A stretch of DNA of 64,000 nucleotides from Oscillatoria sp. CS-180. GTDB taxonomy: Bacteria > Cyanobacteriota > Cyanobacteriia > Phormidesmidales > Phormidesmidaceae. The stretch lies in NCBI RefSeq assembly GCF_028330965.1, contig NZ_JAQMUB010000052.1, forward strand, positions 1 through 64,000. The letters run 5' to 3'. Under the pieces are notes generated by a model, which saw only the letters and a program-made list of their open reading frames with translations, was not told the DNA's origin and searched no databases. Made by a program: the position numbers and the translations under genes. The stretch's first letter is position 1. Every line of letters begins with the position of its first letter. Of this stretch, positions 1 to 64,000 are shown piece by piece.

Positions 1-42
<42 letters not shown>

Positions 43-77
43 CATGTCATCTGCCGTGTAGCCCTGAATATTCTGTT

Positions 78-929
78 TTATGCGATTGGAGAACGATCGC
101 CTTCATCCATTTCTAAAACCTGAGCGATCGCCCGTTGATCCTCCAATGCTGTGAAATCAAACAAATTCACGTCGGCGAGGTGAGAGGCAGAAACGGTTTG
201 TAAGCTGCGAAAAATAGAGTCTGTGCGTCCTGGAGAGTCCCGCTCCCACTGGGTCAGCATCTGCTTAATCTGCACTCGCTGTAATTTTTCCTGAGAACCA
301 CAGAGATTGCAGGGAATGATGGGAAACTGACGCTGCCGGGCATAGCGGGCAATCTCTTTTTCTGGGCAGTAGGCCAAGGGACGAATGACGATATGGCTGC
401 GATCGTCCGTCAATAGCTTGGGCGGCATTGCCTTCATGCGCCCACCGTGAAACATATTCAAAAAGAAGGTTTCTACAATGTCGTCGCGATGATGGCCGAG
501 AGCAATCTTTGTCACCCCTTCTTCCGAGGCAACTCGATACAGCACGCCTCGCCTCAGTCTGGAACAGAGTCCACACATCGTTTTTCCGTCTGGAATGACG
601 CGCTTCACTACGCTGTAGGTGTCCTGCTCCACAATGCGAAAGGGGACGCCGAGAGCCGTCAAATAATCGGGCAACACATGAGCTGGAAAATCGGGCTGTT
701 TTTGGTCCAAGTTGACGGCCAATAGTTCAAAGTGAACCGGGGCATTTCGTTGAAGGCTCATTAGCATGTCTAGCAGGGTGTAGGAATCTTTTCCCCCCGA
801 AAGACACACCATAATCTTGTCCCCTGCCTGGATCATGCTGTAGTCGTGAATGGCTTTTCCGACTCGCGATCGCAACCCGGCCTGTAATTTTTTGAAGGTT
901 TTAGACGTCGGAGGAACAGCAGCAGTCAT
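78..929 (-). CDS. ttcA: tRNA 2-thiocytidine(32) synthetase-type PP-loop ATPase (TtcA)
   Basis: The family thiolates cytidine 32 of tRNA, using ATP and an iron-sulfur cluster. The protein has the PP-loop SGGKDS at about residues 44-49. It has two CxxC pairs, at about C119/C122 and C207/C210, which are the cluster and sulfur-handling cysteines of TtcA. An in-frame GTG lies 24 bases further upstream (position 953), but the ATG at 929 puts the start closer to the first conserved block. The length of 283 residues is normal for the family. No operon partner is visible: the next gene is divergent. The family call is firm; the exact target base is inferred from family membership. Confidence 0.9.
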
Positions 930-1078
930 GGGTGCTTGGATAGAAGGACACACCCTATTCTATGAAACGAATGACTGGATTTTGTGACGGCAAATTATCT
1001 GCCATCGCTGCCCTTGGCTTATGCCGTTTCCACAAACGCAAGTGATACCCTAATTAGGGCCTCTCTTCTTCTACAACC

Positions 1079-1705
1079 ATGCCAAGTTTTTTCTCTGCCA
1101 TGACTACTGAACTAGCCAACGTGTGGACGCTGGAAAAATTTGTGTGGGCAGATTATCGGTTAGCTGTTCTGTTTACTGTCCTTGTGCCGCTGGTTTTAAC
1201 GGTATGGGCATTTGTAACAAAATCACCGGGCATTCAGATGTTGCTGACAATTTACTGGAGAGTTGCCAGCCTACTGATGATTACCGTGTATTTGATGATT
1301 GGAGGTCTGACGTTTAGCTTCATTTCAGGGTTAATGGCACGGGTGTTGATTCCGGTCAGTCTTTGGTTCTGGGAGGATCTGAACGAAGAAATTCAAGAAC
1401 AGCCTAATTCGCCTTTGCGGTTCGTCTTTGTGGCATGGCGCTGGGCTGTGACTGTTTACAGCGCGGCAGGGGCAGTTCTTATAGCGTTCTTTTTACCCTG
1501 TGCATTTTCGAGGGCAAGGTTTGCAGGAGAAGCCTGCCAAGTTTGGTTGAAACCGCCCTTGCTATATAAGGAAATTCTGCACGGCGGCTATACCCACAGT
1601 TTTCTGGCTTTCTTCGGCGTCGTTGGGCTGATTGTTTATTTGCTGGCACTAGGATACTTCGTGTTTGTTCGTCTGGGACGGCAGGGTCGCTCCGCTATGA
1701 ACTAG
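1079..1705 (+). CDS. DUF3177-type integral membrane protein
   Basis: A 208-residue protein with about four hydrophobic segments, near residues 28-46, 55-85, 124-143 and 175-200. The opening block (VWADYRLAVLF followed by a proline-rich turn and IYWRVASLL) is what I recall of the cyanobacterial DUF3177 family, whose function is unknown. A second in-frame ATG at 1100 may be the true start, since the first seven residues are poorly constrained. The gene stands alone, divergent from ttcA. Confidence 0.75.
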   Translation: MPSFFSAMTTELANVWTLEKFVWADYRLAVLFTVLVPLVLTVWAFVTKSPGIQMLLTIYWRVASLLMITVYLMIGGLTFSFISGLMARVLIPVSLWFWEDLNEEIQEQPNSPLRFVFVAWRWAVTVYSAAGAVLIAFFLPCAFSRARFAGEACQVWLKPPLLYKEILHGGYTHSFLAFFGVVGLIVYLLALGYFVFVRLGRQGRSAMN

Positions 1706-1759
1706 CCATGAACTAAGCCGCGTAGCAGCATAAGAGCAAAGCATCGCCTTTAGTGTTGT

Positions 1760-1860
1760 GACCGTTGCCAGTTCCGTTAGGACAAGACAGTGAGCCATCT
1801 GCCTATTCGCTTAAAACTCGATGCCATTGAGTGCACAAGTCTAAATGGCCAAAGCTATAT
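1760..1860. repeat. Dispersed repeat family A, copy 1
   Basis: About 100 bp resembling five other intergenic stretches in this window. It starts with GCCAGTTCCGTTAGGACAAG, passes through AGCCATCT and ATGCCATTGAGTGCACAAG, and ends in AAAGCTATA. It fills most of the 315-base gap between two plus-strand genes; no gene is seen in the rest. Confidence 0.8.
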
Positions 1861-2020
1861 CTATGCTGCCGCAATGGCCTGTAAAACCCTTGTTTTTGGC
1901 ATCGGCGGTACTTTAATGCAGTACGGGATACTGTCCTACTTTTGATACCTCCTAATCGGTCCAGAAGTCTCTAAAATAGCCACAACCTGTTTAGATGACC
2001 GTGACTAGGGAGCAAGCTGC

Positions 2021-2323
2021 ATGACTGATCAACCGCCCATTGCCCGCCTGGAGCAATATACTTTTCGTGTTCCCCAAGAAGTTTTACTGGTAACTGCTCG
2101 TGTGGATGATGATGAAGATTACGTTGTAGTTTTTCGGGGCTTTTCAAGTTCTCTGGTCAATCCCACAGCACCTGACCCGGAAATCCCTGTTTTGCCGGCA
2201 GAAGCTGTAATCGAATCGATTGATCGGCTGCAAGGACCCTACACTCCAGATAATCCTCAATATCTTGAGCAAAATATCGATTGGGAAGCGTTTAGCGATC
2301 GCCTTGCACAGATGGGACTTTAA
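2021..2323 (+). CDS. Conserved cyanobacterial hypothetical protein, 100 aa
   Basis: A 100-residue acidic soluble protein with no membrane segment or signal peptide. It begins with a short stretch predicted to be beta strand (YTFRVPQEVLLVTARVDDDED) and ends in an acidic helix. It looks like a small protein conserved in cyanobacteria and plastids, but I cannot assign a function. The ATG at 2021 follows AGGGAGCAAGCTGC, where AGGGAG is a fair ribosome binding site. The gene is single, with repeat-rich spacers on both sides. Confidence 0.7.
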   Translation: MTDQPPIARLEQYTFRVPQEVLLVTARVDDDEDYVVVFRGFSSSLVNPTAPDPEIPVLPAEAVIESIDRLQGPYTPDNPQYLEQNIDWEAFSDRLAQMGL

Positions 2324-2464
2324 GCAATGTGGAGTACCGCAGAGTTTCTTGAGATTTGGCTGTGCTAGAGAGCTAAAACGTTATTCTAAAGTAACCTGAG
2401 TAGCATCGCTTTTTGGGTATTTTATAGCAGTCTATTGGGGTGCTTCCCAGTTTTGCAATTTTGT

Positions 2465-2555
2465 CCTCATCCCCCAGCCCCTTCTCCCAACTTTGAAAGA
2501 AGGGGAGCCGGAGAAAGTCCCTTTCCCAATCCCGGGAGGGGATTTAGGGTGAGGG
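2465..2555. repeat. Intergenic inverted repeat of the CCTCATCCCCCAGCCCC type
   Basis: The left arm CCTCATCCCCCAGCCCC and the right arm GGGGATTTAGGGTGAGG are imperfect reverse complements. Between them lies a second G-rich/C-rich pair. Elements of this kind are common in cyanobacterial spacers. The rest of the 373-base gap 2324-2696 shows no gene. Confidence 0.6.
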
Positions 2556-2696
2556 CTACAAAGGTCGGATGCACTCGTCTATTGTCCTAATAGGACAAGG
2601 CTGTAGGGTATTGGAGTCCTAGGCCAGGTATCAGAGTGATGCTTGCATTGGCTCAAAATAGCCCCACTTGTAGTTTGGTGTTAGTAAGGTACGTCG

Positions 2697-3272
2697 ATGG
2701 GGAGAAGGCAACGGCAGTCCAAGCGGTCTTGGCAAACATGGCTAATGCTATTGATTATTCCTTTTGCCTGGGTTGGACAAAGCCAAGTTAAAGCCAAATT
2801 GCGGGAACCGCAGGCTATTTTGGTGCTGGGCGGAGCGGCGGAACGAGAACATTTCGCGGCTGATTTTGCTAGACAACATCCCGATCTAGAAGTGTGGGTC
2901 TCCTCTGGAACTAACCCTGAGTACGCTCAATGGCTGTTTCAAGAAGCAGATATTGCCTCTAACCGAGTCCATCTCGACTATCGCGCGGTGGATACCGTTA
3001 CCAACTTCACGACTGTCGTAGAAGACCTTAAGCAGGACGGCGTTGAGAGCGTGTATCTCGTCACCTCGGACTATCACATGCGTCGAGCCGCCATCATTGC
3101 TCAAATTGTTTTAGGCCGTCATGACATTGCCTTTCAGCCGATATCGGTTCCTTCTGGAGAAAGTCAGTCTGAGCCATTGGTGCGGGGGATTCGGGATGGC
3201 GCAAGGGCCGTGTTTTGGGTATTCACAGGACAAACGGGTTCCTCTTGGCGAGAAATGTTGAGCAAACGTTGA
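2697..3272 (+). CDS. YdcF/SanA-like (DUF218) membrane-anchored protein
   Basis: A 191-residue protein with a basic N-terminus and one hydrophobic anchor (about residues 13-28). The DUF218 fold follows: the strand ILVLGGAAERE, then VWVSSGTNPEYAQ, a central DTVTNF block and VYLVTSDYHMRRA, which is the most diagnostic motif. DUF218 proteins are linked to envelope functions, but the reaction is not established. The histidine in SDYHMRRA is conserved in the family. No operon is evident; the next gene is 111 bases downstream on the same strand. Confidence 0.8.
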   Translation: MGRRQRQSKRSWQTWLMLLIIPFAWVGQSQVKAKLREPQAILVLGGAAEREHFAADFARQHPDLEVWVSSGTNPEYAQWLFQEADIASNRVHLDYRAVDTVTNFTTVVEDLKQDGVESVYLVTSDYHMRRAAIIAQIVLGRHDIAFQPISVPSGESQSEPLVRGIRDGARAVFWVFTGQTGSSWREMLSKR

Positions 3273-3383
3273 TGCAATCGCCCGAATTGTGATCGATCAG
3301 TTAATTTTCCACGTTCAACGGATGAGGAAGATACAATTAAGTCGCATTCAAAGGATGTATTGCTGTTCAGCTGATATTGTCTT

Positions 3384-4061
3384 ATGGCATCTTCTACGAT
3401 CGAGTCTCCGTATACGCCTGAACAGATCAAGATCTGGCTGAGGGGTTTACTTACCATCGCTTGGGCCGATGGGCATTTTGACGAAGAAGAGAAAAGCCTA
3501 ATTACGGCGATGACTCATGAAGAGTTTGCGCCTAACCTTAGTTTTTTTGATGCATTAGAACCAGTTTCCCCAGAAGAAATTGGGCAGGTCCTGGGCACTC
3601 AACCAGAGGCAGCTGAGGACTTTTTGAGAATGGCAGTAATGGTCGCACTTGCCGATGGGGTCTATTCCACTGAAGAAGACCAAAAGCTACAGGGATTCTG
3701 CTCAGCACTTAATCTTGAGGATCAGATCCTAGAGGCTTTTCGAGCCACCGTTTACGATCGCAACGCCGGCGTTTCTGACGGTGAGCTATCCGAAGACCAC
3801 CCGATAGAGCCCCTCAAGCCTGCTAGAGAATGGCTGGATCAGCTAGACGTAAAGGATCCACGCCTTGCCCGCTTCATTTGTAAGCTGGTCCCTGCTCAAT
3901 GTCCTTTCGAGCGAGACGTCACCCTCTTTAAGCGCAAGATCGTTCATATCCCGGCTATGTGTAAATTGAATCCTCTGTATGATCAACTGGTCGGGCTGCG
4001 TTTTCGGGCCTTGTCTTACTTAGCAGACGATTGTGGCGAAGACGTCACGCCTTACATTTAG
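3384..4061 (+). CDS. TerB-like domain fused to Mo-nitrogenase C-terminal domain
   Basis: A 225-residue soluble protein. Residues about 10-120 form a TerB-like helical domain with two acidic repeats (AWADGHFDEEEKSL and ALADGVYSTEEDQKL), the typical metal-binding-like TerB turns. Residues about 150-225 match the Mo-dependent nitrogenase C-terminal family: CPFERDVTLFKRK, IPAMCKLNPLYDQLVGLRF and the ending CGEDVTPYI. That domain is widespread in cyanobacteria, including ones that do not fix nitrogen, so the name should not be read as evidence of nitrogenase. It ends in a strong bidirectional terminator shared with sbtB. Confidence 0.8.
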   Translation: MASSTIESPYTPEQIKIWLRGLLTIAWADGHFDEEEKSLITAMTHEEFAPNLSFFDALEPVSPEEIGQVLGTQPEAAEDFLRMAVMVALADGVYSTEEDQKLQGFCSALNLEDQILEAFRATVYDRNAGVSDGELSEDHPIEPLKPAREWLDQLDVKDPRLARFICKLVPAQCPFERDVTLFKRKIVHIPAMCKLNPLYDQLVGLRFRALSYLADDCGEDVTPYI

Positions 4062-4217
4062 GTTGGCAATGCCTACAAGCCAAGACTGAAATTTCGCTGT
4101 CTCAGACTTCATTGTCTCTCGGCAGGGCAGTATCGCTGATGCAGTCATAGTCCACAAAAGCTTTCAGGAACTGAGTTTCTATATGCCCCTTTGTCAACAG
4201 AGGGCTTAATCCTTCCT

Positions 4218-4261
4218 GGCCATTAAAAAGCCGGGGGCATGCCCCCGGCTTTTTAATGGCC
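4218..4261. terminator. Perfect 44-base palindrome, bidirectional terminator
   Basis: The 44 bases read identically on both strands, centred on CATG at 4238-4241. The core arm AAAAAGCCGGGGGC is followed by its complement ending in CTTTTT. Both strands therefore give a GC-rich stem followed by a U-run. It lies between the convergent TerB fusion gene and sbtB, as expected for a shared terminator. Confidence 0.9.
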
Positions 4262-4271
4262 GTATTTCAAT

Positions 4272-4616
<345 letters not shown>

Positions 4617-4741
4617 TTAACACGTGTATTCGTTGAACAGATAAAAACTCAGGAAAACGGCATGACCAAATATGATGCAGCCGATCTAGCCGCCGCGTTG
4701 GTCGCCGGGTCAGGGCACCGGCAGACCACGGCCTGCCTGAG

Positions 4742-5914
4742 TCAACCCCCACCCATCGTTGCTTGGGCAAGCCCAATAAAGAATGGGATACAAACAGCTA
4801 GGGCGATCGGGGTACCAACAGCTGTAGACGAGCCGATGTAGGCAGAGGGATTAGCTTTAGGAATACCGGCACGTAACGTGGGTGGCCCGGAGATGTCTGA
4901 GCTAGAAGCAGCGATGACAGACAACAGTACGACGCCGCCAGGGCTGAATCCCGTGGTGATGTGAGCAATGTAGCCTAGACCGAAGCCAATGAACCCATGG
5001 AGCAGCGGCGCTAACACGGAGTATAGAATATACCACTGACCGACCTTGCGCAATTCGCCCAGTCTTGACCAAGCTTCCATACCCATCACCAGCATTAGAA
5101 TTGAAAGCAGGCCGCGAAATGGGGGATCGAAGAAGCCCTCATAGACTCGCTCAGGTTGAGTTAGAATCCCTAATGCCAAACCGAGTAATAGAGCTGAAAG
5201 AGCAGATCCCTGAAGACTTTCTTTGACGATAGGCCAGATCTTAACTCTGCCACTTGAAGCACCGCTCGATGGAGTAGAAGCTCCGCTTCCAGCACCGCCA
5301 GATTCGCCATGTCCACCTGACGCACTACGTGGAGCGACATTAGAGTATCCACCTGCGGCAACAGGCTGCATGCCGCTATATTCTTCCTTCCTGAGGTACT
5401 CCTCGTTTTTGATATATTTGTCGCGCTTCTGCTTGCCAGCGTAAATGCTAGCCAAGACGATCGCGGTCACCAGTGCTGGAATATCCATGAAAGGATAGAG
5501 AGCAGCAGACCAGGGTTCGTACTGCATGCCTTCCGATTCCAGCAGGGTGATGCCGGCTGCGAGAGTAGAGCCACTCACGGCACCGAACAAGCCTCCGGTC
5601 GCAATGGCATCTACAGTTTTGACGCCTGGCATTTGGGCCAACGTGTAGCGCGCGATGAACACAACCAGGATGCCGATAATCACAGCGAACACTGCGGGCA
5701 GCAGCATCTCTGCCAGATTGGCGTTGCGGATAGCAACGCCGCCGCTCAGACCAACCTTGATGAGCAGCATAAAGACAATGAACTTGTAGATCGAATCAGG
5801 AATAGTCAGCTTGCTATTAAGGGCAGCAATGACCATACCGCCGATCAGAAAGCCGAGCGTTGGGGACTGCAACTTTCCTATAAAGAGCGTAAAGAATTCG
5901 GACAAAAAATCCAT
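4742..5914 (-). CDS. sbtA: SbtA, sodium-dependent bicarbonate transporter
   Basis: A 390-residue inner-membrane transporter with two five-helix halves, carrying the SbtA blocks PTLGFLIGGMVIAALNSKL, ATGGLFGAVSGSTLAAGI and SDISGPPTLRAGIPKANPSA. It takes up bicarbonate with sodium for the CO2-concentrating mechanism. The start at 5914 is chosen because GGAGGAA lies about seven bases upstream; an in-frame ATG 24 bases earlier lies before that site. The cytoplasmic loop between the halves (about residues 185-225) is rich in Gly, Ser and Ala. Its partner sbtB follows. Confidence 0.95.
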   Translation of the reverse strand: MDFLSEFFTLFIGKLQSPTLGFLIGGMVIAALNSKLTIPDSIYKFIVFMLLIKVGLSGGVAIRNANLAEMLLPAVFAVIIGILVVFIARYTLAQMPGVKTVDAIATGGLFGAVSGSTLAAGITLLESEGMQYEPWSAALYPFMDIPALVTAIVLASIYAGKQKRDKYIKNEEYLRKEEYSGMQPVAAGGYSNVAPRSASGGHGESGGAGSGASTPSSGASSGRVKIWPIVKESLQGSALSALLLGLALGILTQPERVYEGFFDPPFRGLLSILMLVMGMEAWSRLGELRKVGQWYILYSVLAPLLHGFIGFGLGYIAHITTGFSPGGVVLLSVIAASSSDISGPPTLRAGIPKANPSAYIGSSTAVGTPIALAVCIPFFIGLAQATMGGG

Positions 5915-6047
5915 ATTGTAATTCCTCCTTGAATTCAACCCTTAAGGGGTCAGAACGGTAGACAAGCGGTGATATCGGCGTATGTTAAAACCGGACAACC
6001 GGAAGCACCCTGCACCGAGCGGTTAAAAAAAGCTAGAACGATTCAGG

Positions 6048-6185
6048 TCAAACACCATTGCACTTACCCAAAGCCGCAAACCAGGTGAGGACTGAGGGAA
6101 GCATGGCCAACCAGAGACCCAGATAGAGCCAAGTGTGGAAGCCCCTGCGATGTGCAGGCATTCCAGCGAGATATGCGAGATCAAT
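6048..6185 (-). CDS. Possible 45-aa single-pass membrane peptide upstream of sbtA
   Basis: A very strong Shine-Dalgarno match AAAGGAGGT (minus strand, near 6198-6206) precedes this frame. The frame encodes a basic stretch (PAHRRGFHTW), one hydrophobic segment (LYLGLWLAMLPSVLTWFAAL) and a short tail, a plausible single-pass topology. There is no ATG, GTG or TTG at good spacing. The frame would need the rare ATT at 6185, or an internal ATG nine codons in. An overlapping frame is also open but is cysteine- and serine-rich and less protein-like. The call is tentative. Confidence 0.3.
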   Translation of the reverse strand: MDLAYLAGMPAHRRGFHTWLYLGLWLAMLPSVLTWFAALGKCNGV

Positions 6186-6254
6186 GTGCGATGGGTTACC
6201 TCCTTTAATTTCCAGCAGGGATTTAACAAGTGAATGGTGGTAAGTGAACTAAGA

Positions 6255-6420
6255 AAACAGAGGTGAAGCGCTTCACCCCTATAAGGTCAACAGGTGTAAC
6301 GCGAGTTCCTATCGATAGGGTGTTTAGAGGTGGCCGTCTTCCTCTAAACGAACAAAAGGCGACCGCGATTCAAATCGCCTTTCATAGATTCAGATCTATT
6401 GATTTCTGAATCTCTATGCG
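6255..6420. promoter_or_regulatory. Cluster of five hairpins/palindromes upstream of sbtA
   Basis: Within about 160 bases lie five inverted repeats. They are a perfect 16-base palindrome at 6262-6277 (GGTGAAGCGCTTCACC), a perfect 12-base palindrome at 6308-6319 (CCTATCGATAGG), and a 9-bp stem 6322-6330/6341-6349. An 8-bp stem 6355-6362/6375-6382 follows, then a stem with AGATTCAGA and TCTGAATCT arms around 6384-6418. On the minus strand the fourth stem is followed by TTTTG, a weak terminator shape. The cluster is 340-500 bases before sbtA and may be its leader or an operator array. Confidence 0.5.
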
Positions 6421-6691
6421 TATAAGTCTATCCTGAAAAGAAGGTGAAAATCCGTCGTTTTCTATGAGTTGTTAATAGATTAATCTATCCACAAGATAAG
6501 TTTTTCTTTTATCTTAGCGAGGTGGCCATATTTTTACTTGATGTGAATTTGCACTTATGGCCGGTATTAACTACCCCCATAAGTCAGAAATCTCAAAGAA
6601 TTTTGGCGAAACTTTGAGTTGCGGTTTACTTCAATCCATCTTCAATCGCAGACTAACGGGACCCAATTTACAGTCACGTTCCCTCCGGTTA
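6421..6691. other. AT-rich spacer, no gene seen
   Basis: AT-rich spacer between the hairpin cluster and repeat A copy 2. No convincing coding region: an open frame that begins at 6557 runs into the repeat and has no family-like blocks. Bases 6807-7040 also hold no recognisable gene. Confidence 0.5.
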
Positions 6692-6806
6692 GGGCCATTA
6701 CCAGTTTCGTTAGAACAAGGCCGCAAGCCATCTGGCTCCGGGCTAAGCACTAGATGCCATCGGGTACATAGACCTAAACGGCGACCTAGATGGCTAAAGC
6801 TATAAA
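6692..6806. repeat. Dispersed repeat family A, copy 2
   Basis: About 115 bp with the family landmarks: a variant of GCCAGTTCCGTTAGGACAAG, then AGCCATCTGG, a GATGCCAT turn and CCTAGATGGCTAAAGCTATA. The AGCCATCTGG and CCTAGATGGCT arms pair with each other. Confidence 0.8.
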
Positions 6807-7040
6807 TCCGGTTATAGCAATAGAGAATTTGCCACAACTCATTCAACTTAATTTGTGGAAGACTGAATATTTGCGATCGCACTGTCCAGTCATGTCATAG
6901 ATCGTTTGTTTGTTCTTGCCCCTTAAACACAACACCACCTCGTACCATTCGAAGCAACGGCGAAGCGCTGAAGTTGATAGCAAGAATTAACCCCTCACGA
7001 TGTGAAATCAGAGGGTAGCGATAGTCACTATCGGGCTTTG

Positions 7041-7283
7041 TCAATCAACTTGAAGTTTAGGCGCTTCGCCAGGAGGTGTCGGCTCGACAGGTGGACTGTA
7101 GCGGGATATGTTGATCCAAAAAATGGCTAGAAGTAGACCCACACCTACACCCATCACAAACATCCATCCGTGTGACGGTTCTAAAACGCAGAGTAGGCGA
7201 CGGTTACTGCCATAGACCTGGACAATCCAGCCTTCGTCTTTATCGGTTTTCGGCTGAGACTGCTTAGGCTCGAACTTATTCAT
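7041..7283 (-). CDS. Small single-pass membrane protein, unknown function
   Basis: An 80-residue protein with a hydrophilic, lysine- and glutamine-rich N-terminus, a short beta-like stretch (WIVQVYGSNRRLLCVLEP), one membrane segment (WMFVMGVGVGLLLAIFWINI) and a proline-rich tail. The composition is protein-like and the ATG sits at a natural position, but I recognise no family. The preceding 357 bases, 7284-7640, hold no visible gene. Confidence 0.5.
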   Translation of the reverse strand: MNKFEPKQSQPKTDKDEGWIVQVYGSNRRLLCVLEPSHGWMFVMGVGVGLLLAIFWINISRYSPPVEPTPPGEAPKLQVD

Positions 7284-7639
7284 AGTTTCCGTTCCATGCT
7301 TGTGTAGTTGTCGAATATCGCTTAGAGGTTCAGACCTGCAACTTACGGAAACACCTGTGAGGTTTATTCACTTGCAATGCAGTGCGTTACTACTGCGGCG
7401 GATTCATGGATTCCAATCATCAGTGATATCGCCTCACCCAGATTAGAATCTATGGATCTCCCAAGTTTCATATTCTTAAATTTATATCTCTTTTTGGTCA
7501 GCCACCTACCCCCCAAGCCGTAAAAATCAGCCCCGAGGACCTTTGAATTATTGAAATCGTTCGATAAGTCAACATTATCGCTACAAGACTTTTTGTTCTA
7601 TTGTTGAATCCCCGTCAAGTAGAAGGACGTTCCAAAAAA

Positions 7640-9442
7640 ATGATAATGCTAACGGCTGATGTGCTGGTTGTTGGAGGGGGAACTGGGGGAACCGCAGCAG
7701 CCATTCAGGCAGCACGGCGTGGTGCAAAAACCATCTTAATCAGTGAATTTCCTTGGTTAGGAGGAATGTTGACCGCAGCAGGCGTAGCGGCGCCCGACGG
7801 CAATGAGTTGTTAGCCTTTCAAACAGGCCTCTGGGGCGCCTTTTTAAGTGCGCTCCGGCAGCGGCAGCTGGGAGGATTAGATAATGCTTGGGTCAGCTTC
7901 TTCACCTATGAACCGAAGGTGGGTGCTGCTATCTTCCACGATTGGGTCGAGGCGCTGCCTAATTTGCAATGGATTTGTGGCAAGGTGCCCAAAGCCGTTG
8001 TGCGGGAGGGCGATCGCATTTCAGGTGTCCGGTTTGATGACCTTACGGTTCACGCGAAAATCACTCTAGATGGAACCGAATTAGGCGACCTGCTGGCCTT
8101 GGGTGACGTTCCCTATCGTTGGGGATGGGAGACTCAAAGCCAGTTTGAGGAACCCAGTGCTCCAGTCTCTTTGGACGATCCGAACGATCCGCTGCATGCC
8201 ACCGTGCAGTCTTATCCGGTGCAAGCTCCCACTTGGATCGTCATTCTAAGAAACAATCAGGACGGTAGTCCCCCCATTCCGCACAGTCCCAACTATGACG
8301 CCAGCGTGTTTCAGGAGGCTTGGCAGGGCTATGGTAGCGAACGATTTTTGACCTATGGCAAGCTGCCCAACCGGCAGTTCATGATCAACTGGCCTCAGCG
8401 CGGCAATGATTATGGTGTTGGGCTGGCGCGATTGATTCAAGGAGAAACGGCATGGCGGGAATGGGCCGAAGAGGCGATCGCCCATAGCCAAAACTTTGCT
8501 CACTTCATTCAGTCCCAACTGGGACAGCATTATGAGTTGGCAACGGATGCGTTTCCCAAAGTGCAGGATCAGCTAGGTGGCGGGGCCTTTGCCCTGATGC
8601 CCTACTACCGAGAAAGCCGACGATTGGTTGGTTTAACAACGCTGACAGAATTGGATATTTTGCCGGTGCTCGGTGGTTTAGCGGCAGCGTTGCCCATCAA
8701 CGAGCAGGGAGTGATGAGTGCGATCGCGATCGGCAACTATCCCAATGATCACCACTATCCTGGCTTCAAAATGCCGCTGGCTGCTAAGTCCGTCCACTGG
8801 GGCGGTCGCTGGATGGGAACGCCGTTTGCAATTCCTTATGAAGCGTTGATTCCCGCTGAGGTGGACGGACTGCTAGCTTGTGACAAAGGCATTTCAGTTT
8901 CGCACATTGCCAATGGCGCCACTCGGCTTCAGCCTGTCGTGCTCAACATTGGGCAGGCCGCAGGTATGGCGGCAGCATTGTGCCTAGAAATAGGCTATGA
9001 GCCACGCGATTTGCCGGTTGGAACACTACAAGCCGCGCTGTTGAACGAACCAACTGCACCCGCTACTGTAGTGCCTCTGCTGGATAATCTGCCCCAAGAT
9101 GAGGCGTGGCGATCGCGACAGCAGCACTATCAAACTCACCCATGGGACTATCCCAAAACGGGACAGGTTAGCGAAAAAAATTCCCCTCCCGATCATTCAA
9201 GCATCTCCACTGCTGAGGCCCCTGAATTTCAAGGTTTGCTTCAATTCACTCAAATGGGAGAGACCTGGCAAGCTCAGCTGCGACTATCTGATGTCCGGGC
9301 TCTGTCTATCGTGACGCTCCATCCAAAAGTTCATGGCAGCTTAAAAAAACTTGAAACCAACCAGATGATTACGTTGCGAGGGTACCCTAACTGGTCGGCT
9401 GGGTGGATTCAGGCAGTTGAGATCAGCACTAGTTCACGATAA
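7640..9442 (+). CDS. FAD-dependent oxidoreductase (FAD_oxidored family)
   Basis: A 600-residue flavoprotein with the N-terminal Rossmann FAD motif VVGGGTGGTAAAIQAARRG and a LGGMLTAAGV block. The central domain ends in GLLACDKGISVSHIANGATR and QPVVLNIGQAAG, where the isoalloxazine-contact region of this family lies. It resembles the FAD-dependent proteins annotated as xanthan lyase or BchE/P-like oxidoreductases; the substrate is unknown. A TTG 39 bases upstream is in frame, but the ATG at 7640 immediately precedes the conserved fold. The C-terminal 100 residues are a less conserved extension. It stands alone, upstream of patX. Confidence 0.8.
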   Translation: MIMLTADVLVVGGGTGGTAAAIQAARRGAKTILISEFPWLGGMLTAAGVAAPDGNELLAFQTGLWGAFLSALRQRQLGGLDNAWVSFFTYEPKVGAAIFHDWVEALPNLQWICGKVPKAVVREGDRISGVRFDDLTVHAKITLDGTELGDLLALGDVPYRWGWETQSQFEEPSAPVSLDDPNDPLHATVQSYPVQAPTWIVILRNNQDGSPPIPHSPNYDASVFQEAWQGYGSERFLTYGKLPNRQFMINWPQRGNDYGVGLARLIQGETAWREWAEEAIAHSQNFAHFIQSQLGQHYELATDAFPKVQDQLGGGAFALMPYYRESRRLVGLTTLTELDILPVLGGLAAALPINEQGVMSAIAIGNYPNDHHYPGFKMPLAAKSVHWGGRWMGTPFAIPYEALIPAEVDGLLACDKGISVSHIANGATRLQPVVLNIGQAAGMAAALCLEIGYEPRDLPVGTLQAALLNEPTAPATVVPLLDNLPQDEAWRSRQQHYQTHPWDYPKTGQVSEKNSPPDHSSISTAEAPEFQGLLQFTQMGETWQAQLRLSDVRALSIVTLHPKVHGSLKKLETNQMITLRGYPNWSAGWIQAVEISTSSR

Positions 9443-9514
9443 TCAGAAGTTTTACGCACTTAACTTTCCTGAATATCAATTGACCTCTCTGAAACAGGAG
9501 ATAGAAGCACCATA

Positions 9515-9523
9515 GAGGGGTCT
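9515..9523 (+). promoter_or_regulatory. Candidate HetR half-site before the PatX-like gene
   Basis: GAGGGGTCT at this position, followed by CTAAC, resembles the left half of the HetR operator known from Anabaena hetP (GAGGGGTCTAACCCCTC), with two extra bases and no good right half. It ends nine bases before the start codon, so it would overlap the ribosome binding region. A diverged GACCTCT lies 33 bases further upstream in inverted orientation. Confidence 0.35.
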
Positions 9524-9531
9524 CTAACACA

Positions 9532-9879
9532 ATGGTTTACATACAAGGTTTTGCTAAATACTTTTTGACGATCAGCATCCTGGGATATCTCAGCGCAACA
9601 GGGGCATCTTTTAGTAGTTCAGAATACGTTAGCGAACACTCCGAAGGAAGTGAGACAAGTCACAGAGGCAGCGGACGTCTGGTAACTCAGGCACCGCAAG
9701 AGACTTTTGATACCCTACCGACCTATCGAGGAACGGGACGTGCCAAAGAGCAGGACGATCCGGCTCTTTCTCATCGGGGTAGCGGGAGAGTGCGTATTCA
9801 CGTCGTTGACATGGACACAATCTCTTATCGGGGAAGCGGTCGAATTTCTCCTACACATCTCGATGTCGATTTTGCTTAA
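9532..9879 (+). CDS. patX: PatX-like exported precursor with four RG(S/T)GR motifs
   Basis: A 115-residue protein with an N-terminal hydrophobic export signal (about residues 7-25, FAKYFLTISILGYLSATGA). It carries four copies of the HetR-inhibiting pentapeptide: RGSGR at 45-49, RGTGR at 66-70, RGSGR at 82-86 and RGSGR at 100-104. Each is preceded by an aromatic or His residue (H, Y, H, Y) after Ser or Thr. The same pentapeptide ends PatS and occurs in HetN and PatX, and it binds HetR directly. The gene lies 394 bases upstream of hetR on the same strand, the typical PatX association. Each motif uses different codons, so it is not a recent nucleotide duplication. The spacers between motifs are acidic, unrelated and 11-16 residues long. 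Each motif could be released as a separate peptide (inference). Confidence 0.8.
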   Translation: MVYIQGFAKYFLTISILGYLSATGASFSSSEYVSEHSEGSETSHRGSGRLVTQAPQETFDTLPTYRGTGRAKEQDDPALSHRGSGRVRIHVVDMDTISYRGSGRISPTHLDVDFA

Positions 9880-11209
<1,330 letters not shown>

Positions 11210-11370
11210 GGTTTACCAGCAAGGTCCTCAAAGAGAAACCTTCTCCTTACGTTTGTCGTGCATTCGCACAGAAATAGACCTAGGGGAGACGCTTGGTATG
11301 GCAGATGATTGTCTGAAAATTGGGCAAGCGAGTACGCTGGCGATGGCAACCTTGAGAGTGAGACCTAGGT

Positions 11371-12189
11371 ATGATCATCGCGCAGATTTCTGACCTGCAT
11401 GTACGACCTGAAGGGAAAAAGGCTTACGGCATCGTTGATACCAACTCTTTTCTGAAAGCCGCGATCGCCCAGCTAAATCGATTGAAGCCCCAGCCAGATA
11501 TCGTAATCGCAACAGGGGATTTGGTTGATGAACGAACTGAAGCCGAATACAAAATGCTGCAGCAGATTCTAGCTCCGCTACAGGCACCTCTGTATTTTGC
11601 AATGGGTAACCACGACGATCGCACCGCCTTTCGCAATGTCTTCTCCAATCTGCCCTACATGCCTTCAGAAGGCTTCGTTCACTATGTGCTGGATGAATAT
11701 CCCCTCCGGATCATCGTGCTAGATACCTTGGTGGATGGTGAAGGCTACGGCAATATAGACGCCGAGCGACTCCAGTGGCTTGCAGCTCGTCTGGATGAAA
11801 ATCCGCACAAGCCAACCGTCATTTTTATGCACCATCCCCCGTTCTCGACCGGATTGATAGGGATGGATACCCTGCGCTGTCGCGGTAATGTTGCCCTGGC
11901 TGACCTTATCGCTCGATATGACAACGTGAAACGCATTGCTTGCGGTCATCTGCATCGCTCGATCCAAACCGTCTGGGCAGGGACGCTGGGCAGTGTTGCC
12001 CCGAGTGTGGCTCATCAAGTTGCACTCCGACTCACTGAAACCCAGCCATCCGCCTTTGTGATGGAACCCCCTGGCTTTCAACTGCATCTTTGGCATGAAG
12101 AGGCGGGTTTAGTGACCCATACTGCCTTTGTTGGAGATTTCGACGCCTATTCCTATCGCACAAAAGCGGCGATCGCTTTATACGTATAA
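11371..12189 (+). CDS. CpdA-like class III cyclic-nucleotide phosphodiesterase
   Basis: A 272-residue calcineurin-fold phosphoesterase with all five metal motifs: DLH near the N-terminus (residues 8-10), GDLVD, GNHD, HHPPF and GHLHR. This pattern and length fit 3',5'-cyclic-nucleotide (cAMP) phosphodiesterases of the CpdA/Icc group, though other small phosphoesters are possible. A cAMP link would be of interest because SbtB in this window binds cAMP in other cyanobacteria, but no direct link is shown. Downstream of hetR with a 161-base gap. Confidence 0.8.
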   Translation: MIIAQISDLHVRPEGKKAYGIVDTNSFLKAAIAQLNRLKPQPDIVIATGDLVDERTEAEYKMLQQILAPLQAPLYFAMGNHDDRTAFRNVFSNLPYMPSEGFVHYVLDEYPLRIIVLDTLVDGEGYGNIDAERLQWLAARLDENPHKPTVIFMHHPPFSTGLIGMDTLRCRGNVALADLIARYDNVKRIACGHLHRSIQTVWAGTLGSVAPSVAHQVALRLTETQPSAFVMEPPGFQLHLWHEEAGLVTHTAFVGDFDAYSYRTKAAIALYV

Positions 12190-12271
12190 AATCTGGTTTT
12201 TAGGAGGTCTATATGCATAAGGCAGGATGACACGACTACAATAAACCCCACGAGTTTTCTAGAAGTGAACG

Positions 12272-14467
12272 ATGCCATTCAGTCGAGGTTGGCCGAAATT
12301 TCTTGCTAGCTTGTGGCAGGCGCGACTGTCACGGCGCATCGTGTTTTGGGTGTTTGTCAGCATTGTAGTGATTGAGGCGATTATCCTCGTCCCCTCTGTG
12401 ATGCGCCGTGAACAAGAGCTGCTTAACTATTTGCGCTCGCTTTCTGCGGCCCAAGCAGAGGGCATTCTCAGCGTCAAGATAGATCTGGGAGCAGCTTCGG
12501 ATGACCAAGTGATGGATAGCTTGGAATCTTTGCTGAGCAACGAGGTCATCCTGGGTGGGGCGTTATATCGAGCCGATGGCACCCTTGTAGGAACGTTTGG
12601 GGATGCTCCGGAGCTAACGGCTGCGGCAGTGATGGCTAATAGCAACCAGGATTACTTCTACAACCGTCGAATTCAGCGCTATGACGCTCTCTGGCAAATG
12701 TCGCCGCTGGAGGGTCGATATCACCTCATCATCCGCCATGATGCAACTTGGGTGGGTCGAGAGTTCTATGCCTTCATTGGGCGAATTTCTGGGTTAGTCC
12801 TAATTATTTCCGTGTTTGTGACCGGGGCAACCATGATAGTGCTAGAGCGGCTGGTGATCTCCTCCGTGCTAGCATTGCGGCAAGATTTGAGGCGGGTGGG
12901 TGATACGCTGCGGCAAAACCAGGATGCCCGATCGCTCTCATTTGCATCGGTGCGAAACGGTGCCCTACGCCAAGACGAATTGGGGGATGTCATCCTCACG
13001 TTTGAGGAAATGGTCAATCAGGTAGGGGCCGCGATCGCTGAACGCAACCAAGCCGAACTGGATCTGCGCCTATCAGAAGAGAAGTTTTCTAAATCTTTTT
13101 ACGCTAGTCCCAATCCGATGAGTCTCAGTGTTTTGGAGACTGGAAAACTGCTAGACGTCAACGATAGCTTCCTAGCCCTCTATGGCGCGGCTCGCGAAGC
13201 CGTCATTGGTAAAACAGCAGCTAGTTTGAGTCTGTGGGATGACCCGAGCGATCGCGCTGAAATGTCAACTAGGCTCAAGTTACAAGGCTATTTGCGGAAC
13301 CAGGAGTATCGCTTTCGGACAGCCCAAGGAACTCGCCGCACAGTTCTCTACTCGGCTGAGATCACTCAGCTCAACGGTGAAGCCTGTATTCTATCGGTCG
13401 CCAACGACATTAGTGAACGAAAGGCTGCGGAAGAGGCCCTGAGCGAGAGTGAACAGCGATTTAGGACGCTAGTTGAGCAGGCAACGGATGCTCTGTTTGT
13501 GGTTAATGCCGACCGGCAGTTTATCGATGTGAATCAAGAAGCTTGCCACACCTTGGGCTACAGTCGCGAAGAACTCCTACAGCTTTCCGTTCCAGACGTT
13601 CAGAAAGCGGTGTCTATCGATGATTTAGCCAGTGACTGGAAGCTGCCGCCAGGACAGGCAGTGACTCGTGAAGGCATTCATCAGCGCAAAGATGGCAGCC
13701 ATTTCCCAGTGGAAGTACGACTAGGACGCATTGAGATTGGGGGGAAATCGGTCTTGTTGGCGATCGCCCGCGATATCACAGCCCGCAAACAGATGGAGCA
13801 GGCCCAAGCGCGGTTAGCGGAAATTGGTGAACTCGCAGCCATGATTGTGCATGAGGTTCGCAATCCCCTGACGACGGTCCTTATGGGACTGCACTCCTTT
13901 GAGCAAATGGACCTGCCCGAGCGGGCTAAAATGCGCCTCTCCTTCGCGCTGGAGGAATCTGAACGGCTACAGCGGTTGCTCAACGAGATTTTGATGTATG
14001 CCCGCGACCAACATCTCGATCTCGAACCGTTGGAACTCGGCCCATTTCTGCAATTGTTGTGTGATGAGTTTGGTCATCAGCCTGTTGCTGAAGCACGATC
14101 GCTGCACACGTTAGGACTAGAGCGGCCTTGTAAAGTGATGGGCGATCGCGATCGGCTGAAGCAGGTGTTCATCAACCTCATCAGCAATGCCTGCGAAGCT
14201 GCTCCAACTGACGGTACAGTGACGTGTTCGCTAGCTGTCGACGCCCATTGGATCACGGCCAAGGTCCACAATGAGGGTGAGCCGATTCCTCCAGATATCT
14301 TGCCGCAGCTAATGCAGCCTTTCTTCACCACCAAATCCACGGGAAATGGGCTAGGTCTAGCAATTACCCGTCGCATCATCGAAGCTCATGAAGGCACAAT
14401 TCAGTTTTCATCCTCATCTGAAACAGGCACTACCGTAACCGTCCGAATACCTCGTCATGTAGATTAG
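12272..14467 (+). CDS. Membrane PAS-PAS sensor histidine kinase
   Basis: A 731-residue kinase. The first membrane helix is at about 28-50 and the second at about 170-195, flanking an extracytoplasmic sensor of about 120 residues. A HAMP-like linker with coiled coil follows (about 200-265), then two PAS domains (about 270-385 and 395-515). The HisKA phosphoacceptor His is at 527 (IVHEVRNPLTTV), followed by an HATPase_c domain with NLISNACEA and GNGLGLAI. No response regulator is adjacent, so the output is unknown. Confidence 0.88.
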   Translation: MPFSRGWPKFLASLWQARLSRRIVFWVFVSIVVIEAIILVPSVMRREQELLNYLRSLSAAQAEGILSVKIDLGAASDDQVMDSLESLLSNEVILGGALYRADGTLVGTFGDAPELTAAAVMANSNQDYFYNRRIQRYDALWQMSPLEGRYHLIIRHDATWVGREFYAFIGRISGLVLIISVFVTGATMIVLERLVISSVLALRQDLRRVGDTLRQNQDARSLSFASVRNGALRQDELGDVILTFEEMVNQVGAAIAERNQAELDLRLSEEKFSKSFYASPNPMSLSVLETGKLLDVNDSFLALYGAAREAVIGKTAASLSLWDDPSDRAEMSTRLKLQGYLRNQEYRFRTAQGTRRTVLYSAEITQLNGEACILSVANDISERKAAEEALSESEQRFRTLVEQATDALFVVNADRQFIDVNQEACHTLGYSREELLQLSVPDVQKAVSIDDLASDWKLPPGQAVTREGIHQRKDGSHFPVEVRLGRIEIGGKSVLLAIARDITARKQMEQAQARLAEIGELAAMIVHEVRNPLTTVLMGLHSFEQMDLPERAKMRLSFALEESERLQRLLNEILMYARDQHLDLEPLELGPFLQLLCDEFGHQPVAEARSLHTLGLERPCKVMGDRDRLKQVFINLISNACEAAPTDGTVTCSLAVDAHWITAKVHNEGEPIPPDILPQLMQPFFTTKSTGNGLGLAITRRIIEAHEGTIQFSSSSETGTTVTVRIPRHVD

Positions 14468-14669
14468 TTGGTTCTAGACAATCAGAGCTGAGTTACATAA
14501 CGAATCTCCAGGTGAACGTGAGCGATGCCCGGTGCGTCGGAAAAATCAGCCTTACGAATCAATAAAGAATGCATATGAGGTCTAACCAATAGCGTTCAAT
14601 GGCAGCAGTCACTTTTGATTCTGATTGACGGCTGACTCGTACCCATCAAAGTATTGCAATCATTGTGCT

Positions 14670-15083
14670 ATGGCTTTAAATCATTCGTTGACCAATGGCA
14701 TCGAAACCGCTCTGCAGCAGCCCTGGACCTCGCGTTATGCGAAGCTGCTAGCTTTGGTACTGTTCTACGGAGCCACGGTTCATATTGGCAATATGGCTGG
14801 ACTAACGGGAAACCCGTGGTTATCGACGCCCCTATTGTGGCGAGCGATGGATGTGGTGCTTTTGCTGTTCAACGCGCTCACGGCTATTGGGTTATGGCGG
14901 GGTACGGTGTGGTCGGTGTGGACCCTACTGGGTGGCATGACGCTCCTTCAGTTTTTGCCCTATACCCTGCTGCGATCGCACTTCATCCTCAATCCTGAAG
15001 ATGCTCAAACATTGAATGGTCTATTAATCACAGAAGCCTTGCTTTTGGGCGTTTTTGGGCTGCTTATCTGGCTCAGAAAGTAA
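14670..15083 (+). CDS. Small four-helix membrane protein, unknown function
   Basis: A 137-residue protein with about four membrane helices (about residues 22-42, 51-75, 78-100, 112-135). I recognise no family. It starts at the ATG at 14670; a TTG start at 14625 would add a 15-residue segment with no conserved features. It lies upstream of the metal locus (Zur-like box, ArsR sensor, CDF exporter), which is only weak evidence of a metal-related job. Confidence 0.55.
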   Translation: MALNHSLTNGIETALQQPWTSRYAKLLALVLFYGATVHIGNMAGLTGNPWLSTPLLWRAMDVVLLLFNALTAIGLWRGTVWSVWTLLGGMTLLQFLPYTLLRSHFILNPEDAQTLNGLLITEALLLGVFGLLIWLRK

Positions 15084-15167
15084 CTCTGTTCCTGGCCCAA
15101 CATGACTATTCTATGCCAATGCAAAACGGCTACGGACAAACAGTCATGTCCGATGAAACGTGTTTGA

Positions 15168-15190
15168 TATAATCTTGAGAATGATTATCG
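15168..15190 (+). promoter_or_regulatory. Zur/Fur-like box overlapping a TATAAT -10 element
   Basis: TATAAT at 15168-15173 is followed by TGAGAATGATTATCG at 15176-15190. The second element matches the cyanobacterial Zur box TGATAATNATTATCA at all but two positions and also resembles Fur boxes. It sits just before the ABC transporter gene stub at 15207. Confidence 0.5.
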
Positions 15191-15206
15191 TTGCAGTTTT
15201 CCCGTC

Positions 15207-15242
15207 ATGCTAGAGGTTCAACATCTATCTGTCAGTTACTGA
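15207..15242 (+). pseudogene. Stub of an ABC transporter ATPase gene (ZnuC/MntA type)
   Basis: ATG followed by a frame reading MLEVQHLSVSY and then TGA. This is a canonical ABC ATPase N-terminus of the metal-uptake type, cut off after eleven codons. The next codons after the stop read SVSTLEAG, which also resembles the family before similarity disappears. With the Zur-like box upstream, this looks like the remains of a zinc uptake operon that lost its body by deletion. The reading is short and could be chance. Confidence 0.4.
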
Positions 15243-15317
15243 AGCGTTAGTACCCTAGAAGCTGGAAGAAGCACTGGTCATGCATCATAGTTGAGTCATG
15301 ACCTCCTTGGTTTATTC

Positions 15318-15698
15318 GTGAACAAATCCAAACCCAAAGATGTATGTCAAGTTCGGTGTTTTAATACCGAGTTAGTTGCTCACGTTCAAAACACTCTGCC
15401 CAGTGAAGATATCCTTGAAACGGCTCAAATCGTCTTCGGAGCCTTGGCAGACCAATCACGGCTCAAAATCTTGTACGCTCTCAGCTACGATCAGGAGCTT
15501 TGCGTCTGCGATGTTGCGACCCTGCTAACCGTTAAAGTGGCGACAGCCTCCCATCACCTCCGTAAGCTGCGTGATCTCAAAATTCTTAAGTATCGCAACG
15601 ATGGCAAGCTCGCCTACTACTCATTGCGTGACCAGCGGGTTGCTGACATCCTTCATCATGCTTTGAGGCAATTGGTAGGAGAGGAGATTCAGGTTTAG
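15318..15698 (+). CDS. ArsR/SmtB-family metal sensor, CadC-like alpha3N site
   Basis: A 126-residue winged-helix repressor. The recognition region is ATASHHLRKLRDLKI, with the wing NDGKLAYYSL. Metal ligands visible are the N-terminal C-x3-C (CQVRC) and the alpha3 CVC (ELCVCD). These make the alpha3N site of CadC/AztR-type Cd, Pb or Zn sensors. The alpha5 zinc site of SmtB (DxH...HxxE) is broken: D is kept, but the other positions read R, Q and G. GTG at 15318 is preferred over TTG at 15291, though neither has a good ribosome binding site. It likely represses the CDF exporter downstream. Confidence 0.82.
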   Translation: MNKSKPKDVCQVRCFNTELVAHVQNTLPSEDILETAQIVFGALADQSRLKILYALSYDQELCVCDVATLLTVKVATASHHLRKLRDLKILKYRNDGKLAYYSLRDQRVADILHHALRQLVGEEIQV

Positions 15699-15814
15699 GT
15701 CTGAGATCTCAGTTTGAGTTCTGAAGACTCAGAGGTCTGGGCTTTGACCTGCACCCAATGCCTCATGCCCCGGACTCCTGGAAATCCTCCATATTCTGCA
15801 CACTCCATACCTTT

Positions 15815-15915
15815 GGCGGTATGTATTTGAGTCAAGCACACCCCATTCCTCGTTCCCTATTCCCTGCTCCTCTAAGACACTGAGATGTACTTAATCAAGC
15901 TGCACAGGGACAAAT
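15815..15915. repeat. Dispersed repeat family B, copy 1
   Basis: About 100 bp shared with 34150-34243. Landmarks: GTATGTATTTGAGTCAAGCA at the start, then TTCCCTGCTCC, TAAGACACTGAGATG and TCAAGCTGCACAG, ending in AAATC. It sits in the spacer between arsR and the CDF gene. Confidence 0.6.
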
Positions 15916-15927
15916 CCCATCGTTCTT

Positions 15928-15998
15928 TCATTTAAACACTCAAATGAACGTCATAATGACTTACGCTATATTCAAACATTCTTTTGAGCGTTTGGATG
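15928..15998. promoter_or_regulatory. Candidate ArsR/SmtB operators before the CDF gene
   Basis: Two imperfect inverted repeats precede the CDF exporter. TTCATTT and AAATGAA arms lie around 15927-15948, and TTCAAACATTC with a GAGCGTTTGGATGAA partner lies around 15971-15999. TGAACGTCAT is repeated directly near both. A TATATT -10 candidate lies between them. SmtB-type sensors bind such AT-rich imperfect palindromes. Confidence 0.4.
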
Positions 15999-16004
15999 AA
16001 CGTC

Positions 16005-16616
16005 ATGGCCGATCACTGTTGTCAACATAAAGAAGCAGCTCTGGTAAAGCTGAAACAACGGCAAGCTAGGGTGCTCTGGATCGTTTTAGCAATCAATCTG
16101 GCAATGTTTGTGGTGGAGTTTGGGGCGGGATTGCGAGCCGATTCTCTCTCGCTAACGGGAGATTCTCTCGATATGCTGGGAGATGCCTTGGTCTATGGCA
16201 CTAGCCTCTATGTCATTCATCGCAGTGCAAAAGCACAGGCCGGGGCTGCCCTGCTGAAGGGTGTGATTATGTTTGGCTTTGCGATCGCAGTCTTCGCCCG
16301 TGCCCTTTACCAATTTCTGACTGAGGCTGCACCCACGGCTGAAATCATGGGATCCATTGGTTTGCTTGCGCTGACGGCTAACCTGATATGCCTGTTGTTG
16401 CTCACTCGCCATCGCCAAGACAATTTGAACATGTCTTCTGTCTGGCTCTGCTCTCGCAATGACATTGTTGCCAACACATCCGTCTTGGCCGCAGCGGTGC
16501 TGGTCTTGCTGACTCAGTCTCCCCTACCCGATTTGTTGGTGGGTCTGCTGCTCACTGTGGTTTTTGCTCGTTCTGCTGGAACTGTTTTGTCGCAATCTTG
16601 GCGGGCGATCGCATAA
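16005..16616 (+). CDS. CDF-family divalent cation exporter
   Basis: A 203-residue membrane protein with about six helices, shorter than CzcD because it lacks the cytoplasmic C-terminal domain. Family signs are FVVEFGAGLRADSLSLTGDSLDMLGDALVYG in TM1-2 (the aspartates provide the transport site) and CSRNDIVANTSVL in TM5. The N-terminus carries a CCQH metal-binding start. It fits a Zn/Cd/Co exporter under the ArsR-type regulator just upstream. An in-frame ATG at 15996 is an alternative start. Confidence 0.85.
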   Translation: MADHCCQHKEAALVKLKQRQARVLWIVLAINLAMFVVEFGAGLRADSLSLTGDSLDMLGDALVYGTSLYVIHRSAKAQAGAALLKGVIMFGFAIAVFARALYQFLTEAAPTAEIMGSIGLLALTANLICLLLLTRHRQDNLNMSSVWLCSRNDIVANTSVLAAAVLVLLTQSPLPDLLVGLLLTVVFARSAGTVLSQSWRAIA

Positions 16617-16680
16617 TCACACGACTACCGCAGCCTAACGCCTTAGCTGTCTCAGGTCATTTCTTTTTTTAGAATTCTCC

Positions 16681-16734
16681 TAAACACCCGGATGCTGTTG
16701 AGTGCACAAGCCTAGAGGGCTAAAGCTGTCAATC
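16681..16734. repeat. Dispersed repeat family A, copy 3 (partial)
   Basis: Only the right half of the family is present: CACCCGGATGCTGTTGAGTG, then CACAAGCCTAGAGGGCTAAAG. The left half seems replaced by unrelated sequence. It lies in the gap 16617-17065, otherwise without a gene. Confidence 0.7.
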
Positions 16735-16794
16735 AACGGGCATTAGGAGCAATGCGGCCACACCACAGATTCCAAACGAGACCAACAAATTCAT

Positions 16795-16828
16795 AATAAA
16801 AAGCCGACCTCGGCAGAAGTCGGCTTAA
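16795..16828 (-). terminator. Rho-independent terminator for the rqcH strand
   Basis: Read on the minus strand: AAGCCGAC stem, loop, GTCGGCTT, then TTTTATTA. It lies about 240 bases downstream of the rqcH stop and is oriented to end transcripts from that side. On the plus strand the stem is followed by an A/T-rich stretch only. Confidence 0.6.
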
Positions 16829-17065
16829 TTAAAATTGTTGCTCTCTCAAGTTGGAGAAAACGGTATCCTCAAAGAGGTACCAATGAAGCGGATTTCCCGT
16901 TTCTTCTCTCTCCACGTCGCATTGTATCAAGCCACACAGATTTTTTGTTATAAATCTTCAGGTTTTTCCTACAGGTTCCATAAGTACTTTTTAGAAAACA
17001 AGCTTCTTCGGTTCATTTTCTTGATATGCCGTTATGGAACGGTGACATGGGTGACCGCGAAAACG

Positions 17066-18829
17066 CTATGTATTTACTAAAACAGGAGCGGGAGGACTGG
17101 GGTGAGACTGGTCGCGGAGGGTGGTGGGCTGTCCCCAAAGGACGGTCTCGTGAGTATAGGTCACCATGCCAGGAAGCGCCCCCTTCGGTTTAAAGAGGTA
17201 TCGCGGCTGCGTATAGACCACGGGCACTTGGTCAGCTTGTCGGGCGCGGCTGAAATAGGCTGCAACATCAGCAGTGAACTGCAAGTCTTCATCCGTGGGC
17301 ACCTGACCTGCGTCGAGTCTCAGCAAGACGTGACTGCCGGGAATTTCTTGGGTATGGAACCACAGATCATAATCGGTGGCAGCTTGAAAAGTCAGCAGAT
17401 CATTCTGGCGATTGTTCCGACCGACCCACACGTCAAAACCACTCGGTGTCAGGAACTTGCGAACGTTGAGGCTATCATCAGAGCGGCCTTGGCCTGGGCG
17501 ATAGGTGGGGTCTTCAAGATAGCCCTGTTGAATCAGCTCATCGCGGATCTCTTGCAGCGCAACCAAATCGGCTTCCGACTCATACTGCACCGTCTGCTTA
17601 ACGGCAGCATCCACTTGCTCCAGATAGGCGACTTCTGACTGAACGGCTTCGAGAAGCGGCGTGATGGCTTGGCGCGATCGCTTCAGCTTTTGATGTCGCT
17701 TATAAAGGGCCTGGGCATTTTGAATGGCATTTTTTTCAGGGCTGAGGGGAATTGTGACCTCTGCGCCTGTTTCAAAATCCTCTAGGCGGATTGAGTCCAT
17801 TCCAGGTTGCCACTGATAGCTATAGGCCATCAGCAGGTCTGCCTGCTGCCGATAGTCGTCTGCCTGAACCGCTTGTTCTAAACGAGCAAGAAACGTATTT
17901 TCTTTCTGCCTGAGTTTCTTTAGAAGGGTTTTCAGTCGTTGGGTTAGCTGATTGTTGAGTCGATCAAACGCCTGCTGATTCAATTGATTGGTGTAGTACT
18001 CACGCAGCAAAGCCTGCACGGTCTCGGTTCCTGATTCCGTCTGGACCAAGACCGAGTAGCCCCTGTCGAAAAAGCTAGACTGGAACGTCTCAGATTTGAG
18101 ACACCATAGCCAAGACTGCCACTGAGCAAACAGCCGCTCCCAATCGGCGGCTGTTAGAGAATCGACAGGCTGACCCAAATCCAGCCCAGCTTGATAAACC
18201 AGGTCTCTCACTAAAGCGGAACTGAGACCGCTGTAGGCTTTGAAAAAGGCCTGCTTGAGGGTGGTGGGAATAAGCAATATCCGCTCCTGCCAGCGCTGTT
18301 GAGATTCCTCTAGATTGGGAAAGGAACCGACAATGGCGGGCGGCAGAACGTAGGTTGAGCCGGTCGAAATGGGACGAACGCTAGATTGCGATTCAGAGAC
18401 CTGATGAGCCGCAGTAACAATCTGGTTGTGGGCATTGACTAGAACCACATTGCTATATTTGCCCATCACCTCGACATATAGGTGCCACTGAATGGGATCT
18501 CCGGGACGACGGGCAAAGCCTAAATCTAGCGCTCGTTCCCACGGGGCGACGGGTTTGATTTCCGTTAGGGCGAAGCCGTTGAGCTGGTGCTTGAGTTGCT
18601 GACTGAAGGTGAAGGTATCAGGAACGCGGGGAGGTGGGTTGTCCATGTGAAGGCGAGCGGCTTGGGGATGCCAAGAAATGGTGAGCCAACCTCGCTGTTG
18701 AATGGTGCGGAGGGCGATACAAATCGTCGTGCGATCGCGCTGCACAACCTGCTCACAACGAGCTGGAAGCCAGTCAGACCGAAGCTCGGCACATACTGCC
18801 ATCAAAGTTGTAAAATCCACGGGTTGCAT
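17066..18829 (-). CDS. rqcH: NFACT-family protein RqcH (FbpA-like)
   Basis: A 587-residue NFACT protein. The N-terminal part has GWLTISWHPQAARLHMDNPPP and APWERALDLGFARRPG, typical of the NFACT-N domain. A long coiled coil follows (about 280-420), and the C-terminus is an NFACT-R domain (NVRKFLTPSGFDVWVGRNN, WFHTQEIPGSHVLL). RqcH works in bacterial ribosome-associated quality control: it binds stalled large subunits and adds alanine tails. The ATG at 18829 has a GGAAAGGA ribosome binding site. The gene stands alone; 18830-19302 upstream shows only short direct repeats of TTTCGAACTC. Confidence 0.92.
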   Translation of the reverse strand: MQPVDFTTLMAVCAELRSDWLPARCEQVVQRDRTTICIALRTIQQRGWLTISWHPQAARLHMDNPPPRVPDTFTFSQQLKHQLNGFALTEIKPVAPWERALDLGFARRPGDPIQWHLYVEVMGKYSNVVLVNAHNQIVTAAHQVSESQSSVRPISTGSTYVLPPAIVGSFPNLEESQQRWQERILLIPTTLKQAFFKAYSGLSSALVRDLVYQAGLDLGQPVDSLTAADWERLFAQWQSWLWCLKSETFQSSFFDRGYSVLVQTESGTETVQALLREYYTNQLNQQAFDRLNNQLTQRLKTLLKKLRQKENTFLARLEQAVQADDYRQQADLLMAYSYQWQPGMDSIRLEDFETGAEVTIPLSPEKNAIQNAQALYKRHQKLKRSRQAITPLLEAVQSEVAYLEQVDAAVKQTVQYESEADLVALQEIRDELIQQGYLEDPTYRPGQGRSDDSLNVRKFLTPSGFDVWVGRNNRQNDLLTFQAATDYDLWFHTQEIPGSHVLLRLDAGQVPTDEDLQFTADVAAYFSRARQADQVPVVYTQPRYLFKPKGALPGMVTYTHETVLWGQPTTLRDQSHPSPPAPVLVNT

Positions 18830-19302
18830 GACTGGTTTTCCTTTCCTGCTGAAACTCGACGCTATCAAAACTCGGCAAAACTTACGCAGTTGAATCCGGC
18901 TTAGCCCTTTCAATCCCACATTGGGGAAAGCCGAATTTAATGTCTCCTAAAATGGGGGGATGCAGGGGATAGGGGTAAGTCCAATTGGCATCTTATGGAA
19001 GTGTGCCTTGACTCTTTAGATATGTTACAAGTTCCACCCAGCTCCCGCTGTTTCGGGCGCAATCCTAGGTTTTCGACATTTTTTTGCCTTGTTGCTCAGT
19101 TTTTTTATGGCTAACATGTGATCAACTTTCGAACTCTTTCGAACTCTAAGGCTTTCTCTCCTTAGCATTTATTCAGTCCGTGATTCTGCAGTCAGCCCAC
19201 TGAGGATTGCTTTGTCTCCGTCGCTTCACTGACCCTTACCTGTGGCAAACCGTTACTGACGAGATTACTGCCTGATTGCCCAGTCGTCCAACAGGAGTCG
19301 CC

Positions 19303-19563
19303 ATGGATATAAAGCTGCTCAACATTGGTTTTGGCAATATTGTCTCAGCGAATCGAGTGATTGCCATCGTTAGTCCAGAATCGGCTCCTATCAAGCGTAT
19401 TATCTCTGACGCTCGCGATCGCGGCGAATTAGTCGATGCGACCTACGGTCGTCGGACTCGCGCCGTTATGATTATGGACTCTGGACACATCATTCTGTCA
19501 GCCATCCAGCCCGAGACAGTAGCCCATCGTTTTGTGTCTCATAAGGAACCTCAAAGCGCTTAA
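19303..19563 (+). CDS. remA: RemA-like (DUF370) DNA-binding protein
   Basis: An 86-residue DUF370 protein. Signature: [20 protein letters not shown] at the start, [20 protein letters not shown] in the middle and [14 protein letters not shown] near the end. In Bacillus, RemA activates biofilm matrix genes. Cyanobacteria carry homologues whose targets are largely unknown. The ATG at 19303 follows CAGGAG at good spacing; in-frame codons upstream are not needed. Downstream are an MpaB-like gene and sufE. Confidence 0.9.
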
Positions 19564-19671
19564 TATTAGCCGTGTATCTGTAAGTACTCAGTGAAGCTTT
19601 CATAGCTCTCCGGAGCTTCCTAGCGTGTCGGCGGAAGAAGAAGCAGAGTTCTTCTTCGCAGTTGCTGCCTT

Positions 19672-20583
19672 ATGAACACGCCTCATATTTCCCCAACCGC
19701 AGGATTACAGCAGGCCCCAGATGACTCTGCTGCTATCTGCCGTAGGCTGGCGGGCTTTGATTTCCCTTGGGAGCTGAACCGCGCCCTTGAAATTGCCATT
19801 CTTAAGACATTTTGCGTGCCTCGCATTTCCCATTTGCTACATCAAACGGGTGAATTTGAACGACGTCCTCAAAAGCGATATGACGATACCAGCCTGATTC
19901 TAGGCAACATTGTGAAATGGGGATATGACAGTCCCCGGGGGCGAGCCGCGATCGCGCGGATGAATCGTATTCATCAACGCTTCGATATCGACAATGAAGA
20001 CTTTCTCTATGTTCTCTCTACATTCATCTATGAGCCGATCCGGTGGAATCAGCTTTTTGGTTGGCGTCCTTTTACGCCAGAGGAAGAAAATGCTCTCTTT
20101 CAATTCTGGAGGGCGGTCGGACATCGGATGAATATTCAGGGCATTCCTGATACGTCCGCAGCCTATGAGCAGTTCAACCAGCGCTACGAAGCTGAGCATT
20201 TTAAGTATCACGCGGACAATGCTGCGATCGGTGAGGCCGTGGTTGCTTTGATGAAAGGTTGGCTGCCCTCAGCTGCGGCTCCGGTGGTGCCCGTGGTCGT
20301 CAAGGCGGTTGCTAGCGATTCGATGCGGCGGGCGATGGGGTGGTCCAAACCGTCGCCGTTGGTGAGTCAAGCCATCTTCCAAGGGCTCAAGCTGAGACAA
20401 AAGCTGACTCAGCAATTGCCGGAACGAGAAGAGTCTAACTTCATTGTGGATACCCCGAATACGACTTATCCCGATGGCTATCAGCTCGAAAAACTCGGCC
20501 CGGATGCTCCTACGGTTCAAACAACGTCTTCTTCGAAGTGTCCGTTCATGCGAATGCGGGCTTTCCTAAAAGCCGATGCCTAA
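19672..20583 (+). CDS. MpaB/DUF2236 oxygenase-like protein
   Basis: A 303-residue soluble protein. The block ILGNIVKWGYDSPRGRAAIARMNRIHQRF, then FLYVLSTFIYEPIRWNQLFGWRP, is the hallmark of the DUF2236 (MpaB, latex-clearing-like) family of heme-binding oxygenases. The H in RIHQRF is the candidate proximal heme ligand of the family. The substrate is unknown. The C-terminal stretch ending in KCPFMRMR is basic and cysteine-containing. Confidence 0.75.
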   Translation: MNTPHISPTAGLQQAPDDSAAICRRLAGFDFPWELNRALEIAILKTFCVPRISHLLHQTGEFERRPQKRYDDTSLILGNIVKWGYDSPRGRAAIARMNRIHQRFDIDNEDFLYVLSTFIYEPIRWNQLFGWRPFTPEEENALFQFWRAVGHRMNIQGIPDTSAAYEQFNQRYEAEHFKYHADNAAIGEAVVALMKGWLPSAAAPVVPVVVKAVASDSMRRAMGWSKPSPLVSQAIFQGLKLRQKLTQQLPEREESNFIVDTPNTTYPDGYQLEKLGPDAPTVQTTSSSKCPFMRMRAFLKADA

Positions 20584-20653
20584 CGGGCGATCGCTCCTTA
20601 CAATGTAGGAAACACTCTTGAGTGGATTCTGTCGTTTGGTGCGATCGTCTGTC

Positions 20654-21088
20654 ATGTCTGCCTCTTCTCCTGCTCGTCCCGCCTCGATTGACAAACTGGT
20701 GCAGCGCTTTCAAAAAGTGTCTGATCCCAAGCGTCGCTACGAACAGCTGCTGTGGCTCGCCAAAAAGCTAGATCCGTTCCCAGAAGCGGCTAAACAAGAC
20801 GACAACAAAGTGAAAGGCTGCGTCTCTCAGGTCTACATCATTGCAGACCTGGAGGATGGCGCCGTGAAATATCTTGGCGACTCGGATGCTCAGATTACTA
20901 AGGGCCTGGTGGCCTTTCTCATTCGCGGGCTGAACGGTCTCACGCCGCAGGAAATCACCAATCTGTCTCCCGATTTCATCAAGGAAACGCAGCTAGACGT
21001 GAGCCTGACCCCCTCGCGAGCCAACGGGTTCTACAACATTTTCAAAATGATGCAGCAGAAAGCCTCAGAGCTAGCAGGCACAGAATAA
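20654..21088 (+). CDS. sufE: SufE, cysteine desulfurase activator
   Basis: A 144-residue protein with the SufE active-site region DDNKVKGCVSQVYI, whose Cys accepts sulfur from SufS, and a conserved end FYNIFKMMQ. It feeds iron-sulfur cluster assembly by the SUF system. It starts at the ATG at 20654, since a TTG 36 bases earlier would only add a short unconserved tail. The other suf genes are not in the window. Confidence 0.92.
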   Translation: MSASSPARPASIDKLVQRFQKVSDPKRRYEQLLWLAKKLDPFPEAAKQDDNKVKGCVSQVYIIADLEDGAVKYLGDSDAQITKGLVAFLIRGLNGLTPQEITNLSPDFIKETQLDVSLTPSRANGFYNIFKMMQQKASELAGTE

Positions 21089-21113
21089 TTCATCCCTACA
21101 CCCTGCCAACGCA

Positions 21114-21692
21114 ATGACCGCCTCACCTCGTACCTTACTGACCGCTGATGACTATCTCAATCGGGATGATGGGATGGATACTCGGTATGAGTTGGTGGAT
21201 GGCGAGCTTTTAGAAATGCCGCCAGACTCTCCTGAAAATCAGACTTTAGCCCGTTTTCTGTTGATTCAACTTTTACAGCATTTTCCGCTACAGCAGGTCG
21301 TTTACAATACTGAGGTTGAGGTAACGGGTCGCCTAGCCCGGTATCGAATTCCTGATTTGCTGGTTCACTCTGAAGAGTCTTTGGCTGCTCTGAGGGGGGC
21401 AGTTCGGTCTACTCTCACCCGTGATATGCCTCCACCTGCACTGGTGATTGAGGTTGTGAGTCCAGGGGAAGACAATCGCAAACGCGATTATCGCTACAAG
21501 CATACTGAATATGCCGCTCGGGCGATCGCGGAGTACTGGATTGTTGATCCAGAGGTTGGTCAAGTCACAGTATGCCAATGGCTTGAGGGACAATACGAAG
21601 ATAGGGTCTTTAAAGACAGCGATCGCATTCCATCCGCGATCGTCCCAAACCTAAATTTGACCGTCCGGCAGCTCTTCGACTCGGCTCGGTAG
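21114..21692 (+). CDS. Uma2-family (DUF820) putative nuclease
   Basis: A 192-residue protein with the PD-(D/E)XK-like DUF820 pattern: TADDYLN and YELVDGELLEMPP at the start, RIPDLLVHS, then the catalytic-like IEVVSPGEDNRKRDYRYKHTEYA and EYWIVDPE. Such genes are strikingly numerous in filamentous cyanobacteria. Function is unproven. It lies 25 bases after sufE, but the two are probably unrelated. Its stop codon lies inside a perfect hairpin. Confidence 0.88.
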   Translation: MTASPRTLLTADDYLNRDDGMDTRYELVDGELLEMPPDSPENQTLARFLLIQLLQHFPLQQVVYNTEVEVTGRLARYRIPDLLVHSEESLAALRGAVRSTLTRDMPPPALVIEVVSPGEDNRKRDYRYKHTEYAARAIAEYWIVDPEVGQVTVCQWLEGQYEDRVFKDSDRIPSAIVPNLNLTVRQLFDSAR

Positions 21693-21715
21693 GGACGTGT
21701 AGATCACGTCCCTAC
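21689..21715. repeat. Perfect 11-bp hairpin over the Uma2 stop codon
   Basis: GTAGGGACGTG and CACGTCCCTAC pair perfectly with a five-base loop. No T-run follows on either strand, so it is a palindromic repeat element of the GTAGGGACGTG type rather than a clear terminator. Confidence 0.65.
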
Positions 21716-21739
21716 ACAAAAATCGCGTCTCTATTGCCG

Positions 21740-21976
21740 TCAACCCGCTCTGCGCCTGCGGGTCATGACGCTGATGTATTCGCCGCTGCGACCGGTGGGC
21801 AACGGATCGCTCCAGGCGGTGCGATCGCAATAGCCCAAGGCAGCCAAGCGCTTCATCACCTCAATCAGCGCCGCATAGTCACCTAGCAGAATGTGACGCA
21901 CGGTCTCCTGATTAAAGGACGGCAGGTTAAATGCAGTTGAGACCGAGGTGGTCTCTCCGTCAGTAGATTGAAACAT
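21740..21976 (-). CDS. Small conserved cyanobacterial protein, 78 aa
   Basis: A 78-residue protein. It has an ILLGDYAALIEVMKRLAALG helix and a C-terminal SDPLPTGRSGEYISVMTRR. This matches my memory of a small hypothetical family found in filamentous cyanobacteria; no function is known. The start at 21976 is chosen because GGAG lies six bases upstream; an ORF reading back to 22039 has no ribosome binding site. Confidence 0.65.
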   Translation of the reverse strand: MFQSTDGETTSVSTAFNLPSFNQETVRHILLGDYAALIEVMKRLAALGYCDRTAWSDPLPTGRSGEYISVMTRRRRAG

Positions 21977-22091
21977 CAACTTCTCCGTTTTCGGTAAGGA
22001 AAACGGGAAACTATCCAGCTCCCTAGGGCGCGTCATCAACCCCTGCCAGAGACCTTGGGGAAAAGCATGAACGCGCCCGCCTCAGATGCAT

Positions 22092-22156
22092 AAACTAGGG
22101 GCTGAAACCCTCATCACTGAAGCATTGCAGATCTGAATGATGACAGTCCCTAGTTT
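22092..22156. other. Structured inverted repeat before the 78-aa gene
   Basis: AAACTAGGG (22092-22100) and CCCTAGTTT (22148-22156) pair perfectly across 47 bases, with a second imperfect pair (CATCA and TGATG) nested inside. It could fold as RNA in the leader of the minus-strand gene, or be another repeat element. 22157-22273 shows nothing else. Confidence 0.35.
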
Positions 22157-22273
22157 GAAGGGCAAGATAGTTGGGTACGATAATCCCAGTCATCTCGACT
22201 TACCTGAGCTAAGTTTCGGGATGATTAGGGGATTTGAGAAGTTGCAGCTTCTCTTTTCCCCGCCTAGAATTGT

Positions 22274-23020
22274 CTCCCGCAAAAATACGGTATAGGATGC
22301 CGGGTCAGAGTTCAACCGTATTCAAGAGAAAACCTTGATGTAAGGGGTTAGGCTGTGTAGCAGCGCCATAAAACCCGTAGGGTGGGCACTGCCCACGCCC
22401 GACACCACCTTTAATAGCAATCTGGTTACGTTTTTAACGCTGGATTTTGGTGGGCAATGCCCACCCTACGGGGCTAGATGACTCCCGCAAAAATCGGTAT
22501 AGGATGCCGGGTCAGAGTTTAACCGTATTCAAGAGAAAACCTTGATATAAGGGGTTGGGCTGTGTAGCAGCATAAACCTGTAGGGTGGGCACTGCCCACG
22601 CCCGACACCACCTTTGATAGCAATCTGGTTACGTTTTTAACGCTGGTTTTGGTGGGCAATGCCCACCCTACGGGGCTATAAGCTTTTGTCTCGCTTTGTG
22701 GCGTAGCCTGCACTCTAGGTTTTGGTGGGCAATGCCCACCCTACGGGGCTGCCCACGCCCGACACCACCTTTAATAGCAATCTGGTTACGTTTTTAACGC
22801 TTATTTTGGTGGGCAATGCCCACCCTACGGAGCTAGATGACTAAAGCTATATAGGGTGGGCACTGCCCACGCCCAACACTACCCTTCAAAATTCGCACTC
22901 CAACATCCCAATGCTCCTCTAGGTAGCCTCACCCGCAAAGGTGAGCTTAAATAGAAGAAATTTGTTGAGCCATGATCCGTAGATGTCGGGTGGGCACCAC
23001 CCACGCCTAACATCATTGTC
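22274..23020. repeat. Tandem block of GTAGGGTGGGCA palindromic repeats
   Basis: Two near-identical units of about 208 bp start at 22274 and 22482. Each contains CTCCCGCAAAAAT, GGTATAGGATGCCGGGTCAG, GTAGGGTGGGCACTGCCCAC and TTGGTGGGCAATGCCCACCC. Partial copies follow near 22720-22830 and 22853-22880, and a diverged one near 22988. The GGGTGGGCA/TGCCCACCC parts are palindromic and resemble a repeat family seen in many cyanobacterial genomes. A run of GAATTCAAAA-type repeats at 23022-23055 ends the spacer. Confidence 0.85.
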
Positions 23021-23058
23021 TAGAATTCAAAACTCAGAATTCAAAATTCAGAATCCCA

Positions 23059-25224
23059 ATGCCGTCCAAGTACGCCCATCAGCGTCTCAGCACCAAAGAT
23101 GTTCTGCGCCTCTACGCAGCCGGAGAGCGCGACTTTAGCGGTGCTATCCTACGGGGCTGCAATTTTCGGGGTGAAGACCTGTCTGGGGCTAATTTCAGCG
23201 GTGCAGACATTCGTGGCACCCTTTTTACTAAAGCAAATCTAATTGAAACTAACTTCTCAAAAGTTCATGCAGGTATCGAAACAAAATGGTTCTTTCTACA
23301 GGCATTTCTACTATTAGCTGGATCGATAATAATTTCGTATGTGTCTATAGTTGCATCAACTTTCTTACTTACAGAATTCTTGAATTACACAAAGATAAAT
23401 TCTTGGTCTAATATTATTCCTGTAGTAACTCTTTTATTTTTCAACTTGCTGATATGTATGCATCTTGTAATTAAAGGTGCCACGATGCATACGGCTGGGA
23501 TTATTTTGATTTCGTACACGGCCACAGTTGCTGTATCAATAGTATATTTAAACATGCTGAACGAGCAAATTAGTTCAAGCTATACAATTTCAGCCCTATC
23601 AGCTTTTACGGGTATTGGTACTATTACTGTCTCTTTTCTATATGTAGCTGCCGTCCCATTTACTGCATTATTTTTGACAAATAGAAGTCTTGCTTTGCTA
23701 CCGCTTGCGATCACACCAACAATGGTATTTTCAACAGCTGGGATAGGAATAATCACAGTGATATTTTCTATCCTTTACTTGCTCTCAACTATTGCTATTG
23801 GGTGGCGTTCTCAAAATATTTATACATTTATTAGTGCACCTTTAGGTTTTAATTTGCCGCTAGCGATTGCCATTAAATCCATTCTCGGTGGAACATCTTT
23901 CAGGCAAGCAAATCTTTCTAGAGCAAAATTTGTAGAAGCAAGGCTTTCAGGAGCTGATTTCGCTGGTTCTCGAAAATCCGAAAGGGCAAATTTAACTCAT
24001 GTCCGTTGGCATAAAGCAAAAGGTTTACATCTATCAGCATTCTCAAATTACTTACAAGTGAGACATCCTAGATTTTTTAGGCTTATTACTGAATTGGACG
24101 GTACAGAGCAAGATTTCTCATTTTTCGATTTAGAAAATCTCAATATTGCTGGAGCAAAATTCCACAAGGCTGTTTTGAAAGGAGCTTCTTTAAGCAATTC
24201 GATCTTAAAGAATGCAGAATTTCATAGCGCTAATCTCACTGAAGCCCAATGTGTCGGCACCGACCTCACCGCCGCTCAGCTCACCGGAGCCTGCCTCGAA
24301 GCTTGGAACATCGATGACACCACCATCCTCAAAGATATCGACTGCCAGTACGTGTTTCTGAAAGAGAAAGAGAATACGTTGGGGGTGCGTGAACGTTTAC
24401 CTCACAACCCAGATAAGTGCTTTGAACCGGGTGATTTTGAAAAGTACTTCCGTGAGGTGATTGATGAGGTCAAACTTTTGATTAAAGGAGGTGTTGATCC
24501 TCAAGCGTTTAGAGCGGCATTTCGAGAATTGATGCAGCAGCACCAAATTACTCCGGAATCCGTTCGAGGCATTCAGCGCAAGAGAGCTGATGTGCTGGTC
24601 AGCGTTGCCGCGCCCCCCGATCAGCCCAAGCCTGAAATTGCCCGCACGTTTGACACCGCTTACGAGAAAGCGCTGCCAGCCTCGACTGCTCAAGCTCTGT
24701 TGGCATCTGAGCAGCGCCATAACCAAGACCTCATGTCCATCATTCGATCGCTTAAACCCTCAGAACAGTCGGCTCCAAATCTCACTATCCATACAAACGC
24801 CATGACGAATAGCAACAATCCCAGCATCTCTACGGGTGACGGCAGTTTCTATGCCGGACGCGACGCGAACATTACTAGCAGCACGGTCAATTTGGGCAAG
24901 ATCAGCGGTCAGGTCAGTAATCAGATCAGTCAGATTCCTGAAAGTGCGCCCAACTCCGAGCAGCCCGACCTCAGAGAGCTGCTGACCCAGCTCCAAGCCG
25001 CCGCTGAAGCTGACACTGAACTCAGCGATGACGAAAAGGCTGAGGCGCTGGGCGAAGTGGCGAAACTGGCAAAGGCGGGCACCAATCCGCAGGAAAACGC
25101 CATGCAGCGGATGGCAAAGCGAGCGACCGTTACGTTGAAGTCCATCACCGAGCCGCTGACGGAGGCGTCGAAGTTGGCGACGACCTGTAAGACGCTGCTG
25201 CCAATCATTTTGACGCTGTTTTAA
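23059..25224 (+). CDS. Pentapeptide-repeat membrane protein with acidic C-terminal domain
   Basis: A 721-residue protein. Pentapeptide repeats (A-D/N-L-x-x type) occupy about residues 25-70. A block of about six membrane helices follows (about 75-275), then more pentapeptide repeats (about 275-430, including NLSRAKFVEARLSGADF and LTEAQCVGTDLTAAQLTG). A linker leads to a C-terminal region with GDGSFYAGRDANITSSTVN, as in many cyanobacterial proteins of unknown role. The middle is clearly AT-richer than both ends, suggesting a mosaic gene. Function is unknown. Confidence 0.8.
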   Translation: MPSKYAHQRLSTKDVLRLYAAGERDFSGAILRGCNFRGEDLSGANFSGADIRGTLFTKANLIETNFSKVHAGIETKWFFLQAFLLLAGSIIISYVSIVASTFLLTEFLNYTKINSWSNIIPVVTLLFFNLLICMHLVIKGATMHTAGIILISYTATVAVSIVYLNMLNEQISSSYTISALSAFTGIGTITVSFLYVAAVPFTALFLTNRSLALLPLAITPTMVFSTAGIGIITVIFSILYLLSTIAIGWRSQNIYTFISAPLGFNLPLAIAIKSILGGTSFRQANLSRAKFVEARLSGADFAGSRKSERANLTHVRWHKAKGLHLSAFSNYLQVRHPRFFRLITELDGTEQDFSFFDLENLNIAGAKFHKAVLKGASLSNSILKNAEFHSANLTEAQCVGTDLTAAQLTGACLEAWNIDDTTILKDIDCQYVFLKEKENTLGVRERLPHNPDKCFEPGDFEKYFREVIDEVKLLIKGGVDPQAFRAAFRELMQQHQITPESVRGIQRKRADVLVSVAAPPDQPKPEIARTFDTAYEKALPASTAQALLASEQRHNQDLMSIIRSLKPSEQSAPNLTIHTNAMTNSNNPSISTGDGSFYAGRDANITSSTVNLGKISGQVSNQISQIPESAPNSEQPDLRELLTQLQAAAEADTELSDDEKAEALGEVAKLAKAGTNPQENAMQRMAKRATVTLKSITEPLTEASKLATTCKTLLPIILTLF

Positions 25225-25270
25225 GCCGTGCCTGATGTTTTAGTGGGCACTGCCAGTCCTACGCCTCCTG

Positions 25271-25696
25271 TTAGCCATGTTCGGAGAACGAGCGTATTTG
25301 TTCTTCTGAGCGAGGCCATATATAGGCTGAGCGCTGTTTATGCCAACCTAGTTTTTCGTAAAAGCTGCTTTTCCCGGGTGCGGCTGTCAACATCGTAGTG
25401 AGAAAAGGCTTGAGGTCGTTTTCAAGTTCACCAAGAATTTGAGAGCCAATCCCATTCCTTTGATATTTGGGCAGCACAGCTAAATCCACTATCCAGCCAT
25501 AGTAATAGCCGTCGTCAACTGTTCTACCGACACCAACCAATTCATCACTGATATAAGCAAAGCGTTTAAAGGAGCTTCTTTCGAATGAAAGTTTAACTTG
25601 TTCCGAAAGCCTTTCTCCCCATCCGACAGCTTTGAATATATCGGACACTTCCTTCCAGTTTATAGTTTCTATTGAAGTTGTATACCTGACGTTCAT
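25271..25696 (-). CDS. GNAT-family N-acetyltransferase
   Basis: A 141-residue protein with the acetyl-CoA binding loop VLPKYQRNGIGSQIL (Q/RxxGxG/A signature) and a C-terminal FYEKLGW. The substrate is not predictable. Upstream of the gene, 25697-26125 holds partial GTGGGCAATGCCCACCCTAC repeats (around 25988) and no gene that I can support. Confidence 0.85.
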   Translation of the reverse strand: MNVRYTTSIETINWKEVSDIFKAVGWGERLSEQVKLSFERSSFKRFAYISDELVGVGRTVDDGYYYGWIVDLAVLPKYQRNGIGSQILGELENDLKPFLTTMLTAAPGKSSFYEKLGWHKQRSAYIWPRSEEQIRSFSEHG

Positions 25697-25979
25697 GTCA
25701 ATACTTTTTAATCGCTAACAGTGCAGTTGTGCAGCGGCAGATAACCCTGCCCTCTAACCGATAACCTCTGTATCCGCCCGTACCAATGTAGTGTTAGGCA
25801 ACGGCCAACTCAAAATTCTTAGGTCGATCGCATTATTTACGGAGGTCTTCCCCCCTTGTATTGCTGAAGGTGTGGCAGACTGTCTCCCCCTTGGTTGATG
25901 AAACCAGGAAAAAGCTTGGGTCGCCACACCTGTACAATCCTAGTAACTCCAACAATCGCCTGAGCTTCGAGCCCGCATT

Positions 25980-26090
25980 TAGTAAGGACGTGGGCAATGC
26001 CCACCCTACGTCTGCCGATGATTTTGGCGCTATTTTAAAAGCCGTGCTTGGATGTTTCGGTAGGCAAGTGCTCACCCTACTTTTGGCTGG
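25980..26090. repeat. GTGGGCAATGCCCACC repeat elements
   Basis: A perfect GTGGGCAATGCCCACCCTAC palindrome at about 25990, then a degenerate GTAGGCAAGTGCTCACCCTAC at about 26060. These are the same family as the block at 22.3 kb. Confidence 0.7.
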
Positions 26091-26125
26091 GCTACCCTAA
26101 CCTATAGACCCTTCAGGGCTGATTG

Positions 26126-27439
26126 ATGCCTCAGCTTCAACCCCAATCAACCGCGATCGCCCCTGAGACGTTGACACTCACGGCGGAGCAGATTGCGGCG
26201 TTGGATGCACTGAATGATTTTGTGCAGAGCCAGGAAAAGCTGTACCTGCTGACGGGTTATGCCGGGACCGGAAAGACAACGCTGCTGCAAATTTTTATTG
26301 ATGGGCTACGAGATCAGGGGGACGATCGCGCCATTGTGCTCAGCGCCTTTAGCAATAAAGCGACCAAAGTGTTGGCGGCGATGGCGGCTCGTTGGCAGTT
26401 GGAGATTGACGCCATGACCTGTTGCAAACTGCTGGGGTTGCGCCCGGTGGTGGATGAAGACAGCGGGAACCAAGTCTTTCAACCTGATCGCAAACAGGCC
26501 AGCCAAATTGATCGCTATCGTCTGGTGATTGTTGATGAGTGCTCGATGGTCAACGAGGAGCTATGGCGATTGCTGGTGAGCGCCGTTTCTAATCTGTACC
26601 GCAGCACGCAGATCCTGTTTGTCGGAGATCCGGCGCAGCTCCCCCCTGTCAATGAATCGGAGTCGGCCTGCTTTCGCGAAGTGCTGCAAAAGTCAGAACT
26701 CACCGAGGTCGTGCGTTACGGCGGCGCGATTGGGGTGATCGCTGAAGACATCCGGCGAAATTTGGAGCGCGATCACCTGCCGCATTTTCAAACCGATGCG
26801 AATCGCGATCGGACCGAAGGCTGCTTTGTGTTGCCGCGCCAGGCTTGGGAGCGGTTGCTGCTGAAGGCGTTTACCAGTGATGCCTATCAGATGAATCCCG
26901 ACCAGGTGCGAGCACTGGCCTACACGAATCGTCGCGTCGCTCAGCTCAACCAAAAAATTCGTCGTGCCATTTATGGCGCTACGGCGCTACGGTTTGTTCC
27001 GGGGGAGCGGTTGATTGCCGTCAACACATGCCTGGACGAGGAGAACGTTATCTTACCCACCTCCGCTGAATGCGAGGTGCTAGAGGCCCGGCGCGGGCGA
27101 GAGGGCGAATGGCCTCTGTGGATTTTGCAGGTCAAAACAGAGGAAGCGGAATTTAGAACCCTGCGAGTGCTGCACGAGTCGGGCGAAAGTGAGATGAAGC
27201 TCAAGCTCGACCAGCTGGCCCGTGAAAGGCGGTGGATGGAGTTTTGGGATTTTAAGCAGCTGTTTCACGATGTCGATTACGCCTACAGCCTGACGATTCA
27301 TAAAAGCCAGGGATCAACTTTTCAAGATGTTTTTGTTGATATTCCTTCGATGCGCGTGAATCAGAATGTGATTGAGCGCAACCAGCTTTGCTATGTGGCG
27401 CTCACTCGTGCCGCTCAGCGCGTCTTTCTATATCAGTAG
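26126..27439 (+). CDS. RecD/Dda-like superfamily 1 DNA helicase
   Basis: A 437-residue ATP-dependent helicase. It has Walker A GYAGTGKTT (about 44-52), Walker B VDECSM, motif III GDPAQLPPVNES and a C-terminal UvrD_C_2 region with TIHKSQGSTFQDV and YVALTRAAQRVFLY. The layout is the short single-subunit Dda/RecD2 type. It most likely acts in DNA repair or replication restart. No partner is adjacent. Confidence 0.9.
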   Translation: MPQLQPQSTAIAPETLTLTAEQIAALDALNDFVQSQEKLYLLTGYAGTGKTTLLQIFIDGLRDQGDDRAIVLSAFSNKATKVLAAMAARWQLEIDAMTCCKLLGLRPVVDEDSGNQVFQPDRKQASQIDRYRLVIVDECSMVNEELWRLLVSAVSNLYRSTQILFVGDPAQLPPVNESESACFREVLQKSELTEVVRYGGAIGVIAEDIRRNLERDHLPHFQTDANRDRTEGCFVLPRQAWERLLLKAFTSDAYQMNPDQVRALAYTNRRVAQLNQKIRRAIYGATALRFVPGERLIAVNTCLDEENVILPTSAECEVLEARRGREGEWPLWILQVKTEEAEFRTLRVLHESGESEMKLKLDQLARERRWMEFWDFKQLFHDVDYAYSLTIHKSQGSTFQDVFVDIPSMRVNQNVIERNQLCYVALTRAAQRVFLYQ

Positions 27440-27527
27440 GTGAGCTGGCCCTGATGCAGGTGCTTTATGGAACAGCGCCCACCATAGCCCCGCAATTTGA
27501 ATCAGGTTGATTCATTGTAGAGAGAAC

Positions 27528-28205
27528 CTACAGTAGGGCGATCGCGCCTTTTATGGCCTCAACATCAATGGCGGCTAGCTGCGCGTAGGCATCTTTAGCA
27601 ATGGACTGACCCCGTAGGAAGCCTGTATTTGCAGCAGGACAACCGTAAGCCAGAGTTTTTTGGGAAAACCGAGCCTGTAGCTTTTCGACGTTGCGAAGTT
27701 GACGGGGCCAGTGAAACGTTTTGGCGAACCGCAGGGGCTGGAGTTGACCATCGCGATCAGGCAATAGGTGACGTCCTGTAAACAACACCCCACCCTGCTG
27801 GGCCCAATAGACGCAGGCGGAACCCGGCGAATAGCCGGAGGTCCAAAAGACCTCGCAGTCTGAACCCAGCGAATAGCTATCTCGATACGCGATAACGTTG
27901 GCGACTTCTGGAACAAGATAGGCTTCTTGCTCTTGGATAACCACATCGCACTGGAGAGCCGCTTGCAGAGATTTGGCCTCGCCGCTAGCATCGCGATGCG
28001 TAATGACCCACTGGCGCACTCCACCGTGCTCCGCAATAAATTGCAAAACTTCTGGAGTATTGGCAGGCGCATCAATCAAAAGATTGGCTGGATTACCCGT
28101 CTGATCCTTCTTTACAATGAGATAGGACGTTCCACCTAGCGTTGCCCGATTGGGGGAAAACGAGTATATACCTTCTAAGATGGAACGAGGTTGCTTGAAA
28201 GACAC
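27528..28205 (-). CDS. Metallo-beta-lactamase-fold protein, degenerate metal site
   Basis: A 225-residue protein with an MBL-like order: GGTSYLIV, a VITHRDASGEA segment where HxHxDH is expected, and a GVLFTGRHLLPD segment. Only the first His of the HxHxDH motif remains, so hydrolase activity is doubtful. The GTG start is consistent with family length. Related proteins with the THRD variant exist in cyanobacteria, but their role is unknown. Confidence 0.7.
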   Translation of the reverse strand: MSFKQPRSILEGIYSFSPNRATLGGTSYLIVKKDQTGNPANLLIDAPANTPEVLQFIAEHGGVRQWVITHRDASGEAKSLQAALQCDVVIQEQEAYLVPEVANVIAYRDSYSLGSDCEVFWTSGYSPGSACVYWAQQGGVLFTGRHLLPDRDGQLQPLRFAKTFHWPRQLRNVEKLQARFSQKTLAYGCPAANTGFLRGQSIAKDAYAQLAAIDVEAIKGAIALL

Positions 28206-28448
28206 GGCAGGCTGTCTGACTCAGTAATAAGAATAGGGCTAACAGAGATTGACTTCTCTGAGGACGTATTCTCTTGAATAGTCATTTAGCCTAACATGCT
28301 ATTCCAGCCCTGCTGGATGGACTGACAACTCCTTGGCACAATATAGGAAGGGGACGCACTATTGACTAAGTCATATCCGAAAGCTTTGATGGATTGTTTG
28401 TCAGACGCAAGCTTGCCCATTGTTAGACGAGCAGGAACGTAGGTTGTC

Positions 28449-29924
28449 ATGCTTTTTTTATTGCTTCTGCTCAGTATCTTCACGTATTACGTCGTTAAGC
28501 GCAGCGTGGCGGGGATTACTCGCACGCCAACTTGGCTGCTGTGGCTGGTGATGATGATCCCAGCTTTTGTGCTGGCCTTTTGGAGTGCTAGCGATCGCGC
28601 CGACGAACCGTTTCCGATCGGCATCCTGTTGGGGCTATTCATTCTCTGTCCCGTGCTGTATTGGATGCTGATTCAGTGGGGCCGCATTCCCCAAAAGGCA
28701 AACGGCCAAGACTCGACTCGCAAATCAGCGGCGGCTGAAGTGTTGAAAGCGGCGGCTGAAAAAGCTGCGATCCCACCCATTGATAAAGAAGAGGAAGCGA
28801 CTATCCAGCATTGCTTTCCCTGGTCCGTTTACTATCTCCAAAATATCGAATATCGCCCTCAAGCTCTGATCTGTAAGGGGCAGCTCCGGGCCTCTCCAAC
28901 CGTTGCGTATGAGACGGTACGAGAGAACATAGAGGCCAACTTTGGCAAGCGGTTTCTAGTGATCTTCCAGGAAGGGCTGAATGGCAAACCCTTCTTCGCG
29001 TTAGTGCCCAACCCTGAGCGCAAGAAGGCTGACAAACCACCCCGTCCTGACAAACTGACTCGCCCTGGTTTAGCGATCGGACTTTTCGTTGCCACACTCT
29101 TCACCACAACTGCCGTAGGCGCGTTCATCAACGGCGTTACTGAAGAAGCCCTTCAGGGCGATCCGAATCTGTTTTTTAGGGGCTTGCCCTATGCGATTTC
29201 GCTGCTGATCATCTTGGGTATTCACGAGCTGGGACATTATTTGACGGCACGGCGCTACAAGATGAAGGCTACGCTGCCCTATTTCATCCCTATTCCTTTC
29301 TTTCTGGGTACCTTTGGCGCATTCATTCAGTTGCGATCGCCCGTCCCCAATCGTCGTGCTCTGTTTGATATCGGCATTGCCGGACCGATGTCGGGTTTAG
29401 TCGTTGCTTTGCCACTGTTGATTTGGGGACTGGCAAATTCTGACGTTGTCACCATGCCTGAAAATGCCAGTCTTTTGAATTTTGAAGCTCTCGACCCAGG
29501 AGCCTCGATTGCCCTTGCCCTTTTGAGCAAGTTAGCTCTAGGGAGTCAGCTGACTATAGACAGCGCTATTCATCTCCATCCGGTGGCGGTGTCAGGCTGC
29601 TTAGGACTGGTGGTCACGGCTTTGAACTTGATGCCTGTGGGTCAGCTAGACGGGGGTCACATCGTTCATGCGATGTATGGTCAGCGCAACGGCGCGATTA
29701 TCGGCCAAGTCTGTCGCTTTCTAGTTTTAGGACTTACGTTTGTCCACGGAGAATTGCTGATTTGGGCGATTCTGCTGTTCTTTATTCCCGCCATTGACGA
29801 ACCTGCTCTCAACGACGTGAGTGAATTGGACGATAAACGGGATCTTTGGGGACTCGTTGCACTAACGATTCTTGTCCTAATTGTGTTGCCCACCCCTGGA
29901 CCGCTAAAGGCGCTTTTGTTCTAG
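28449..29924 (+). CDS. M50 site-2 protease-like membrane protein
   Basis: A 491-residue membrane protein. N-terminal helices (about 1-75) come before a cytoplasmic region of about 120 residues. The M50 core follows: HELGH zinc motif (GIHELGHYLTARRYK), FFLGTFGAFIQLRSPVPNRR, a GIAGPMSGL helix and NLMPVGQLDGGH, which supplies the third zinc ligand. The layout resembles plant EGY1/EGY2 and cyanobacterial site-2 proteases, which cleave within the membrane. The substrate is unknown. Confidence 0.9.
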   Translation: MLFLLLLLSIFTYYVVKRSVAGITRTPTWLLWLVMMIPAFVLAFWSASDRADEPFPIGILLGLFILCPVLYWMLIQWGRIPQKANGQDSTRKSAAAEVLKAAAEKAAIPPIDKEEEATIQHCFPWSVYYLQNIEYRPQALICKGQLRASPTVAYETVRENIEANFGKRFLVIFQEGLNGKPFFALVPNPERKKADKPPRPDKLTRPGLAIGLFVATLFTTTAVGAFINGVTEEALQGDPNLFFRGLPYAISLLIILGIHELGHYLTARRYKMKATLPYFIPIPFFLGTFGAFIQLRSPVPNRRALFDIGIAGPMSGLVVALPLLIWGLANSDVVTMPENASLLNFEALDPGASIALALLSKLALGSQLTIDSAIHLHPVAVSGCLGLVVTALNLMPVGQLDGGHIVHAMYGQRNGAIIGQVCRFLVLGLTFVHGELLIWAILLFFIPAIDEPALNDVSELDDKRDLWGLVALTILVLIVLPTPGPLKALLF

Positions 29925-29977
29925 GATGGATCCTTATCAGGCGTTTTTTGTAGGTTTGTGTTCCCAGTTGTGGTGTT

Positions 29978-30403
29978 ATGACTCAAGAGATTACGCGCTG
30001 GCTAACCGAAATTCGCACATTACAGCAACAACTTGCAGACACCCGACAAGAACGGGATCAGGCTTATCAAAGTGCGGCTAATTGGCGTCAGCTCTATGAT
30101 GCTGAGGCTAAGCAACGGCGCGAAGAGGCAAAAATCTCACAGGACAATATTTCGACCTTAAAGACTGAGTTGTCTGCGCTCAAGGCAGGTTACAAAGAGG
30201 CTGTCCCAGCGATATTCAAAGAACAGAGCGACGTTACAGACATTCAGACCGTTGAAGGACTCAGAGCTGAATTGATCAAGGCCCTGCAAACCTGCGATCG
30301 CCTACAAAAGGCTCTGGACAGCGAGAAAGCTGATCATGCCGAAACTCGTAAGATACTAACCTCAGCCCTGGGCGAAACCATCGACGCCTACAATCCCCAG
30401 TGA
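29978..30403 (+). CDS. Coiled-coil hypothetical protein
   Basis: A 141-residue soluble protein, highly charged and rich in heptad-like runs (IRTLQQQLADTRQERDQAYQ; SALKAGYKEA). A long helical coiled coil is expected. No family or function recognised. It is 53 bases downstream of the protease gene and may be cotranscribed. Confidence 0.65.
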   Translation: MTQEITRWLTEIRTLQQQLADTRQERDQAYQSAANWRQLYDAEAKQRREEAKISQDNISTLKTELSALKAGYKEAVPAIFKEQSDVTDIQTVEGLRAELIKALQTCDRLQKALDSEKADHAETRKILTSALGETIDAYNPQ

Positions 30404-30412
30404 CGAGGAAGC

Positions 30413-30451
30413 ATTCAGGCGGCAGATCACTCTGGGGTCTACCGCCTGAAT
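30413..30451. terminator. Intergenic hairpin, convergent genes
   Basis: ATTCAGGCGG and CCGCCTGAAT form a perfect 10-bp stem with a 19-base loop. It lies between convergent genes. There is no U-run, so it is a weak terminator candidate. Confidence 0.45.
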
Positions 30452-30481
30452 TCCCAACTCAAGTCTCCTAAACCTAACCGC

Positions 30482-31033
30482 CTAAAACTCAAGGGAGCCT
30501 AAGATATCGGCAAGATCTTCCAGGGGTTCCAGCACGTCGTGAATACGATTGTAGGTTTCGACTAAGCGATCGCCCCTTACCACAATTTCAGGGCTGGGGT
30601 AAACCTGCATCACCTCTAGCAGCGTAAATTCGCGATCGTCGCTGGAAGCGCCAATGAGTGCAGAACGCAAAGCCAGCTTTCCCGCTTCTCCAGAAGCTGG
30701 ATGAATGGTTTCACTAACCTGGTCCAGCATCCACTCGCCGGGAGGAGAATTCAGCGCGTAGTCCAATGCAATGGGGCTCAATGGAATCGGTTGCTGCAAG
30801 GTAGACCGCAGAACGTCCGGCTCTTGCCCAGCCATCGTCAGTAGGTCCCCTAAATCATCAGAGGTTTCACCTGTTTCCACCAGCTGCTCCAGATCAGCAA
30901 CGGGGACATCCATCGACAAAAACCCATAGGTAAGAACGACGGTTTCAGCCGCGATCGCGTTACCCGTGTTTGCTAACCAACCAACGGCCAAACATCCAAC
31001 AACGGACAAGCATCCTTTAAGACCCATTTTCAC
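30482..31033 (-). CDS. DUF1400-type secreted protein
   Basis: A 183-residue protein with a signal peptide (about 5-28, ending TGNAIAAE). It matches the cyanobacterial DUF1400 domain: ETVVLTYGFLSMDVPVADLE, then repeated ADLEQLVETGE-like helices and FTLLEVMQVYPSPEIVV. In larger proteins this domain precedes an alpha/beta hydrolase; here it is alone. The GTG start at 31033 overlaps the stop of the upstream gene (GTGA), with AGGAG seven bases before it, so the two are translationally coupled. Confidence 0.8.
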   Translation of the reverse strand: MKMGLKGCLSVVGCLAVGWLANTGNAIAAETVVLTYGFLSMDVPVADLEQLVETGETSDDLGDLLTMAGQEPDVLRSTLQQPIPLSPIALDYALNSPPGEWMLDQVSETIHPASGEAGKLALRSALIGASSDDREFTLLEVMQVYPSPEIVVRGDRLVETYNRIHDVLEPLEDLADILGSLEF

Positions 31034-31749
31034 GACTTTTCTCCTGACAAGATTAAGTTGCTGATAATGCCAACAACGATTCCAAAAACCAGTAGTGCGC
31101 CGCCTCGAAACAACCAGCGTCTCCAAACAGTAGACGATACAGCAGTGCTAGGTGTTTCCGTTGATTCTGCAATCTCGACCGATTCAGACTGCTCAGCCTC
31201 AGGTGGCACCGTTTCAGCGCCCTCCCCAACGGGAGCGGATGACTCGTCAGACTCTGCGATCGCGGGTGCGTCAGCCTCTGCTGTCGCTGTCGCGTTCGCT
31301 CTCCCGGCTACAGTAACCTCATAGCGAAGCTCGAAAGGACTAAACTCTGTTGTCCCCTGAGGTGCTCCTGACAGCACCAACTCATACGCACCCACATCAG
31401 GAAAGGTGACCTTAGCACCAGGAATATTGGTCAACCCCTCCGCTGATACTGGCGTCAGGTCAGGGGATTCAACCACAGTCTGATCAGAATCATAAAGAGT
31501 GAGACGGCACTCGCAATCCGCCAAAGGAATTAGGGTTCCTCCTGCTTTGGTAAGCGCAAACCAGACATCCGTTGGGGTACCTGCCAGAGGGATATCGTTT
31601 GGCTCAATGTGCAAAGTCGCACCCACATCGTCCTGAATTTGCACTTCATGAGCCAGCAGTGGAGTCGTCACTGTGGTAACTCCTGCCAAAATTCCAGCCG
31701 TCAATAGAGTGCGATAACTCATTAGAGGATTCATTCCGGTTTGGGACAT
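31030..31749 (-). CDS. Secreted, membrane-anchored protein with acidic linker
   Basis: A 239-residue protein. A signal peptide (about 12-33, ending LLAHE) is followed by a beta-rich domain of about 110 residues containing ADCECRLTLYD and FPDVGAYELVLSGAP. Then come an acidic, Glu/Ser/Ala-rich low-complexity linker (about 155-205) and a C-terminal membrane helix (LLVFGIVVGIISNLIL). It looks like a tail-anchored periplasmic protein; I recall similar copper-site or YtkA-like domains but cannot confirm. It overlaps its DUF1400 partner by four bases. Confidence 0.7.
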   Translation of the reverse strand: MSQTGMNPLMSYRTLLTAGILAGVTTVTTPLLAHEVQIQDDVGATLHIEPNDIPLAGTPTDVWFALTKAGGTLIPLADCECRLTLYDSDQTVVESPDLTPVSAEGLTNIPGAKVTFPDVGAYELVLSGAPQGTTEFSPFELRYEVTVAGRANATATAEADAPAIAESDESSAPVGEGAETVPPEAEQSESVEIAESTETPSTAVSSTVWRRWLFRGGALLVFGIVVGIISNLILSGEKS

Positions 31750-31788
31750 TCTTTGGATCGGCTCAGAACGCTTTGAGGGCGTTCATAT

Positions 31789-31867
31789 CGCCGTCGCCAG
31801 TTCCATAGGATTCAGCTCTTACCCCAAAGCATCTAGGTGCATAGGCCTGAATGACTAAAGCGACAAT
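31789..31867. repeat. Dispersed repeat family A, copy 4 (diverged)
   Basis: A shortened copy: CCGTCGCCAGTTCCATAGGA at the left, then GCATCTAGGTGCATAGGCCT and GACTAAAGCGACAATC. It lacks the AGCCATCTGG arm. Confidence 0.6.
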
Positions 31868-31980
31868 CACCCGCCACATCACTGATCTAAGGGCAAACCC
31901 GTCATTGCTCTGCCATGACAGTGCAGATGATGACAGTGCATAGTAAAAGCTTAGCGTTATTGCTTCAAAAGCTGAGGCGA

Positions 31981-33225
31981 TCAAGATTGCTTTGGTTTTG
32001 CCGGAGTATAGAATCGCTCAAGTCTCAGAAGTTTCCAGACATAGGGCGATCGCACGGCCAGAACTAGCCCCATGAAGCCGGTCAACAGCATCGTGTAAAT
32101 CAACGGGCGTCCGCTCCATTGCAGGCTGCCCAAGTAGGTCGAGCCAGCTAGTATGCAGTGAATGCCACCGAACAACAGAGCTGGAACGCTGAGCAGATGA
32201 AGCGATCGCCAACTTTTGCCCAGTTGTCGTTGAGCCAGATCAGTGCTGGTAAGAGTCAAGGGCAACATCAGCGCCAGTCCAATAACCCCCGCTACGATGC
32301 CCCACTGGTGCTGCGGCAGCATGAAACGAGCCGCCGCCAAATTCCAATTCCAGCTGTGCTCCAGCATGTGCAGCATATGGGCCGTCGCTAGGACAAATGC
32401 GCCGACGCCCAACAAGCGACGGCATTTGAGCGGATAAGCCCACAGCTTGCTTAAAGGACGAGCGATGAGAGCCAGTCCTAGGAACAAGATGGAGAAATGA
32501 CCGGCATAGTCCACCATCAGGTCGCCTGTTCTCATCAGCGTCAATAGACCGATGAGAAGCGTGATCCAGCCACCCATTTGAAACAGCTGACTGGTGCGAT
32601 CGCGGCTTAGCCAAGCGCTATAGGTTCCCAACCCAATCATGGTGGGCAGAGTGCCTAAACCAAAAGCGAACAGAGTTACAGCTCCCGCCAGGGGCGTACT
32701 AGTGGCTGCGGCTTTAATTTGTGCCGTGTACAGGAATCCGCAGGGGATTAAGCCCCAGGCCAGGCCTAAGAAGAGTGGAGTCCACCACTTCTGAGACTGT
32801 GAGGTTTGACTCATCGCCTGCTGCAAGCGGTTGTGGAGCGCACCTTGGAGGGGATGCAGCAAGGGCAATTTGGGCAGCAAATGAGGGGCAACTTGTCGCA
32901 AGCCCAAAAGAATGAGGAGACCTCCCGTCAAGAGAGCAATACCGCGTCTGAAGACGCTACCCACTCCAGCCACTTGTCCCCCGGCGACCAGCACTGAACC
33001 TAACCCTCCGATCGCGGCTCCAACCAGCACATAGCTAGTCAAACGACCCAGATTGAGAACCAGATGGAAAGCGAACTGCTGCATTCGAGAGGGTTGGCTG
33101 TCTTGTCCTTGAGATTCTGAACGAGAGGCCAGCGAAAAAGCCACTGTAATGGGGCCACACATCCCGACACAGTGACCAAAGCTTCCCAAGAAGCCGAGTG
33201 CGGCGATAAGTCCCAGTTCCAGCAC
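31981..33225 (-). CDS. SafE/TauE-like N-terminus fused to ferric reductase-like domain
   Basis: A 414-residue membrane protein. About residues 1-230 are the DsbD/TauE-SafE-like transmembrane domain with two cysteine motifs (FGHCVGMCGP and WGLIPCGFLY), which may pass thiols or metal ions. About 230-414 are four to five further helices with histidines (TAHMLHMLEHSW; LGKSWRSLHLLSV; GGIHCIL), resembling the MsrQ/ferric reductase heme-binding domain. The fusion suggests a membrane redox or copper function. It lies six bases after the TPR gene on the same strand. Confidence 0.8.
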   Translation of the reverse strand: MLELGLIAALGFLGSFGHCVGMCGPITVAFSLASRSESQGQDSQPSRMQQFAFHLVLNLGRLTSYVLVGAAIGGLGSVLVAGGQVAGVGSVFRRGIALLTGGLLILLGLRQVAPHLLPKLPLLHPLQGALHNRLQQAMSQTSQSQKWWTPLFLGLAWGLIPCGFLYTAQIKAAATSTPLAGAVTLFAFGLGTLPTMIGLGTYSAWLSRDRTSQLFQMGGWITLLIGLLTLMRTGDLMVDYAGHFSILFLGLALIARPLSKLWAYPLKCRRLLGVGAFVLATAHMLHMLEHSWNWNLAAARFMLPQHQWGIVAGVIGLALMLPLTLTSTDLAQRQLGKSWRSLHLLSVPALLFGGIHCILAGSTYLGSLQWSGRPLIYTMLLTGFMGLVLAVRSPYVWKLLRLERFYTPAKPKQS

Positions 33226-33231
33226 GATCGC

Positions 33232-34038
33232 CTACCCTCCCAAGGTGAGAAACTGTTCTAGATCATCGGCAAGGCTGGGCGGCCAACGTCGAATGGTGCG
33301 GACCCAGTCCATATCCTGATAGCGCTTATCTAAACCTGAAACTGCAACCCATTGACTCTCGGCTTCACCTCGTTTTTCCGTAGCCCAAAGCCCAGCTGTC
33401 AGCGCTGCTCGGGCATCGGCAAAGTTAGGATACTTGCGAACCACAGACCGTAAGACCTGAATCGCTTTTGAGCTGTCTCCGACTTCATACAGTGCGAGGC
33501 CGTAGTTGACCCGAGCCAGGGCAAAGTTAGGGTCTACATCCGCTGCTTTCTGATAATCGGCGATCGCGGCCTCCCAATCGCCTAAGCCAGCTTCGGCATT
33601 ACCTCGATTATTCAAGGCTCCTGCTTCATCAGGGTCTAATGCCAAAACTCGGTTGTAGTCTGCGATCGCGGCATCCCAGTCCCCTTTGACCTCATAGGCA
33701 GCACCACGATTGAGGTAGGGATCCACTTCCTCGGGCGCTAGGGCGATCGCCTGAGTGTAATCAGAGATAGCGTCATCCAGATGGTATTGACTCACTCTCA
33801 CTAGCCCTCGATTGCTCCAGATCGCAGCTTCATTGGGCAGATACTCCAAAAGCTGAGTCCAAAAGCGCTCAGCCTCCTCATAATCGCCGGATTGACTAGC
33901 GATAAAAGCCTTCTCCCGCAGCGTCGCGATAGTCTGAATCTCGGATTGGGTGTAGGGGACAGGCTCAGCGGCGATCCCAGGCCCTATCCATCCCATGACC
34001 AGGCACAAACACAAGCAGATACTCCACAGCAATCTCAT
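33232..34038 (-). CDS. Exported TPR protein
   Basis: A 268-residue protein with a signal peptide (LLWSICLCLCLVMGWIGPGI, ending AAEP). About five TPR units follow, with typical W-G/A-Y pattern spacing (AIADYNRVLALDPDEAGALN; AIADYQKAADVDPNFALARV). It should act as a periplasmic or membrane-side scaffold. It starts the operon-like run with the SafE fusion. The start at 34038 is chosen over 34113 because the earlier 25 codons do not look like a signal peptide. Confidence 0.8.
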   Translation of the reverse strand: MRLLWSICLCLCLVMGWIGPGIAAEPVPYTQSEIQTIATLREKAFIASQSGDYEEAERFWTQLLEYLPNEAAIWSNRGLVRVSQYHLDDAISDYTQAIALAPEEVDPYLNRGAAYEVKGDWDAAIADYNRVLALDPDEAGALNNRGNAEAGLGDWEAAIADYQKAADVDPNFALARVNYGLALYEVGDSSKAIQVLRSVVRKYPNFADARAALTAGLWATEKRGEAESQWVAVSGLDKRYQDMDWVRTIRRWPPSLADDLEQFLTLGG

Positions 34039-34149
34039 AACTATCTTCGGGGGATTCAGTAGGACATCCGCAAACTTTAGCGGTCTTCTACAGCCTACCG
34101 ATTTGGCTGTCAAGATTCATAGCAACACCCCAAAAATGTCGATTGATAG

Positions 34150-34243
34150 GAACTATAGCGGCATGCACTTACATCAAGCACACCTTATTCCCTGCTCCCT
34201 TAAGACACTGAGATGGACTTGACCAAGCTGCACAGCTATAAAT
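34150..34243. repeat. Dispersed repeat family B, copy 2
   Basis: Shares GGCATGCACTTACATCAAGC, TTCCCTGCTCCCT, TAAGACACTGAGATGGACTTG and AAGCTGCACAG with the copy at 15.8 kb. It has TATAGC near the start and GCTATA at the end, giving inverted tips. No gene in the rest of 34039-34362. Confidence 0.6.
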
Positions 34244-34362
34244 CTTTCCTTTACCATCCATTGCCTCACTGCAACCCTGTAAATTGATCTCAAGTTGCGC
34301 AACTCCTATTAGCGTTAGCGCAGTATCATCGAGTGGCAAAAGCGCTAGATGTAGATCATTGC

Positions 34363-34956
34363 ATGTCAGACTATCAGCCGTCTCTCTTGTCGAACCAAGA
34401 CCTGAAAGCTGCCGAGGTTTCCTGGGCCTATAACCGTCCCGATGAACACCCTGGGCTGACCGCCAGCGAACTGACGACTTGGAAACGCACGATCTTTCAC
34501 TTCCAGCAAACCATTTGTCAAACTCCTGCTGCCGCTCAGGGGAGCCTGTTTATAGCTGATCAGGCGTCTCCAGTTGAACACATTGATCCCTTCTCGCTGC
34601 CCCAGCGCAATGCTGAATTTTGGCGCGATCGGTTCGAGGATACTGGCAATGCTGCTCTCTACTTTGTCGTCGATCACGAAGCCAGCATCCTGCTCTACGT
34701 GGGTGAAACGGTCAAAGCCAACCAGCGATGGAAAGGGACTCATGATTGCAAGCGCTACATTCTGAACTACGTCTCGGCCCACCGCACCCACGAGTTACCC
34801 GTTCAGGTCAATATTGGCTTTTGGCCCTATGCGCCTGAAGCCCGCAAATCGCGACAGGCATTAGAATCTGAGTTGATTCGTCAATGGCGATCGCCCTTCA
34901 ATAAAGAAAATTGGCGCAGGTGGGCTACCCCCTTTGTCGGCGAATGCGGCTCTTAG
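34363..34956 (+). CDS. GIY-YIG nuclease-like protein
   Basis: A 197-residue protein. The central LYFVVDHEASILLYVGETVKANQRWKGT resembles the GIY-YIG core (the YVGET and following arginine), and the C-terminal QALESELIRQWRSPFNKENW has the expected conserved Glu/Asn region. Cyanobacterial proteins of this type are mostly uncharacterised. It starts at the ATG at 34363; a GTG at 34333 is in frame. Confidence 0.75.
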   Translation: MSDYQPSLLSNQDLKAAEVSWAYNRPDEHPGLTASELTTWKRTIFHFQQTICQTPAAAQGSLFIADQASPVEHIDPFSLPQRNAEFWRDRFEDTGNAALYFVVDHEASILLYVGETVKANQRWKGTHDCKRYILNYVSAHRTHELPVQVNIGFWPYAPEARKSRQALESELIRQWRSPFNKENWRRWATPFVGECGS

Positions 34957-35100
34957 GAATGAATGAATTTTAAGTTCTCAGTTTTGAGTTTTGAATGATT
35001 GAGTCATCGGCAAATCCAAAGCTCAAAGTTGATACTTAAATAAGTTCCCGTTCCTTAGGGCGCGTCATTAGTTAAAGACAGGCTGCTTTCGGTACAGAAC

Positions 35101-35170
35101 CATCCCAGATAATTTCTGGGGATGAGAAACTTTTTTGAATAAGGTTTTCCTTGGAAAACCTTATTCAAAA
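35101..35170. terminator. Two adjacent hairpins between gene ends
   Basis: The first hairpin (35101-35124) has CATCCC and GGGATG arms. The second is a near-perfect stem of 18 bp at 35133-35150/35153-35170 (TTTTGAATAAGGTTTTCC with its complement) around a two-base centre. It lies between the plus-strand nuclease gene and the minus-strand LuxR gene and probably ends transcripts from both sides. Confidence 0.55.
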
Positions 35171-35190
35171 TTCAAATGGGACTGTGTCCT

Positions 35191-35826
35191 TTATCCGAAA
35201 TCGTTAGACTGGGTCCGTCGTTTGGCATGAACACTCCGCATGTGTTTCTTGACGGTGTTGATTGTGATGTAGAGCTTCTTGGCAATTTGACTGTAGGTAC
35301 AGCCGTCTTGATAGAGCAACCAGACTTCTCGCTCTCGCGGCGTTAGTCCCCAATCCTGAACTTCGTCGAGGATGATGTCTTGCACCATGTGCTGGCGGTC
35401 TTCCAGGACTATCGAGAGGCAGGGCTTGTCGAAGCCTTCCAACTTGAGCCAGCGGCTACGGATGCGGAGGGCGATCGCCCCTTTTGTGAAAATGTCAAAC
35501 TCAATTGCCCAGTTCTGATTGGGAAACTGATTGCGGCACTGCTGCAAAACCTGAAATATCAGCGAGATTTCCTGCGGCATAGAGGATGAGTCAACAGTAT
35601 CTTCTGCCAGCTTCTCAAGCTGATCTCTCAGACTTTCAGTCGCATAAATGACGTCGCCCTCTTCTGTGATAATGAGGACGCTACCAATATGATTTTCAAG
35701 AGATAAGCCTTCCATCTGCAAAATTTGAGATTGAGTTAACGATCTGGATTGAACGGGTGAGGTCAACAGAGATTTTGAACTCACGGGGGACATGGCTCCC
35801 TGGCAAAGAGATAGTGTGCTCATCAT
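35191..35826 (-). CDS. LuxR-type helix-turn-helix regulator
   Basis: A 211-residue regulator. The N-terminal 40 residues are serine-rich and variable. A PAS-like or cyanobacterial-specific middle domain follows (GSVLIITEEGDVIYATESLR). The C-terminal GerE/LuxR helix-turn-helix is TPREREVWLLYQDGCTYSQI with AKKLYITINTVKKHM. No receiver domain is present. It resembles the cyanobacterial PedR-like or LuxR solo group, but which genes it controls is unknown. Confidence 0.8.
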   Translation of the reverse strand: MMSTLSLCQGAMSPVSSKSLLTSPVQSRSLTQSQILQMEGLSLENHIGSVLIITEEGDVIYATESLRDQLEKLAEDTVDSSSMPQEISLIFQVLQQCRNQFPNQNWAIEFDIFTKGAIALRIRSRWLKLEGFDKPCLSIVLEDRQHMVQDIILDEVQDWGLTPREREVWLLYQDGCTYSQIAKKLYITINTVKKHMRSVHAKRRTQSNDFG

Positions 35827-36319
35827 GATTCACTTAAAAAATAACGTTCAATCGCAGCAGCTTCAGCCTGTGCGATTGAGGCTAGGCAGAGAAAAATCTT
35901 CAAGAAAATGATTTTGAAGTCTCCATCTGAAACTTCAAAAAATCAGGTTTGATTCCAGAAAATTACCAGTTCTTCTTCATATAAATCTCCCGTGGCTTGG
36001 AAGAATTCTGCATACCAGAACGCCTGTGTTGGAAGAAAAAAGAAAAAATTAGATCCTAAAGAGATGAAGTTCAGGTATTAGATGACTTGAACAAATAGAG
36101 TTGAAAATAACTTTACTGAAAACTGCAAGCCGATTTGCACTTTTCTGCCTACAAATATTCAAAATATTTGATAAGCCAATTACTTGCCGTTATACAAAAG
36201 TAAATGTACAGAGATAGAAGCCGTCTTTTACGCAGTACGATTTTTGGGATGATCGGCTTTAAGGGTGTAAGATCATTTCCCTAATTTCCAGATTTTGGAC
36301 TAAAGCATTGTTCCTTGCA

Positions 36320-36393
36320 TTCGCCCCCTAAACCCCCAACTTTGAGGAACTTCGACCTCAGCCCCCAAAGTTTGAAGGGTCAGGGGGGCCAAA
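36320..36393. repeat. C-rich/G-rich inverted repeat element
   Basis: GCCCCCTAAACCCCCAACTTTG on the left pairs imperfectly with GTTTGAAGGGTCAGGGGGGC on the right. It is related to the CCTCATCCCCCAGCCCC type near 2.5 kb. It lies in the long AT-rich spacer 35827-36729, which has no gene that I can support. Confidence 0.55.
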
Positions 36394-36512
36394 GCAGTTA
36401 GCGCAAATTCAACTGCAAGATCTAAATAATCTGGGTCTACAGACCAGGACTCTAGGAAAGAATTTACTGCTAGTTAAGGTGTCATTAGCGCAGCGTAATG
36501 CACCACTTAACC

Positions 36513-36573
36513 AAGACAGATAAGCTTTCCCAGGGTTTTGAATGGTAAGCCTAATTCTGCCGTAGTGTACTAG
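36513..36573. repeat. Dispersed repeat family C, copy 1
   Basis: 61 bp about 82 percent identical to 42114-42174, sharing an exact 18-base tail TCTGCCGTAGTGTACTAG. Both copies lie in long AT-rich spacers. Confidence 0.65.
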
Positions 36574-36729
36574 CAAGTCAGTAACAAAGCATTTTGATTC
36601 CCAGCAACATGCGGTAATCTTGGGAAGCATTAATTGACTAATCGATGCTTAAGAGTACTAGGATATCTGCTGATATGTTTAGTATCCAAGGCATCCGTTA
36701 AATCACAATCAACTAAATTAGCTACACCT

Positions 36730-38544
36730 ATGGCGCTCGTTGTTCAAAAGTTTGGGGGCACATCCGTTGGGTCTGTAGAGCGAATTCAAGCTGTCGCCCA
36801 ACGAGTTATGCAGACCGTTGCGGCTGGTAATCAAGTCGCTGTCGTCGTTTCAGCGATGGGTAAAACCACCGATGGCTTAGTTAAGCTGGCCAATCAAATT
36901 TCGGAAACGCCTAGTCGGCGCGAAATGGATATGCTGCTATCCACTGGGGAACAGGTCTCCATTGCGCTGCTAAGCATGGCGCTTCAGGCTGCAGGACAAG
37001 ACGCCCTTTCTCTGACCGGTGCCCAGGTAGGAATTGTGACTGAGGCGGACCATACCCGCGCTCGTATCCTCAATATTCGTACTGAGCGCATTCAACGTCA
37101 TCTAAACGATGGCAAGGTGGTAGTGGTTGCAGGTTTTCAGGGCATTAGCCAGCGGATCGATATTGATTTTGAAATCACAACGTTGGGACGAGGTGGATCA
37201 GATACCTCAGCTGTGGCCTTGGCAGCGGCTCTGGGAGCTGACAAATGTGAAATTTACACGGATGTCCCCGGCATTCTGACCACGGATCCGCGCTTAGTTC
37301 CGGAGGCGCACCTGATTAAGGCCATTACTTGTGATGAGATGTTGGAACTGGCTAGTTTGGGGGCTAAGGTTCTGCATCCCCGTGCCGTAGAAATTGCCCG
37401 CAATTACGGCATTCCCTTGGTCGTTCGCTCTAGCTGGGTGGCAGATCCGGGAACCCATGTAGTAGCACCGTCTCGTCAGCCGAAATCGTTAGAGGGCTTG
37501 GAACTGGTCCATCCGGTCGATGCGATTGAATTTGATCTGGACCAGGCCAAGGTCGCACTCTTGCGGATTCCCGATCGCCCCGGCATTGCCGCTCGTTTGT
37601 TTGGAGAACTTGCTGACCAGGATTTGAATGTAGACCTGGTTATTCAGTCTATCCATGAGGGCAACACGAATGACATTGCTTTCACAGTCCTGGAAGCGAA
37701 CTTTGCCAAAGCCGAAGCGGTTGCCGCTGCGATCGCTCCTGTCCTCAGAGGCGACACAGCTGACTCGTCTCAAGCAGAGGTTTTTGTCGATAGGCAGGTC
37801 GCCAAAATTAGTATCGCCGGGGCCGGCATGATTGGACGTCCAGGCGTAGCAGCCCAGATGTTCTCAACCTTGGCAGAGGCCGCTGTCAATATTCAGATGA
37901 TTTCCACATCTGAAGTGAAGGTGAGCTGCACCATCGATAGTAGCGATTGCGATCGCGCCATCAGTGCGCTCTGTAATGCTTTTCAAGTAACTTGCTCTCC
38001 CTTGCGAGATGCCAGCCAAAAGTCTCTAAGTCCTGTTCCAGAAGTTCGTGGGGCAGCTTTGGATCAGAAGCAGGCTCAAATCGCTATTCGGCATGTTCCT
38101 GATAGACCCGGTATGGCTGCTCGTATTTTTGCTTTATTAGCAAAAGCAGGCATCAGCGTTGACATGATTATCCAATCGCAGCGCTGTCGCATGATTGGGA
38201 CTGTGGCAACCCGGGATATTGCCTTTACTGTGGCTCAAGCGGAGGCGGCTCAGGCAAAAGCAACCGTTGCCGGAATTGCGGATGAAATGGGATGCGGTGA
38301 CATTGTGGTGAATGATGCGATCGCCAAGGTCAGCGTCGTCGGGATTGGCATGATCAACACTCCAGGGGTAGCTGCCCGTATGTTTGAAGCCTTAGCACAG
38401 CAGCGGATCAACATTCAGATGATTGCCACCTCGGAAATCAAGATCAGTTGCTTGGTGGCTGAAGATGATGGCGTTCGCGCTCTCAAAGCGGTTCATGATG
38501 CATTCAAGCTGTATGGCACTGAGAAGGTGGTCGTACCGGCTTAA
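36730..38544 (+). CDS. lysC: Aspartate kinase with four ACT-type regulatory units
   Basis: A 604-residue aspartokinase, the first step of Lys, Thr and Met synthesis. The kinase domain has KFGGTSVGS (about residues 6-14), [12 protein letters not shown] and [13 protein letters not shown]. Two ACT pairs follow (from about 265 and 445), each repeating [22 protein letters not shown] and NIQMI(S/A)TSE(V/I)K. The duplication of the ACT pair is usual for cyanobacterial LysC. It starts at the ATG at 36730, as earlier codons do not match the family. Confidence 0.95.
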
Positions 38545-38681
38545 GCGGATGTGTTGCGCGTAGGGGCGATCGCACTGCTCACAACAATGGCAGCCGGAAA
38601 ACTTTTTGAAGGGTTGGCGGCAATTGTCATAATAGTGTGATACTGTAGATAACCGCGATTGAGTTCACATTCAATCCTTTA

Positions 38682-38753
38682 GGGTCGCTAGCTCAGCGGT
38701 AGAGCACTCGGCTTTTAACCGATTGGTCCTGGGTTCGAATCCCAGGCGACCCA
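38682..38753 (+). tRNA. trnK: tRNA-Lys (anticodon UUU)
   Basis: A 72-base cloverleaf: acceptor GGGTCGC pairs with GCGACCC, D-arm GCTCAGCGGTAGAGC, anticodon loop CTTTTAA with TTT at the centre, and T-arm CTGGGTTCGAATCCCAG. Discriminator base is A; CCA is not encoded. A T-run follows. Confidence 0.96.
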
Positions 38754-39011
38754 TTTTTGAAGAGCCAGTGACAGCCACCCTGAGCAACGTCGGTTCAGGT
38801 TTAAGCAAAACTGTGGTTTTTCTTCCTGCCATCACAATTCACCGTCTCCTGCAGGGGCATATCAGGCTTGACCATTCCGCTGTTTCAGGACTAAAGATGC
38901 CAAGACGGAAAGCGTGGTCACTTAAGCGTCCTTGAATCGCGATCGAAAGTCCACAATCACGAATCAGCATGAGTCGTTTGCTCTCGACTCTCGACTTGAC
39001 AAATTCAGGTG

Positions 39012-39029
39012 TTTCGACAATTATCGAAA
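39012..39029. promoter_or_regulatory. Candidate ArsR operator 1
   Basis: TTTCGACAATTATCGAAA is an imperfect palindrome with TTTCGA and CGAAA arms, two bases before the arsR start codon. A similar element precedes arsI. Confidence 0.55.
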
Positions 39030-39030
39030 T

Positions 39031-39414
39031 ATGGAAGCTGAACAATCCACTGAACAATCTATCGCAGTCATTGCTGCCGCTTTTGCCGCGTTGGGACAGC
39101 CCTCCCGACTTAAGATTGTGCGGCTGTTACTGTCAGCCTATCCCAAAGGTTTGCCTGCGGGAGATATCCAAAAAGAACTCGGTATCGCGGCCCCGACGCT
39201 TTCTCATCATCTCGATAAGTTACGTCAGGTGGGCATTGTTGCTGCCATAAAAGAGCGTCAGTGGATCTGGTACAGCGTCCGTTCAGAGTCCTTGAAGCAC
39301 CTCATCGACTTTTTATACGAGGAATGTTGTACCCGTAATCAGGTAATCAATTTAGACAATATGGATTTTGCTGAAACGGATAATAGCGACGACAATCCTG
39401 AATGCTGTCGCTAA
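39031..39414 (+). CDS. ArsR-family arsenical-responsive repressor
   Basis: A 127-residue winged-helix protein with AALGQPSRLKIVRLLL, the recognition stretch AAPTLSHHLDKLRQVGI and an IKERQWIWYSV wing. Thiols for metalloid binding lie at the C-terminus: ECCTRN and the last residues ECCR. It starts at the ATG at 39031, since the upstream in-frame codons run through the candidate operator. It shares that operator type with arsI, so it probably controls both. Confidence 0.85.
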   Translation: MEAEQSTEQSIAVIAAAFAALGQPSRLKIVRLLLSAYPKGLPAGDIQKELGIAAPTLSHHLDKLRQVGIVAAIKERQWIWYSVRSESLKHLIDFLYEECCTRNQVINLDNMDFAETDNSDDNPECCR

Positions 39415-39437
39415 CGCGCCAAAAAAATTTAGCCTTT

Positions 39438-39457
39438 ATTTCGATAATTGCAGAAAT
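39438..39457. promoter_or_regulatory. Candidate ArsR operator 2
   Basis: ATTTCGATAATTGCAGAAAT, close to operator 1 in reverse (ATTTCGATAATTGTCGAAA), lies 16 bases before the arsI start. Confidence 0.55.
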
Positions 39458-39473
39458 ACCAAAGGAATGACTC

Positions 39474-39917
39474 ATGGCTACCTTTAAAACTCACGTTGCC
39501 TTACGAGTAACGGATCTGGATCGTTCCATTGCTTTTTACCGAGCGATGTTTGATGCTCAGCCCGTCAAGCACAAAACGGATTACGCCAAATTTGATCTAG
39601 AGAATCCAGGACTAAATCTAACGTTGAATGTAAGCAACGATATTAATCATCACGGTTCGTTGTCTCATCTGGGGGTTCAGGTTGATAGCTCACAGGCGGT
39701 TAGGGACGCAATTGCTCGCTTCGAGACCGCAGGACTTGCGACATTTGAAGAGCAGAATACCGACTGCTGCTATGCCCTACAAGACAAAGTCTGGGTGACC
39801 GATCCGGATGGTAATCGCTGGGAAATCTTTGTTGTTAAGTTAGCGGACACAACGCCAGAAGACAATCTTTCAGGAGTCGGTGCGGCAGTGCAATCGAAAA
39901 GCGCCTGCTGCGGTTGA
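39474..39917 (+). CDS. arsI: ArsI-type C-As lyase (VOC superfamily)
   Basis: A 147-residue vicinal-oxygen-chelate enzyme. Metal ligands fit H7, H65 and E118. The vicinal cysteines C98-C99 (NTDCCYALQDK) bind trivalent organoarsenicals in ArsI, which breaks the carbon-arsenic bond of methylarsenite and aromatic arsenicals. The C-terminal CCG is a common extra in such proteins. It follows arsR with a short gap and a shared operator type. Confidence 0.9.
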   Translation: MATFKTHVALRVTDLDRSIAFYRAMFDAQPVKHKTDYAKFDLENPGLNLTLNVSNDINHHGSLSHLGVQVDSSQAVRDAIARFETAGLATFEEQNTDCCYALQDKVWVTDPDGNRWEIFVVKLADTTPEDNLSGVGAAVQSKSACCG

Positions 39918-40035
39918 TTTCTGGATTGGAGCGATCCGCCTCAATCCGTTTTAGGGAAACAGGTTTAGGGACACAGGCGACGCATTTAGCGAGTCTTACG
40001 TTAAGGCAACCCGAAGTGCGATCGCCCAAAATACT

Positions 40036-41034
40036 TCAGAGGCTTTCAGGAAACACCTCTGGAGAAAACATCTTCCAGAGTGCCCGATGGTAGGGCTGAT
40101 AGTATTTGATTTGCTCCGGCTCAACGCACTGGATAAAGGCTTTCTCCATCAAGCTGATCATCTGTCGCACTAATTCCCAGTTCACGTTAAAGGTGGGATA
40201 GAGCATGACACAGAGGGGAAACAACTCCTGTGCGATCGCTGAAATATTTCTTTCCAACACCGATGTCCAAAGGTAAATTTGAAACATCTCGACATCACGA
40301 ACACTGGAAATACGAACAGGCTCACTATCAAGCCGACCGCTATAGCAGGTGTAATTGGGATAGAGCTGATTGACCCGCTGCACAATTGAATGAGCGATCG
40401 TAGTGCAATTGGGCAAGAGAGCCTGCACCGTTCTCAGTCGTGGATTGTCATAAGTATAGTTACCAGCAGCCTCATAAGCTCGTTGCAGAGGCATATAGAG
40501 GTGATCGTCGATCACTTTGAAGTATTGTTGAAGCGTTGTCGTTTCTGACTCCGGAGCATTTTTCAATAAAAGCTGACCACAGTAGTGAAACTGCATACTG
40601 ACAAAGCCGATAACTCTGGGATCTACAGCAGTATACTGCCGACGAATATCACCAATATTTTTTGACACCAATACTGAAAAACGTCCTGGTGTCACGTAAT
40701 TTGAATAAGCCGTAATCGTTTTTTCAAAGATTTGATGAATATCCTTTGAAATCTTCCAAGGGTCGATTAAATCTTGGTCAATATCGTGTCTTTCCATCTC
40801 ATCTTTCAGAAGAGATTCTGTTTTATTCCAAGCTTGAGCACTGACCGATCGCAGCTTAGAGGTTAAGCACTGAACAACATCATCCTTACAAGATCGCTCA
40901 TCTCGCTTGGTTAAGGTTTCGTTCCTCGCAGCTACTTTCCCAACATACTTTTTTGCCCATACTTCAGACAAAGAAGGTACGAGAGCTTCAACAGAAACCT
41001 CTGTATCTGAATCTAAAAACGACTGGTAGACCAC
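40036..41034 (-). CDS. Unrecognised 332-aa protein
   Basis: I do not recognise this family. It is a soluble, mainly helical protein with no signal peptide or membrane segment. It has a charged N-terminal half and conserved-looking patches (RRQYTAVDPRVIGFVSMQFH; LFPLCVMLYPTFNVNWELV). Codon use and composition look native. It lies between arsI and a membrane protein gene, with about 240 bases of AT-rich spacer before it. Confidence 0.6.
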   Translation of the reverse strand: MVYQSFLDSDTEVSVEALVPSLSEVWAKKYVGKVAARNETLTKRDERSCKDDVVQCLTSKLRSVSAQAWNKTESLLKDEMERHDIDQDLIDPWKISKDIHQIFEKTITAYSNYVTPGRFSVLVSKNIGDIRRQYTAVDPRVIGFVSMQFHYCGQLLLKNAPESETTTLQQYFKVIDDHLYMPLQRAYEAAGNYTYDNPRLRTVQALLPNCTTIAHSIVQRVNQLYPNYTCYSGRLDSEPVRISSVRDVEMFQIYLWTSVLERNISAIAQELFPLCVMLYPTFNVNWELVRQMISLMEKAFIQCVEPEQIKYYQPYHRALWKMFSPEVFPESL

Positions 41035-41272
41035 GGTAAACTCACTAATTTTGTTTCAGTAAATCAGCTTTTACAAAGCCGGCAGCGAAAATCCATTTGA
41101 ATTTAAAGATCAAGCCAGAAGTTACACAGAGGACATGCGATAACGCTATCTCTGGACATGACAGGTTTTCAGGAAATTGATTTCAGTAGCAACCAACGTA
41201 TTATTTGGAAGATACTTTAATAAAATTTAGTATACCGTATGTGATAAGGCTGTGCATACTGAATGGTCTCCC

Positions 41273-42013
41273 TTAAGACAAGCGATCGCAGACCGCTTGA
41301 AGGCCAGATAGATCAGCGTCTAGGCTCGACCTCCCTTCATATTGAAATGGATTATCTAAATCGCGAATCAGTCTTAAGAGGTAGGCGAATGCGGTAAAGA
41401 GTAGAGAGGATACTACCAGATTTTGTATAAACGATATCGTTTCAACAAGTAATAAAGTGACTGTTGCACCTAGCAAGAAGAACTCTAAGAGAGCATAAGC
41501 AGGCTTTAGGAAATCAGTATCTCGAATCCGGCGAATTTGGTAAACCAGCAGGCGAATCTTGGACTGTTCGCTCTGTATTCGACTGATAACGGGAACATCT
41601 CTAACTTCTAAGATGCCAGTCAATTGGCAAGTAAGCCGTTCTAATGAATGATCGATTGATTCGATGGGCTGACCGTCTTGTAGCCAGGCCAAAATAGCCT
41701 GAGCGATCGCTCTCAACTCTTTTCTCAAAGGTTCAGGCGCATAGTCAGGATACCTATTGGCAACAAGAAGATTGGCGTCTTCGATCGCTTCAATAGCCGT
41801 GGCAAGCTCGATAGGCATATCTGCACTAGACGAGTAATCTCGTAAAGTGCCACTGAGCATAAACGCAATTACGAATGAAGCCGCTGCGAATAAAGTTCCA
41901 GTCAGAGGATCAAACGTCCAAATGTCCCACCCCAGCCAATGAATCAAAAGCTTTATGAGACTGAATGAAGCCGTTAAAGGAAAAATGGTCAATAATAACT
42001 GCCACTTCTTCAC
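41273..42013 (-). CDS. DUF4239-like membrane protein
   Basis: A 246-residue protein with two helices at the N-terminus (about 5-25, 38-58) and two near the C-terminus (about 170-190, 195-215), plus a cytoplasmic helical middle. The ending YLLRLIRDLDNPFQYEG resembles the DUF4239/bestrophin-like family. Function is unknown. Confidence 0.6.
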   Translation of the reverse strand: MKKWQLLLTIFPLTASFSLIKLLIHWLGWDIWTFDPLTGTLFAAASFVIAFMLSGTLRDYSSSADMPIELATAIEAIEDANLLVANRYPDYAPEPLRKELRAIAQAILAWLQDGQPIESIDHSLERLTCQLTGILEVRDVPVISRIQSEQSKIRLLVYQIRRIRDTDFLKPAYALLEFFLLGATVTLLLVETISFIQNLVVSSLLFTAFAYLLRLIRDLDNPFQYEGRSSLDADLSGLQAVCDRLS

Positions 42014-42113
42014 AGTATTTTCAAATTAACAGCCAATAGTTCGCCAACTAGCATCGCTACGCGGAATTCAAAATCTAGAATACTCTGCGAGAAGAGCAAA
42101 GCTCTACAAAACT
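42014..42113. other. Start of AT-rich spacer 42014-42646
   Basis: The 633-base spacer holds repeat C copy 2 and otherwise no supported gene. A 40-codon GTG-initiated frame at 42367-42489 follows AAGAGGAAAA, but it has no recognisable features. Confidence 0.4.
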
Positions 42114-42174
42114 AAGGCAGACAAGCTTCCACAGTGGTTTGAATAGTGAGCATATTTCTGCCGTAGTGTACTAG
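42114..42174. repeat. Dispersed repeat family C, copy 2
   Basis: Second copy of the 61-bp element, about 82 percent identical to 36513-36573 and in the same orientation. Confidence 0.65.
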
Positions 42175-42646
42175 TGCGCTTAACTTTAATAATAAATTCA
42201 ATAATGCGTTAGCGGTAATAATAGAGCGGCAGCAGCACCCAGAACGTTTTTTCAGGGTTTTCCTCATATCTAAAAGCAAAGATGTTTAGAGCTACTTCGA
42301 TATCAGCATTACCAAATTATTGCTGTTATCTATTGCATTGCTCCCCATCAAACATTAAGAGGAAAAGTGAAAAACAGATTGAATGCTGCTGCCGTTGATG
42401 AAACCGAATCAGATGCTAAATCGATATTCAACCTCCTACTTAACGTGACTGTATTTTTGACTTCGGACTCGGAGCTAACTGCTCCTTAATGACTAATATA
42501 AAACGGTTTTTGGCCTCCTGAAGTGGCTGAAACCAAAGTTTATGCTTCGGTTAAGGGATGTCTTTGTTATGTTGAGTTGTATGTGGAACTACTCGCTTAC
42601 TTGAATAAAGCTCTGGGCAAGTAATTTTTGGAGGTTTTCGGCCCAA

Positions 42647-44953
42647 TCAAGCAACGGGTGTCGTGCTTAGGCTGCTGACCTTCGTAAGTAAAAACTCTGG
42701 CTCTAGGGGCAATGTCAGACAATCGTCAATCCCAACAAGGCTGGTTTGAGAGTTTTGGCGAGTGTTCAAAAGAGCGAGAATCTTGACCTTAGACGTTACT
42801 AAAGACTTCCGTAGTGCGCTGACCAATCGTCTCCCATCAATACTGCTCAAGTTCATATCGATTATGACGATGGTTGGTTGTAATAGAGCAACTTGCTCAA
42901 CGACTCGGGATCCTTCAATCATCCAAATCACCTGATAATCGGCTGCTGTGAGCAGATCACAGACGACTCCAGCTATCTCTTCCTGCTCCTCGACCAACAC
43001 AATCCGCCCTACTGCAGGGGCTGTTGTGTCGGGAACATCATCAGGGCTGAGCTGAGTGTTTTGCAAGGAGGGAGAAGGGTTCAACCGTTGAACAGGCACA
43101 CGTACCGTGAAGACAGATCCAACACCAACGCGAGAATTGACCGAAATGGTCCCGCCGTGAAGTTCAACCAGTTGCTTCGTTAGAGCTAGTCCCAAGCCAG
43201 TGCCGGAATACTGCCGCTGGCGACTGGTCTCAAGCTGCTGAAATTTTTCAAAGAGTTGGGGGATTTGCCGTTCTGAAATGCCAATCCCTGTATCTTCCAC
43301 TTGGAAAACCGCCGTTTGCCCATCTCGTTGCACCCGTAAATTAATGGTGCCGCCATCACGGGTGAATTTAATGGCGTTGCTCAGCAGGTTATCAAGAATC
43401 TGCTGAACTCGACGCGGGTCTCCTGTAAATGTCTCCTGCTCTCGGGAGAGCGCGGTTTCAAGATTTAATTCAATTTTGTGATCGCGAGCTGACTGGCGAA
43501 AGGGTTCCAATGCCTGTCGAGCCAAGGTAATCAGCGAAAACGTCCGGACCTCCAAAATGCTGCGGCCTGACTCAATCTTTGACATCTCTAAAATGTCATT
43601 AATAACAGCTAATAAGCGCTCACCGCTATCATGAATCGTTTGAAGGTAGGTGCGCTGACGCGAATTGAGCTCCCCAAAAGACCAGCGCAGTAGAGTGGCT
43701 GACATACCAATAATGCAGGTCAGTGGTGTTCGCAATTCATGGCTCATCGTGGCTAAAAACTCACTTTTCGCCAGATTTGCCGACTGTGCCGCTACCAAAG
43801 CATCTCGCAACGCTTGGGTGCGGTTAACGACACACGCTTCTAAGGAATGGGTCTGTTCCTGAAGCTGAGTGTAGAGGTCTGCTTGTAGTACCGCGATCGC
43901 AATGTGGTCGGCGATGTACTGAAGCAGCGTCATCTCACGAGGTTTCCAATATCGAGGTGACTGACACTGATGGGCAATCAGCAATCCCCATAGCTCCCCC
44001 TGCAATAAAATCGGTGCAATGATTTGGGCCTGGACCTGTACGCTTTGCAGAAATTCCAACAGGCAAGGGGTATCACGATAGTATTCCTGCACGTTGTTAA
44101 CGGCAATGGGAGTAGCTTTCGAGTATTTCTGACGACATTTTGTGTACTCGTTAAAGCAACTTTTTTCTTCGGAATTCATTACAGACTGAATCTGTTGAGA
44201 TGCCAAAGATTCGTAGACGATATCTCCTTGCTTAGCGCTGTCTGGTCGAGAAGACCGAAGCGATTGCAAGTCTAGTGGCAATGACGCCGTTGACTGGAAC
44301 TGATAGATCACCAGCCGATCCGCTGATATGAACTGCCGTGCCTCCTCCACAGTTGTAGACAGAACGGAGTGCAGATCTAGGCTATGACGGATTTTCGTAA
44401 TCACCTGGTTTAACAGCAGGCTTTGCTCAAGCTGTTGATCTAGCGCTTCCCGAAACGTTTCATCGGAAGTCGCAGTAGGCGTGGACTCACGCGATACGGA
44501 TTGTGTGGGTGAATCTTCTGCCGACAGCAAATCCGGCATCAGCGCCATGAATAATTCAGAACACGAATCGTCTGAGCGATCGCTCAACTGTTGGCGGCCA
44601 TAGTTGAGTTGCTTGCGAACCTCATCGGCAACTTCGGCAGTCAAAAGACTGTCAATAATCCGCTTGAGTTTGTGAGGATGAATCATCAACCCAGAAGACA
44701 CCGTTGAGTTGTGGTGGTTGAGGGTCGATTCAACTAGCTTTCCAACCAGTAGGCCCTGCGTTGTCGGGGTCACCAACAAAGCCAGCTCTTGCCAGCCCTG
44801 TCCCTGATCCCAGCCATTGGGTAAGTCGGCCTCGGTCACCCAGACTGCCTCTGGATGACTAGCACCGTTGGAGAGTGATCGCCGCAGCGCTTCATAAGCC
44901 CTGTATGGCAAAAGCCGGTTGGCAAGAGCTGAACTGTCTAGCAATTGAGTCAT
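42647..44953 (-). CDS. GAF hybrid sensor histidine kinase with receiver domain
   Basis: A 768-residue kinase. An N-terminal unassigned region (about 1-165) is followed by a GAF domain (about 185-360), HisKA with His405 (MSHELRTPLTCI), HATPase_c (GTGLGLALTKQL) and a C-terminal receiver domain (IVLVEEQEE ... IIDMNLSSIDG). The GAF has Cys266 (SCF) and Cys297 (TPCLLEFL) where cyanobacteriochromes hold their DXCF and bilin-binding cysteines, though the usual His after the latter is Leu. The receiver's acidic pocket is altered. No partner regulator is adjacent. Confidence 0.85.
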   Translation of the reverse strand: MTQLLDSSALANRLLPYRAYEALRRSLSNGASHPEAVWVTEADLPNGWDQGQGWQELALLVTPTTQGLLVGKLVESTLNHHNSTVSSGLMIHPHKLKRIIDSLLTAEVADEVRKQLNYGRQQLSDRSDDSCSELFMALMPDLLSAEDSPTQSVSRESTPTATSDETFREALDQQLEQSLLLNQVITKIRHSLDLHSVLSTTVEEARQFISADRLVIYQFQSTASLPLDLQSLRSSRPDSAKQGDIVYESLASQQIQSVMNSEEKSCFNEYTKCRQKYSKATPIAVNNVQEYYRDTPCLLEFLQSVQVQAQIIAPILLQGELWGLLIAHQCQSPRYWKPREMTLLQYIADHIAIAVLQADLYTQLQEQTHSLEACVVNRTQALRDALVAAQSANLAKSEFLATMSHELRTPLTCIIGMSATLLRWSFGELNSRQRTYLQTIHDSGERLLAVINDILEMSKIESGRSILEVRTFSLITLARQALEPFRQSARDHKIELNLETALSREQETFTGDPRRVQQILDNLLSNAIKFTRDGGTINLRVQRDGQTAVFQVEDTGIGISERQIPQLFEKFQQLETSRQRQYSGTGLGLALTKQLVELHGGTISVNSRVGVGSVFTVRVPVQRLNPSPSLQNTQLSPDDVPDTTAPAVGRIVLVEEQEEIAGVVCDLLTAADYQVIWMIEGSRVVEQVALLQPTIVIIDMNLSSIDGRRLVSALRKSLVTSKVKILALLNTRQNSQTSLVGIDDCLTLPLEPEFLLTKVSSLSTTPVA

Positions 44954-45293
44954 GACCTCACAAAGTCAGGAAGATAATTCCTTAACTCAGCACTTACTGA
45001 GGTTGAGGGAAAAAAAGACTTAAAGTAATTGGAATTCAGTGAATCCGTCCAGCGAGCGGCTAGTCTACGAATACTGTCCAACGCATTGTCAATACTGAAC
45101 CAAGGCATTCCGGTAAGAAGTCCGGCACACTGCATCCCTCCTTGAATCTGACGACGATCCGTTCGCCAATACCTGTATCCCGCTGCAAACGCACAAACAA
45201 ACATGGAAGATATGGTAGCTTTCGATGAACTATAGGCTTCACAGACACTAGAGTTCTTTCAGATTTGGTCGTCGCTCTACAACTTTCATTCTT
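44954..45293. other. Divergent spacer between hybrid kinase and cobN
   Basis: 340 bases with no gene I can support; open frames on the minus strand lack family features. No cobalamin riboswitch box was recognised before cobN. Confidence 0.4.
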
Positions 45294-48200
45294 ATGCATC
45301 GATTGGCTGCAACCACTGGAGGCTGGACACCTGACACGGATGGTGTCATTTTTGTCGAACAGACGCCCGCTTCAATTATCTTCATGACTGCCGCTGACAC
45401 GGATATTCAGTGTCTGTCACAAATTATTTTTCAGCAGCCAGAGAGTATGCCGAAACTCAGGGTCGTCAACCTGTTACAGCTACAGCAGCAGTTGGCTATT
45501 GATACCTATGCCGATACCGTTTTGGTCCATGCCAGCGTCATTGTTTTGCGGCTGTTGGGTGGACGGGCTTATTGGTCTTATGGGCTAGAAGTGACAAAAG
45601 CTGTTGCCGAGGCTCAAGGGATAGCTTTAATTGTCTTGCCAGGAGACGATCGCCCCGATCCTGACTTGATGGGCCATTCAACTGTACCGCTACGAGTTGC
45701 CAATACACTCTGGCGTTATCTGACCGAGGGGGGAATTGACAACATTCGTCATGGCCTGATGGAGATTTGCGATCGCTACCTCCAAACCCAATTTTCTCCA
45801 CCAGGTCCTCAGCCTTTACCCAGAGTGGGACTTGATGCACGTTGGAACGTCTCTTCGCATCTTGAGAACAAGTCCACTGATTTACCACGGGTGGGCATCT
45901 TGTTCTATCGCGCCCATGCGCTAGCCGGTAACACCGCGCCTATCAAAGCGCTCTGTGTAGCTCTTGAGGAGCGGGGACTAATGCCCGTTCCCATATACGT
46001 CTCTTCATTGCAGGACGAAGAGGTGCAGGCTGAATTGGTTTCGCTATTGAAAGCCCAAGGTGAATCAGGGGTCCGCCTACTGCTCAACACGACAAGTTTT
46101 TCCGTTGCCAAACTTAATTCCACCCAACCCTGTCTTGACCTCTGGCAACAGCTGAATGTGCCTGTCCTGCAAGTCATCCTCAGTGGCGGCACCCAGGACA
46201 ACTGGCAACAGAATTCGATGGGCCTGAGTCCGCGAGATATTGCGATGAATGTGGCCCTGCCAGAGGTCGATGGTCGCATCATTACACGAGCCGTTTCTTT
46301 CAAGACCGTGACGGCTCGCAATGAGCAAATAGAAGCCGATGTTGTGACGTATGCCCCAGTGCGCGATCGCGTTGAGTGGGTTGCCGATTTGGCTGCCAAT
46401 TGGATCACGCTGCAACAGACGCCTACCGCACACCGGCGGGTAGCTCTGGTGCTGGCAAACTATCCCAATCGAGATGGACGTCTTGCCAATGGGGTTGGCT
46501 TAGACACTCCCCAAAGCTGTATCGAACTCTTGAAAGCTCTCCAGACGAACGGTTATTCAGTTCCAGGCATTCCTGCGACTGGAGAAGACCTGATCGACCA
46601 ACTGACGCAGACTGTGACGAACGATCTTGAAAGTCAGGGAATGCGCCAGGTTCGACAGTCATTGAGCATGGCGGATTATCAAGCCTTCTATAAAACTCTA
46701 CCGCTGACCGTTCAGCAGGAAGTACAAGCGCGATGGGGGACACCTGAGGAGGAGCGATCACGCCAACCCATGAGCCAATCTAGGCTGGCCGATTCCTGGC
46801 CGATTGCCGGATTCTCATTAGGCAATATCTTTGTTGGCATTCAGCCCAGTCGAGGTTATGACCAGGATCCCTCGCTGAACTACCACGCGCCGGATCTGGA
46901 GCCAACCCATGCTTATTTGGCTTTCTATGGGTGGCTGCGACATCGTTTTCAAGCTCACGCCATCATCCACATGGGCAAGCACGGCAATCTGGAATGGCTG
47001 CCAGGAAAGGGTATTGGTCTCTCTCAAGACTGTTATCCTGAGGCGGTTTTTGGGCCGATTCCTCACCTGTATCCATTCATCGTCAACGATCCGGGGGAGG
47101 GTGCCCAAGCAAAACGCCGTGCTCAAGCCGTCATCGTCGATCATCTGACGCCACCCCTCACACGAGCAGAACTGTATGGTCCCTTACAGCGACTAGAAGG
47201 ACTGGTCGATGAATATTACGAGGCTCAGAGTTTGGATCCAACGCGATTAGCACCCATTCGCGATCGCATCCTCACCCTGCTTCAAGAAACCCAACTTCTG
47301 ACCGATCTAACGCTTGAGAATGACGCTTCTGAACCCTCACCGACAGACGAAACCTTTGCAAATCTATTACCCACAGTAGACGGTTACTTATGCGAGTTGA
47401 AGGAAGCGCAGATCCGAGACGGTTTGCATATCTTTGGGCAGTGTCCTCAGGGTCGGCAGCTTAGAGATTTGATGGTCGCGATCGCTCGGCATCCATCTTC
47501 AAAACGGCTAGGACTGACGCGGGCGATCGCTCAGGATTGGCAACTCAACATTGATCCTCTGACCGATGATTTAGGTCAGCAGTGGACTTTGACTGAACAA
47601 CGGCCAGCGATCGCAAAGGCGGGTGACTTGTATCGCTGCCGTACGGTGGGGGACGTCGTTGAGGTGCTTGAAAATCAGGCTGCAAGCTGGGTCGAAACGA
47701 CCCTCCAAGATCAGCCCTTTGTGCCCGCGTTGACGTCAGCTGATTATCCCGCCACTCTCCAAGAATTGAGTTGGATCCGAGAGTACTTGCTGCCGACACT
47801 GCGTCAAACGCCTCAAGAAATTCAGGCGGTGTTGGCTGGATTGAACGGACAGTACGTGCCCAGTGGTCCCGCTGGCGCTCCCACCCGCAACCGCCCAGAC
47901 GTTTTACCTACCGGACGCAACTTTTACTCCGTAGATATTCGCGCCATTCCCACAGAGAGCGCTTGGGATGTCGGACGTCAGGCGGCTGAGCTTTTGGTCG
48001 AGCGATATACCCAAGACAACGGTGACTATCCTCAGGCGATCGGTCTCTCGGTTTGGGGCACGTCAACCATGCGGACGGGCGGTGATGACTTAGCAGAAGC
48101 CCTAGCGCTGCTCGGGGTACGTCCAGTTTGGGATGGTCCTTCTCGTCGGGTAGTTGATTTTGAAGTCTTGCCGATTTCTGTGCTGGGTCGTCCCCGGGTG

Positions 48201-49136
48201 GATGTTACGCTGCGAGTTTCAGGCTTCTTCCGGGATGCCTTTCCTAACCTGATCGACTTGTTTGATCAGGCGGTGACCGCAGTCTCCCAACTCTTAGAAG
48301 CGCCGGAGGACAATCCCCTCGCGGCAAAAGTGGCTAGCGAGATACAGCATTGGCAAATGCAAGGCTTGGAGCCTGAGCAGGCAGCTGAGCGATCGCGCTA
48401 CCGTGTCTTTGGTTCAAAACCGGGTGCGTATGGAGCTGGGCTACAGGGATTAATTGAGGCTCAGAATTGGACCGATGATCGGGATTTAGCTCAGGCTTAC
48501 ATCAACTGGAGCAGCTACGCCTACGGACGTCAGGCCCAGGGACGATCTGCTCCTGAGGCATTCGAGGCGCGCTTACAAACGCTACAAGTCGTGCTGCATA
48601 ACCAGGACAACCGCGAACACGATCTGCTCGATTCGGATGACTACTATCAGTTTCAAGGGGGTCTGACGGCAGCTGTCCGCAAGGTTTCAGGGCGATCGCC
48701 TCAGGTCTATTTTGGCGATCATTCAGTGATTGAGAATCCTAAAGTGCGATCGCTCCAACAAGAAATCGCTCGCGTCTATCGTTCTCGTGTGGTCAATCCC
48801 AAATGGATTACAGGGGTTAAACGCCACGGCTATAAGGGAGCTTTTGAAATGGCTGCGACTGTAGACTATCTCTTTGCCTATGACGCGACGACTCAATGTG
48901 TGGCGGATTACATGTATGAAGGTGTCGCAGCAGCCTATTTACTCAACGAAGCAACTCGTCAATTTGTCCAACGAAGCAATCCTTGGGCGTTACGAGATAT
49001 GGCAGAACGCCTCTTAGAAGCTCACCAACGCCAGTTCTGGCAGCGGGCATCGACTGATACGTTGAACATTTTGAGAGAAATTGTCCATGCGGCTGAAGCA
49101 GACATCGAGTCTCGTCAGGATTCCACCATAGGATAG
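45294..49136 (+). CDS. cobN: CobN, cobaltochelatase large subunit
   Basis: A 1280-residue protein of the CobN/BchH family, which inserts cobalt into hydrogenobyrinic acid a,c-diamide for cobalamin synthesis. Signs are VGILFYRAHALAGNTAPIKA near residue 200, AIIHMGKHGNLEWLPGKG in the middle and FGSKPGAYGAGLQGLIEAQN and VKRHGYKGAFEMAATVDYLF in the C-terminal part. The length and order fit CobN rather than the magnesium chelatase ChlH, which is longer. The helper ATPases are not here. An ArsR-type gene follows 79 bases downstream. Confidence 0.93.
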   Translation: MHRLAATTGGWTPDTDGVIFVEQTPASIIFMTAADTDIQCLSQIIFQQPESMPKLRVVNLLQLQQQLAIDTYADTVLVHASVIVLRLLGGRAYWSYGLEVTKAVAEAQGIALIVLPGDDRPDPDLMGHSTVPLRVANTLWRYLTEGGIDNIRHGLMEICDRYLQTQFSPPGPQPLPRVGLDARWNVSSHLENKSTDLPRVGILFYRAHALAGNTAPIKALCVALEERGLMPVPIYVSSLQDEEVQAELVSLLKAQGESGVRLLLNTTSFSVAKLNSTQPCLDLWQQLNVPVLQVILSGGTQDNWQQNSMGLSPRDIAMNVALPEVDGRIITRAVSFKTVTARNEQIEADVVTYAPVRDRVEWVADLAANWITLQQTPTAHRRVALVLANYPNRDGRLANGVGLDTPQSCIELLKALQTNGYSVPGIPATGEDLIDQLTQTVTNDLESQGMRQVRQSLSMADYQAFYKTLPLTVQQEVQARWGTPEEERSRQPMSQSRLADSWPIAGFSLGNIFVGIQPSRGYDQDPSLNYHAPDLEPTHAYLAFYGWLRHRFQAHAIIHMGKHGNLEWLPGKGIGLSQDCYPEAVFGPIPHLYPFIVNDPGEGAQAKRRAQAVIVDHLTPPLTRAELYGPLQRLEGLVDEYYEAQSLDPTRLAPIRDRILTLLQETQLLTDLTLENDASEPSPTDETFANLLPTVDGYLCELKEAQIRDGLHIFGQCPQGRQLRDLMVAIARHPSSKRLGLTRAIAQDWQLNIDPLTDDLGQQWTLTEQRPAIAKAGDLYRCRTVGDVVEVLENQAASWVETTLQDQPFVPALTSADYPATLQELSWIREYLLPTLRQTPQEIQAVLAGLNGQYVPSGPAGAPTRNRPDVLPTGRNFYSVDIRAIPTESAWDVGRQAAELLVERYTQDNGDYPQAIGLSVWGTSTMRTGGDDLAEALALLGVRPVWDGPSRRVVDFEVLPISVLGRPRVDVTLRVSGFFRDAFPNLIDLFDQAVTAVSQLLEAPEDNPLAAKVASEIQHWQMQGLEPEQAAERSRYRVFGSKPGAYGAGLQGLIEAQNWTDDRDLAQAYINWSSYAYGRQAQGRSAPEAFEARLQTLQVVLHNQDNREHDLLDSDDYYQFQGGLTAAVRKVSGRSPQVYFGDHSVIENPKVRSLQQEIARVYRSRVVNPKWITGVKRHGYKGAFEMAATVDYLFAYDATTQCVADYMYEGVAAAYLLNEATRQFVQRSNPWALRDMAERLLEAHQRQFWQRASTDTLNILREIVHAAEADIESRQDSTIG

Positions 49137-49215
49137 AGCACAGGAAGTTGCTACTCTTCTTTTGGCTGCTAGAATAGCGGGGATCGCCTTTCACACATCG
49201 TTTGGAGTCAATCTT

Positions 49216-49581
49216 ATGGAGCCTGTGCCCATAGATGTGGTTCAGCAGGTAGCAGCCTACTTCGGCATCCTAAGCGAACCCATGCGCCTTAAGATTTTGA
49301 ATCTGCTACGGGATGGCGAAAAGTGCGTTCAGGATCTAGTCGAAGCGACTGCGACCAGTCAAGCTAATGTCTCAAAGCATTTAAAGGTGATGATGCAGGC
49401 GGGAATGCTGTCTCGTCGAGCTGAAGGAACCGCCGCCTACTATAGCGTGACGGATGACTTGACCTATGAGTTGTGTACCTTGGTATGCGATCGCCTCGCC
49501 ACCCGAATTGAACAGCAAGCCCAGAGCTTCCGCTCCTTCAGCCTCGCCTCATCCCACATCAACGGACATGGCAAAGGCTAG
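49216..49581 (+). CDS. ArsR-family transcriptional regulator
   Basis: A 121-residue winged-helix protein: FGILSEPMRLKILNLLRDGE, SQANVSKHLKVMMQAGML and a wing AEGTAAYYSV. Cysteines lie in ELCTLVC near the C-terminus and CVQDL in the middle, possible metal or redox ligands. The ATG at 49216 has GGAG eight bases before it. It lies next to cobN, so a cobalt or cobalamin response is conceivable but unproven. Confidence 0.85.
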   Translation: MEPVPIDVVQQVAAYFGILSEPMRLKILNLLRDGEKCVQDLVEATATSQANVSKHLKVMMQAGMLSRRAEGTAAYYSVTDDLTYELCTLVCDRLATRIEQQAQSFRSFSLASSHINGHGKG

Positions 49582-49628
49582 AAGCTTGAGAACGCTAAAA
49601 GGATATTTGGAAATACGGAGACTCAAAG

Positions 49629-49665
49629 ACAGGTAGGGTGGGCAGTGCCCACCTCACACTACGCC
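49629..49665. repeat. Isolated GTAGGGTGGGCA repeat
   Basis: GGTAGGGTGGGCAGTGCCCACC followed by a few bases and CTACG. Same family as at 22.3-22.9 kb. Confidence 0.65.
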
Positions 49666-49745
49666 TAGGAATTAATAGACCGTTTGCATAAGCCCTGCTG
49701 AAGATGTGTATATCGCATAAACTGTGCCGTTCATCTCTTGACGCT

Positions 49746-50191
49746 ATGAAAAAGCGCAATAAGAAGTTCAATCCCAAACGCAAAATACGCAAAATAGACA
49801 AGTGTAATTTTGACAATCTCTTAGCGCTTTCAAAGCAAGTTCAGTATGGCGGCAATCCTGAACACAAAAAAACCCGGGTGATTTCAATCTGATACCTCCT
49901 AGCGGCTTGAGACCCGGTAAATCTCTTTGTGATTCTGTCGGCATCTTCACTCAGCGTGAAGCTTTAGGGTTGCTACAGAAAGGAATTAAAACTGGGTTAG
50001 TGAGTGAGCGCTATATAGGGCAATGGCCGAAAAATGTCTGGTCAGTTATGGATGATGGTATTCCGTTAGAAGCACAGCTTGAGTCAGCCGAATGGGGAAC
50101 TTATCATGGTTATCCTATGCAAGCTGAGGATCCCCTTTCTGAAGAGGTGATTAAGCAATGGAGGATTCGGAGTGAGCGCCCTAGGTCTTGA
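49746..50191 (+). pseudogene. Small partner of the ImmA-like gene, frameshifted
   Basis: A conserved short protein read in two frames. It starts at the ATG at 49746 (KKRNKKFNPKRKIRK; YGGNPEHKK). At a run of seven A near 49864-49870 the frame breaks, and the continuation NPGDF, then LRPGKSLCDSVGIFTQREAL and PLEAQLESAEWGTYHGYP, runs in the -1 frame to 50191. Eight A would restore one continuous protein of about 148 residues. Proteins with NPEHKxNPGDF and GTYHGYP patterns are commonly found before ImmA/IrrE-like genes. The cause may be a real mutation, a programmed or transcriptional slip, or a sequencing error. Confidence 0.7.
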
Positions 50192-51506
50192 GTTTGAGTG
50201 GCTGACCAGCGGAAATGGCTTGCCCGAGATTCAACAAACGATGGGCCTGGTCAGATTGATAGCAGGTGATATCAATCTGACCAGAAATGAGGATATCTGG
50301 TCTAGAACAATTCGCGACACTGTTCTGGTTTCTGCCTATCCTCTTGCTGAATGGATAGCTTCCTCTTGGTGGAGATTACTCTACGAGCCTCTTCCAGCCA
50401 GAGGAACAAAACCTTCAGTAGATTGGAGAATGGCTCATGAAATCACGGCAGCGAATCATGGATTTATCTGGCCTAGAGTAATCCTCGCTTCAGATACAGA
50501 ATGGATGCAGGTCTGGTCTACGATATCCAACACCTCCGATCAACAGTCCGTTCGATATATCAACAGCCTTGCTCAACCTTTCCTTATCAAGCTGATTGAG
50601 TTTGAACAAAAGGCAAGAGCTTTTATTGAATCTGTAATCTCTCGCCTTGCTGCAACAGAAATTTCAAGCACACCTTTAGCAAATCTTTGGCAGGAGGTTC
50701 AAGAAGAGTTGTCTGAACCATATGCTAGGCGATATCGTCGCTGCGAAGCTGAACTCGGTTTTGATCCTGATGAATGCCCGGAAGAGCTTGTCAAAGACGC
50801 TTTAGATTTTGCTGAGCGGATGGGGGGTATGCCCTTATCAGAGATAGCACCTGCCTACAGCCGCAATATATCAGAGGCGAAACCGCTCAGCGCGGCTATT
50901 AACGACCTGACTCAAGCATCAGGTTTGGAGGGAAAACCGGAAACTTTCATCACCCAAGCTGGTCGACAAGAGATTTCAAAGGCACCCTGGCAAACGGCAA
51001 ACGCAAGAGCATCTGCTCTACGTAACCAAATAGGTCTTGGAGATGCTCCTGTTAGAGACAACAAACTCTATGATTTGCTGGGTCTACAGCAATCTGAATA
51101 TGAAACGTGGATCCCTCTAAGTCGGCAGACTGTTGCTCTTGCCGTTCCAACAGCAACTGCTGGATTGAACTTTCATTTTAGAAAGAGGCACCCAGTCGCG
51201 AGAAGATTTGAATTGGCTCGGTTTATTGGTGATTTTATGCTCTACGGTGCTGAAGAAAAATCGTGGCTTGCAAGCACCGACCTGAGGACTTCTAGACAAA
51301 AATATCAGCGTGCTTTTGCTGCCGAATTCCTTTGCCCTCTTGATGGCTTACTTGACTACTTGGACGGTGACTACTCAGAGACAGCGCTAGAAGATGCTGC
51401 TGAATATTTCAGTGTTAGCCAACAGACGGTCGAGTTGATACTTGCAAATAACAGTTTGATGGCTACTCCTCAGCCAAATCATTGTGAGGATAGCCTTCCA
51501 TACTAA
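50172..51506 (+). CDS. ImmA/IrrE-like protein with lost HExxH motif
   Basis: A 444-residue protein. The N-terminal 280 residues are helical and unassigned. The last 130 resemble the ImmA/IrrE Zn-peptidase fold: HPVARRFELARFIGDFMLYG where HExxH is expected, then QKYQRAFAAEFLCPLDGLLD and AEYFSVSQQTVELIL, the usual following blocks. The zinc-binding pair is replaced, so peptidase activity is unlikely. It overlaps the preceding gene by 20 bases. Its GTG start has GGAGG seven bases upstream, a strong sign of translational coupling. Such pairs resemble type II toxin-antitoxin or defence modules. Confidence 0.75.
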   Translation: MSALGLEFEWLTSGNGLPEIQQTMGLVRLIAGDINLTRNEDIWSRTIRDTVLVSAYPLAEWIASSWWRLLYEPLPARGTKPSVDWRMAHEITAANHGFIWPRVILASDTEWMQVWSTISNTSDQQSVRYINSLAQPFLIKLIEFEQKARAFIESVISRLAATEISSTPLANLWQEVQEELSEPYARRYRRCEAELGFDPDECPEELVKDALDFAERMGGMPLSEIAPAYSRNISEAKPLSAAINDLTQASGLEGKPETFITQAGRQEISKAPWQTANARASALRNQIGLGDAPVRDNKLYDLLGLQQSEYETWIPLSRQTVALAVPTATAGLNFHFRKRHPVARRFELARFIGDFMLYGAEEKSWLASTDLRTSRQKYQRAFAAEFLCPLDGLLDYLDGDYSETALEDAAEYFSVSQQTVELILANNSLMATPQPNHCEDSLPY

Positions 51507-51630
51507 CTTTGGGTATTAAAACCAGAAGGCCAAAAAAGCAGAATTGCGCCTTCATACAGAAGGGATTATAGCGTTCTAATGTATTTTCATTAAGATACTG
51601 AGGCGATCGCTAAGGTGCACGTTTTAAGTC

Positions 51631-51735
51631 ACAGCCGTCGCCAGTTCCGTTAGGACAAGACGGCGAGCCATCTGGCCTATGCTAAGTACCCGGATGCCAT
51701 TGGGAATGCACAAACCTAGATGGCTACAGCTATAA
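51631..51735. repeat. Dispersed repeat family A, copy 5 (best preserved)
   Basis: About 105 bp and the cleanest copy: GCCAGTTCCGTTAGGACAAG, AGCCATCTGG (51666-51675), CCCGGATGCCATTGGG and CCTAGATGGCT (51715-51725). The outer AGCCATCTGG/CCTAGATGGCT arms enclose the inner CCC/GGG hairpin. Its end overlaps the last codons of the following minus-strand gene. Confidence 0.85.
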
Positions 51736-52674
51736 CTTTAATTCCATTTGGATGTTACAGCGTTCATAAGGAGAGGGATGTCTAACCACTTTTCGAAACC
51801 CTAATTTTTGATAGAGGTTGATGGCTGCTTCGAGTGCTGTATTGCTCTCTATAAAGACCGTTTCCGCACCTAACTCACGCGCTTTATTAATGGCTGTTTC
51901 CCCTAACAATTGCCCAATACCCTTACCTCTGGCACGAGTTGTGACCGCCATCTTTGCCAATTCATAGGTGCGATCGCTCTCTTTGATCAAGGTACAGGTT
52001 CCTACAACGTGATCGGCATCAAGTGCCATAAAAATATAACCACCTGGCTCCAGAATTTTTTCCTGCGGGTTCATTAGAACCGTTCGATCAGCCTCTTCAA
52101 TCTCAAAATATTGCTCAATCCATTCGTAATTCAATTGCTGGAAATCGTCGTAAAATTCTGGTCCATAATCCACAACTTTTACAGCCTGACATTTCCTTTG
52201 TTTTCGCACCTTTTGAACCCGCTCGAAGAAGCTCTGATGAGCCAGTAGAAATTCGACTTCTTCGATCGCTGCCCATAAGTCATTCTGAGTTTCCTGTAGA
52301 AGCTGCGCGATCGCTTCTCTCACATCAGAACACTGTTCATCCAAACGCGGAACAATGGCCTTTCCAGCCGCTGAGAGTTTGACAATGTTCACCCGTGCAT
52401 CGGTTTGACTTTTCTCAGTGCTGACCAGATCTTTTTTTGCCATTTCTTTGACGATTTGGCTGACGGAGGGGTGAGAATGCCCAATTGCTTGAGCAATCTC
52501 AGTTACAGAAGCGCTTTCAACTCTAGCCAACGTATAAAAGACGGGGAACCATTTGGCGTCTAGCGAAACATCGTAGAGGTCGTAGACCTTTTCAGCATCC
52601 TCAGCAAACTGTCCTGAAAGCCGTCTCAGGCGACTCCCCAGTGCCAGACTGCCAACTCTAGAGTAAAAGCTCAT
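51730..52674 (-). CDS. MarR-GNAT fusion: transcription factor-acetyltransferase
   Basis: A 314-residue protein. Residues about 1-150 are a MarR-type winged helix (SVTEIAQAIGHSHPSVSQIV; DARVNIVKLSAAGK). Residues about 165-314 are a GNAT domain with the acetyl-CoA loop TTRARGKGIGQLLGE and ending YQKLGFRKV. Fusions of this order are known in many bacteria, with no clear substrate. The stop codon and the last codon before it lie within repeat A copy 5. Confidence 0.88.
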   Translation of the reverse strand: MSFYSRVGSLALGSRLRRLSGQFAEDAEKVYDLYDVSLDAKWFPVFYTLARVESASVTEIAQAIGHSHPSVSQIVKEMAKKDLVSTEKSQTDARVNIVKLSAAGKAIVPRLDEQCSDVREAIAQLLQETQNDLWAAIEEVEFLLAHQSFFERVQKVRKQRKCQAVKVVDYGPEFYDDFQQLNYEWIEQYFEIEEADRTVLMNPQEKILEPGGYIFMALDADHVVGTCTLIKESDRTYELAKMAVTTRARGKGIGQLLGETAINKARELGAETVFIESNTALEAAINLYQKLGFRKVVRHPSPYERCNIQMELKL

Positions 52675-52818
52675 AGTAAGAAGGTAGTTACGTAAGCACT
52701 TACATATTAATTAGAAAACCACTAACGAACAATACAGTTTGCTTTACATTGAATGTCTAAATATCCAAGCGCCTTATCTAGTGAGTGATAAAAGCTTCTT
52801 CTAAAGGTCCATTTGGGG

Positions 52819-53505
52819 TTAGTCAGCCAACGTTTCTACACCAAAGTCACTCTCTAGATCACTACGAGTGATGGGTTGACGCACTTCTAGCCCTTCGCCT
52901 CCTAGAAGCGTCAGTGGCTCACCTTCTACCGAAAGCCAAACTGGAGATTCTGGTTCCAAAGCTGTGGCTGTGTAGACGACTTGGGCCAGACGACCAATCA
53001 TGGACGCACTGCCTCCACCATAGGTGAAATCCTCAGACAGATTGACATAGACCCCCTCAGATTCGACAGACAGTGCTAGTAGTTCGGTCTCAGGCGGAAT
53101 GCCTGTAGCAGCACCGGCACTTTCAGGCCCGTCCATTAAGCTAGCAAAGGCAAGTTCTAAGGTGTCAGACGAAGATGCCTCCGCTGGCAATTCGATAGAA
53201 GAGGAGTTGAGCGCAACAGCATCCCCTTCAGATGACAGCCAGTACAGAGTTGCTTCTTGGCGAGGCGAAGTAACATCTGCCTCTGGTGGATCGGGCACCT
53301 CTACAGGGGGAGAAGTGGGTGCGTCAACCCCTTCTGGAATCGCTTCTCCTTCAATTTCAATTTCTGGGAATTCGACAACAGGCGTTTTGGGCGCAATTGA
53401 TCGCCACGTCAGCCAAGCAGTTGCGCTGCCTGCACTCAAGATGACTGCGGCTAACCCTAAGATGACCCCTAACGATGGGCGATGACGAGGAGATTTGTCT
53501 TCCAT
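52819..53505 (-). CDS. GerMN-domain membrane-anchored protein
   Basis: A 228-residue protein with one N-terminal membrane segment (LGVILGLAAVILSAGSATAW), a Glu/Pro/Thr-rich linker and a C-terminal GerMN-like domain: ATLYWLSSEGDAV at its start, then LELAFASLMDGP and VYVNLSEDF. GerMN domains occur in envelope proteins. Its role here is unknown. Confidence 0.8.
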   Translation of the reverse strand: MEDKSPRHRPSLGVILGLAAVILSAGSATAWLTWRSIAPKTPVVEFPEIEIEGEAIPEGVDAPTSPPVEVPDPPEADVTSPRQEATLYWLSSEGDAVALNSSSIELPAEASSSDTLELAFASLMDGPESAGAATGIPPETELLALSVESEGVYVNLSEDFTYGGGSASMIGRLAQVVYTATALEPESPVWLSVEGEPLTLLGGEGLEVRQPITRSDLESDFGVETLAD

Positions 53506-53575
53506 TGCTCAAACTCTCATTGGTACTGCCAGAATGCCATGCGTTTATTGTGGCTTAGGCATTGATTATGCCACT

Positions 53576-54376
53576 TCAATCCTCAAAATTGAGCAAAGCT
53601 GATGCGGGGTCAATGCGTAGAAAAACGACGATATCTAACGTCTCCGGCTGTAAATCAAGTCGTAGTACACGAGCAACAATGTCAATCTCTTCAAACTGTT
53701 TCAAAGTCAGTTCAGAGTTGATTCCGGCTGTAAAAGCGTCGATAAGCTGACGCGGAACAGGCTGTTCGTCAACCGTAACGGTTGGTTCTACTAAAACCAA
53801 TTGATGACCGTCTATTACTTCCAGCCCGGTCTCGACGAGTGCTTGTACTTGCTCTTGCTGTACTCGGTCTTCGATATCAACAGTCACTTGCACCCGATTT
53901 CCAGATAAAAACTGAATTTGAGGATTGGCAAAACCATAGCGATCCCTTTGACGATCGCTCACCCCTGGTAAGTCAAATTCCAGCGTATCGAGGAGAGTTT
54001 GAATCCGCTGCGATCGCAACAGAACATTCAGATCGTCGGCTCTAAAGATAAAATGGCTGGCCGCTTGAATGGGTTCATCCAGTGCTAGCTCACCTGACTG
54101 CAACGCGGGGAGATCAATATCAATGGGATCAGTTTCAACATCAAAAACATCGATTCTCAGTTCAGGGATAGGATAGACACCACGCCCCGCAATCCGTACC
54201 CGTTCGACCCGACCACCCGTCAGCCGAAAACTGGGGGTATTGTCAATGCGAACGTCAATGAGATCAGCCTGATGAATTCGTTCTCGAATTAAACCTTCGG
54301 CAACTTGGTCTGCCACCAGACCGACAGGCGAAATTAGTGTTAGCAGACTGGACAAAATGATGGTGACCCATTCCAT
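53576..54376 (-). CDS. DUF2993 (LmeA-like) family protein
   Basis: A 266-residue protein with a short hydrophobic start and a long beta-rich body: RLTGGRVERVRIAGRGVYPI and SGELALDEPIQAASHFIFRADDLN, as in DUF2993/LmeA-like lipid-binding-type proteins. Cyanobacteria carry several copies. Role unknown. It lies 15 bases downstream of proS on the same strand and may be cotranscribed with it. Confidence 0.8.
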   Translation of the reverse strand: MEWVTIILSSLLTLISPVGLVADQVAEGLIRERIHQADLIDVRIDNTPSFRLTGGRVERVRIAGRGVYPIPELRIDVFDVETDPIDIDLPALQSGELALDEPIQAASHFIFRADDLNVLLRSQRIQTLLDTLEFDLPGVSDRQRDRYGFANPQIQFLSGNRVQVTVDIEDRVQQEQVQALVETGLEVIDGHQLVLVEPTVTVDEQPVPRQLIDAFTAGINSELTLKQFEEIDIVARVLRLDLQPETLDIVVFLRIDPASALLNFED

Positions 54377-54391
54377 AGTCTTGGGCTGCCT

Positions 54392-56185
54392 CTACATCCA
54401 TGACAATAGTGTCGATACAACCTCTGATAGCGCAATATCTTGGGCATCTTGGGTCGCGCGCTTAACGACCTCGACTTTGCCATTCTTCAGCGATCGCCCC
54501 GTCACGATCCGGAACGGGATGCCCACAAGGTCTGCATCTTTGAACTTCACCCCTGCTCGCTCGTCGCGATCATCTAATAACGTTTCCACGCCTGCTGCAT
54601 TGAGGTCAGCATAAAGCTGCTCCGCTGCCTTCATCTGGGCATCGTCGCCAATGTTGGGAACGACAACAATCGCTTGGTAGGGGGCAATTGCGATCGGCCA
54701 GATAATGCCGTCTTTGTCGTAGGACTGCTCCACCGCTGCCTGCGCCAAGCGAGAAACTCCAACACCATAGCAGCCCATCCACAGCGGCAGTTCTTCACCC
54801 GATTCAGCAGTATAGGTGGCTCCCATGGCTTTGGAATATTTTTGGCCGAGCTGAAAGATATGACCAATTTCGATGCCTCGCGCAGACTGGAGGATTTGCT
54901 CAGGATCATGAACGGCGCGATCGCCGACTTGGGCCTCTCGCACATCAACAACCCGTTCAGGCAAGGCATATTCTTGATTCCAGTTGCCTCCAACCGTGTG
55001 GTAGCCCGACTCGTTGGAACCGGTGATGAAATCCTTTAGCTCAACAGCTGTTTCATCCACCAGGCGCAAAAATTTAGGCTCCAGATTCTTCACCCCAGAT
55101 TGAACATAGTCATCAGACAGATCAGGCGCAATGTAGCCCAAGGGCAGAGGCTTTGCAGCCCACTTTCCTTGCGCGGCTTCGTCGGGCACTTCCAACGTAA
55201 TTACAGTACTCGCTCCATAGCGATCTGCTAGCTTGGACAATTCGTTCTGTAACTTTGTATCGTTGACATCCTGATCGCCTCGAATGCTGATCAGGACGAG
55301 CACTTGATGGCTGTTGTCGTACGTGACTTGATATAAGACATTTTTGACGATCTGAGTGGGCGAGCACTCAAGAAAGTCTGCAAGGGTTTGAATCGTTGGG
55401 GTATTGGGTGTTTCCAGTTTTTCGTAGGTGTTGAATGTCGAAGGTACGACATCAGCAGGCAAAGAGATCGCTTTCTCAATATTGGCCGCATACTGTCCAT
55501 CTTCGGTGTAGAGCACCTCGTCTTCGCCCGCCTCGGCCAGCACCATAAACTCAGTGGAGCCGGATCCCCCGATCGCGCCAGAATCAGCGTCCACCGCTCG
55601 AAATTCCAAGCCACAGCGCTGCAAGATGTTGCTGTACGCCGTGTACATATCGTTGTAGGTCTGCTTCAGGCTATCTTCATCCGCATGAAAGGAGTAGGCA
55701 TCCTTCATGATGAATTCCCGCCCACGCATCAGCCCAAAGCGGGAGCGAATCTCGTCGCGAAATTTAGTCTGGATCTGATAGAGATTGAGGGGTAACTGCC
55801 GATAGGAGCGAATCATATCGCGAGCGATCGCGGTGATAACTTCCTCATGGGTTGGCCCCAGGCCCATCTCCTGCTCACGGCGATCGATTAAGGAGAACAT
55901 GATGCCTTCGGCTTTAGTATAGGTATCCCAGCGCCCTGACTCTTTCCACAGTTCCGATGGTTGTAGCTGAGGTAATAAACACTCCTGTGCTCCAGTCGCG
56001 TTCAACTCATCCCGTACAATCTCAGATATTTTGGTCAATACCCGCCACAGTAGGGGCAGATAAGCATACACACCGCTCGCAATGCGTCGCATATATCCGG
56101 CTCGCAGCAATAGCTTATGACTGGGAATTTCTGCCTCGGCTGGATCTTCTCGCAGGGTCACAAACAGCATCTGAGAGAGGCGCAT
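54392..56185 (-). CDS. proS: Prolyl-tRNA synthetase (bacterial type)
   Basis: A 597-residue class II aminoacyl-tRNA synthetase. Motif 1 lies around [18 protein letters not shown], motif 2 around [19 protein letters not shown] and motif 3 around [20 protein letters not shown]. The editing (INS) domain, about 230-400, shows [20 protein letters not shown]-terminal anticodon-binding domain follows. The length matches the family. Essential for protein synthesis. Confidence 0.96.
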
Positions 56186-56289
56186 GGAACAATTCTCCTA
56201 GCAAGGGATATCGAGGCCAAATATCTCACAGCATTGTATAGCAGTCATTCGCTCATTTCAGGAAAATGCCACAGGCTATCTTAAGACTG

Positions 56290-56399
56290 CTATAGCCATT
56301 GCTAGCTCTGTTAGAACAAGACAGCTAGCCATCTGGAGATGCGCTCAGCACGCGGATACTATTAGGTGCACAAGCCTAAAGCGAAGCAGCTTATGACAG
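56290..56399. repeat. Dispersed repeat family A, copy 6
   Basis: About 110 bp: CTATAGCCATTGCTAGCTCT, TTAGAACAAGACAGCTAGCC, GCCATCTGGAGATGCGCTCA and a variant of GGTGCACAAGCCTAAAG. The left tip CTATAGC mirrors the GCTATA that ends other copies. It lies in the 414-base spacer between proS and coaD; no gene seen there. Confidence 0.75.
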
Positions 56400-56599
56400 T
56401 CGAGTCAGCAAAATTCCTATCGTGGAAGGATGATCTCCACTTGCATATCCAGTTTCGATTTTCACTGTAGCCGATCCAGCTGCATGATAATTTTTGCAAA
56501 TAGTGAGATAGTTTACGGCAAACCCAGGGTTATGCACACAATATCACTGTGAAAGTTGCCATCTAGCCTCATCTATTTCTGCATTAGGTTTTGATTTCT

Positions 56600-57079
56600 G
56601 TGATTGCGATTTACCCTGGAAGCTTCGATCCGATAACGTTTGGGCATCTCGATATCATTACGCGAGCGAGTCGACTATTCGAAAAGGTGATTGTGGTGGT
56701 GTCGGCTAATCCGAATAAGACGCCGTTATTTGCGGCTGAGAAGCGCATTCAGCAGATTAGTGAATCCGTGGAGCACTTAGACAACATCGAAATTGACTGC
56801 TTTAACGGGCTGACGATAACCTATGCGAAAATGAAACAAGCTCAGGTTTTACTGCGAGGATTACGGGTGCTGTCTGATTTCGAAAAAGAATTGCAGATGG
56901 CTCATACGAATAAGACTTTGGCAGACGATTTAGAAACTGTTTTTTTAGCCACTTCGACCGAGTATGGCTTCTTAAGCAGTAGTCTGGTGAAAGAGATTGC
57001 TAAATTTGGGGGACCAGTTGATCATCTGGTGCCTCAACACGTTGCCCGGGACATATACCGATGCTACGCCAAGACTTAA
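56600..57079 (+). CDS. coaD: Phosphopantetheine adenylyltransferase (CoaD)
   Basis: A 159-residue nucleotidyltransferase making dephospho-CoA in coenzyme A synthesis. It has [19 protein letters not shown] with the HxGH-like TFGHLD motif, [18 protein letters not shown] and a conserved [11 protein letters not shown] end. The GTG at 56600 is preferred over an upstream TTG because the family begins (M)[10 protein letters not shown] exactly there. It overlaps the next gene by 19 bases. Confidence 0.94.
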
Positions 57080-57825
57080 CCTCCATCAACGCTTCCAATA
57101 ACCATGCTGCCGACAGCTCAGCGGTCTCATCTGACCAGTCTGAACGCAACAGCGAGGCAGTATATCGGCTGGACATACAACAGTCCCTCAATGTTCTGGA
57201 AGAGCTGATTCTAGCGAGTCCTCGCATCCCTTTTTCAGGCAGAACGCTGGTGGACGAGGATCAATTGCTGGAACAGTTGGATCGAATTCGCTTGAATCTA
57301 CCTACCGTTTTTCAAGAAGCGATCCAGATCTTGCATCAGCGCGATCGCATTCTGAATGAAGCCAATCAGTATGCTCAGGAGTTGGTCAACACTGCTGATA
57401 AAGAAGCCGCTAGACGATTGGATGACCTAGGCATCGTACAGCAGGCTGAGACCAGGGCACACCAGGTGAAACAGCAGCTCGAAGAAGAGTGTGACACGTT
57501 GCGATCGCAAACCCAGTCCGATATTCAGGATTGGCAAGAAGCTGCGCAACAATACTGGGAGAAGATCAAGCAACAGACCGAAATGGAATGCCAGTCTTTG
57601 CGGAACGATGCAGATTTATACGCGGCTGAGGTTTTGCAGCGAATTGAGCAGCAGCTATCGGATATGATGAGGGTGATCCAGAACGGACGTACTGCTCTGC
57701 CACCCGCAACAACAACGACCGAAGTGAACACTCGTATCCAGGAAACAACACCTCACAAGGCTAAAGGCCATCCGCAGGGTGCTTCAGATTTGCGTCAGAG
57801 TAAGTCTCGTCGCAACGCTTCATGA
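57061..57825 (+). CDS. DivIVA-like coiled-coil protein
   Basis: A 254-residue protein: a disordered start, a [20 protein letters not shown] block, then a long charged coiled coil (about 95-215) and a basic tail. The N-terminal block and coiled coil resemble the ATP synthase subunit b-like/DivIVA-like proteins that follow coaD in cyanobacteria. The function is unclear. It overlaps coaD by 19 bases, and the stop is 14 bases before the ruvA start. Confidence 0.7.
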
Positions 57826-57838
57826 CCCTACTGCATCT

Positions 57839-58471
57839 ATGCTGAGCTATTTGAAGGGAACCCTCGCCGACATCACTAAACCGGGGGGGCAGCGGGTCAT
57901 TATCACGATTGATGTCAATCAGGTCGGGTATGACTTGCAAGTCACGAGTCGGTTCCTCGGAGATTTGCCGCCGTTAGGAGAACCCATCCAGGTCTTCTGT
58001 CATTTGCAAATTCGCGACGATCAGCCAATTGTCTTTGGTTTTGCTAATCGGTCGGAACGGGATGTCTTCCGTCAGCTCGTCAGTGTTAGCGGCATAGGCC
58101 CCCAGATGGCAATGGCACTGTTGGATACGCTCGGTTTTCAAGAACTCATTCAAGCAGTGGTGTCGGGCAATACTCGCTTAATTTCCCAGACCAAAGGGGT
58201 GGGTAGCAAGACGGCAGAACGCCTGATTTTGGAACTTAAAACGAAGCTAGCGGAATGGCGACAGCAATCTGGTTTGGCGATCGCGCCAAACGCAGGTCCG
58301 ATGGCCAGTGTGCAGGAGGATGTCGAAATCACGCTGCTGACACTCGGCTATACCAATGGCGAAATCATGAAGGCCTTCCGGGCCATTGGACGCAACAGCA
58401 CGCTGGCTAAAAATGACAACGCTGAGGACTGGATCAGAGAGGCGATCGCTTGGCTCAGTCAATCGACATGA
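57839..58471 (+). CDS. ruvA: Holliday junction subunit RuvA
   Basis: A 210-residue RuvA. It has MLSYLKGTLADI at the start, VNQVGYDLQV and the helix-hairpin-helix regions SVSGIGPQMAMALLDTLG and TKGVGSKTAERLILELKTK, followed by the C-terminal domain III. RuvA binds Holliday junctions and recruits the RuvB motor. It starts at the ATG at 57839, as the 20 codons before it belong to no family block. Confidence 0.95.
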   Translation: MLSYLKGTLADITKPGGQRVIITIDVNQVGYDLQVTSRFLGDLPPLGEPIQVFCHLQIRDDQPIVFGFANRSERDVFRQLVSVSGIGPQMAMALLDTLGFQELIQAVVSGNTRLISQTKGVGSKTAERLILELKTKLAEWRQQSGLAIAPNAGPMASVQEDVEITLLTLGYTNGEIMKAFRAIGRNSTLAKNDNAEDWIREAIAWLSQST

Positions 58472-58560
58472 CGGAGTAGCGCCTCCAGTCGGGGCTATGC
58501 TATTGTATGTAACTCTGTGCATTATTCACTCTATTCAAATTCTGAAGTAACTCGTACCCT

Positions 58561-58830
58561 ATGGCACTGCTACAAGAACGCAAACAGGAGCTTATCTCTG
58601 AATATCAGGTTCACGAAACAGACACCGGATCTGCTGAGGTTCAGGTTGCCATGCTAACTGAGCGAATTAATAAGCTCAGTCAGCATCTTCAGAGCAACAA
58701 GAAGGACTATTCCTCTCGTCGTGGCCTGCTCAAGATGATTGGCCGCCGCAAGCGTTTGCTGTCTTACATTGCGAAGAAAGACGTCAATAAATATCGCGAG
58801 CTGATTGGCCGTCTTGGTATTCGTCGATAA
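58561..58830 (+). CDS. rpsO: 30S ribosomal protein S15
   Basis: An 89-residue S15, standard length, with [34 protein letters not shown] and [19 protein letters not shown]. It binds 16S rRNA in the 30S platform. It is followed closely by the PAM68 gene. Confidence 0.97.
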
Positions 58831-58861
58831 GGCCGCTATCCTTTGGTGATGGAGCTTTACA

Positions 58862-59362
58862 ATGCCTGCTGACTCTGAGAACGATCGCCTACCTTTCGAA
58901 CCTAACCGCAAACGGAAAAAGGCACCGAAAAGCTCGGCTGCTCCGGATGCGAACGAACCATCTAGGCCTTCCAGAGAGGTCAGCAAGGAAGAGAGAGTCT
59001 CTTCTAGCCAAAGAAGCTACACCCGCGAGGAAACCAGTATTCCTGAGGTTGTTGGTCGTCGAATGTTGCGGAGAATGATGTTTTTCTCCGGCATTCCCGT
59101 CACCTTTGGAATTCTGACCTTTTTTGTGAGCTATGTTCTTATTGTTCAGGGCATTGCCGAACTTCCTAATGTGGTGGTTCTGTTGGTAACGCTTGCCTGT
59201 TTTGGATTGAGTGTAGTTGGACTCAGTTACGGTGCCTTATCGGCTTCCTGGGAAGAAAATACTGTTGGAACACTATTGGGGTTAGACGAGTTTAGGCTCA
59301 ACTTTGGTCGCTTATTGGGGTCTTGGCGACAAGCTCGGGAGGAACGCCGCGACAGTGCCTAG
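58862..59362 (+). CDS. PAM68-like photosystem II assembly factor
   Basis: A 166-residue thylakoid-type membrane protein. A basic, disordered N-terminus is followed by VPEVVGRRMLRRM-like sequence (here IPEVVGRRMLRRM), two helices (about 75-95 and 106-128) and the conserved SASWEENTVGTLLGLDEF. It helps early photosystem II assembly. The gene follows rpsO by 31 bases, as in other cyanobacteria. Confidence 0.88.
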   Translation: MPADSENDRLPFEPNRKRKKAPKSSAAPDANEPSRPSREVSKEERVSSSQRSYTREETSIPEVVGRRMLRRMMFFSGIPVTFGILTFFVSYVLIVQGIAELPNVVVLLVTLACFGLSVVGLSYGALSASWEENTVGTLLGLDEFRLNFGRLLGSWRQAREERRDSA

Positions 59363-59485
59363 GATTTGAGAGTTCACTACGGTTTGCTGTCCTGCTCCTG
59401 AGGCGAAAATTGGAGAGACAAGTTGTCGGCGTGACCTTTGCGGGGGAAGATAGCTTAATTCGCTTCTTACCGCCACGCTATCCCT

Positions 59486-60994
59486 ATGACCGACTATCTT
59501 GAAAAGATTTTGACTGCTCGGGTGTATGACGTTGCTCAAGAAACGCCCCTAGAATATGCGTCGCGCTTATCAATACGGTTGCATAATCGAATCTTGCTGA
59601 AGCGAGAGGATATGCAATCGGTTTTCTCGTTTAAATTACGGGGAGCCTACAACAAAATGGCTCAGTTGGACGCTGCAACACTGGAGCGGGGTGTTGTGGC
59701 AGCGTCTGCTGGCAATCATGCCCAAGGGGTCGCCTTAGGAGCAAAGTACCTGGGTACATCAGCTATCATCGTCATGCCGATAACAACGCCTGAGTTAAAG
59801 GTAAAGGCGGTGGAGGCCCGAGGCGGTGTAGCGGTCCTGTATGGGGAAACCTATGACGACGCCTATGCGCATGCCCGCGAGCTTGCTAACGAGAAGGAGA
59901 TGACGCTGATTCATCCCTTTGATGATCCTGAAGTCATTGCTGGGCAGGGAACCATCGGCATGGAAATCCTACGTCAGCATCAGAAGCCGATCCATGCTGT
60001 GTTTGTTGCCATAGGGGGTGGCGGCCTCATTTCAGGTATCGCAGCTTATATCAAACGCCTGCGTCCCAATATCCGCATCATTGGCGTGGAGCCTATTGAC
60101 GCAGACGGCATGAAGCAATCCCTACAAGCTGGCAAACGGGTCAAATTGGATCAAGTCGGTCTGTTTGCCGATGGTGTGGCTGTTAAACAGGTTGGAGCCG
60201 AGACCTTTCGCCTCTGTCAGCAATATGTTGATGAAATCATTCTTGTGAACACAGATGACACTTGTGCCGCCATCAAAGACGTTTTTGAAGACACACGGTC
60301 TATTTTGGAACCCGCTGGCGCCTTGGCGATCGCAGGCGCAAAAGCCTACGTTGAGAGAGAACACATCACCGACCAAACGCTCATTGCTGTGGCTTGTGGT
60401 GCCAACATGAACTTTGATCGCCTCCGCTTTGTGGCTGAACGAGCTGAAATGGGAGAGCAGCGAGAAGCCATTTTTGCAGTCAACATTCCGGAGGGACCTG
60501 GCAGCCTGCGTCGGTTCTGCGAATGCATTGGCAAACGCAATTTAACGGAATTTAACTACCGCATTGCTGATCAAACAGAGGCCCATATTTTTGTAGGTTT
60601 ACAGGTCGCCAACCGGCAGGACGCTAGTCAGATGGCGGCAACATTTGAAGCCAATGGCTTCAAGACTTTAGACCTGACTGACGACGAACTTACCAAAATG
60701 CACTTGCGGCATATGGTGGGTGGGCGATCGCCCCTAGCCCACGATGAGCTACTCTACCGCTTCGAATTTCCCGAAAATCCGGGCGCCTTGATGAAATTCC
60801 TCAACCGCATGAGTCCTAACTGGAACATTAGCCTTTTCCATTACCGTAACAACGGCGCTGACTATGGACGTATTGTTGTGGGTGTTCAGGTCCCTGCAAC
60901 TGAGATGGAGGACTGGCAAGCCTTTCTACGAACAGTGGGTTATCGCTATTGGGACGAAAGCAGTAACCCTGCCTACCATTTGTTTCTCGCGTAG
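59486..60994 (+). CDS. ilvA: Biosynthetic threonine ammonia-lyase (IlvA)
   Basis: A 502-residue PLP enzyme making 2-oxobutanoate from threonine for isoleucine synthesis. The PLP lysine is K50 in SVFSFKLRGAYN; the phosphate loop is in AIGGGGLISGIA. The C-terminus has two ACT-like regulatory domains (about 325-410 and 415-500), as in the feedback-controlled biosynthetic form. Confidence 0.95.
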   Translation: MTDYLEKILTARVYDVAQETPLEYASRLSIRLHNRILLKREDMQSVFSFKLRGAYNKMAQLDAATLERGVVAASAGNHAQGVALGAKYLGTSAIIVMPITTPELKVKAVEARGGVAVLYGETYDDAYAHARELANEKEMTLIHPFDDPEVIAGQGTIGMEILRQHQKPIHAVFVAIGGGGLISGIAAYIKRLRPNIRIIGVEPIDADGMKQSLQAGKRVKLDQVGLFADGVAVKQVGAETFRLCQQYVDEIILVNTDDTCAAIKDVFEDTRSILEPAGALAIAGAKAYVEREHITDQTLIAVACGANMNFDRLRFVAERAEMGEQREAIFAVNIPEGPGSLRRFCECIGKRNLTEFNYRIADQTEAHIFVGLQVANRQDASQMAATFEANGFKTLDLTDDELTKMHLRHMVGGRSPLAHDELLYRFEFPENPGALMKFLNRMSPNWNISLFHYRNNGADYGRIVVGVQVPATEMEDWQAFLRTVGYRYWDESSNPAYHLFLA

Positions 60995-61034
60995 CTGTCT
61001 TTCAGGGAAGTTTTGTGGATCACCGTATTACGGC

Positions 61035-61952
61035 TTACGGTAACAAAACCAGACGAAATCCAAACAGAATGTGGCGTGATTCGGTGGGGCGAGTGTGCTC
61101 ATAGGCAGCGCGACAGAATCCTGGCAGATCGTCCCAAGAACAGCCCTTCATGACCGAGACTGGAACACCACGTCGCTCTCGTAGCGTAGACGTAAACTCA
61201 AACACATTGCCTGACATGTCTTCAGCACCGTAGGGACTACGGCTGAGGGGATAGCGAGCGATCACACTTGTGCCAAATGGATCAGACTGTCCCCAATGGG
61301 TAGCATCATCCTGCCATTCGTTTCCCCAAGGAAAATAGCGTCCATCCTCGCCACGCGCGGTTTTTTCCCACTCCAAGGCAGTTGGCAAGCGATACACAAC
61401 ACCGTCCTGCTGTCCCCGCCACTCAGCATAAGCAACTGCATCGTTATAAGACACCAGCACCACGGGATGATTGGCTAGACCGTCAGGAAACGAGCTGTTG
61501 GTCCATAGGTAAGGGACGACATCCTCGTAGGGATGCACCAAAAATCCCTGCTCTTGATAGGCTGCTTCTGAGATGCCCGGAGAGCGATGTCCGGTGGCAG
61601 CTACAAACTCACGATAGTCCTGCTGGGTGACGAGATTGGCTTGAATGCAAAAAGCATTGAGCAATTCAGTGCGGCGGTTGGCTTCAAATTCAAACCAGCG
61701 GCGATCGCGCAATCCTGTTTCTGCCTCAGCAATTGCTTCGGGGGACGATGCGATCGCTTGGGCAGAAATTTCGTAGCCATAGTCTCGCTCGACAGTGTCG
61801 CTACCGGCGATAAATTCTCCAGCAGGCACGAAGACAAATCCAGGCTGAGAATCGCAGCGATCGCGAGTCATCGGCTGCTCTACCGCAGAATCTGTGCTGC
61901 AGGCAGTCACCAGCATCGATCCCAACATGGCGATGCAACTTATTCCCCTCAT
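61035..61952 (-). CDS. Lipoprotein of the formylglycine-generating-enzyme family
   Basis: A 305-residue protein with a lipoprotein signal (lipobox LVTAC, Cys18). The SUMF1/FGE-sulfatase domain follows: FVFVPAGEFIAGS, LVTQQDYREFVAATGH, ANHPVVLVSYNDAVAYAEWR, LPTALEWEKTARG, YFPWGNEW and MSGNVFEF. The catalytic cysteine pair of true FGE is not obvious, so it probably belongs to the wider, non-catalytic-looking group. Convergent with ilvA. Confidence 0.85.
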   Translation of the reverse strand: MRGISCIAMLGSMLVTACSTDSAVEQPMTRDRCDSQPGFVFVPAGEFIAGSDTVERDYGYEISAQAIASSPEAIAEAETGLRDRRWFEFEANRRTELLNAFCIQANLVTQQDYREFVAATGHRSPGISEAAYQEQGFLVHPYEDVVPYLWTNSSFPDGLANHPVVLVSYNDAVAYAEWRGQQDGVVYRLPTALEWEKTARGEDGRYFPWGNEWQDDATHWGQSDPFGTSVIARYPLSRSPYGAEDMSGNVFEFTSTLRERRGVPVSVMKGCSWDDLPGFCRAAYEHTRPTESRHILFGFRLVLLP

Positions 61953-62024
61953 TGTTCACAATGTCCTCAGCAAAGACTCATCCATAGTTAGGATTTCAGT
62001 ACTACCATAGCCCTCGGTGCTGAA

Positions 62025-62642
62025 ATGAGAGTAATGGAAAATCGTACCTGGCTTGTGAACGATAATGCCTCGCTGCAAGCGTTGGAAACTGCTGATGTTG
62101 AAGAACCGCAGCAAACCTATCGCCTCTATCGTTTCTTGACTGAACTAGAGGATATTCTCAGTGGTGTGAAAGAAGACCCTAAACGGTTAGTGGCGATCGC
62201 TCCCCTGGTTCGCAAGCTACTGATCAGTTCCTACTGGCTACAGATGGAATATAAAGAACCTGACCCCAAGACGGGCTGGGGCGTTCATTTCCTCTATCGC
62301 GAATTTCAGTTCCCGCTAACAATCCAAATGGTGAGCTGGAGTCCAGGAACGGCCTCCACTGTCCATAACCACGCCACTTGGGGACTAGTCGCCATGTTGG
62401 GAGGGCAAGAGAAAAATCGCATCTGGCGCAGAGTTCCTACCCAAGAGAACCCTCACAAAATCAAGCTTGTTGATGAAATCGTACTTTCCCCTGGTGATAT
62501 CATCACGTTCACTCCAGGCGCCATCCACCAGGTTGAACCCTATGGAGATGAGCCAACTATCTCGTTTAACCTTTATGGCGTGACTGACTTCAAAAATCGC
62601 TACGTTTTCAACATCAACGACAACACCGCAAAGCTGTTTTGA
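62025..62642 (+). CDS. Cupin protein, cysteine dioxygenase-like
   Basis: A 205-residue cupin. Metal-binding motifs are HNHATWG (with the VHNH pair) and a downstream AIHQVE, in a fold with WSPGTASTVHNHATW. It resembles the cysteine dioxygenase-type (CDO) cupin family; the true substrate is unknown. The ATG at 62025 or another nine bases later may be the start. Confidence 0.75.
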   Translation: MRVMENRTWLVNDNASLQALETADVEEPQQTYRLYRFLTELEDILSGVKEDPKRLVAIAPLVRKLLISSYWLQMEYKEPDPKTGWGVHFLYREFQFPLTIQMVSWSPGTASTVHNHATWGLVAMLGGQEKNRIWRRVPTQENPHKIKLVDEIVLSPGDIITFTPGAIHQVEPYGDEPTISFNLYGVTDFKNRYVFNINDNTAKLF

Positions 62643-62787
62643 CGTCGTCGCAATTGTGGGGTTCAGCTACCGACCAAAAATGGGATGGGATGCATGATGC
62701 CAGCGAGTCTTCGCCTCTACACAACACCGCACCCCATCTCAAAGCTGAGACGTTTATTCCCTTCAAAGCCAATGCAGAAACGAACGA

Positions 62788-64000
<1,213 letters not shown>

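Follow-up and report, generated by a model that had tools for sequence, protein, structure and literature searches.

PatX is regarded as the oldest of the signals that act on HetR, and its role in filaments that form no heterocysts is an open question. In Oscillatoria sp. CS-180, an open reading frame (ORF) for a small protein with four RG(S/T)GR motifs stands upstream of hetR in the stretch of DNA under study (64 000 nucleotides, hereafter 'the window'). What kind of gene is this, are its four motifs accidental or maintained, and what would a cell gain from a precursor with several copies of a peptide that inhibits HetR? The analysis presented here establishes the gene, its conservation, its promoter element, its neighbour and the HetR pocket, and weighs several readings of its function.

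Identification of a patX-type gene with four motifs

The original prediction, made from the sequence of the window, described a PatX-like precursor with four motifs beside hetR, and this observation is confirmed. The ORF and its motifs were reproduced (Table 1): a 115-residue protein carries four HetR-inhibitor motifs, preceded by H, Y, H and Y, the last motif being followed by 11 residues up to the C-terminus. Its placement just upstream of hetR is equally correct, since hetR starts 394 nt downstream and its product scores 541.7 bits against the cut-off of 489 of the HetR equivalog model. A six-frame search of the 64-kb window revealed no RG[ST]GR beyond these four, and a genome-wide search with the whole 115-residue protein gave a single match in the CS-180 genome. 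Chance is ruled out as the origin of the motifs, as the protein's own composition predicts 0.0017 motifs and as 200,000 shuffles of the sequence past residue 25 yielded no motif 199,641 times, one motif 359 times and never more than one. A DNA tandem repeat is likewise ruled out as their source, no repeat having been detected under the motifs of the window gene by a repeat search and by Tandem Repeats Finder; the codon set is different in each of the four copies.

PatX has reportedly been described by Elhai and Khudyakov in 2018 by a hydrophobic N-terminus, an RG(S/T)GR motif, a DIF1-type promoter and the company of HetR. The ORF encodes a small protein with the motif and a hydrophobic N-terminus, in a genome that has hetR, and on the basis of its position, hydrophobic N-terminus, motif and promoter it is assigned as a patX-type gene. 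The wording 'patX-type' is used because the protein scores 18.8 bits (E 0.002) with the NCBIfam equivalog model NF047413 (heterocyst_PatX), whose cut-off is 30, so that the gene is not called a member of that model. No genome among the 63 of the family reaches this cut-off, which 8 of 33 other genomes with hetR do reach (5/5 in family f31 and 3/28 in the rest), and a whole-genome search of the 63 family genomes gave only sub-threshold matches, the window gene being absent among them; at E up to 10, 23 of the 35 multi-motif PatX and 23 of the 28 single-motif ones are picked up by the model. With its cut-off reached by few of these genomes, the model is narrow. Family f31 (five genomes read) is taken for the Nostocales from its PatX scores and from the location of patX away from hetR. 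In a published survey, 12.0% of the genomes with hetR had no patX (PMC12756182); given a narrow model, such genomes may partly represent missed genes, although the model of that survey may differ from NF047413.

PatS and HetN share with the window protein the RGSGR that inhibits HetR, but both identities were rejected. PatS is a peptide of 17 residues with its motif at the C-terminus, unlike the 115-residue protein, whose last motif is not terminal. Of the 35 multi-motif PatX, four match a PatS model weakly (best E 0.0035). HetN is a putative ketoacyl reductase, unlike the window protein, in which no Pfam family was found at E up to 0.01 and therefore no ketoacyl reductase domain.

Table 1. 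Features of the patX–hetR region; positions are those of the window, and residues and motifs are given in one-letter code.
Feature	Position	Strand	Remarks
TCCTGA, DIF1-like −35 element of the patX promoter	9467..9472	+	65 nt before the ATG
TGAAAC, −10-like element	9490..9495	+	17 nt past TCCTGA
patX-type gene; its 115-aa product has a hydrophobic N-terminus and four RG(S/T)GR motifs	9532..9879	+	ATG start
Hydrophobic N-terminal segment, about residues 10–23, after Lys9; probable core of a Sec signal	9559..9600	+	From hydropathy
Motif 1, HRGSGR	9661..9678	+	Pentapeptide 9664–9678; unchanged in 8/8 genomes of the HYHY clade
Motif 2, YRGTGR	9724..9741	+	Pentapeptide 9727–9741; HYHY clade: Y in 8/8, T in 7/8
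Motif 3, HRGSGR	9772..9789	+	Pentapeptide 9775–9789; unchanged in 8/8 genomes of the HYHY clade
Motif 4, YRGSGR	9826..9843	+	Pentapeptide 9829–9843; unchanged in 8/8 genomes of the HYHY clade
hetR, 311 aa	10274..11209	+	Pfam HetR_C and NCBIfam HetR over cut-offs; six pocket residues

Promoter, N-terminus and gene neighbourhood

The DIF1 motif stands at a distance of 69 nt upstream of patX. In the window, the upstream region of patX is devoid of TCCGGA and has TCCTGA at −65. TCCGGA is the DIF1 motif of heterocyst formers (PMC7377430) and is the form found in f31. Of the 121 hetR-adjacent patX genes whose available upstream region is long enough, 120 have TCC[TG]GA no more than 75 nt before the start, usually at positions 58–65, against an expectation of 7.7 taken from DNA further upstream. 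Within 160 nt upstream of these genes, TCCTGA is present in 119 and TCCGGA in one; TCCGGA lies within 250 nt upstream in six patX genes, TCCTGA being the commoner element. At the spacing of 17 nt, an exact [CT]GTA[AT]C follows in 67 of 118 patX genes, and the TGAAAC variant of the window was seen seven times.

The export signal first read into the N-terminus stands as a hydrophobic stretch, with the highest 12-residue hydropathy (1.75) at residue 11; that this stretch serves as a Sec signal and that the protein is exported is a probable interpretation of hydropathy alone. The same feature recurs in relatives, with an N-terminal hydropathy of at least 1.6 in 34 of 35 multi-motif PatX (none of which reaches 1.6 past its first motif) and a hydrophobic N-terminus in 27 of the 28 single-motif relatives tested, and a basic residue precedes the hydrophobic stretch in 27 of these multi-motif and 13 of these single-motif proteins.

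The locus is bordered upstream of patX by the gene of a FAD-dependent oxidoreductase and downstream by those of a calcineurin-like phosphoesterase and a PAS histidine kinase. The spacer between patX and hetR contains one terminator-like and one promoter-like site, which is about the level of shuffled sequence. Further along the window (22384–23002), eight GGGN5CCC-type matches (GGGCACTGCCC, GGGCAATGCCC and one GGGCACCACCC) are grouped within ∼600 bases, in a cluster that resembles the HetR-site consensus. Contig C65 of the CS-180 assembly (71071–71880) contains a nifH match of 465 bits, over the NCBIfam cut-off, and the strain may thus fix nitrogen. The named hetR loci nearest to that of the window are Halomicronema and Leptolyngbya records, two genera that are not known to form heterocysts.

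Motif number across the family and beyond

In the family of CS-180 (f1), 57 of 63 genomes were read, of which four gave too short a stretch, leaving 53 readable genomes; four others had no HetR_C match, and G013 and G007 were left out of the count, the stretch of G007 containing no PatX-like ORF. The number for G062 is a lower bound due to a contig end. The protein has one motif in four genomes, two in five, three in 27, four in 12, five in three and nine in two. Several motifs (2–9) are therefore present in 49 of the 53 readable genomes, versus 3 of 58 hetR-adjacent PatX elsewhere in the class, the other 55 having one motif. These 58 come from 86 genomes read out of 105 with HetR_C, and comprise every PatX found up to 1.6 kb upstream; eight further stretches were truncated, by contig ends or by the limits of the sequence retrieved, and 20 genomes had none, a class into which a PatX lacking an intact RG[ST]GR would also fall. 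The three multi-motif proteins outside the family (with 3, 5 and 8 motifs) belong to two genera of family f15 that stand together on the HetR tree, and all five PatX of f31 have one motif and TCCGGA. Multi-motif PatX is thus a family-wide, selectively maintained trait, with further cases in a second family, and the impression of a single odd gene conveyed by the original prediction has to be corrected. Its statement that such proteins normally carry one copy is valid outside the family, f31 included, but not inside it.

Named loci give a similar picture, as 43 of 80 named hetR loci have an adjacent PatX, multi-motif in 10 of these; one protein with two motifs, that of Lyngbya aestuarii BL J, apparently lies outside the clade. 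On the HetR tree (FastTree, 130 rows), the multi-motif label needs six changes, at least four of them on well-supported branches, which indicates that the multi-motif state was gained or lost repeatedly. In two relatives examined, one of them with nine motifs, PatX contains tandem DNA arrays of 48-bp and 36-bp units, so that motif number can grow by tandem duplication. The nine-motif PatX (loci L071 and L072 of G045 and G006) consists of seven D-headed RGSGR followed by two Y-headed ones, the 'head' being the residue that precedes the pentapeptide. Genome G162 has three separate PatX-like genes with one motif each, on contigs C35 and C211 (loci L177 and L304), two of which are upstream of hetR; this is an alternative route to more copies.

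Selection on motifs and linkers

The five other genomes of the genus all keep four motifs in the same order, so that neither motif loss nor a broken frame is found in close relatives. Across the six genomes (window included), all 24 hexapeptide residues are invariant while 21 of the 24 corresponding codon columns vary; in the linkers, 3 of 35 ungapped columns are invariant. In five diverged pairs, the proportion of non-synonymous differences (pN) is 0–0.06 in the motifs and 0.40–0.65 in the linkers, with synonymous values (pS) of 0.63–0.82 in both. The close pair G001/G004 agrees, with a pN of 0 in motifs and 0.14 in linkers, and the close pair G002/G003 shows no separation (0.04 in motifs and 0.02 in linkers), its two apparent motif changes stemming from a switch between serine codons and thus silent at the protein level. 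Judged from these substitutions, the linkers evolve almost freely and the motifs are under strong purifying selection. The view that selection acts on the peptide and not on a repeated DNA unit is thereby upheld, by a pN far lower in motifs than in linkers together with the four codon sets and the lack of a DNA repeat.

Residues flanking the motifs and the HetR pocket

Conservation extends to the residue preceding the pentapeptide. Eight genomes, belonging to three genera, share the H-Y-H-Y order of heads, and seven of these also have T in motif 2. Over the 190 motifs of unique multi-motif PatX, the head is Y in 71, D in 47, H in 28, F in 25, W in 11 and another residue in eight, and the residue after the motif is I, V or L in 171, which might reflect a common cutting site. 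In single-motif PatX, H precedes 59 of 75 motifs, and 39 of 75 are followed by R or by the end of the protein. The series of heads begins with a polar residue and ends with an aromatic one in 9 of the family's 11 multi-motif genera (G062 dropped).

How HetR would read these residues can be approached from the Anabaena protein, in which the hexapeptide is held in the cleft of the hood domain with its amino-terminus clamped by E254 and D256; this cleft accepts XRGSGR with any X, whose side chain was reported to be without effect on binding, and peptides of seven or more residues are expected to clash in it (PMC4649674). From this clash it follows that the uncut precursor should bind HetR poorly and be inactive until cut. 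If the head residue is irrelevant to binding, something else must keep it constant at each position, namely a peptidase, transport or a second receptor. The HetR of the window has all six pocket residues (R223, E253, E254, D256, D270 and D278 in Anabaena numbering), so that inhibition of this HetR is expected of every motif once it is cut out.

Among 130 primary HetRs, R223, E253 and D270 are present in all, 107 have the sequence EELD, five have EELN and 18 depart at residue 254. The departures consist of S in five genomes of genus g2 (5/5, with one HetR_C match per genome), A or T in six Y-headed genomes of f15, T in two E-headed genomes, V in one Y-headed genome, T in one H-headed genome, Q in two genomes with D, F and Y heads and D in one genome with a non-adjacent PatX; they are found mainly in lineages with unusual heads.

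CS-180 has a second HetR-like gene (contig C59:76966–77196; loci L002 and L050), with E254V and L255F and the rest of the pocket intact; the surrounding 16 kb showed no ORF with RG(S/T)GR. The further HetR-like proteins read in the family, 32 from 31 genomes, have V254-F255 in 28 cases, A-F in one, T-L with G256 in one (a protein of Leptolyngbya sp. BL0902) and E-L in two (genus g6), with R223, E253 and D270 kept in all 32. In G013, an incomplete genome, the V-F-type protein is the sole HetR_C match. Eleven HetR paralogues outside the family are mostly of the E-L type with N256, and none is V-F. A HetR devoid of E254 occurs in 13 of 18 genera with aromatic heads versus 3 of 31 without them, in a table that omits 15 genomes whose second HetR was unread. 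For single-motif PatX, heads other than H are found in 6 of 7 genomes lacking E254 versus 9 of 52 possessing it. A second HetR is present in 40 of 51 multi-motif versus 11 of 59 single-motif genomes, a strong link as far as raw counts go. When kinship is counted, three independent pairs on firm branches are left for the link between E254 and heads, and four pairs for that between the second HetR and motif number. Since independent pairs are so few, the association between E254 and heads is a lead only.

Proposed mechanism and alternative explanations

Taken together, the data make it probable that the patX-type product is an exported multi-peptide precursor, cut into X-RG(S/T)GR hexapeptides that inhibit HetR. 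We infer export, cleavage, binding and inhibition from work on Anabaena, where PatX is exported and depends on both its signal sequence and the peptidase PatP, and where HRGTGR, bound by HetR with a KD of 88 nM, frees it from DNA (PMC12756182). PatP (Alr1666) is listed among penicillin-binding proteins, as PBP10. On the strength of this listing, PF13354 is tentatively taken as the family of PatP, and seven PF13354 matches in the CS-180 genome would then be candidate PatP-family proteins. According to the proposed scheme, patX would be transcribed from its DIF1-like promoter, the Sec pathway would export the precursor, and cleavage outside the cytosol would yield four X-RG(S/T)GR hexapeptides, of which two begin with H and two with Y. 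These would spread through the filament and into cells, where they would occupy the cleft of the HetR hood domain and so detach HetR from DNA. With several copies, each precursor would give more signal and would provide peptides of at least two kinds. Candidates for the process regulated in this lineage are the formation of necridia or hormogonia and the nitrogen response.

Why a precursor should contain several motifs can be explained in different ways. The original prediction had left the choice between a dose-amplified signal and several peptides with different flanks. The latter fits better with heads fixed by position, while dose retains a place on account of the tandem arrays. A pure dose effect, whereby more motifs simply deliver more equivalent hexapeptides and the flanks are kept by the peptidase or by descent, is a real possibility, although short of probable: copy number ranges from 1 to 9 in the family, 36- and 48-bp arrays exist in two relatives, X is interchangeable for Anabaena HetR (PMC4649674) and multi-copy pheromone propeptides are known from RRNPPA systems (PMC9765709), but flanking residues are fixed by position amid linkers that vary almost freely. 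It is rather unlikely, in our judgement, that the heads constitute a code in which polar residues (H, D and N) address the canonical HetR and aromatic ones (Y, W and F) the V254-F255 HetR. The positional constancy of H-Y-H-Y, the order of polar and aromatic heads in 9 of 11 genera, the V-F type of 28 of 32 further HetR-like proteins with their preserved R223, E253 and D270, the distribution of E254-less HetR over genera and single-motif genomes, and S254 in all genomes of g2 all agree with such a code. Against it stand the paucity of independent pairs, aromatic heads in genera g6, g13, g48, g16 and g23 that have no such HetR and the reverse situation in g85, g78 and g63, a paralogue that is a candidate peptide receptor from its sequence only, and the reported indifference of Anabaena HetR to the X side chain (PMC4649674). 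The associated idea that one gene came to supply two classes of HetR ligands for two receptors (E254-L255 and V254-F255), as a two-channel code born of motif duplication and receptor divergence, is quite unlikely.

A different reading, which places the main action of PatX in this clade on a target other than HetR, e.g. in the periplasm or the cell wall, originates from Leptolyngbya sp. BL0902. Its patX (GFS31_32390) is in the same family as that of the window, multi-motif and directly upstream of hetR, but encodes three motifs (D-, I- and Y-headed RGSGR) in place of four with H and Y heads; no mention of the number of motifs in this PatX was found in the available part of its paper (PMC11298460). 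In transcriptomes of this strain, 428 genes were changed when patX was deleted and 993 when hetR was deleted; the strain lacking both was similar to the one lacking patX in two gene groups on which patX and hetR act oppositely, and the authors consider the effects of PatX as basically independent of HetR (PMC11298460). This result is evidence against PatX acting via HetR in the clade. It may reflect another target or a second receptor, or else an interaction that transcriptomes do not reveal in a strain with three HetR-like genes (PMC11298460). The place of PatP among penicillin-binding proteins also favours a target of this kind, but it is distinctly improbable, because the pentapeptide that binds HetR, the pocket of HetR and the location beside hetR are all exactly conserved. 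That the extra motifs are a functionless by-product of repeat slippage is scarcely conceivable, for although tandem arrays do occur in two relatives, the window gene contains no DNA repeat and its motifs are under strong purifying selection. An exported precursor of several HetR-inhibiting hexapeptides is thus the preferred reading.

Comparison with known systems and significance

PatX of Anabaena/Nostoc PCC 7120 resembles the protein of the window in its hydrophobic N-terminus, RG(S/T)GR motif, DIF1-type promoter and action with HetR, the last being predicted for CS-180, but it has one motif, with HRGTGR as the active peptide (PMC12756182), in place of four together with TCCTGA in the promoter. 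In the available parts of the literature searched, outside of which lie Elhai and Khudyakov 2018 and Zhang 2009, no description of several RG(S/T)GR motifs in one PatX was found, and multi-motif PatX may partly be in print already. The closest parallel is offered by the propeptides of RRNPPA systems (AimR, NprR, PlcR and Rap), which are exported, contain up to six identical or differing copies and are encoded beside the receptor gene (PMC9765709), so that the principle of a multi-peptide precursor is not new to bacteria; these systems, however, are those of Firmicutes, with receptors built of TPR repeats, and HetR is outside that family.

If the two-receptor reading were true, one gene would be enough for the clade to operate a peptide code with two channels. 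More generally, a clade with two to nine conserved, head-fixed peptides per precursor supplies natural variants that bear on the role of the head residue, on the cutting of the precursor and on whether it is the dose or the diversity of the signal that counts in a simple reaction-diffusion circuit.
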